This document shows positions 1 through 25,612 of a stretch of 25,612 nucleotides of DNA, one piece after another; the first letter of the stretch is position 1; every line of letters starts with the position of its first letter. The stretch is taken from NCBI GenBank assembly GCA_003697085.1, contig RFFU01000007.1:1-25612 (forward strand), written 5' to 3'. The notes under the pieces are model-generated. The model saw nothing but the letters and a program-made list of their open reading frames with translations, ran no database searches and was not told the origin of the DNA. Source of the DNA: Candidatus Hydrogenedentota bacterium. GTDB taxonomy: Bacteria > UBA8481 > J006. The translations under genes were made by a program, and so were the position numbers.

Positions 1-148
1 AACGGATCGTACGTCTTTGAGTCATTGGAAAAGCATACAATGTTATCCAGGGAACCGAAAGAGCCGGTCGTAAAACGGGGGGCTGGAAGGGGATTCGATT
101 TCGGTACAGGGGCTCGTTTTGGTTGGGAGGAACGCTCCGCTGACCGGG

Positions 149-358
149 GGGGTGCATGGCAAATTTTGGGCAAGGTCAAATGTAGCCAAACGGGCATTCC
201 TGGGAGCGCAGGCCTGTCCGCCGGCAGGCAGGCATCTTGCGTGCAAAAACGAGCACGTAGAAGTTTACCTTTCGTTCGCCCCGATCATATGCGGGGTTTC
301 GCCCAGGAATGGACTGACACGATTCGGCAAAAGGTGCCCATTTTTCGCCATGCACCCC
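149..358 (+). repeat. Miniature inverted-repeat element, copy A
   Basis: A 210-bp noncoding element bounded by the perfect 12-bp terminal inverted repeat GGGGTGCATGGC (149-160) and GCCATGCACCCC (347-358). The similarity continues imperfectly inwards for about 30 bp (an A/T run, then GGGCA). Flanks TGACCGGG (141-148) and TGACGGGG (359-366) match at 7 of 8 positions, which would fit a target-site duplication. The centre carries GC-rich GGCAGGCAGGCATCTTGC hairpin sequence. Related copies lie at 5946-6154 and 21658-21841 (same strand) and 17103-17203 (opposite strand, partial). There is no room for a transposase, so it would be moved in trans if mobile. I see no gene in bases 1-148. Confidence 0.75.
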
Positions 359-397
359 TGACGGGGGGAAGCGCTGGATTCGATGAACAGGGGAGCA

Positions 398-403
398 TAA
401 ACT
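398..403 (+). promoter_or_regulatory. Putative -10 box (TAAACT), leaderless type
   Basis: TAAACT lies 7 nt before the ATG at 411, matching the TAnnnT pattern seen before several other first genes here. No good -35 hexamer is visible. The only purine-rich stretch (GGGGAG, about 390-395) is too far from the ATG for a normal ribosome binding site. The box lies just outside the right end of repeat copy A. Confidence 0.35.
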
Positions 404-410
404 CGCTAAT

Positions 411-1703
411 ATGGGTTTGTTGAAAAAAGTCTCGGTTGCGTTGTTGCCCGCTTTTCTGTTTTCGGGGTTTTATTTTGTTTTTGCCGTGAGGGGAGGAATG
501 CCGCGGTATCTTCCCAAGCATCTTTTATGGCTCTTTTCCCTCCTCGTAACTGCGGCTTTGGTAACGGGTCATCCGGGGCTGAGAAGAATTCTTTCGCGGA
601 GAAGCCGGGAAGTTCTCGTGCTGCTCACTCTCTCCTATTTCGCGGCGGCGTTCGGCTTTGGCCACCTCGCCAACGCAGACGCGCATGCTCCGGAACTCTA
701 CAATTTTCATCGTGAATTTCTCTCGGCGACTCAGGGGCGGCTCTTTATTCACCCGAGCGAACACCGCCCAGAATTCGCCATTCATTTTTCCCCGATATTT
801 TTTCTCCTTTACCCTTTCTTCAAATGGGTTCCCTCTCCCGTCACTTTGCTGTTTCTTGGTTCGGTGGCGCTGAGCGCCGCGATTCCAGCGGCCTTTCGTG
901 TCTTGAGAGGTTGGTGGAATGAGCCAGAAGCAATCCTGCTGTCCACCGGCGCCGGCTTGATGCCGGCGATTCTTTCGCTTCATATGGATTTTTCTCCCGT
1001 CCGGTTTGCTCCGTTGGCTTTTTGGTTGATGATCGAAGGAATGGAACGGCGACGTTGGAGTCTTTGGTGGTGCGGTTTCCTGATCGTCCTGGTTTCGAAG
1101 GAAACGCTCCTTCTGGGGGTTGTTTTCTTTTCCGTGGTCGCGTGGATACGCCGAATGCCGACGATATGGATTATCCTTCCCGGAACCGTAGGACTGACGA
1201 CATTCCTCATAATCAACCAATTTCTTATTCCAGCTTTCGCCGGAACACCCGGACAGACCTCCACCATCGCCGCCCAATTCGGGTATTGGGGAAGAACAGC
1301 CCCGCAAGTGTTGATCGGGTTTTTGAAAGATCCGGTTTCCGTTGGAAAGGCTCTTTTTCGACTGAATAACGCTGCCTATCTCCTCAAGATGTTCCATGGG
1401 GGATTGTTTCTAGCGCCGTTGGGGTCCCCCTATCTTTTTCTGGGACTGCCCGAGGCTCTGGTCAATATGCTGGCCGGTTACCATCCGGGCCTTATTCCCA
1501 TTGACAGACCGGGGCCTTGGACGAGTCTGCTAGGGCATTACAGTGCGGTCTTTTCGACCGCGGTTTGGGCATCCGCTTGCCACGCGCTGCGTTTTCGCGC
1601 GGAAGATTCCGAGACCGAGTTCACGGGGTGGCAACGTGCGCGCTGGCTCTTCCTGGCGGTACTCTCGACAATGATCTATCCCAGTAACGCGGAGACGCTT
1701 TGA
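411..1703 (+). CDS. DUF2079-family membrane protein, probably 3'-truncated
   Basis: A 430-residue polytopic membrane protein with about nine hydrophobic segments. Residues around 85-135 carry the DUF2079 signature: an early acidic patch (NADAHAPELYNF), then HFSPIFFLLYPFF, and further on MDFSPVRFAPLAF. DUF2079 proteins are predicted GT-C-like integral membrane glycosyltransferases found in glycan clusters, but their substrate is unknown. The expected C-terminal part of the family, a soluble segment with a pattern like IPpdasVsA, is absent. The frame ends soon after the last hydrophobic stretch, just where a minus-strand gene fragment begins, so I read it as truncated by a deletion. The ATG at 411 is chosen because the hydrophobic N-terminus follows directly. 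Function after truncation is doubtful. Confidence 0.75.
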   Translation: MGLLKKVSVALLPAFLFSGFYFVFAVRGGMPRYLPKHLLWLFSLLVTAALVTGHPGLRRILSRRSREVLVLLTLSYFAAAFGFGHLANADAHAPELYNFHREFLSATQGRLFIHPSEHRPEFAIHFSPIFFLLYPFFKWVPSPVTLLFLGSVALSAAIPAAFRVLRGWWNEPEAILLSTGAGLMPAILSLHMDFSPVRFAPLAFWLMIEGMERRRWSLWWCGFLIVLVSKETLLLGVVFFSVVAWIRRMPTIWIILPGTVGLTTFLIINQFLIPAFAGTPGQTSTIAAQFGYWGRTAPQVLIGFLKDPVSVGKALFRLNNAAYLLKMFHGGLFLAPLGSPYLFLGLPEALVNMLAGYHPGLIPIDRPGPWTSLLGHYSAVFSTAVWASACHALRFRAEDSETEFTGWQRARWLFLAVLSTMIYPSNAETL

Positions 1704-1878
1704 CGGCAAGCAACTCCGTAACCTCATTTGCGATGGCGCGGCCGAGGGTTCTGTTGACGGAGGGAGTGTAATGGCGGTCGCCGGGGAGAAGCCGGAGGAT
1801 GACTTCCGCCGCGAAGAATGCCAGCACGGCGCCGAGAATCATTCCGGAGAATACAAAAAAGATTCGATTTCTTGTCAT
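1621..1878 (-). pseudogene. 5' remnant of a membrane-anchored, probable SGNH-type protein
   Basis: From the ATG at 1878 the minus strand encodes a positively charged start followed by one strong membrane anchor (about residues 6-31) ending in AEVILRLLPG. This pattern is common at the N-terminus of SGNH hydrolase-type glycan-modifying proteins, and the intact SGNH gene at 8269-9378 has a comparable anchor. Plausible coding lasts about 60 residues, to near 1700. The remaining open frame runs antisense through the end of the DUF2079 gene and has no family character. I read it as a gene whose 3' part was removed by the same event that shortened its convergent neighbour. The SGNH assignment rests only on the N-terminal anchor. 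Confidence 0.45.
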
Positions 1879-1887
1879 TGCAAAAGG

Positions 1888-1893
1888 ATAATA
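1888..1893 (-). promoter_or_regulatory. Putative -10 box (TATTAT) 9 nt before the ATG at 1878
   Basis: On the minus strand TATTAT is followed by nine bases and then ATG. No Shine-Dalgarno sequence fits. Spacing and arrangement are like the TATACT box before the gene at 9404. A TTGCTC at 18-nt spacing is a poor -35 candidate. Confidence 0.35.
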
Positions 1894-1972
1894 AACTCTC
1901 GGACTGGAATCGAGCAAGCCGTCGGTCATGGCGGGAGCGGAAACGAGCAGGCTTGAAAAAGTCACAGGGAAA

Positions 1973-1978
1973 GAGGAG
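1973..1978 (+). promoter_or_regulatory. Ribosome binding site deciding a TTG start
   Basis: GAGGAG ends 10 nt before the TTG at 1989. It favours this start over the in-frame ATG at 1818, which would give a low-complexity basic leader lying antisense to the neighbouring remnant. Confidence 0.5.
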
Positions 1979-1988
1979 CCGAGAATCC

Positions 1989-3584
1989 TTGGAAAAGTTG
2001 AAAGAATCTCGACTGTATGGTTGGAGAAGATTAACGGTGGCTCTTTTCTGTCTCCTTCTTCTCGAAATCCTCCTTCTTGCGTATGGCACGATCGTGTTTC
2101 AAGGCGAAGCGGCTTACCTTTACGATGTCCATTTCTTTCGAAAGGGCTTGAGGCCCTATTCGGAGTTTCGGGTTCCCCAGGGGCCGATGATACTGGCGGC
2201 CTATTTTGCCGTTGGAAAATTGGGATCGACGGGAATTTGGGACGCGCGGGTCTTGTCCGGCTTCTACCTGGCTGTGGCGCTTTTGCTCCTTTCACGGATG
2301 ACCTTTCTCGAACGCGGTTGGGCGGGGACAGCGGCGTTTCTCCTCCTCCAAATGTGTTTTCCCCTTTCCCTTCAGCATTCCGCCAGCCTCGTCGGACCGT
2401 ACGTGCTGGCCTTGCTTCTCCTGGTCGTCGCTGTCTGGAGCGTCGTGGATCCGGTTCTTGGGGATCGAATCGGTTCACTGTCATTTGGGTTCTTTGGTAT
2501 CTTGGCCGTGGCATCTCGGATCGTCTTTCTTCTGCCTCTCGGTCTGTTGATCCTTTTGTTCAACAAGAGAGAATCAGGTTTTTCTCTTTATCTCACTATC
2601 TTGGGCGGCATCAGCGCTTTCGGCGCACTTTTTCTTTTTCTTGTCCCCGCGAATGACCTCGCTTCCGTCTTCGACCAGATGGTGCGGGTGTATTGGTTGA
2701 GTAAGGTGGCGCATCCCGTCGAGGGCGTCGGATTTGATGTCGTGGGAAGAATTTTCCATATCCTTCGATTCGGCCTTCTTCCCTTAGCGGGATTGGTTCT
2801 CACCGTGGGGATCGAGGGAGTCCTCTTGATTGCGGAAAAGCGAAATGCCCTCGCTCGGGAGGAAAGGGGGAAACCGGTGGAAAGCGCCGAGGGAAAGAAG
2901 GGATTGGCGGAAACAGCCTTTGTCGCGGGTATGGGAACGCTTCTTGCCCATTTTGTCGTCCATCCCTTTTATGCTCAATATTTTTCAATGGTGGTGCCGT
3001 GGTTGGTTATGGCGGCGTTATTGTCTCTTTTCCGACTCTGGGAGAACAAAAGGAGAATGGTTGTCGGAATACTGGCGGGGGTTCTCTTGGCTAACGCGGC
3101 GGCGGATATTCGGGCCGCTCGCGCTCTCTGGAGCCTCGGTTCCTCTCAATTGGTGTTGACACAAAAGATCGGAAAGAAATTAAGGACGCTTTTTCCCGGA
3201 ACAAAAGCCGTCATTTGCGACGTGACGGCGTTCTCCTGGGAGGCGGGCTTTGAGGTTCCGGTTGGTACGGAACGAGGTTTGGCTACGGATTGGTTCGAGT
3301 TGATCGAAAAGGTTGCGGCATTGGAGCCGAATCTCCTCAAACGCTACCACACGCTCCGTCGAAGGGATGTGGAGTTACTCATCCGAAACAGGGTCTTCGA
3401 GGGAGTCATCTTGACGGAAACGCAGTGGTTCGATGAGGAAATCCGAAATTTGCTTCCCAGTGCCGGCTACAAACGGATTGCAACATTAAACGGCGGAAGA
3501 TGGGGAAGGGTCGAATGTTATCGGTTGGCGGAGCCGATCCGTTCCAAGAGATTTGCGGCCCATTCCGAAAGATCAATCGAATGA
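1989..3584 (+). CDS. GT-C family membrane glycosyltransferase (GT39/ArnT-like)
   Basis: From the TTG at 1989 this is a 531-residue protein with about ten to eleven membrane segments and a soluble C-terminal domain of roughly 130 residues. After the first membrane segment comes a periplasmic-type loop with YDVHFF and VPQGPM. This is the usual GT39/PMT_2 layout, in which an acidic residue in the first large loop is catalytic. Such enzymes move a sugar from a polyprenyl-phosphate donor to an acceptor on the outer face of the cytoplasmic membrane. With the GT2 and deacetylase genes at 6373-8210 it could supply the final transfer step. The 3' end overlaps the convergent DUF354 gene by 67 bp. An upstream ATG at 1818 is possible but less likely. 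The exact donor and acceptor cannot be told from sequence. Confidence 0.75.
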   Translation: MEKLKESRLYGWRRLTVALFCLLLLEILLLAYGTIVFQGEAAYLYDVHFFRKGLRPYSEFRVPQGPMILAAYFAVGKLGSTGIWDARVLSGFYLAVALLLLSRMTFLERGWAGTAAFLLLQMCFPLSLQHSASLVGPYVLALLLLVVAVWSVVDPVLGDRIGSLSFGFFGILAVASRIVFLLPLGLLILLFNKRESGFSLYLTILGGISAFGALFLFLVPANDLASVFDQMVRVYWLSKVAHPVEGVGFDVVGRIFHILRFGLLPLAGLVLTVGIEGVLLIAEKRNALAREERGKPVESAEGKKGLAETAFVAGMGTLLAHFVVHPFYAQYFSMVVPWLVMAALLSLFRLWENKRRMVVGILAGVLLANAAADIRAARALWSLGSSQLVLTQKIGKKLRTLFPGTKAVICDVTAFSWEAGFEVPVGTERGLATDWFELIEKVAALEPNLLKRYHTLRRRDVELLIRNRVFEGVILTETQWFDEEIRNLLPSAGYKRIATLNGGRWGRVECYRLAEPIRSKRFAAHSERSIE

Positions 3585-4582
3585 CGCAACATTTCTTTTC
3601 TGCGTTCGGCGTATTCTTTTTTGACGGCATCCCGGTTTTTAACCAGAGAATCAAGAAAATCGCGAAGCGCGGGCCAGGCGTCCTGAAAATGAGTGTGATT
3701 TGAAACGAGACCGTACAAACTCTGCTGTTCCTCGAGGTAGCCTCGGTAGGTCGGATTGATGTAGAAGGTCGGTGTTCCCAGGACGGCCGCCTCGGAAGCT
3801 GTTGTGGCACCTTCGGAAAGAACGAGATCGGCATAATACAGCAGGTCGTGCAATTGGATCGCCGGGCCGCGCCACGCGATCTTCTGAAATTCCTCGGGAA
3901 TGGGGCCTTCAAACGACGCTCGGACCGTCCCCCTCGCAGCAAGATAGGATAGGAGAAACCGTCGTTCCCGGGGGGAAATTGCCCTCAAACCGACGTCATG
4001 GAACGTGTTCCATTCGCTGAAGCGCAAGAAGAAAAACGGGCGATCCAAAGGGATGTTGAACTCCTCGAGGACCTCGGGATTCGGTCGAAAACGCCGGGGA
4101 TGGAGATAGGCCAATTCGTGATATCCGGCATAACGCCTGTGTTTGGCCCCTTCCTTCAGACGATAACAGCGTGGAGTGACCACGACGGACGCAAAAGGAT
4201 GCGCGATGATGTGAGCCAGAGTTTGAAATTCAGAGTCCGTGAAGACGACATTGGGAATCCGAAAGAAAGAGGTTGGTTGAGCATAAACTCCCATCAGACT
4301 CGCCACGAGGTGAGGGCGGAAAGTTCGTAAAAGGCGGATTAGGCCGAGGTTCCGTTCCAGCATTTCCCCCAACGGGAAACGATTGTTCGAGCGGATTTTC
4401 GAGAGGCAGACGGCTTGGAACGACTCCGTCTGCGAGGGATAGAGGGATTCAACCATCTCAAGCATCGGGGGGCGATCTCGAGTCGCCAAGAGCACCGCGT
4501 GACCGCGGGAAAGAAGGAGAGGGACGATGTTACGAAAAAAATGAACATGCGCCGGATGATGTATTTCGATCAAAAACTTCAT
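3518..4582 (-). CDS. DUF354 family protein (GT-B-like fold)
   Basis: A 354-residue soluble protein. It starts with MKFLIEIHHPAHVHFFRN, the typical DUF354 opening, in which a Rossmann strand leads into a PxHVHFF motif. A second landmark, LSEGATTASEAAVLGTP near residues 265-285, matches the family's C-terminal nucleotide-sugar-binding-like region. DUF354 is distantly related to GT-B enzymes and UDP-GlcNAc 2-epimerase-like folds and is common in surface-polysaccharide loci of archaea and bacteria. I know of no firmly established reaction. The ATG at 4582 is preferred to the in-frame start at 4636 because the conserved N-terminus begins exactly there. It is divergent from the six-hairpin-like gene at 4618 with only 35 bp between starts. 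Confidence 0.85.
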   Translation of the reverse strand: MKFLIEIHHPAHVHFFRNIVPLLLSRGHAVLLATRDRPPMLEMVESLYPSQTESFQAVCLSKIRSNNRFPLGEMLERNLGLIRLLRTFRPHLVASLMGVYAQPTSFFRIPNVVFTDSEFQTLAHIIAHPFASVVVTPRCYRLKEGAKHRRYAGYHELAYLHPRRFRPNPEVLEEFNIPLDRPFFFLRFSEWNTFHDVGLRAISPRERRFLLSYLAARGTVRASFEGPIPEEFQKIAWRGPAIQLHDLLYYADLVLSEGATTASEAAVLGTPTFYINPTYRGYLEEQQSLYGLVSNHTHFQDAWPALRDFLDSLVKNRDAVKKEYAERRKEMLRHSIDLSEWAANLLERIGSANR

Positions 4583-4605
4583 ATGCGGGAGCCGAAGGAA
4601 GATGT

Positions 4606-4611
4606 TACCAT
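4606..4611 (+). promoter_or_regulatory. Putative -10 box (TACCAT) before the GTG at 4618
   Basis: TACCAT fits TAnnnT and lies 6 nt before the chosen GTG start. The purine-rich AAGGAAG near 4595-4601 is too distant (about 16 nt) to act as a normal ribosome binding site, so a leaderless transcript is the simplest reading. The call depends on the chosen start. Confidence 0.25.
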
Positions 4612-4617
4612 ATCGGG

Positions 4618-5835
4618 GTGTGGGATCAAAGGACACGACTTCGTGACGTGGAGGAGGTTTCCCGTCGGGCCTTGGCCTGGGCCGCCGCGAGAGATTATTG
4701 CGGATTTTCGAAATACGATGCCTTGGAATCGCCTGTCCTCCGCCGACTCGCCTCCGATCTTCCCTTTCTTCGCTGGGGGATTACCGAAGCCGTTATGCGG
4801 TCTCCAGTGAATTTGAGGGCTCTTTTGGGGGTGAGGAAAGGTCGCAATCCGAAGGGGTTGGCGCTTTTTGCAATGGCGTATTTGGCGAGATGGAAACGCC
4901 GGAAATATCAGGAAGATCTCGAGGAGGCGGGGCGGTTGGTGAGCGAACTCTTTTCGATCAGACACACGAGTTTTTCGGGCTGGGGGTGGGGGTATCATCA
5001 TCCCTGGCAGGATCTGGGTTTTTACCAACCGGCCGGATTCCCCAACCGCGTTGTGACCTATTACGTCGGTCGGGCGGCCTGGGAATATTACTTGGAAACG
5101 CGGGATTGGACGGCGAGGGAAATGGCCGAGAATGCCGTCGAGTTTCTTCTCTTCGCTCCGAAGCCCCTGTTCGAGTCGGAGGGGGAACTCTGCCTGTCCT
5201 ATATTCCCAGCGAAAAAATTCGAATGAGGATTATGGATATTTCGTCGTACGCGGCGGATCTGGCCGCCGTGATCGGAAGCGTCCTGAAGCGACCGGAGTG
5301 GCTTGCGCGGGCCCGGAGGTTGGCCAATTATGTCTTCCGGAGACAAACCCCGGAAGGGGGGTGGTATTACACTGATCCCCCCTCCGCCCATCCCAAGGGC
5401 ATAGACAATTATCATACCGCCGTGATCTTGGAATCGCTTCAACGCGTGCAAGAAAGACTTTTGATTCCGGAGTGGGAAAACGCCTTGGAAAGAGGTTGGA
5501 GATTCTACGCGGAGAAACTCTTCGAACCGGACGGTGCTCCTCGGTGGACGGTAAGGAAACGCTATCCTTACGATGTTCACTCGGCCGCTTCGGCCGTCAT
5601 CGGCTTTGTTTGCGCTTCCCGAGGGAATCCTTCCTATCGCCTCCAGGCCCGCAAAATTCTCGAGTGGATGATCGGAAACCTTTGGAGTGAGAAGGAAGGC
5701 TGTTTCCATTATCAGAAGACATGGTGGGGGACCAAGCGTTTTTGTTTGATGCGCTGGTGCCAAGCCTGGGCCTGCCGGGCTTTGGAAGAGTTCCTTCTCA
5801 ACGAGCAAGCCGAGGGGACGAAACACGTGTTTTGA
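4618..5835 (+). CDS. Six-hairpin (alpha/alpha toroid) glycan-processing-like protein
   Basis: From the GTG at 4618 this is a 405-residue soluble protein without a signal peptide. It is rich in aromatic residues and built of helical repeats. Landmarks are a GFSKYDALESP start motif (about residues 29-39), GWGWGYHHPWQ (121-131), an SYAADLAAVIGSVL helix, EGGWYYTDP and GIDNYHTA. This pattern belongs to a family in polysaccharide clusters with a six-hairpin glycosidase or epimerase-like fold. Database names vary, some are clearly wrong, and no activity is established as far as I know. An in-frame ATG at 4273 would add about 115 residues antisense to DUF354 and without family character, so I reject it. 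Divergence from DUF354 suggests a shared pathway. Confidence 0.75.
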   Translation: MWDQRTRLRDVEEVSRRALAWAAARDYCGFSKYDALESPVLRRLASDLPFLRWGITEAVMRSPVNLRALLGVRKGRNPKGLALFAMAYLARWKRRKYQEDLEEAGRLVSELFSIRHTSFSGWGWGYHHPWQDLGFYQPAGFPNRVVTYYVGRAAWEYYLETRDWTAREMAENAVEFLLFAPKPLFESEGELCLSYIPSEKIRMRIMDISSYAADLAAVIGSVLKRPEWLARARRLANYVFRRQTPEGGWYYTDPPSAHPKGIDNYHTAVILESLQRVQERLLIPEWENALERGWRFYAEKLFEPDGAPRWTVRKRYPYDVHSAASAVIGFVCASRGNPSYRLQARKILEWMIGNLWSEKEGCFHYQKTWWGTKRFCLMRWCQAWACRALEEFLLNEQAEGTKHVF

Positions 5836-6372
5836 GTCGGAGACGGCCGATCTTGTGGAACCGCGGCCGCCGTGTTCGCCTGCCTGCCCACCGGTCAGGC
5901 GGCCAAGCCGTATCTGCTTCGTTTTCGGAGGAAAATGACCTCGGCCGGGTGCCCGGCAAATTTTTGGCATGGTCAAATTTAGCCAAACAGGCATTCCTGG
6001 GAGCGCAGGCCTGTCTGCCGGCAGGCAGGCATCTTGCCTGCAAAAACGGGCTTGTAGAGGGTCACCTTTCGGTCGCCCCGATCATAGGGGGGGTTCGCCC
6101 AGGAGTGGACAGATACGATTCGGCAAAAGGTGCCCATTTTTCGCCATGCACACACCTCGATTTGGCTCCCGGCGGTGCCACCGGGCATTTTCCAGATACA
6201 GCCTGGCCTTTCCGCTCCCCTTCCCGCCTTCGGATCGTGACATTTCGGCCCGGCCCGACTCAGACCGGTGCTCGCCGATCGTTCGGACCGAGCCTGGAGG
6301 GGAGCGAAGAGATCGGATTGGAAAAGAACGAAGGGGGAAGGACCCTCGCGTCGGGCCGGAGTCCAATCCGCC
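5836..6372. other. Intergenic stretch with repeat copy B, no supported gene
   Basis: The region lies between two convergent gene ends. It holds a CCTGCCTGCC / GTCAGGCGG imperfect palindrome near 5879-5905, then repeat copy B. After that comes about 200 bp with an imperfect CCCGGCGGTGCCACCGGG palindrome (about 6168-6185). No T-run follows the palindrome on either strand, so I do not call it a terminator. Open frames here look like translated repeat sequence. Confidence 0.6.
5946..6154 (+). repeat. Miniature inverted-repeat element, copy B
   Basis: It aligns nearly end to end with copy A. Shared blocks include GCATTCCTGGGAGCGCAGGC, GGCAGGCAGGCATCTTGC and TTCGGCAAAAGGTGCCCATT. The right terminal repeat GCCATGCACACA (6143-6154) is largely kept. 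The left end (GGGTGCCCGGC, about 5947-5957) has decayed. The central GCAGGCATCTTGCCTGC (about 6023-6041) is a clean hairpin. Confidence 0.75.
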
Positions 6373-7365
6373 CTATTCTTCGCGGTTATCGATGGAGGGG
6401 CGCTGCGCTCCTTCCCCTCCGTTGATTTCTTCCCGCACGGTGTAGGTTTTTCGTCCGGTCGAGGCGTAATAGATCCGCGTCGAAACCTCACCCAAAATCC
6501 CGAAGAGTACGAATTGGATTCCCAGACCGAGGAGGAAGATAGATACAAGGAAAAGGGGGCCGTGATAGGCAATGGGCACCTGTTGGATCAATTTACGATA
6601 GGCGACGAAGAGACTTCCTCCGCAACCGAGAAGGAGGAAGAAGAGTCCGATGAGGCCGAAAAATTCCAAGGCGCGCGAGATGTAGCTCGTGAAGTATTTG
6701 ACCGTAATAATGTCAAACAAGACCTTGAGGATCCTGCCCAACCCGTAGTGCGAAGTGCCATGTTTTCTGGGAGGATTATGGATCGGGTGTTCATAAATCC
6801 GGTAACGCCCACTCCAGCTGACCAGCGCCGGAATGAAGCGGTGGAGTTCGGAGTACAATTCCAGTCCTTCGAGAACCTCGGCACGGTACGCGTGAAATGT
6901 TCCTCCGAAATCGTGAAGTTTAATGCCGGAGACGAGGGCAATGATCCGATTGGCGATCCAGGAAGGAATTCTTCGGGTGAAAAGGTTATCGCGCCTTTTA
7001 TGACGCCACGTCGTCACGATATCGTACCCTTCCGCCAACTTCTTCAACATTGCGGGGATCTCTTCCGGTTCGTGCTGAAGGTCAGCGTCCATCGTAACGA
7101 TGAATTCTCCTCGCGCCGCCTCGAAGCCGGCCGAAAGCGCCGCGCTTTTTCGAAAGGTCCGTCGAAACGAAATTCCCCGCACGGAAGGATTGTCGCGGGC
7201 CAATTTTTTGATGAACTCCCAGGAGCCGTCCGTGCTCCCATCGTCGATGAAAATGACCTCGAAGGAATAAGGAAGGGAATGGAGAATACGATCCAAACGA
7301 TTCCAGAGTTCCGGAAGGCTTTCTTCCTCGTTGAGGACCGGAATAATGACGGAAACGAGTCTCAT
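6373..7365 (-). CDS. GT2 polyprenyl-phosphate glycosyltransferase (ArnC/FlmF2/GtrB type)
   Basis: A 330-residue protein with a cytoplasmic GT-A domain and two C-terminal membrane segments (about residues 230-305). Catalytic landmarks are VSVIIPVLNEE at the N-terminus, DDGSTDGS (41-48), GFEAARGEFIV and the metal-binding MDADLQHEP (92-100). This is the architecture of ArnC, GtrB and dolichol-phosphate-mannose synthases, which load a sugar from a nucleotide donor onto undecaprenyl or dolichyl phosphate. The ATG overlaps the stop of the upstream YdjC-type gene (ATGA, 7362-7365), which predicts translational coupling. That pairing mirrors flmF2-naxD and arnC-arnD, so the lipid-linked product is probably deacetylated by the neighbour. 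The sugar itself cannot be identified. Confidence 0.9.
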   Translation of the reverse strand: MRLVSVIIPVLNEEESLPELWNRLDRILHSLPYSFEVIFIDDGSTDGSWEFIKKLARDNPSVRGISFRRTFRKSAALSAGFEAARGEFIVTMDADLQHEPEEIPAMLKKLAEGYDIVTTWRHKRRDNLFTRRIPSWIANRIIALVSGIKLHDFGGTFHAYRAEVLEGLELYSELHRFIPALVSWSGRYRIYEHPIHNPPRKHGTSHYGLGRILKVLFDIITVKYFTSYISRALEFFGLIGLFFLLLGCGGSLFVAYRKLIQQVPIAYHGPLFLVSIFLLGLGIQFVLFGILGEVSTRIYYASTGRKTYTVREEINGGEGAQRPSIDNREE

Positions 7366-8210
7366 GGGATACCGCAGGTATTGTAATCGCGGAAGGAGGT
7401 CAACGCGATACGAAAGTCGTGCAGGAGATTCCGGGCTTGGGTTGTCGCAAGGGTATCGAGTTCTTGTTTTCTTTCTTCAACGAGGCGGTTTCGCACGGTT
7501 TTCTGAATCTGGTGAAAGCGGGAGTCGATCCTCCCCGGGTGGGAAATCAATTCCGTGAGCCCGGCGGGGAGTTTCGAGAGGATGTTTTTCAGAGTTGCGA
7601 GAGTTCGAGGTGGTGTCGTGATGCCTCGTGTGTGATCCGGAGTCGCCCGGCCGAGGCGGCGAAGTCGGGCCCGCGCCGGCAGCGAGAGGAGGGAAAGAAA
7701 TGCGGGAAGGGAGAGGGGGAGAACGGCCTCTTCCCGAATGGTCCGCACGAAGCGGATGCGATATTCTACGGCCAATTCGGCGACAGAGGGAAAGAACGTG
7801 GGCCAGAGATGAAGGTGTTTGTCGCTGTCAAGATGAGAAATTGGAAGACCGAGTTCGAGGACGCGTTCAATTTGAGCCCGGAATTCCTCGAGGGCCAGGC
7901 GCCGGCCCGTCGGTGAAGAGAGAACATACCTCAAGATTTGGCGCACATCTTCCCGGAAGGAACCTCCGGATGAGGTGAGACGGGAACCGCGAAGAGAGCG
8001 AAGAACGGGGCGGAAGCGGTAAATGTTGAGATGAATTCCGATGTCGAGAGAAGGAGTGTCGAAAGCCCGAGCGACCGCGTCGGTAAAATCGGGCGCGTTG
8101 GCCAGAAGCCCGGCGGCTGTTACGACTCCCGAGAGGTGGCTCTCGAGTATTCCTTCGTTGACGTCACGCGACCAACCAAAATCATCGGCGCTTACAACGA
8201 GAAATTTCAT
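7362..8210 (-). CDS. YdjC/ChbG-type carbohydrate deacetylase (NaxD-like)
   Basis: From the ATG at 8210 this is a 282-residue protein with the YdjC (PF04794) motifs. SADDFG (8-13) supplies the metal and catalytic aspartates, GIHLN has H60, SHLDSDKHLHLWP (125-137) supplies H126, D130 and further histidines, and ELISHPG is near the C-terminus. Family members remove N-acetyl groups from sugars. ChbG acts on chitin disaccharide, and NaxD in Francisella acts on undecaprenyl-phosphate GalNAc. The gene overlaps the following ArnC/FlmF2-type GT2 by 4 bp and follows the SGNH gene by 58 bp, so a lipid-linked amino sugar is the best guess for the substrate. An upstream in-frame start at 8306 would overlap the SGNH gene and lies outside the conserved domain. 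Confidence 0.85.
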   Translation of the reverse strand: MKFLVVSADDFGWSRDVNEGILESHLSGVVTAAGLLANAPDFTDAVARAFDTPSLDIGIHLNIYRFRPVLRSLRGSRLTSSGGSFREDVRQILRYVLSSPTGRRLALEEFRAQIERVLELGLPISHLDSDKHLHLWPTFFPSVAELAVEYRIRFVRTIREEAVLPLSLPAFLSLLSLPARARLRRLGRATPDHTRGITTPPRTLATLKNILSKLPAGLTELISHPGRIDSRFHQIQKTVRNRLVEERKQELDTLATTQARNLLHDFRIALTSFRDYNTCGIP

Positions 8211-8268
8211 CGCTTCGGCGGCCTCGGTGGATTTCCAAGACGGTCCTTTGCGGTCCGTCGAGAGATTC

Positions 8269-9378
8269 TCATCGGTACCATCGTTCGCATATCCCCTCGG
8301 CCACAAGCCTGGTGCCGCGTTCCGTCAAGTGGCCGTCCAGGGGAATATAGAGTGCTTCCGGATCCGCTGCTCTTTCAAAAAGGGGCGTCGGGTCGAGATA
8401 TTCGATATCGAGTTGCTCAAGAATATCGGCCAAGAGTCGGTTGGGGAGATGCGGTTGAATGTCGCCGTCGTGATATCCAGACGCTTGAGCGGCTCGTTCT
8501 CGGCGGGATGGAATGACCTGGACGGCATCGGGGATCATCACAACGCGGAGCGGGCGGGAATCGAGTTCCGATAATTGTTTCCATTCGCGGAGAATTTTCC
8601 TCGTCTCAGACCAGCCGCGTTTCCAAGGATCGCGATTCAAATTGGAGGGAACGAGCATTGCAAGAGCGTCCCGTTCGACGGCGGCGTAGAGCGTGTGGGG
8701 ATCGGGCCGTCTTTGAAGTCGGCCTCGAAGGACGCGAAAAATCACCCGGCTCCAGGAATAGACGGCCGACCGGCCCAGCAGCGGATCGAGCCGTCGCCTG
8801 ACCCACGAGGGCCGATAGGTCGCCAGATTTCCGTCGATGACGGAAACGAAAAGATTTCCTGTAGCGTTGTCATAGGCGTCATTGCCGAGGTAAAAGGAGA
8901 GGAGAATTTCGTCGGGAGCCAATCGAGCCAGAAGCCCTTTTCGCTCAATCTTGTAGAGAAGGAGGCACTGAAGGGTCGAGTAACTGGGAACTCCAAAATT
9001 GAAGACACGGGTGGGGATCGATTGCGAGTCAAGAAGCGATTCCAGTTTGCCAGGGATGGTTTGCTCGGCACGATCCAGGCCCTGTCCGAACATAAAGGAA
9101 TCTCCAAAGGCCGCGATCCGTTTTTCCCCGGGACGCCGGGGGGCATCCCAGGAACCGCCTCGAAATCCATAGGTGTTGAGACGCTCCCGCCGATAGAGAA
9201 ACCCTGGTCGAAGACGAAAGGCCAGAACCTTATCGGCACGGTACATTCCGCGAGAGGATTCCAGTGCCGGTACTCCCAGAAGGAGTTGCAGACTTCCCTC
9301 CAAGAGAAAGAGCGAAAAAAGAAGTCCCAAGAGAATTGCCAGAGTGTGACGCTTTCCTCTTCCGGTCTCGCGCTTCAT
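8269..9378 (-). CDS. Membrane-anchored SGNH hydrolase-type protein
   Basis: A 369-residue protein with one N-terminal membrane anchor (about 12-35) and an extracytoplasmic SGNH/GDSL domain. All four blocks are visible: FGDSF (91-95) with the nucleophilic serine, NFGVPSYST (127-135), LGND (164-167) and LDGHLTERG with D348 and H350. In glycan clusters such proteins add or remove O-acyl groups on the outer side of the membrane. It leads the minus-strand operon SGNH > YdjC > GT2. Its ATG is only 25 bp from the divergent methyltransferase ATG, with no room for a normal leader. Whether it is an esterase or an AlgX/AlgJ-like acetyltransferase is not decidable here. Confidence 0.85.
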   Translation of the reverse strand: MKRETGRGKRHTLAILLGLLFSLFLLEGSLQLLLGVPALESSRGMYRADKVLAFRLRPGFLYRRERLNTYGFRGGSWDAPRRPGEKRIAAFGDSFMFGQGLDRAEQTIPGKLESLLDSQSIPTRVFNFGVPSYSTLQCLLLYKIERKGLLARLAPDEILLSFYLGNDAYDNATGNLFVSVIDGNLATYRPSWVRRRLDPLLGRSAVYSWSRVIFRVLRGRLQRRPDPHTLYAAVERDALAMLVPSNLNRDPWKRGWSETRKILREWKQLSELDSRPLRVVMIPDAVQVIPSRRERAAQASGYHDGDIQPHLPNRLLADILEQLDIEYLDPTPLFERAADPEALYIPLDGHLTERGTRLVAEGICERWYR

Positions 9379-9384
9379 AAAAGG

Positions 9385-9394
9385 ATGCTATACT
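9385..9394. promoter_or_regulatory. Overlapping divergent -10 boxes in a 25-bp intergenic region
   Basis: Between the start codons at 9378 (minus) and 9404 (plus) lie only 25 bp. The plus strand has TGCTATACT (9386-9394), an extended -10 element whose TATACT ends 9 nt before the ATG. The minus strand has TAGCAT (9385-9390) 6 nt, or TATAGC (9387-9392) 8 nt, before its ATG. No Shine-Dalgarno sequence fits either gene. Both mRNAs would be leaderless or nearly so, and the two promoters would exclude each other because their -10 boxes overlap. Confidence 0.5.
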
Positions 9395-9403
9395 CTTCCC
9401 GCA

Positions 9404-10303
9404 ATGAATGCGAGAACGGAGAAGGAAGGCCGTTGGGACGGAAGGACGGGCGCGGAGCTGCCGGAGGAGATTTTCGGCCGGGAGATCGCGAAGACGGCTC
9501 AAAGGCTGATCCTGGGGCGGGAATTGCGTTTCGATCCGACGCTGTCTCGGCTCGACAGAATCTATATCAGTCTCTTGGGAGGGCCGCCGACGGGTCTGGG
9601 GATCAGAACACGTCACCTCTTCCGGGCGTTGGCGGGAAGCGGCATCCGTTGGAGCGAGGTGAGGCGTGTTCTGGATGCCGGATGCGGCCGGGGCCTTACC
9701 TGCTATCTTCTCGCGGCGATTCTCCCTCACGCTGAGGTTGTCGGGATCGACAGCGATGGTGAGCGTATCCGTGCCAATACATCGATCGCGGCCGCGCTGG
9801 GTTTGCGGAATTGCCGGTTCCTCAATATCCATCTTTCCCGGGAGGATCCGCCGCCGGAGAAGGATTTCGATCTGATCGTGTCCTGTGATTGCATCGAACA
9901 TGTTACGGACGACCTGGGACTTCTTACGGTCTTCGCACAATCTCTTTCGGATTCAGGAAGATTATTTCTCCATACTCCATCAACATTCCGTCACCCGTTG
10001 TGGGGCAGAAGACGGCTGAATTTCGATATCGAGGGGCACGTTCGCGTTGGATACGAGCGCGAGGAATTGAAAGAGAAGTTAAGACGGGCCGGATTCCGAT
10101 GCGTCAGAGTGACCGGAAGTTTCGGTGTTTTGGAGACATTGGCGAACGAATGGGAATACACCGTTACCAAGGCCCGAGGCCGAAACAAGGTTCTTTTTGG
10201 ATTTCTCTATCCGTTCCTCAATGTCCTTTGTTGGGCGGGAAAGAATGCGTCGCCACGATATGGAAGTGCTTGGATCGTGGAAGCCAGGAAGGCGGGTTTA
10301 TGA
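9404..10303 (+). CDS. SAM-dependent methyltransferase (class I)
   Basis: A 299-residue soluble protein with a class I Rossmann methyltransferase domain. Motif I is VLDAGCGRG (89-97), followed by VVGIDSDGERI for SAM ribose binding. DLIVSCDCIEHV is the motif IV region, after which comes a C-terminal lid. About 80 N-terminal residues precede motif I and may bind the acceptor. It probably methylates a sugar or glycan intermediate, judging only from context. Its stop overlaps the next methyltransferase start (ATGA, 10300-10303), so the two are probably translated together. The start has no ribosome binding site but follows an extended -10 box. Confidence 0.85.
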   Translation: MNARTEKEGRWDGRTGAELPEEIFGREIAKTAQRLILGRELRFDPTLSRLDRIYISLLGGPPTGLGIRTRHLFRALAGSGIRWSEVRRVLDAGCGRGLTCYLLAAILPHAEVVGIDSDGERIRANTSIAAALGLRNCRFLNIHLSREDPPPEKDFDLIVSCDCIEHVTDDLGLLTVFAQSLSDSGRLFLHTPSTFRHPLWGRRRLNFDIEGHVRVGYEREELKEKLRRAGFRCVRVTGSFGVLETLANEWEYTVTKARGRNKVLFGFLYPFLNVLCWAGKNASPRYGSAWIVEARKAGL

Positions 10304-11028
10304 AGCCGCCGGAGGGAGAGGGAACCAGGAAGGCCTACGAGGAATGGTATGGAGAAGTCGTTCGACTGAGGGATGAGGAGCTGAGGGCGAGCACGTGGTA
10401 CGGCCATGTTCGGGCGTTTTTGCCGGCGCCTCGTCGCGGATGGACGCTCGAGGTGGCATCCGGCATTGCGGCGTACGCGCGCGAACGCGCGGTTCGAGAA
10501 CGTGTCGTGGCAGTCGATTTCAGTCTTCGGGCTTTGCGCGAAGCCACGCGCCGTGCTTCCGGGAGAAAGAGATTCTATCCGGTTGTCGCGGATGCCCAAG
10601 CGCTTCCCTTTCGGGATGGGACTTTTGAGACACTTATCTCTTGCGAAACCATCGAGCATTTGGAGCGTCCGGAAGTGTTTTTGGATGAACTTTATCGCGT
10701 GGGAAGATGCGGTGGGGTTCTGGTTTTGACCTTTCCGTCTTATCTCAATCTCGTTGGTCTCTATCGTTTGTACCTCATAATGCGGGGAAGACCTTATGCC
10801 AGCGGGGTGGGGTATCAACCTCGGGAGAATTTCCTCGTCTGGCCTCTCGTTCTCGTTTGGTTGCGGCGATCCGGATTTCGATTCCGTGGATTTCGCGGCC
10901 GCGTTCACCTCTTGCCCTTACCGCGCCGCCCAATGCTTCACGTAAAATTTCTCGATCGAATTCCCCTCCTGCGCGCGGCCGTTCAGCCCCTCGCCTTGCA
11001 CGTCGGCTTTCTTGCCTCGAAAAAATGA
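10300..11028 (+). CDS. SAM-dependent methyltransferase (Methyltransf_11-like)
   Basis: A 242-residue class I methyltransferase starting at the ATG that overlaps the previous stop. Motif I is the unusual TLEVASGIAAYA (49-60), with SG instead of the usual GxG. The rest is standard: VVAVDFS for ribose binding, ADAQALPFRDGTFETLISCETIEHL as motifs II-IV, then the helical region with EVFLDELYRVGRCGGVLVLTF. Hydrophobic and basic C-terminal residues may aid membrane association. It likely acts on a lipid-linked or glycan substrate with its upstream partner. It ends 11 bp from the convergent radical SAM gene, with no terminator between them. Confidence 0.85.
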   Translation: MKPPEGEGTRKAYEEWYGEVVRLRDEELRASTWYGHVRAFLPAPRRGWTLEVASGIAAYARERAVRERVVAVDFSLRALREATRRASGRKRFYPVVADAQALPFRDGTFETLISCETIEHLERPEVFLDELYRVGRCGGVLVLTFPSYLNLVGLYRLYLIMRGRPYASGVGYQPRENFLVWPLVLVWLRRSGFRFRGFRGRVHLLPLPRRPMLHVKFLDRIPLLRAAVQPLALHVGFLASKK

Positions 11029-11039
11029 GAGAAGGGAAG

Positions 11040-12440
11040 TCAACGGAGGAGGGAGCGGAGGAACCTCTCGAGACGGGACTTCTTTCGGTAAACGTACACG
11101 AGATGCGGAAGAAAGGCCGCCGGATGGCCGCAAAAGCCTCCCGTCTTCTTTTCCAGGGAACCGCTTCCGATACAGACGCGGCAGATATCGACCCCGGCTC
11201 CTTCCCCGTCGAGATGATCCTTGCGAAAAGCCCAGTAGCCGTCTCCGTTCCAGACACCCGCGACGGAATCCGCCATGATATCGCCTACCTTATGGCGGGC
11301 ATCGTAGTCGGCACAGCAAACGCTGACGGAGCCGTCCGCGAGGATCATCATATTTTTCCACAACGCGATACACGGATCTCGCGGAATCTCGGGCTTGAAG
11401 AAGATGTTCTTGTAATTGAAGTCGTAATAGACGGGAGCCACCTGAACCTCGACTCCTTCCCCGCACCATCGAGATACGAAAGCATCGAGCTCGGGGTCGT
11501 TGAGTTCTTGATGAGCGAAGGAGACGGTTACTCCGAAGGGCCTATCCGGTTTGCTCCGGAGGAGTCGCTGAAGGAATCTCCGCATTCGCTTTTTTCGGTG
11601 GAACCGAGCGGCTTCCGCGGCGGCGGCTTCCGCGACGCGGAAGAGGTCTCGTCTCCGAATCTCGCGGTAGGTTTCCGGCTTCACCGAATCCAAACTGATC
11701 TGAAGACGGGTCAGACCGGATTCATAGAGGTCCGTGATGGTTGCTTTCTTGGGAATGAGGGTTCCGTTGGTAATGAGTCCGATGGATTCTATTCCGGCGT
11801 CCCGCGCGAGGCGGATGCAATCGAGAATCCGCGGATGCATTAGGGATTCTCCCCACGCTTGGAGCGTAATGCAGCGGGCCCCGGTTCTCCCTTCCGTCGG
11901 TCGGATTTCCTCGATGATGCGGCTGAAGAGATCGAAATCCATAAACTCTTTGCTTCTGGTCATCGGTCTATGGGACCCCGTTTCGTCATGGGCATGGCAC
12001 ATAACACACCCGAGGTTGCATCTGTTCGTCAACTCGATCTGGAAATCCGTCGGCAGAGAAAAGTACCTTTGGAAATCCCTCTCGAGGAGTACCTTCCAAA
12101 GACTTTTCTCCAGACGCCAAAGGCGTTCGGGTCCGGATCGGGTGCTTTTTACCTCAAGGGACCAAAAAGGAAAGAAATGGCGGAAGAGGGGCTCCGGTCG
12201 TGTGGTTCCATAATCCCCCATGGAGAAGTGAGCCTTGCAGATTGCAAGAAAGCATTCAAGAGGGGGAGGAGGAGAGGGACCCTGCCAGGACAGCACGGGG
12301 CGTTGCGGATTCCCGTCGTCCTCGAACTGAGTTCGGAGCGTTTCGACGAGATCACGCAATTCCGGGTGAGCCGGAAGATCGAACCTCACGGAAGGAAGAA
12401 GAGATTTCCTTCGCGGAGATTTTACACTACTTTCTTTCAA
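11040..12440 (-). CDS. Radical SAM/SPASM-domain protein
   Basis: From a TTG at 12440 this is a 466-residue protein. Residues 1-130 form an N-terminal region I do not recognise. Residues 133-300 are a radical SAM domain with CNLGCVMC (141-148), binding a 4Fe-4S cluster through C141, C145 and C148, plus a WGES motif and a LITNGT strand. Residues 355-440 are a SPASM-type region with C357, C375, C376, C420, C423 and C437 that could bind auxiliary clusters. MILADGSVSVCC and a VGDI-VWNG stretch are typical. Such proteins do radical chemistry, often peptide or glycan modification. The TTG start follows AGAGGA by 6 nt and lies 19 nt after the flippase stop. An upstream ATG at 12548 would overlap the flippase. 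The substrate is unknown. Confidence 0.85.
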   Translation of the reverse strand: MKESSVKSPRRKSLLPSVRFDLPAHPELRDLVETLRTQFEDDGNPQRPVLSWQGPSPPPPLECFLAICKAHFSMGDYGTTRPEPLFRHFFPFWSLEVKSTRSGPERLWRLEKSLWKVLLERDFQRYFSLPTDFQIELTNRCNLGCVMCHAHDETGSHRPMTRSKEFMDFDLFSRIIEEIRPTEGRTGARCITLQAWGESLMHPRILDCIRLARDAGIESIGLITNGTLIPKKATITDLYESGLTRLQISLDSVKPETYREIRRRDLFRVAEAAAAEAARFHRKKRMRRFLQRLLRSKPDRPFGVTVSFAHQELNDPELDAFVSRWCGEGVEVQVAPVYYDFNYKNIFFKPEIPRDPCIALWKNMMILADGSVSVCCADYDARHKVGDIMADSVAGVWNGDGYWAFRKDHLDGEGAGVDICRVCIGSGSLEKKTGGFCGHPAAFLPHLVYVYRKKSRLERFLRSLLR

Positions 12441-12446
12441 AACAAT

Positions 12447-12454
12447 TCCTCTTT
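12447..12454 (-). promoter_or_regulatory. Ribosome binding site for the TTG start at 12440
   Basis: AAAGAGGA on the minus strand ends 6 nt before the TTG. It decides the start of the radical SAM gene and shows that genes inside operons here can use canonical Shine-Dalgarno initiation. Confidence 0.6.
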
Positions 12455-12459
12455 CGATT

Positions 12460-13947
12460 TCAATCCCTCCAAGAATTATACAACGAAAGGACGCGGGAGT
12501 ATAGGTTACGGAGATATTGCGCCATTCCGTTTTTGTCTTCGGTATCAAGGAGAGAAAGTTTGAATGTGAGCAAGGAGAAGAGAGAAAGCCCAGCGAAAGT
12601 GCTCAAGACGCGGAAGACGCGGTTTGCCGGCAAGAAGAGTTCGAGGGAGAAGGAAAAGAGAAGAACGACGAGGCTGAGCGAGAGGAGTTTGAGGAGAAGC
12701 GGGCCGGTTCCGGAAATTTTCGACGCGGAGATACGCCAGAGGCCGATTGCCCAGATACTTTCCGTAAGAAGCGTGAACCCCGCGGCTCCGGCGGTGCCCC
12801 ACCGGGGAATGGCGTGAAGATTTCCGAGAATGTTGATTCCGAGGGCTCCGAGAGCGAGGAGGATTGCGGCGGAATATTTCCGATCGGCCTGGACAAAACC
12901 GAACCAAGGATAAGACCAGGCGGATACGGGGAGAGTCCACGCAAGAATCTCGATCACCGACGTAGAACTTCGATAACGCTCTCCGAAGAACCGAATGGCC
13001 AGCGCTCCCCCGTGGCGGGAAAGGAGAAAACCGATCAGAAACATTGCGAGGGTGCCGAGGCGAGCCTGGCGGCGAAGCGTTTCTTCCGCCCGCTCTCGGT
13101 CATTTCCTGTCCATCGTCCAACGACAACCGGGAAAACGCTGAGAGCCAAAACGCCGGGAATCGTCAGGAAGGGTTCGACGAGTCGAAAGCCTCCCGCATA
13201 TTCGGCGACGGCTTTCTTTCCCATCATCTTCATAAGCATAAATACGTCGATGCGGAAATAGGCCATAATCAACAGCGTCAGAAGGCCGACGGGAACGATA
13301 TCCCGCGCCAATTCACGAAAGGAGTAAGGCGCGGAAGGAGAGGTTGCTCGTGTCCGCTTCACGATCTTTTGCGCGCCATGCCAGAGCCGCGCCACGTAAA
13401 AGATCGGGAAGAAAATTTCGAGCGCGACGATCCAGAAAAGGGGGGCCTTCAAGGCCAGCGCGAGAGCGATGAGGAGAAGAAGAAACGTTCTGTTGGTGGC
13501 CGCCCAGAGAGCGGGATACCGATTGAGAAGTTCCGCCTGAAAGGGAACGAGAGATACGTTGACGATCTGGAGAAGAATCCCGCCGGAGATGAGAAGAATG
13601 CCCCACGAAGGTAGGGAGGAATAAAGAGAAAACCAGACAAAGAGGGAACCCGCGACCGCCGGCAGGCTCAGGAGAAGCCGGATGAGGTAGAGTTTTCCGA
13701 AAGCGCCCGCCATTCGGGCAGGCGCGGCGGCCCAAAGACGAAGCCCTCCCCCCGCGGTTCCCATGTCCGTGAACGCCGCCACGGTGGCGATCCAGACGGT
13801 AATGAAGGAATAAAGACCGAAATCCGAGGTCGTGAGATTTCGTGTCAAGAGAACGAGAAGAAGGAAGCTGAGAGCCTTTTGGAAGAAACGGGAGGAAAAG
13901 AGGATGATCGTATTGTTCAGAATACGATCAAATTTTCTCTCCACCAT
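12460..13947 (-). CDS. Wzx-like flippase (MOP superfamily)
   Basis: From the ATG at 13947 this is a 495-residue membrane protein with about 12-14 hydrophobic segments. The N-terminus contains a TRNLTTSDFGLYSF stretch, the usual early loop of polysaccharide_synt/Wzx proteins (LxPxxFGxy-type). A central MAYFRIDVFMLMKMMGKKAVAEYA-like region (shortened here: RIDVFMLMKMMG, AVAEYA) is the second family landmark. These proteins flip undecaprenyl-diphosphate-linked glycan repeat units across the cytoplasmic membrane. GAGGAAA sits directly before the ATG. The in-frame ATG at 14049 would add 34 residues over the divergent promoter region and is less likely. The radical SAM gene follows 19 nt downstream, probably in one transcript. 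Confidence 0.9.
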   Translation of the reverse strand: MVERKFDRILNNTIILFSSRFFQKALSFLLLVLLTRNLTTSDFGLYSFITVWIATVAAFTDMGTAGGGLRLWAAAPARMAGAFGKLYLIRLLLSLPAVAGSLFVWFSLYSSLPSWGILLISGGILLQIVNVSLVPFQAELLNRYPALWAATNRTFLLLLIALALALKAPLFWIVALEIFFPIFYVARLWHGAQKIVKRTRATSPSAPYSFRELARDIVPVGLLTLLIMAYFRIDVFMLMKMMGKKAVAEYAGGFRLVEPFLTIPGVLALSVFPVVVGRWTGNDRERAEETLRRQARLGTLAMFLIGFLLSRHGGALAIRFFGERYRSSTSVIEILAWTLPVSAWSYPWFGFVQADRKYSAAILLALGALGINILGNLHAIPRWGTAGAAGFTLLTESIWAIGLWRISASKISGTGPLLLKLLSLSLVVLLFSFSLELFLPANRVFRVLSTFAGLSLFSLLTFKLSLLDTEDKNGMAQYLRNLYSRVLSLYNSWRD

Positions 13948-13986
13948 TTTCCTCACCGCCTTCCCTTGTCCCCACCTTCCAGCGTT

Positions 13987-13994
13987 ACTATAGT
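13987..13994. promoter_or_regulatory. Putative bidirectional -10 box (ACTATAGT palindrome)
   Basis: The perfect 8-bp palindrome ACTATAGT gives TATAGT on both strands in the gap between the divergent flippase (13947) and GT4 (14127) genes. On the minus strand it would give a leader of about 33 nt containing GAGGAAA. On the plus strand the leader would be about 125 nt. No convincing -35 box is visible. Confidence 0.35.
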
Positions 13995-14057
13995 CGCATC
14001 CGCAACGGTTTTCCGGTGCCATTATTTTCCCCGCTCGGCGAACTGTCACTCTTTTCT

Positions 14058-14079
14058 AACGTTTCGTCTCGGAAACGTT
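14058..14079 (+). promoter_or_regulatory. 8-bp inverted repeat in the GT4 leader
   Basis: AACGTTTC (14058-14065) and GAAACGTT (14072-14079) are exact reverse complements separated by 6 bp. They lie about 50 bp before the GT4 start. They could be an operator for a dimeric regulator or an RNA hairpin. No T-run follows, so it is not a terminator. Confidence 0.4.
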
Positions 14080-14126
14080 TCTTGAGGATGCCCGAGGAGG
14101 TGCCGGTGCGGGGGGAAGGAAATAGG

Positions 14127-15290
14127 ATGACGGAGAGAAAGCGAATTCTTCTTGTCACGAATCTGTATCCGCCCCATGCACGCGGCGGAGCGGAGTGGGT
14201 GGCCGCCGATATTGCCGAGTATCTTTCGGCGGCGGGGTTCGATCTGCAAATCTTAACGAGCCGCGGTACGGCGAGTTCGGCTCGAAAAACCAGCAGTCCT
14301 CCGAAAGTATTTCGTCTTTTGATCGAACGGGCCGGGCGCCGGCCGGAAGATTTTGCTGGCCGTCTCCGGCATCTCATTTTGGACGAGTATTATGACCCCG
14401 TGAACGCGGCCTTCTTTCGGGCAACATTGGAACGCTTTCGTCCTCATTTGATCTATCTTAATGCCCCCACCGGTCTCTCTCACGCTCCCTTCCTTCTTTC
14501 TCTTCGAACTCGCCTGCCGCTTCTGATTCATTTGCATGATTATTGGTTGAGAGATTTTCTCGCTCATCGGAAACTCGGTTTCCTGAATCGCTCGCTCTTC
14601 AACCGACAGGTCGCTCGAAAAGAATCGCGGATATCGCTCGTGGCCGTCTCGGAACGTGTGGCCGAACTTTACGGGCCGTTCCTTCCTCCCGGTATTTCCT
14701 TGGAGGTTGTCCCCAACGGCGTTCGTCCTCCGTCAATGGTTCCCCCAAAAGACGATGAACGAAAGGATTGCCTTTATTGTGGGCGCATTTCCCGGGCCAA
14801 AGGGCTTCACGTTCTTGCCTCATCGTCAATTCGGTGCGACGTTCTTGGTGATCCCAATAACGAATATGCCCGCGAATGTCAAAGGATCGCTGGAAACCGT
14901 CTTCACTTTCTGGGCCGGGTGGATCGGTGTCGAGTTCCGGAAATAATGTCACGGTATCGTATTCTCCTGTTGCCTTCGCTTTGGGAGGAACCCTGTCCCC
15001 TGACGCTCCTGGAAGCGATGAGTGTCGGCTGCATTCCCGTGGCGTCGAGAATCGGAGGAATACCGGAACTGGTTGCCCCGACCGGCCAACAACCATGCGG
15101 AATCTTGGTGGAGCCGGGGGATGCGAAGGGGCTCGAAAAGGCCGCGAAGAGTGTGTTGGAGGATAAGGCGAGGAGGTTACGGCTTTCCAATCAGGCGATC
15201 TTCTTGGCTCGAAATCATTTTCCGTTGAACAAAACGTTACAACGCATAGAGACGATTTGTCGGAGATTGATGGATTTCCGGTCAAAGTGA
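14127..15290 (+). CDS. GT4 family glycosyltransferase
   Basis: A 387-residue soluble GT-B enzyme. The N-terminal domain opens with ILLVTNLYPPHARGGAEW (7-24), the usual GT4 start with a GG loop. The C-terminal donor domain contains VVPNGV (194-199), YCGRISRAKG (217-226) and PSLWEEPCPLTLLEA (283-297), where E288 and E296 form the EX7E motif. It probably transfers a sugar from a nucleotide donor to a lipid-linked intermediate in the cytoplasm with retention of configuration. AAGGA about 6-7 nt before the ATG at 14127 supports this start over the longer frame from 14016. It is divergent from the flippase gene. A repeat element begins right after its stop. Confidence 0.9.
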   Translation: MTERKRILLVTNLYPPHARGGAEWVAADIAEYLSAAGFDLQILTSRGTASSARKTSSPPKVFRLLIERAGRRPEDFAGRLRHLILDEYYDPVNAAFFRATLERFRPHLIYLNAPTGLSHAPFLLSLRTRLPLLIHLHDYWLRDFLAHRKLGFLNRSLFNRQVARKESRISLVAVSERVAELYGPFLPPGISLEVVPNGVRPPSMVPPKDDERKDCLYCGRISRAKGLHVLASSSIRCDVLGDPNNEYARECQRIAGNRLHFLGRVDRCRVPEIMSRYRILLLPSLWEEPCPLTLLEAMSVGCIPVASRIGGIPELVAPTGQQPCGILVEPGDAKGLEKAAKSVLEDKARRLRLSNQAIFLARNHFPLNKTLQRIETICRRLMDFRSK

Positions 15291-15420
15291 GGAACCAGAG
15301 CTCTGCAGGTTCCCGAAAAAAGGGATATACTGAAGAGCCACAGAGATCACAGAGGGTGAAATGAAAAAAAGGAGGAGATCCGAAAGCCCGCGGATTTTAC
15401 GCGTTCGCTTTTTTCTTTTT

Positions 15421-15800
15421 CCTTCTTCCGCACCTGGAAAGTCCTTTCGGGCGCAGTTTTGATTTGTAGGTAGGTTTGGACAGTCGCAAATGCCTTGGAA
15501 CGGGTTCACGAACTGTTGGAGATTCCCAAGGATGGACCTTGAGGCGTATGCCTCGGCGGGGTAGGGCGGACGAGGGCATCCGCCCCTCCATTGCTGGTCC
15601 ACCGATGGAGGCCCCAGCGTCCTCGCCGGGACGAGCACGGAAGAGAACAAGCGCGGTAGCGTCTTTTTCCGCCCCTACTCCTGCCTTCGCCTCCGTCCTT
15701 GCTCCATCTCATTTTTTCCGTTGTGCTTGCCCTTGCCCCTGCCCTTGCCCTCCCTGTTACGCTGGCCGGGTGACTACCTACAAAATAAAATCGCACCCGC
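15421..15800. other. Insert of about 380 bp inside repeat copy E, no supported gene
   Basis: This stretch separates the two modules of copy E and is missing from copy F. It contains a GGGCGGACGAGGGCATCCGC palindromic block, GACGAGC units and a run of TTGCCC/TGCCCC hexamers (about 15725-15752). Short open frames here look like translated repeats. I see no gene, promoter or RNA. Confidence 0.5.
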
Positions 15801-15851
15801 CCTTTCTTCGCGTTTTACGCTTTCAGAAAACGACATTCGCCGGTCTTCTCT

Positions 15852-15895
15852 TTCCTTCTTCCTCCGTGACTTCTTCCTTCTTCCTCCGTGACTTC
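15852..15895 (+). repeat. Exact 22-bp tandem duplication
   Basis: Bases 15852-15873 are repeated exactly at 15874-15895. The unit begins TTCCTTCTTCCTCC and ends GTGACTTC. It lies inside the right module of copy E and probably arose by replication slippage. Confidence 0.85.
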
Positions 15896-16038
15896 TCCGT
15901 GGCCACTGTGACCTCTGGTGTGCCAGGCCAAGTCTGGCCAATCTTACAATCGGGGAGGTGATCGTTTTGTGAATTGTCCGTTGAGCATAGAGCCGAAGGC
16001 GCGGAGGCCGCGACAGAAAGGGATTTTCGGTCGGTCTC

Positions 16039-16773
16039 TCAATCGCGGAAATGAAAGCGATAGAGGAGACGAAAGAATTCGTGGGCTGTCCGAAACCACG
16101 CGCTGACTCGGCCAACAGTGCCGCGTCCTCGTGTTCGGGGCTTCATCGGGGCTGAAGTGCTTTTTAGGGGACGGTTTTGGCGTCGCGCGGTGGCGAGAAT
16201 CTCAATGTTGTAGAGAATCCCGGTTTGAGTTGGATCGAGAGATTGGAGAAAGGAACGATCGTAGAGGGCGATCCAAGTATAGTCACCGAGGTCGGGGAGG
16301 CGGAAGAGGTATCGTGCGAGGAGATAGAGAGCGCGGGAGGCGATTTTTTGGATGAGAGAATATCCCTCCCGCGGGCCGCGGACTCCGACGACCACGGCCG
16401 CTTCTTCGGCTTTGCGGAAAAAGTTTTCCAGAAGTTCGGGACCCACGGGATTATCGACCGGAACGAGAAGAACAAAGCGGCCGACGGCAGCCCGCGCTCC
16501 GGTCCAGAAGGCTGCTCCAAGCCCGCGATTACGGGTGTGGGAAAGATATCGAAAAACGGACGGATGTTCTTCCGCGAGTCTTCGAGCCTCCGCGCCGGAT
16601 TCGTCGGTGCTGCCGTCGTCGACGAGAAGGATCTCGAAGGAAAGAGAAGATTCGATCAACGATTTCTGCGCCGCGCGAGCAGCCTCGACGAGATTAGACC
16701 CCTCGTCATAGAAGGGAATAATCAGGGAGAGATCGTATCGAGATTTGTTTTTCGAGGTCGAACTGAGAGACAT
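16039..16773 (-). CDS. GT2 family glycosyltransferase, soluble type
   Basis: A 244-residue GT-A enzyme without membrane segments. It has LSLIIPFYDEG (16-26), LVDDGSTDESG (50-60) and GLGAAFWTGARAAVGRFVLLVPVDNP (summarised: GLGAAF at 84-89, PVDN at 105-108). The second acidic motif is VDN rather than DAD, so only D107 remains for metal binding. The order matches polyprenyl-phosphate-sugar synthases such as DPM1, which can also lack membrane anchors. It may load a sugar onto a lipid carrier, or act as an ordinary sugar transferase. The gene stands alone between repeat-rich stretches and is preceded by a recognisable promoter. Confidence 0.85.
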   Translation of the reverse strand: MSLSSTSKNKSRYDLSLIIPFYDEGSNLVEAARAAQKSLIESSLSFEILLVDDGSTDESGAEARRLAEEHPSVFRYLSHTRNRGLGAAFWTGARAAVGRFVLLVPVDNPVGPELLENFFRKAEEAAVVVGVRGPREGYSLIQKIASRALYLLARYLFRLPDLGDYTWIALYDRSFLQSLDPTQTGILYNIEILATARRQNRPLKSTSAPMKPRTRGRGTVGRVSAWFRTAHEFFRLLYRFHFRD

Positions 16774-16781
16774 ATTTTGAA

Positions 16782-16809
16782 AGGATAGAAGAATCTCCCG
16801 CGATGTCTA
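16782..16809 (-). promoter_or_regulatory. Promoter of the GT2 gene at 16039-16773 (leaderless type)
   Basis: On the minus strand TAGACA (16804-16809, 5 of 6 matches to TTGACA), 16 nt and TATCCT (16782-16787) form a reasonable sigma-70-like promoter. Only 8 nt separate the -10 box from the ATG at 16773, and no Shine-Dalgarno sequence is present, so the mRNA is predicted to start at or next to the ATG. Confidence 0.5.
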
Positions 16810-17041
16810 ATTGAATAACGGCGAAGGAGACAACATCGGTACTTTGTGCCGGACAAGGCCAGGAAACCTCCGGGAGGAAAACACACACACAGGATTCGGA
16901 TGGCTAAAAAAAGGGGGAGCCTCCGCGAAACCATTTTTTGCAGGCAAGATGCCTGTGTTCCCAGGTTGGAGAACCCGTACTTCCTTCCCGCAGGCAGGAT
17001 GCGTGCACTGCCGGGGAATTCGGGCAGGACGGCGAGCGTTG

Positions 17042-17096
17042 GGGATTCCTCGCGGAGCCTGTCCCGAGCGAATGCGAGGGGGCTCGGAATGACAGG
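17042..17096. repeat. CCGAGC...GCTCGG interspersed-repeat fragment
   Basis: The stretch begins GGGATTCCTCGC and ends GGAATGACAG. It contains the inverted repeat CCGAGC/GCTCGG around 17064-17088. From memory it resembles the TCATTCCGAGC...GGAATC-type repeats found between genes in many environmental bacterial genomes. Only one copy occurs in this window, so the repeat nature is recalled, not shown here. Confidence 0.4.
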
Positions 17097-17102
17097 GCGG
17101 GT

Positions 17103-17203
17103 GTAGGCAAGACTCCTGCCTGCCGGCAGGCAGGCAGGCCTGCGATCCCAAGAATGCCTATTTAACTAAAACGTGACCCTGCCCACAATTTGCCATGCTC
17201 CCC
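17103..17203 (-). repeat. Miniature inverted-repeat element, copy C (partial, inverted)
   Basis: Read on the minus strand it begins GGGGAGCATGGCAAATTGTG, matching the left terminal repeat of copy A at most positions. It continues GGGCAGGGTCA, then TAGGCATTCTTGGGATCGC. It then runs into a perfect 20-bp palindrome, CCTGCCTGCC followed by GGCAGGCAGG (17115-17134). The right half of the element is absent, replaced by other repeat fragments. Confidence 0.65.
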
Positions 17204-17220
17204 GGCCATCAGAGTTGCAG

Positions 17221-17234
17221 CACCTTTAAAGGTG
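17221..17234. promoter_or_regulatory. 14-bp perfect palindrome overlapping a possible ribosome binding site
   Basis: CACCTTTAAAGGTG is an exact palindrome ending 10 nt before the TTG at 17245. Its right half, AAAGGTG, is the only Shine-Dalgarno-like sequence before the acyltransferase. It could be an operator or a structure that hides the ribosome binding site. One 14-bp palindrome can also be chance. Confidence 0.35.
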
Positions 17235-17244
17235 AAATAGAGTC

Positions 17245-17958
17245 TTGTCCCCGATGGAGAGATTTGGTCCGAATAATGGGACGGAACGGAAGGACGTTGT
17301 GCGAGGGATTCGTCCTGTACTTTGGCGGGTCCGAGAGGAGCCATGGAAGATCTTCTCGGCCGCCGCGGGGTTGCTCAACGGCTTATGGCATCGTTTGAAA
17401 TATCTGTGGAATCCACGGATCCGGTTTGGCCGCTGGCCGAGAATTCGCGGGAGATTGGTGATCTTGGGGCCAGGGCGTGTCACGATCGGAGACTACGCCT
17501 GGATTGATTCTCTTTCAACGGGAACGACGATCATCAAAACACACCGCCCGACGGCCGAGGTGACATTGGGACACTGGTGCGGTCTCAATGGGACCCGCCT
17601 TCATTGTTTCGAAAGGATTACCATTCACGACTTATCGAATATCGCCGACGCGTATATCGTGGATTCCCCCGCGCACTCGCTGGCGGCGGACCGCCGGATG
17701 ATTCCGGAGAAGTACCTGCCGACGGCCCCCGTGGAAATTGGACCAAATGTCTGGATATCGGTGAACACCGTGGTTCTTCATGGAGTTGTCATTGGGGAGA
17801 ATTCGGTGGTGGGAGCCTGCACGTTGGTTCGAGATTCGGTGCCCGCGAATGTCTTTGTTGCCGGAAATCCCCTTCGGGTTATACGGTCCATTCCCGAGCG
17901 GACCAGTTCTTCGGAGGGAGTTCAAGGTTTCAAGAAGAGCCAAAGAAATAAGGCATAG
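17245..17958 (+). CDS. Hexapeptide-repeat acyltransferase (WbbJ/LbetaH type)
   Basis: A 237-residue protein from the TTG at 17245, or 234 from the ATG at 17254. Residues 60-215 have the left-handed beta-helix pattern of imperfect hexapeptides. Examples are the VTIGDYAWIDS, VEIGPNVWISVNTVVLHGVVIGENSVVGAC region (in parts: EIGPNVWIS, VVIGENSVVGA) and the closing VFVAGNPLRVIR. The DSPAHSLAAD loop carries the histidine usual for catalysis. These enzymes transfer acetyl groups from acetyl-CoA to sugar hydroxyl or amino groups in the cytoplasm, so it probably decorates a glycan intermediate. The 3' end overlaps the convergent LPG-synthase-TM gene by 37 bp. The TTG has AAAGGTG at good distance, but the choice of start is open. 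Confidence 0.85.
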   Translation: MSPMERFGPNNGTERKDVVRGIRPVLWRVREEPWKIFSAAAGLLNGLWHRLKYLWNPRIRFGRWPRIRGRLVILGPGRVTIGDYAWIDSLSTGTTIIKTHRPTAEVTLGHWCGLNGTRLHCFERITIHDLSNIADAYIVDSPAHSLAADRRMIPEKYLPTAPVEIGPNVWISVNTVVLHGVVIGENSVVGACTLVRDSVPANVFVAGNPLRVIRSIPERTSSSEGVQGFKKSQRNKA

Positions 17959-18824
17959 CCGTAGTTGAGGAGGCGGAGGAGAAGATAGACGGCGAGGACG
18001 ATTTCTGGAGCGACGCTGATCCGTCCGAAAAGGAAGATCGCGGCCGCCTCTACCGTCCCTAGGCCGCTGATGCTCAAGGGCAGGAAGGAAACGAATGTCG
18101 TCAGTATGGCCAGGGCGGTGACGGTGGCATAGGGAACCGTCATACCGAAGGAGAGAAAAGCCACGGTATAGATGCCGCCCATCACGGCGATTTTGATGAG
18201 AGTGACGGCGGCATTGAGGGCGAGGGAGCCGATTCCGTTTCGTCGGAAGGTCTCGAAATTCCGAGCGAGATTCGCCCATCGTCCTGATCGGAAGAAGATT
18301 GTCGATAGAAGGAGGACGACTCCAAGGAGAAGGAAGATTGCAAAACCCGTGCGGGAGGCGATAGCGTTGACGGAATCCGGAAGCCAGACGAAGAACGGAA
18401 CGACCGCGTAGAGAAAGAAGGTGATAATCTTGTCCGTCAGGAACACGGTGCTGGAGGCGGCGAGAGGGATCTTCTTTTGTTTGAGAAAGTAGAGTAGCCC
18501 GAGTTCGCCCGTACGGGCGGGAAGGACCAGGGATGCGGCCCAGGAAAGATGGTAAGCGGAGAGGACGCTGGAAAGGGAAACGGGCTGGCTCAAACCACGA
18601 AGCAATATCCAGATGTTAAGGCCGCCGAGAAAGAGAAAAAGGCAGAGGAGAGGAACGAGGGCTACGAGGTGAAAGGCCCGAACGTTTTCAAGAAGTCTTT
18701 TAGAATCCTCGCGGTTGAACACCAGAAGAACGAGGGCCGCGAGGAGCCCCGCGGCGACGGCGCAACGGATAAAGAACCAAAGAGGTCTTTTACCGATATC
18801 GGGTGCTGGTTTTTCAGGGGTCAC
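17922..18824 (-). CDS. LPG_synthase_TM (UPF0104/AglD-like) membrane protein
   Basis: From a GTG at 18824 this is a 300-residue protein with about seven to eight membrane segments. The family landmarks of PF03706 are visible: SAYHLSWAASLVLPARTGEL in the middle (short form: LPARTGELG) and LPLSISGLGTVEAAA near the C-terminus, where the SGLGxxE pattern is most conserved. The domain is related to the flippase part of MprF and to the membrane part of AglD. In glycan clusters it may flip or present a lipid-linked intermediate, but its role is not established. GTG overlaps the stop of the methyltransferase upstream (GTGA, 18821-18824), which excludes the longer open frame from 19319. The C-terminal tail overlaps the convergent acyltransferase. 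Confidence 0.8.
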   Translation of the reverse strand: MTPEKPAPDIGKRPLWFFIRCAVAAGLLAALVLLVFNREDSKRLLENVRAFHLVALVPLLCLFLFLGGLNIWILLRGLSQPVSLSSVLSAYHLSWAASLVLPARTGELGLLYFLKQKKIPLAASSTVFLTDKIITFFLYAVVPFFVWLPDSVNAIASRTGFAIFLLLGVVLLLSTIFFRSGRWANLARNFETFRRNGIGSLALNAAVTLIKIAVMGGIYTVAFLSFGMTVPYATVTALAILTTFVSFLPLSISGLGTVEAAAIFLFGRISVAPEIVLAVYLLLRLLNYGYALFLWLFLKP

Positions 18825-19474
18825 GGTGTCCGAGTTCGAGGTGTTATGAGGGCGCGGAGACGGCGTTGGAAAGCGTCGAGAGCATTGTTGAAGAAGCGTG
18901 TGAAGGAGGAAGCGTTTTCCCAGGGAGCGACTTTCGCGTGAGGTCCGTCCCGTTTCTCCTTCGTGAGTTCGAAGGCTCTGAGAAGAAGGGGGGAATGAGC
19001 CGGGGGGGAAAAGGCGATTTCCGCCACGCGCTTGTAGGGAGGCACGAGGGTATGGAACCATTCCCGGTCGAAGATCATAAAGTGTCGGTTCGTGTAATCG
19101 TAGCCTTTTTGGCGACTGACGAGCGGATCGTAGCCGTAGAGTGTCGATAGTGCCCGAGAGAGGGAGATCCTTTCGGAAAGGTAAGCGGTGGCGAGACTTT
19201 TGAGGGAAGTCGTTACGATCCGACAGCGTCCCCCGGGTTTGAGGACACGATGAATCTCCAGGAGGATATGACGGGCCTGCCGTTCGGAGAAATGTTCCAT
19301 TACCCCGATCGAGAAGCATTCATCGATTTTTTCCGAGCGGAAGGGGAGGGCGTTGAGGTCGGCCACGACATCGACGAAAGGGGCGGGCCGGAGATCGATG
19401 CGAAAGATCCGTCCGCGGCGGATGTAGCGTTTTCCGCCCGAACCCAGTTCGAGGCGCAGGGGTAAGTGCTTCAA
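18821..19474 (-). CDS. SAM-dependent methyltransferase, short N-terminus
   Basis: From a TTG at 19474 this is a 217-residue protein that begins almost at motif I, LELGSGG (8-14). This is usual for the compact glycan-cluster methyltransferases that open with an LxLGxG strand. Then follow FRIDLRPAPFVDVVADLNALPF (short: RIDLRP, VVADLNALPF), FSIGVMEHFSE and the EIHRVLKPGGRCRIV strand. The TTG overlaps the stop of the bi-domain oxidoreductase (TTGA, 19471-19474) and the stop overlaps the next GTG, so the three genes should be translationally coupled. A longer frame from 19543 would overlap the conserved end of the upstream gene. The substrate is unknown and probably a sugar or lipid-linked sugar. 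Confidence 0.8.
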   Translation of the reverse strand: MKHLPLRLELGSGGKRYIRRGRIFRIDLRPAPFVDVVADLNALPFRSEKIDECFSIGVMEHFSERQARHILLEIHRVLKPGGRCRIVTTSLKSLATAYLSERISLSRALSTLYGYDPLVSRQKGYDYTNRHFMIFDREWFHTLVPPYKRVAEIAFSPPAHSPLLLRAFELTKEKRDGPHAKVAPWENASSFTRFFNNALDAFQRRLRALITPRTRTP

Positions 19475-21606
19475 AGAAGGATGGGAATTCCGCGGCGTAA
19501 ACTCTCCGCCGCGGCCAGAGTTGTTCGAGAGGCTTCCAAGCATTCAGAGGGAGACAACCCCTCCGGGCTTCCCGTGGAAAGGTACCGCAGGAAGGAGCGG
19601 CAGCAATCTTTGTGGCCGAGGTCGCGCGAAGCGACGAACCCGTCCTTCCGTTTTCCGTAAACCGTCAATTTTCGAAAATCCTCGAGAACAATACTTCGCC
19701 CACCGCCATGCCATTCCACCTTTTCCCGTGGGAAGCCTCGTCCTCCTTGAGTCGTGAAGACGAGAGTCCCCAAGGCCCCATTGTCATATTCCACGGAGAC
19801 CCGGAAATTTCTTCGTTGGGCGAAGGGAACCTCGCGCGATTCGGTACAGTAAGCCGTGACACGGGTCGGTGAACTCTCCGAGAGGCGGTTGAGAAAATCG
19901 AAGAAATGGTCGCATTCCGCCAGCAGTCGTCCCCCCCCTTGAACGGGGTCAAGTGTCCAATGGTCGTTTGGAATCGGGCCGGTCATTACGGTGTACGTTG
20001 CGATGCCCGGGGTCCCAGCGAGATACTCGAACATCCTGCGGGCCAAGGGAGCGAAGCGACGGTTGAGACCAACGAAGAAGGGCCTCGGATTTCGTTCGAT
20101 CTCCCCGAGCAAGGCGTTGTATTCGTCGGGGGTCAAGGCCGGTGGTTTCTCGACAAAGACGGCCTTTCCCGCCTTGAGAGCCCGAACGGCAAGGGCGGCG
20201 TGTTGATCGTGACGCGTCGCGATGACGACGGCGTCGAGTTGCGCGGAGAGAACCTCCTCGATGTCGGTCGTTATGGTTCCGGAGCGGAGGAGTTCCGCCG
20301 CGGTCCGCGCCGAAACTCCGGATCGCGAGCACAGGATCGGGATCGCGGCGCCGGCCGCCAAGAACATCGGTCCCAATGTGGCTTGAACAAACCCCCCGGT
20401 TCCAATAAAACCGAGCCTTGGTTGTTTTTTCGGAATCGGTGTCGCCGGGATTTTGATCGATCGGGCGGCGGCGAGGACGTCTTGGTTCTTTTCAACGGAG
20501 CAGGGATAGGACAACAACGCCGCAATGGCGCGGCCGTCAGTGATAGCGTCGTAGGCTTCCTGCGCCCTTTCGATCGGAACCTCGATATCAAGAAGGTCGT
20601 TGACGGCGATTGCTCCGTCGCGAAGCATTTCGAGGAAGGAGAGAAGATTTTTGTCCAGCGGCCAACGAACATAACCCGGCGGGTAGGTTATGAGTCCGTT
20701 CCGATAGCCGGGGTCAAAGATGCCGGGGCCGTAAGAGCGGGAAAAGCCGACATCGAGTTCCTTTTTCCAGAAGGGATCACGGTCAAAATCGAGGCGAACG
20801 AGCCCCAGGATGATGACACGCCCTCGTTCCCGGCAAAGACGAAGGGCTTGATTGATAACGGAGCGATCGTCTGATTTGGCGGCGACCAAGACGCCGTCGG
20901 CGCCGCGTCCGGCGGAAGCCTCCTGAACGATTTCCTCAAGTTCCGAGGGCGGGACTGCGATACCACCGGTTGCCTCGGAAAACCGCCGCCGCCTTTCCTC
21001 GGAGGGATCGCTCGCGATGACGAGGGTTCCGGCGGAGGCAAGGATTCGCGCCGCGATCTGGCCCAACAAGCCCAAGCCGATGACGACGACGGTCTCCCTC
21101 AACTCCGGTCTTAAGCGCCGAATTCCCTGGAGTGCAATGGCCCCGACCGTGCCCCACGCCGCATTTTCGGCGGCCAGACCTTCGGGAACCTTGACCGCAA
21201 AGGTCTGCGGAACCGAGACGTACTCGGCATGTCCTGCGCCCGCGAAGGCCACCGTGTCTCCCACGTGGAAGCGATCCACGTTCCGCCCAATTTCGATGAC
21301 CACCCCACTTCCGGAGTAGCCCAAAGGATGAAGTTTTTTCAGTTCAACCTGCACGCGCCCGAGAAATTCCCGAAATCCGGCGCCGCGGAGAGTCCGCTCG
21401 ATCTGATTTTTCGTACGAGAGTCCGTCAAGGCGAGGCGTCCCAATTCGGGAACCGATTTCTTCAAGGTCGCGGACTCGGTGCCGGCGCTGACGAGGGAGA
21501 AGGATGTGGCGACGAGAACCTCATTGTCCGCGACGACGGGTGCGGGAATATCGAGCACCAGGCACTTGCCCCCCGGATCGAGGGCTCTTCGGAAAACCTG
21601 TTTCAT
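19471..21606 (-). CDS. Bi-domain oxidoreductase (MDR dehydrogenase + Gfo/Idh/MocA)
   Basis: A 711-residue fusion. Residues 1-375 are a medium-chain dehydrogenase with the family start MKQV, SLVSAGTES (37-45), HPLGYSGSGVV (93-103) and the nucleotide-binding IGLGLLG (176-182). Residues 395-711 are a Gfo/Idh/MocA oxidoreductase with LGFIGTGGF (398-406) and the catalytic VEKP motif (485-488). This fusion is known from exopolysaccharide loci, often near heparinase II/III-type and asparagine synthase genes. It probably oxidises or epimerises a sugar or sugar acid, with each half binding NAD(P). The ATG at 21606 is preferred over 21645 because the family starts MKQV. GAAGGTGAG precedes it closely. 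It leads the operon to the methyltransferase and the LPG-TM protein. Confidence 0.9.
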   Translation of the reverse strand: MKQVFRRALDPGGKCLVLDIPAPVVADNEVLVATSFSLVSAGTESATLKKSVPELGRLALTDSRTKNQIERTLRGAGFREFLGRVQVELKKLHPLGYSGSGVVIEIGRNVDRFHVGDTVAFAGAGHAEYVSVPQTFAVKVPEGLAAENAAWGTVGAIALQGIRRLRPELRETVVVIGLGLLGQIAARILASAGTLVIASDPSEERRRRFSEATGGIAVPPSELEEIVQEASAGRGADGVLVAAKSDDRSVINQALRLCRERGRVIILGLVRLDFDRDPFWKKELDVGFSRSYGPGIFDPGYRNGLITYPPGYVRWPLDKNLLSFLEMLRDGAIAVNDLLDIEVPIERAQEAYDAITDGRAIAALLSYPCSVEKNQDVLAAARSIKIPATPIPKKQPRLGFIGTGGFVQATLGPMFLAAGAAIPILCSRSGVSARTAAELLRSGTITTDIEEVLSAQLDAVVIATRHDQHAALAVRALKAGKAVFVEKPPALTPDEYNALLGEIERNPRPFFVGLNRRFAPLARRMFEYLAGTPGIATYTVMTGPIPNDHWTLDPVQGGGRLLAECDHFFDFLNRLSESSPTRVTAYCTESREVPFAQRRNFRVSVEYDNGALGTLVFTTQGGRGFPREKVEWHGGGRSIVLEDFRKLTVYGKRKDGFVASRDLGHKDCCRSFLRYLSTGSPEGLSPSECLEASRTTLAAAESLRRGIPILL

Positions 21607-21657
21607 CTCACCTTCAATCAAGACAGAGAAGACCGTAAAAGTCAAGAACCCCTCTTC

Positions 21658-21841
21658 GGGTGCGGAATAGATTATGGGATGAGGGGGATTTCGGTAAGGA
21701 AGCCTCCTGGGGCGCAGGCGTTTTGCCTGCAGAAACAGATTGGTCCACCTTTTGGCCGATCAGATCGTGTTTGGCTTTTGAAGGAGGATAGACCTGGCTT
21801 TGTTCGGCAATACGTCCCCCTTTTTCACGATGCTCCTCCCC
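21658..21841 (+). repeat. Miniature inverted-repeat element, copy D (degenerate)
   Basis: It aligns with copies A and B through GGGTGCGGAA (left end, weak), CCTGGGGCGCAGGCGTTTTGCCTGC (in parts: GCAGGCGTTTTGCCTGC hairpin, 21714-21730), ACCTTTTGGCCGATCA, TGTTCGGCAATACG and the right end CACGATGCTCCTCCCC (21826-21841). It is shorter and more diverged than A and B. It fills the space between the divergent oxidoreductase and methyltransferase genes. Confidence 0.6.
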
Positions 21842-21938
21842 TTCCTTCTCTGAATTTCCATCTTCCTCTTGACCGAGCGATAATCGCAAACATAACCTGC
21901 CGGAATGAAGAGGTTCGGCGGACACTGTCATATCTTCG

Positions 21939-22691
21939 ATGGCGAGGACGGGTATCGTGGGATCGGATGAGGCGGTTCGGTGGCCGAAAAGGGTTCCTGT
22001 TCTTACGGAAGAACAGGAGAAGATTCGGGATGAGTTTCTTTATGAATGGCTGAAAACGCTTCCGGCCAGTCCCTGGTATCGCAGGCTTGAACTCTTCAAT
22101 CAGACCTACGTTCTCCCTCGAAAAATTCTCAAGGGATCGAGAACCCTGGAAATCGGAGGAGGGCTCGGCGCTCATCTGGAATTCGAGGAATGGGCCGATC
22201 AAGAATACACGGTGCTCGAAATGCGTCCCGAATTTGTTGAAAAACTGAAAGAGCGTTGGCCCGGAGTGGAGGTGGTGCAGGGAGACATACAAAGGCGCTG
22301 TTCCTTCGAGGACGATACCTTCGATCGTGTCGTGGCCATTCACGTGTTGGAGCATCTTCCGAATCTTCCCGCCGCCTTGAAGGAGATCCGAAGAGTCTTG
22401 AAACCGGAAGGGGTTCTCAGCGTGGTCATTCCGTGCGAGGGGGGGTGGGTGTATGAGGTCGCCAGGAAAATTTCCACGAAGAGAATGTTCGAAAGGAAAT
22501 ACAAGACGTCCTACGAATGGTTCATTCGTTCGGAACACGTCAACACGGCTCAAGAGATAATCGAGGAAATGGAAAAGGAATATCTTCTTTCGGATAAGAC
22601 ATTTTGGCCGACAAGAATCCCGGTGATCAATCTGAATCTGGTAATCGGAATGACCCTTCGTATCGGAGACGCTCGGACGTCGACCGATTGA
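21939..22691 (+). CDS. SAM-dependent methyltransferase (Methyltransf_11)
   Basis: A 250-residue class I methyltransferase. Motif I is TLEIGGGLGAHL (69-80), followed by YTVLEMRPEFVE for ribose binding. VEVVQGDIQRRCSFEDDTFDRVVAIHVLEHL (short: VVQGDIQ, FDRVVAIHVLEHL) and IRRVLKPEGVLSVVIP complete the fold. A C-terminal region with YKTSYEWF and EHVNTAQEI is typical of a subfamily seen in polysaccharide loci. It stands alone on the plus strand, divergent from the oxidoreductase operon and followed immediately by repeat F. The start is uncertain. The ATG at 21939 lacks a clear ribosome binding site. A GTG at 21957 preceded by GAGGACGG is an alternative that keeps the whole domain. Confidence 0.85.
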   Translation: MARTGIVGSDEAVRWPKRVPVLTEEQEKIRDEFLYEWLKTLPASPWYRRLELFNQTYVLPRKILKGSRTLEIGGGLGAHLEFEEWADQEYTVLEMRPEFVEKLKERWPGVEVVQGDIQRRCSFEDDTFDRVVAIHVLEHLPNLPAALKEIRRVLKPEGVLSVVIPCEGGWVYEVARKISTKRMFERKYKTSYEWFIRSEHVNTAQEIIEEMEKEYLLSDKTFWPTRIPVINLNLVIGMTLRIGDARTSTD

Positions 22692-22976
22692 GTAACCGGA
22701 GTTCTGCAGGTTCCCGAAAAAAGCGATACACCACAGAGACACAGAGATCACAGAGGATAAAATGAAAAAAGGAAGAGATCCGAAAAAACCCGCGGATTCA
22801 ACGCATTCGGGTTTTTCATTTCCTTTTCTCCACGGGGGGTAAGCGTTTTTTTCAGGTTTTACGCTTTCAGAAAACGACGTTTGCCGGTCTCTTCTTCCTT
22901 TCTTTCTCCGTGACTTCTCCGTGTCCTCTGTGTTCTCCGTGGTTTCCTCGTATGCGACTTACAGAAGTCCGGTGAG
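22692..22976 (+). repeat. CACAGAG/CTCCGTG repeat element, copy F (contiguous)
   Basis: A 285-bp element beginning at the first base after the methyltransferase stop. Its ends form an imperfect terminal inverted repeat: the left end contains ACCGGAGTTCTG and the right end CAGAAGTCCGGT (about 22962-22973). Inside are CACAGAG units on the left, an AACCCGCGGATTC...GAATGCG-type hairpin region near 22788-22825, and CTCCGTG/CTCTGTG units on the right, so most of it can fold back on itself. Copy E shares both halves. It could act in mRNA 3'-end formation as well as being a repeat. Confidence 0.7.
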
Positions 22977-23296
22977 TAAATCGAAGGGCCGAAATAGGAG
23001 GGCGAGCTATCGGTCCGCGGATGATTGAGGGCTGGTTCAGCGAAAAATCGGAGACCGTCGACACGTCACTGACGGAGGCTGGGCGAAAAGTCTTGGCCGC
23101 AGGATGGCATCCGAAGAATATCTGAAAGCGTGGTCCGGGCGTTCCGCCGGTGGCGTTGTGCGCCCAGGAAGAAGCCGTTGCAGCCTCCCGGGGTCGCCCG
23201 TACCGCCCGTAAGCGGACACAGCCGTCCTCTGTCAGGCGGACCGGTGGGCGTTGGTTGAGATACGACTTGGCTCTTTGCGGTGAGGAATTCGTGAT
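22977..23296. other. Unassigned intergenic region downstream of the asparagine synthase gene
   Basis: About 320 bp of GC-rich sequence with no supported gene. It lies 3' of the minus-strand asparagine synthase gene. Minus-strand open frames cross it (the longest 22867-23220) but run on into repeat F and lack any domain character. GCCCGTACCGCCCGTAAGCG (about 23195-23214) and GGCGTTCC/GGCGTTGTGCGCC are GC-rich near-repeats. No promoter, tRNA or terminator is evident. Confidence 0.4.
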
Positions 23297-25180
23297 CTAT
23301 TCCCTTTCGAAGATACGATACCAGTCCACGAAACCGGCAAGCATCCAGAGGAAGAAGCGATGCCAGTTATATTGGCGCGAGGGAGGAAGATCGAGGATTT
23401 TCCGGATGTAGTCGGGTCGGACGGGCTCGAGCAAGGGGAGGAATTCATCGATTAACCGGGACTGGACATAGGGTCGGATACTGCGCTCCCATTGGAGATC
23501 GACGGCGAAGGTAAAGCCCCATTTGGGTTTTCGAAGGGTTGCATCAGGAAGAATCCGAGACAAAGATCTTCGAAGAAAGGACTTCCCAAGGCCGCGAGAG
23601 ACGTGCCATTCCACGGGAAGGGTCCGGACGAAAGCCACGAGGTCGAGATCAAGAAACGGAGGGCGCACTTCGAGACCGTGAGCCATGGAGGTTCTGTCTT
23701 CCCCTGCGAGATAATCGTCGCTCAATTTAAAACGGAAATCGGCATCGAAAGCCGCTTCCAAGGGGGGGCGATCGGCGAAGGTCTGATGGAGATGGCGGAG
23801 TGCGGGGGCGAATCGATCCGGCTCGTAATAAACAAGTCTGCGGAAGGCCGGATCTTCATCCCAAACATTTCGAAGGATCCCCCAAGCTTCCTCGGGTCGG
23901 CCGGCGGCAAGCAGAAGTTGACAACCGCGGCGCGCGAGATCGCCGCGCGGAGAAAACGGCGATTGAGATCGCGAGAGCAACCGCCGCAGCCTCGCCAGGG
24001 TTCCTTCAAAGTGTTTCGAAAGCGGTGTAAAGCGAGAAAGGTAATGCATCCATCGATGGGAGTGGTAGCCGCCGAAAAGTTCGTCTCCGCCGAGCCCGGA
24101 CAAAACCACTTTGACGTGCGCCGACGCCACGGCTGCGATCTGAAAACTCTGGAGGATATTGACTTGAGGTTCTTCGACGTGCCGGAGGGCATCGGGGTAT
24201 TCCGAAAGGGAATTGGGGGGAAGGGTGGTGGAGAGAAAGCGAAGTCCGAGCCGGTCGGCGATGGTTCGAGCATCTTCCACCTCGTCGCGTTCATCTCCGA
24301 ATCCCAGCGTGAATGCCATCTCCGGCGGCCGAGGAGTGGAGGAGGAGAAAAGGGCGATCGCGGTCGAATCGGTGCCTCCGGAAAGGTAAACTCCGACGGG
24401 GACATCGGCGACGAGATGCCGTTCAACGGCCTTCTGGAAGAGACTTTGAAATTCTTGGGCGGCCTCGGAAAAAGAGTAGTGTGTCGGCCGAAAAGGAGGA
24501 AGCGTAAGACATTCTCGCCGGGTAAGACGGCCGTGTTTCCAGAGAAGCAGTTCACCGGGTTGAACGCGGCGGATATGTTTCCAGAGCGTCTGCGGGCTGG
24601 GCACGAATCGCAGGTTGAGCAGATCGTGGAACGCCTGCCGATCGATTTCACGGGGCACGGCGGGGTGAAGAAGCAAGGCCTTGGCTTCCGACGCAAAAAG
24701 CAACCGATGAGAGAGGACAGCGTAATGGAGCGGTTTAATCCCGAAGGTGTCACGAAGCAGAAGGAGTGTCTCCTGTTTCTCGTCCCAGAGAGCGAAAGCG
24801 AACATGCCTCGGAGGCGGAGGAACCCTTTAATGCCTTCCTCTTCGTAGAGATGAAGGATCGTCTCGGTGTCGGAGTGTGTTCGGAAGCGATGGCCCTTTT
24901 TTTCGAGAAAAAGTCGGAGTTCCCGATAATTGAAGATTTCTCCATTAAATGAGATCCACAGAGTCGCATCTTCGTTGCTCATCGGTTGTTGTCCAGTGAC
25001 GAGATCGATGATGGCCAACCGCGTGTGAAGAAGAAGAAGATGCGCGGAATTCGTGGAGCGTTCCGTCGTGCCTTCTCCATCAGGACCGCGGTGGCGCAGA
25101 GCCTGAATCATTTTTTGCCCGGCGCGCCGGTCATCCGCTTCGAGAGGACTCGAGGAAATGATACCGGCGATGCCGCACAT
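23297..25180 (-). CDS. Asparagine synthase (glutamine-hydrolysing) family, AsnB-like
   Basis: A 627-residue class II glutamine amidotransferase. The ATG at 25180 places the nucleophile at C2 (MCGIAGI). The N-terminal domain has RHRGPDGEG (29-37), LAIIDL, SFNGEIFNY (78-85) and DTETILHLYEE. The synthetase domain has the PPi loop YLSGGTDST (265-273) and LSGLGGDELFGGY. It carries all residues expected for an active enzyme. In exopolysaccharide clusters such paralogues are thought to amidate sugar acids or other glycan parts rather than to make free asparagine. Here it follows a GT2 gene by 4 bp. The longer frame from 25381 would bury the catalytic cysteine and overlaps the GT2, so it is rejected. 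Confidence 0.9.
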   Translation of the reverse strand: MCGIAGIISSSPLEADDRRAGQKMIQALRHRGPDGEGTTERSTNSAHLLLLHTRLAIIDLVTGQQPMSNEDATLWISFNGEIFNYRELRLFLEKKGHRFRTHSDTETILHLYEEEGIKGFLRLRGMFAFALWDEKQETLLLLRDTFGIKPLHYAVLSHRLLFASEAKALLLHPAVPREIDRQAFHDLLNLRFVPSPQTLWKHIRRVQPGELLLWKHGRLTRRECLTLPPFRPTHYSFSEAAQEFQSLFQKAVERHLVADVPVGVYLSGGTDSTAIALFSSSTPRPPEMAFTLGFGDERDEVEDARTIADRLGLRFLSTTLPPNSLSEYPDALRHVEEPQVNILQSFQIAAVASAHVKVVLSGLGGDELFGGYHSHRWMHYLSRFTPLSKHFEGTLARLRRLLSRSQSPFSPRGDLARRGCQLLLAAGRPEEAWGILRNVWDEDPAFRRLVYYEPDRFAPALRHLHQTFADRPPLEAAFDADFRFKLSDDYLAGEDRTSMAHGLEVRPPFLDLDLVAFVRTLPVEWHVSRGLGKSFLRRSLSRILPDATLRKPKWGFTFAVDLQWERSIRPYVQSRLIDEFLPLLEPVRPDYIRKILDLPPSRQYNWHRFFLWMLAGFVDWYRIFERE

Positions 25181-25184
25181 AAAT

Positions 25185-25612
25185 TTAGTCTTTCTCGAAG
25201 GAATTTGTTTCGGCGAAAAGCGCGCGCCGGAGGCGGAACAAGTCGCGAAGAACTCGCGGCACGCGCTTGAGCAGAGGGATCGGCGTGTGACGGGTCTCCC
25301 GAAGGGAAAGCGGCAGTTCGGCGATACGAAGGCCAGCGCGCTCCGCACGAAGGACGGCCTCGGAAGCGAAAAGGTCGGCATCGAGCCGGCATCGGGGAAG
25401 GAGAAACGCCACCGTTTCGCGTCGCCAGGCCTTCGGACCGTGAGTGTCCCGGGACTTCAAGCCGCAGGTCCATCGCAATAAGGTCGTAATAACGGTGGTG
25501 CCGAGCCGGCGGAAAAAGCCGCGTTCGTCGGAAGCGTCGGGATGCCGTTTTGAGGCGAGCACGAGGTCGTATTCGTTCAAGGCGGCCAGGGCGGCGCGGT
25601 GAAAGGACGGAT
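25185..25612 (-). CDS. GT2 glycosyltransferase, C-terminal part (cut by window edge)
   Basis: The frame is open to the end of the window and codes for the last 142 residues of a GT2 enzyme. LALNEYDLVLASKRHP-like sequence (visible as EYDLVLASKRHPDASDERG), then DTHGPKAWRRE and the FASEAVLRAERAGLRIAELPL region (short: SEAVLRAERAGL) match the C-terminal half of polyprenyl- or dolichyl-phosphate sugar synthases. In these, the GSR/SKR and DTQxGxK/DTHGPK motifs follow the DxD region, which lies outside this window. The stop is 4 bp before the asparagine synthase ATG, so the two are in one operon. No membrane anchor is present at the C-terminus. Confidence 0.8.
   Translation of the reverse strand, partial: PSFHRAALAALNEYDLVLASKRHPDASDERGFFRRLGTTVITTLLRWTCGLKSRDTHGPKAWRRETVAFLLPRCRLDADLFASEAVLRAERAGLRIAELPLSLRETRHTPIPLLKRVPRVLRDLFRLRRALFAETNSFEKD

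Follow-up and report, generated by a model that had tools for sequence, protein, structure and literature searches.

Two overlapping genes in a polysaccharide locus of a Candidatus Hydrogenedentota bacterium (GCA_003697085.1) encode a glycosyltransferase of family GT2 and a YdjC-family deacetylase. Do they make and deacetylate a lipid-linked amino sugar, and for which glycan? The window analyzed is the whole 25,612-nucleotide stretch from position 1 to 25,612 of contig RFFU01000007.1, read on the forward strand. We compared its genes with curated family models, solved structures, other YdjC loci, and the rest of the genome.

Gene layout

The GT2 and YdjC reading frames are both intact (Table 1). 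The plus strand reads tcat at their junction, so the YdjC stop codon and the GT2 start codon overlap as ATGA. The preliminary description had placed the pair here and called it coupled by this overlap, and both the frames and the overlap are present in the sequence. The order of transcription is SGNH, YdjC, GT2. The SGNH gene lies on the same strand, 58 bp upstream of the YdjC gene, and probably heads the operon. Scans for promoters and terminators found roughly as many candidates as in shuffled sequences.

Table 1. Features of the locus (positions are those of the window)
Feature	Position	Strand	Basis
DUF2079 membrane protein, candidate GT-C transferase	411..1703	+	PF09852 1e-31, 111 bits
Candidate GT-C, polytopic membrane protein, unclassified	1989..3584	+	Pfam and PDB sequence searches, both without a match
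GT2, ArnC/GtrB/FlmF2 kind of polyprenyl-phosphate glycosyltransferase	6373..7365	-	PF00535 5e-37; 330 aa
ATGA, overlap of YdjC stop and GT2 start	7362..7365	-	Sequence
Carbohydrate deacetylase of the YdjC family	7362..8210	-	PF04794 1.2e-50; 282 aa counted from ATG
Asp130 codon GAC, aligned to ChbG His125 (third zinc ligand)	7821..7823	-	Alignment; ligand according to PMC9402603
SGNH/GDSL hydrolase, membrane anchor at N terminus	8269..9378	-	PF13472, subthreshold; GDS motif in translation

The neighbors of the pair in the window encode a flippase, a GT4, a GT2, an acetyltransferase, and the GT-C candidates. The SGNH-YdjC-GT2 operon itself contains no GT-C gene. The DUF2079 relative named earlier was recovered with its Pfam family. 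The second GT-C candidate had been called GT39-like. It matched neither a Pfam family nor a PDB sequence, so its membership in GT39 is unproven. These two proteins are putative GT-C partners of the pair.

The window has other features. A repeat of about 200 bp, interspersed in the genome, occurs at 145 to 355 and 5942 to 6151. It has at least 46 matching places in the assembly (40 of 153 candidates scored), and the window has no Rfam match. Direct repeats of two families, 85 to 86% identical, keep their order between two places (15288 to 15374 with 22689 to 22775, and 15803 to 15874 with 22847 to 22918). On the minus strand, an open reading frame at 1621 to 1980 without a Pfam match has an anchor that by eye resembles that of the SGNH protein; it is possibly a gene fragment. 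Also on the minus strand, 19471 to 21645 encodes one protein in which a zinc-type dehydrogenase is joined to a GFO/IDH/MocA oxidoreductase.

The GT2

The GT2 contains the motifs IDDGST and MDADLQHEP. It has two hydrophobic segments at the C terminus that start near residues 228 and 263. The account of a two-membrane-segment GT2 with intact DDGS and DADLQHEP motifs was thus borne out. The best solved relative in a PDB sequence search was ArnC (9bhc, 5.3e-51), followed by sll0501 (1e-33), and the protein shares 33.6% identity with ArnC of E. coli. It scored 189.6 bits against the ArnC model NF007986, below the cut-off of 529, and 146.9 bits against the PgfS model. The GT2 domain, the two C-terminal membrane segments, and the solved homologues all have the character of a polyprenyl-phosphate GT2. 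Given ArnC-type relatives and layout, yet an ArnC score below the cut-off, we class it as a polyprenyl-phosphate transferase in kind and not as ArnC proper.

The GT2 carries Thr70 at a site that is Asn in 40 of 45 relatives. Close homologues (E of 1e-45 or better) were found in 190 of 386 genomes. Among the matches listed, one other homologue (genome G356) sits at a YdjC place, as compared by eye. The GT2 is therefore of a generic type, and pairing with YdjC, almost never seen among those matches, was rejected as a hallmark of its subfamily. The genome also has a partial paralogue, 47% identical, at the ends of two of its contigs.

The YdjC protein

The deacetylase scored 173.3 bits against PF04794 (cut-off, 29.7) over profile positions 2 to 265 of 266. 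It is the sole YdjC match in the assembly. The protein starts shortly upstream of its ADDFG motif, and no signal sequence is evident. The nearest curated model is that of HpnK (TIGR03473), with 152.9 bits, below the cut-off of 232.6. The ChbG model NF002559 gave 112 bits, below the cut-off of 227.

An AlphaFold model built with nine sequences had a pLDDT of 86.1 and a pTM of 0.87. Its structural matches were EF3048 (2i5i, Z 30.4), ChbG (7vi8, Z 30.2), and CmCBDA (Z 28.1). ArnD (8t0j) was a distant fold match, with Z 12.4 and 11% identity. HpnK references formed a supported group in a quick tree. Tree tests rejected neither the grouping of the window protein with HpnK (p-AU 0.622) nor that with ChbG (p-AU 0.588). 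A firm placement with ChbG, which the preliminary description had named as evidence against it, was not found; kinship with ChbG was also not rejected.

These folds and this tree are compatible with a ChbG-type deacetylase that acts on soluble chito-oligosaccharides and has nothing to do with the adjoining GT2. The ChbG model score is less than half its cut-off, the window has no identified chb-type gene, and the gene overlaps translationally with that of a lipid-linked-sugar synthase. We consider a ChbG-type role very unlikely.

In kpChbG, zinc is bound by D11, H61, and H125, and D10 and H206 are the proposed base and acid (PMC9402603). Residues D9, D10, H60, and H224 of the window protein correspond to D10, D11, H61, and H203 of ChbG. 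The equivalent of ChbG H125 is D130. The canonical ChbG-type active site combines a base Asp and an acid His with an Asp-His-His metal triad, and four of these five residues are kept. The assignment to the YdjC family stands, and the metal-binding motifs reported with it are present in part: the third zinc ligand is changed.

Among 181 YdjC open reading frames, the third-ligand site is His in 166, Asn in 8, Glu in 3, Gln in 2, Asp in 1, and Ser in 1. The window protein is the only Asp carrier. Six related proteins with Asn at the site, all from one phylum, lie mostly between glycosyltransferase-like genes, as judged by eye. A GT2 gene was within 600 bp of 6 of the 15 non-His YdjC proteins and 27 of the 166 His proteins; as a hallmark of GT2 pairing, a non-His ligand is only suggestive because related sequences are counted repeatedly here. 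YdjC deacetylases of glycosyltransferase operons may form a class in which Asp, Glu, Asn, or Gln replaces the third His of the metal site and which is adapted to nascent or lipid-linked glycans and not to free oligosaccharides, but we regard this as doubtful. Some YdjC proteins have repeatedly lost the third zinc His, and several of these lie close to glycosyltransferases, which raises a specific and testable question about the mechanism of the family.

The change could also mean that the deacetylase is weakened or inactive, with a disabled zinc site in a pair that is degenerating or noncatalytic. The rarity of Asp where most YdjC proteins have His, the departure of the GT2 at its own conserved Asn, and the long branch of the YdjC protein all fit such a loss. 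The two frames are nevertheless intact and coupled, and the remaining four active-site residues are conserved. Asn, Glu, and Gln recur at the site, and related Asn and Glu groups occur in several genomes near glycosyltransferase-like genes. Asp can itself bind zinc. An inactive deacetylase is a minority reading, about as doubtful as the proposed class.

Recurrence of the pair

We counted ArnC/DPM-like GT2 genes on the same strand within 300 bp at loci of at least 9 kb, with the other genes of the same loci as controls. Such a GT2 accompanied 17 of 110 YdjC genes and 21 of 662 control genes (odds ratio, 5.6; p 3e-6, by a statistic that ignores relatedness). GT2 genes beside YdjC genes occur in many bacterial families, and a GT-C enzyme is frequently encoded there as well. 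Within one family, three genomes (L175, L182, and L199) share the order YdjC then GT2, with GT2s 45 to 47% identical, and two of the three have a 4-bp overlap. PMT/ArnT-like GT-C genes adjoin the pairs at L075, L082, L099, and L258, the last of which also carries LAB_N and an ArnT-like protein. L101:4943-6562 is a natural fusion with a GT2 domain at residues 5 to 175 and a YdjC domain at 258 to 518, and it adjoins a PMT_2 protein. The order of the window's genome is represented by a single further genome, which has no YdjC, a sample of one for the conservation in related genomes that the preliminary description had asked about.

On a viral contig, an open reading frame (L262:2423-3898) looks by eye like a YdjC-like region joined to a downstream glycosyltransferase-like one.

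The pairing is widespread and recurrent and so is not a new system. The preliminary description had proposed a previously undescribed variant, and this was not supported. Its view of the coupling and of the general FlmF2-NaxD or ArnC-ArnD logic fared better, as the pair recurs with PMT/ArnT-like GT-C proteins and is fused once. It had also suggested a search for conserved GT2-YdjC-SGNH neighborhoods. GT2-YdjC recurs, and the SGNH part did not at the loci compared. The SGNH protein scored 28 bits against PF13472, below the cut-off of 32.9. At the other YdjC loci compared (L161 to L259 left out), the SGNH, DUF2079, and 1989-3584 proteins had no homologue. On these loci, the SGNH protein as a conserved part of the system, and with it a conserved three-gene block, was rejected.

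Lipid A and hopanoids in the genome

The assembly encodes LpxC, which makes lipid A a possible acceptor. It also encodes squalene-hopene cyclase (633 bits), HpnH (531 bits), and HpnN (875 bits), with an HpnL-like protein below the cut-off and a weak HpnG match. This hopanoid gene set (L154, G000:C15) is on a different contig from the pair. HpnI was not found in the assembly, which is 94.6% complete; the best match had 39.4 bits against a cut-off of 310. Across Alphaproteobacteria, a survey found that hpnI, hpnK, and hpnJ occur together or are missing together in nearly all cases (PMC12583986). With no HpnI and a score under the HpnK cut-off, HpnK proper was rejected for the YdjC protein.

The pair might still replace HpnI-HpnK in hopanoid glycosylation, with the GT2 adding GlcNAc to bacteriohopanetetrol and the YdjC protein deacetylating it. 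A hopanoid pathway that lacks HpnI would leave room for this, HpnK is the top curated model for the YdjC protein, and the tree allows HpnK kinship. YdjC-GT2 pairs at L199 and L254 are also near an HpnN-like RND transporter (532 to 542 bits, below the cut-off of 752). The GT2 is of ArnC type and not of HpnI type, the YdjC protein falls short of the HpnK cut-off, and the pair sits among polysaccharide genes, on a contig other than that of the hpn genes. We consider the hopanoid route improbable, less so than the ChbG-type role.

Proposed function

The gene coupling, the protein families, the predicted fold, and the recurrence of the pair were observed. They suggest, with a probability of roughly 0.55, that the pair makes and deacetylates undecaprenyl-phosphate N-acetylhexosamine whose sugar is destined for lipid A or a surface glycan. 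On the cytoplasmic side of the inner membrane, the GT2 would load undecaprenyl phosphate with an N-acetylhexosamine taken from a nucleotide sugar. The cotranslated YdjC protein, using a metal site that includes Asp130, would remove the acetyl group and leave undecaprenyl-phosphate hexosamine. This would then be flipped, and a GT-C transferase may pass the amino sugar to lipid A or to the surface glycan that the polysaccharide locus produces. We counted the Asp in place of the third zinc His, Thr70 and the generic type of the GT2, the operon without a GT-C gene, and a YdjC tree that settles on neither HpnK nor ChbG against this role. If the function is right, a lipid-linked route to amino sugars, familiar chiefly from modified lipid A, extends to a poorly sampled lineage. 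It would perhaps serve other surface glycans too.

Comparison with known systems

ChbG, EF3048, and CmCBDA share the YdjC fold with the window protein (Z 28 to 30), and D10, D11, H61, and the acid His are conserved. The window protein differs in its Asp for His125 and in its context, which is glycan synthesis and not catabolism.

ArnC-ArnD-ArnT, which adds aminoarabinose to lipid A, has the same logic of an ArnC-type polyprenyl-phosphate transferase with a deacylase. ArnD is related only as a distant fold, and no arnA or arnB gene was recognized in the window.

HpnI-HpnK, for hopanoid glucosamine, also combines a GT2 with a YdjC-family deacetylase, and HpnK is the nearest curated model. In contrast, the window GT2 is ArnC type, the genome has no HpnI, and the YdjC protein is below the HpnK cut-off.

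FlmF2-NaxD(-FlmK) adds galactosamine to lipid A. In Francisella, the LPS genes flmF2 and flmK are near neighbors (PMC4688374), and the substrate of Acinetobacter NaxD is undecaprenyl-phosphate GalNAc (PMC10927774). The window operon differs by having no GT39 gene and by Asp130 at the zinc-ligand position. A nearby ArnC/FlmF2-like GT2 would be expected of a NaxD-type protein, and here the ArnC-type GT2 overlaps the YdjC gene directly, a likeness in family and neighboring gene. Both systems have an ArnC-like GT2 and a YdjC-type deacetylase for undecaprenyl-phosphate N-acetylhexosamine, as predicted here for the window pair.
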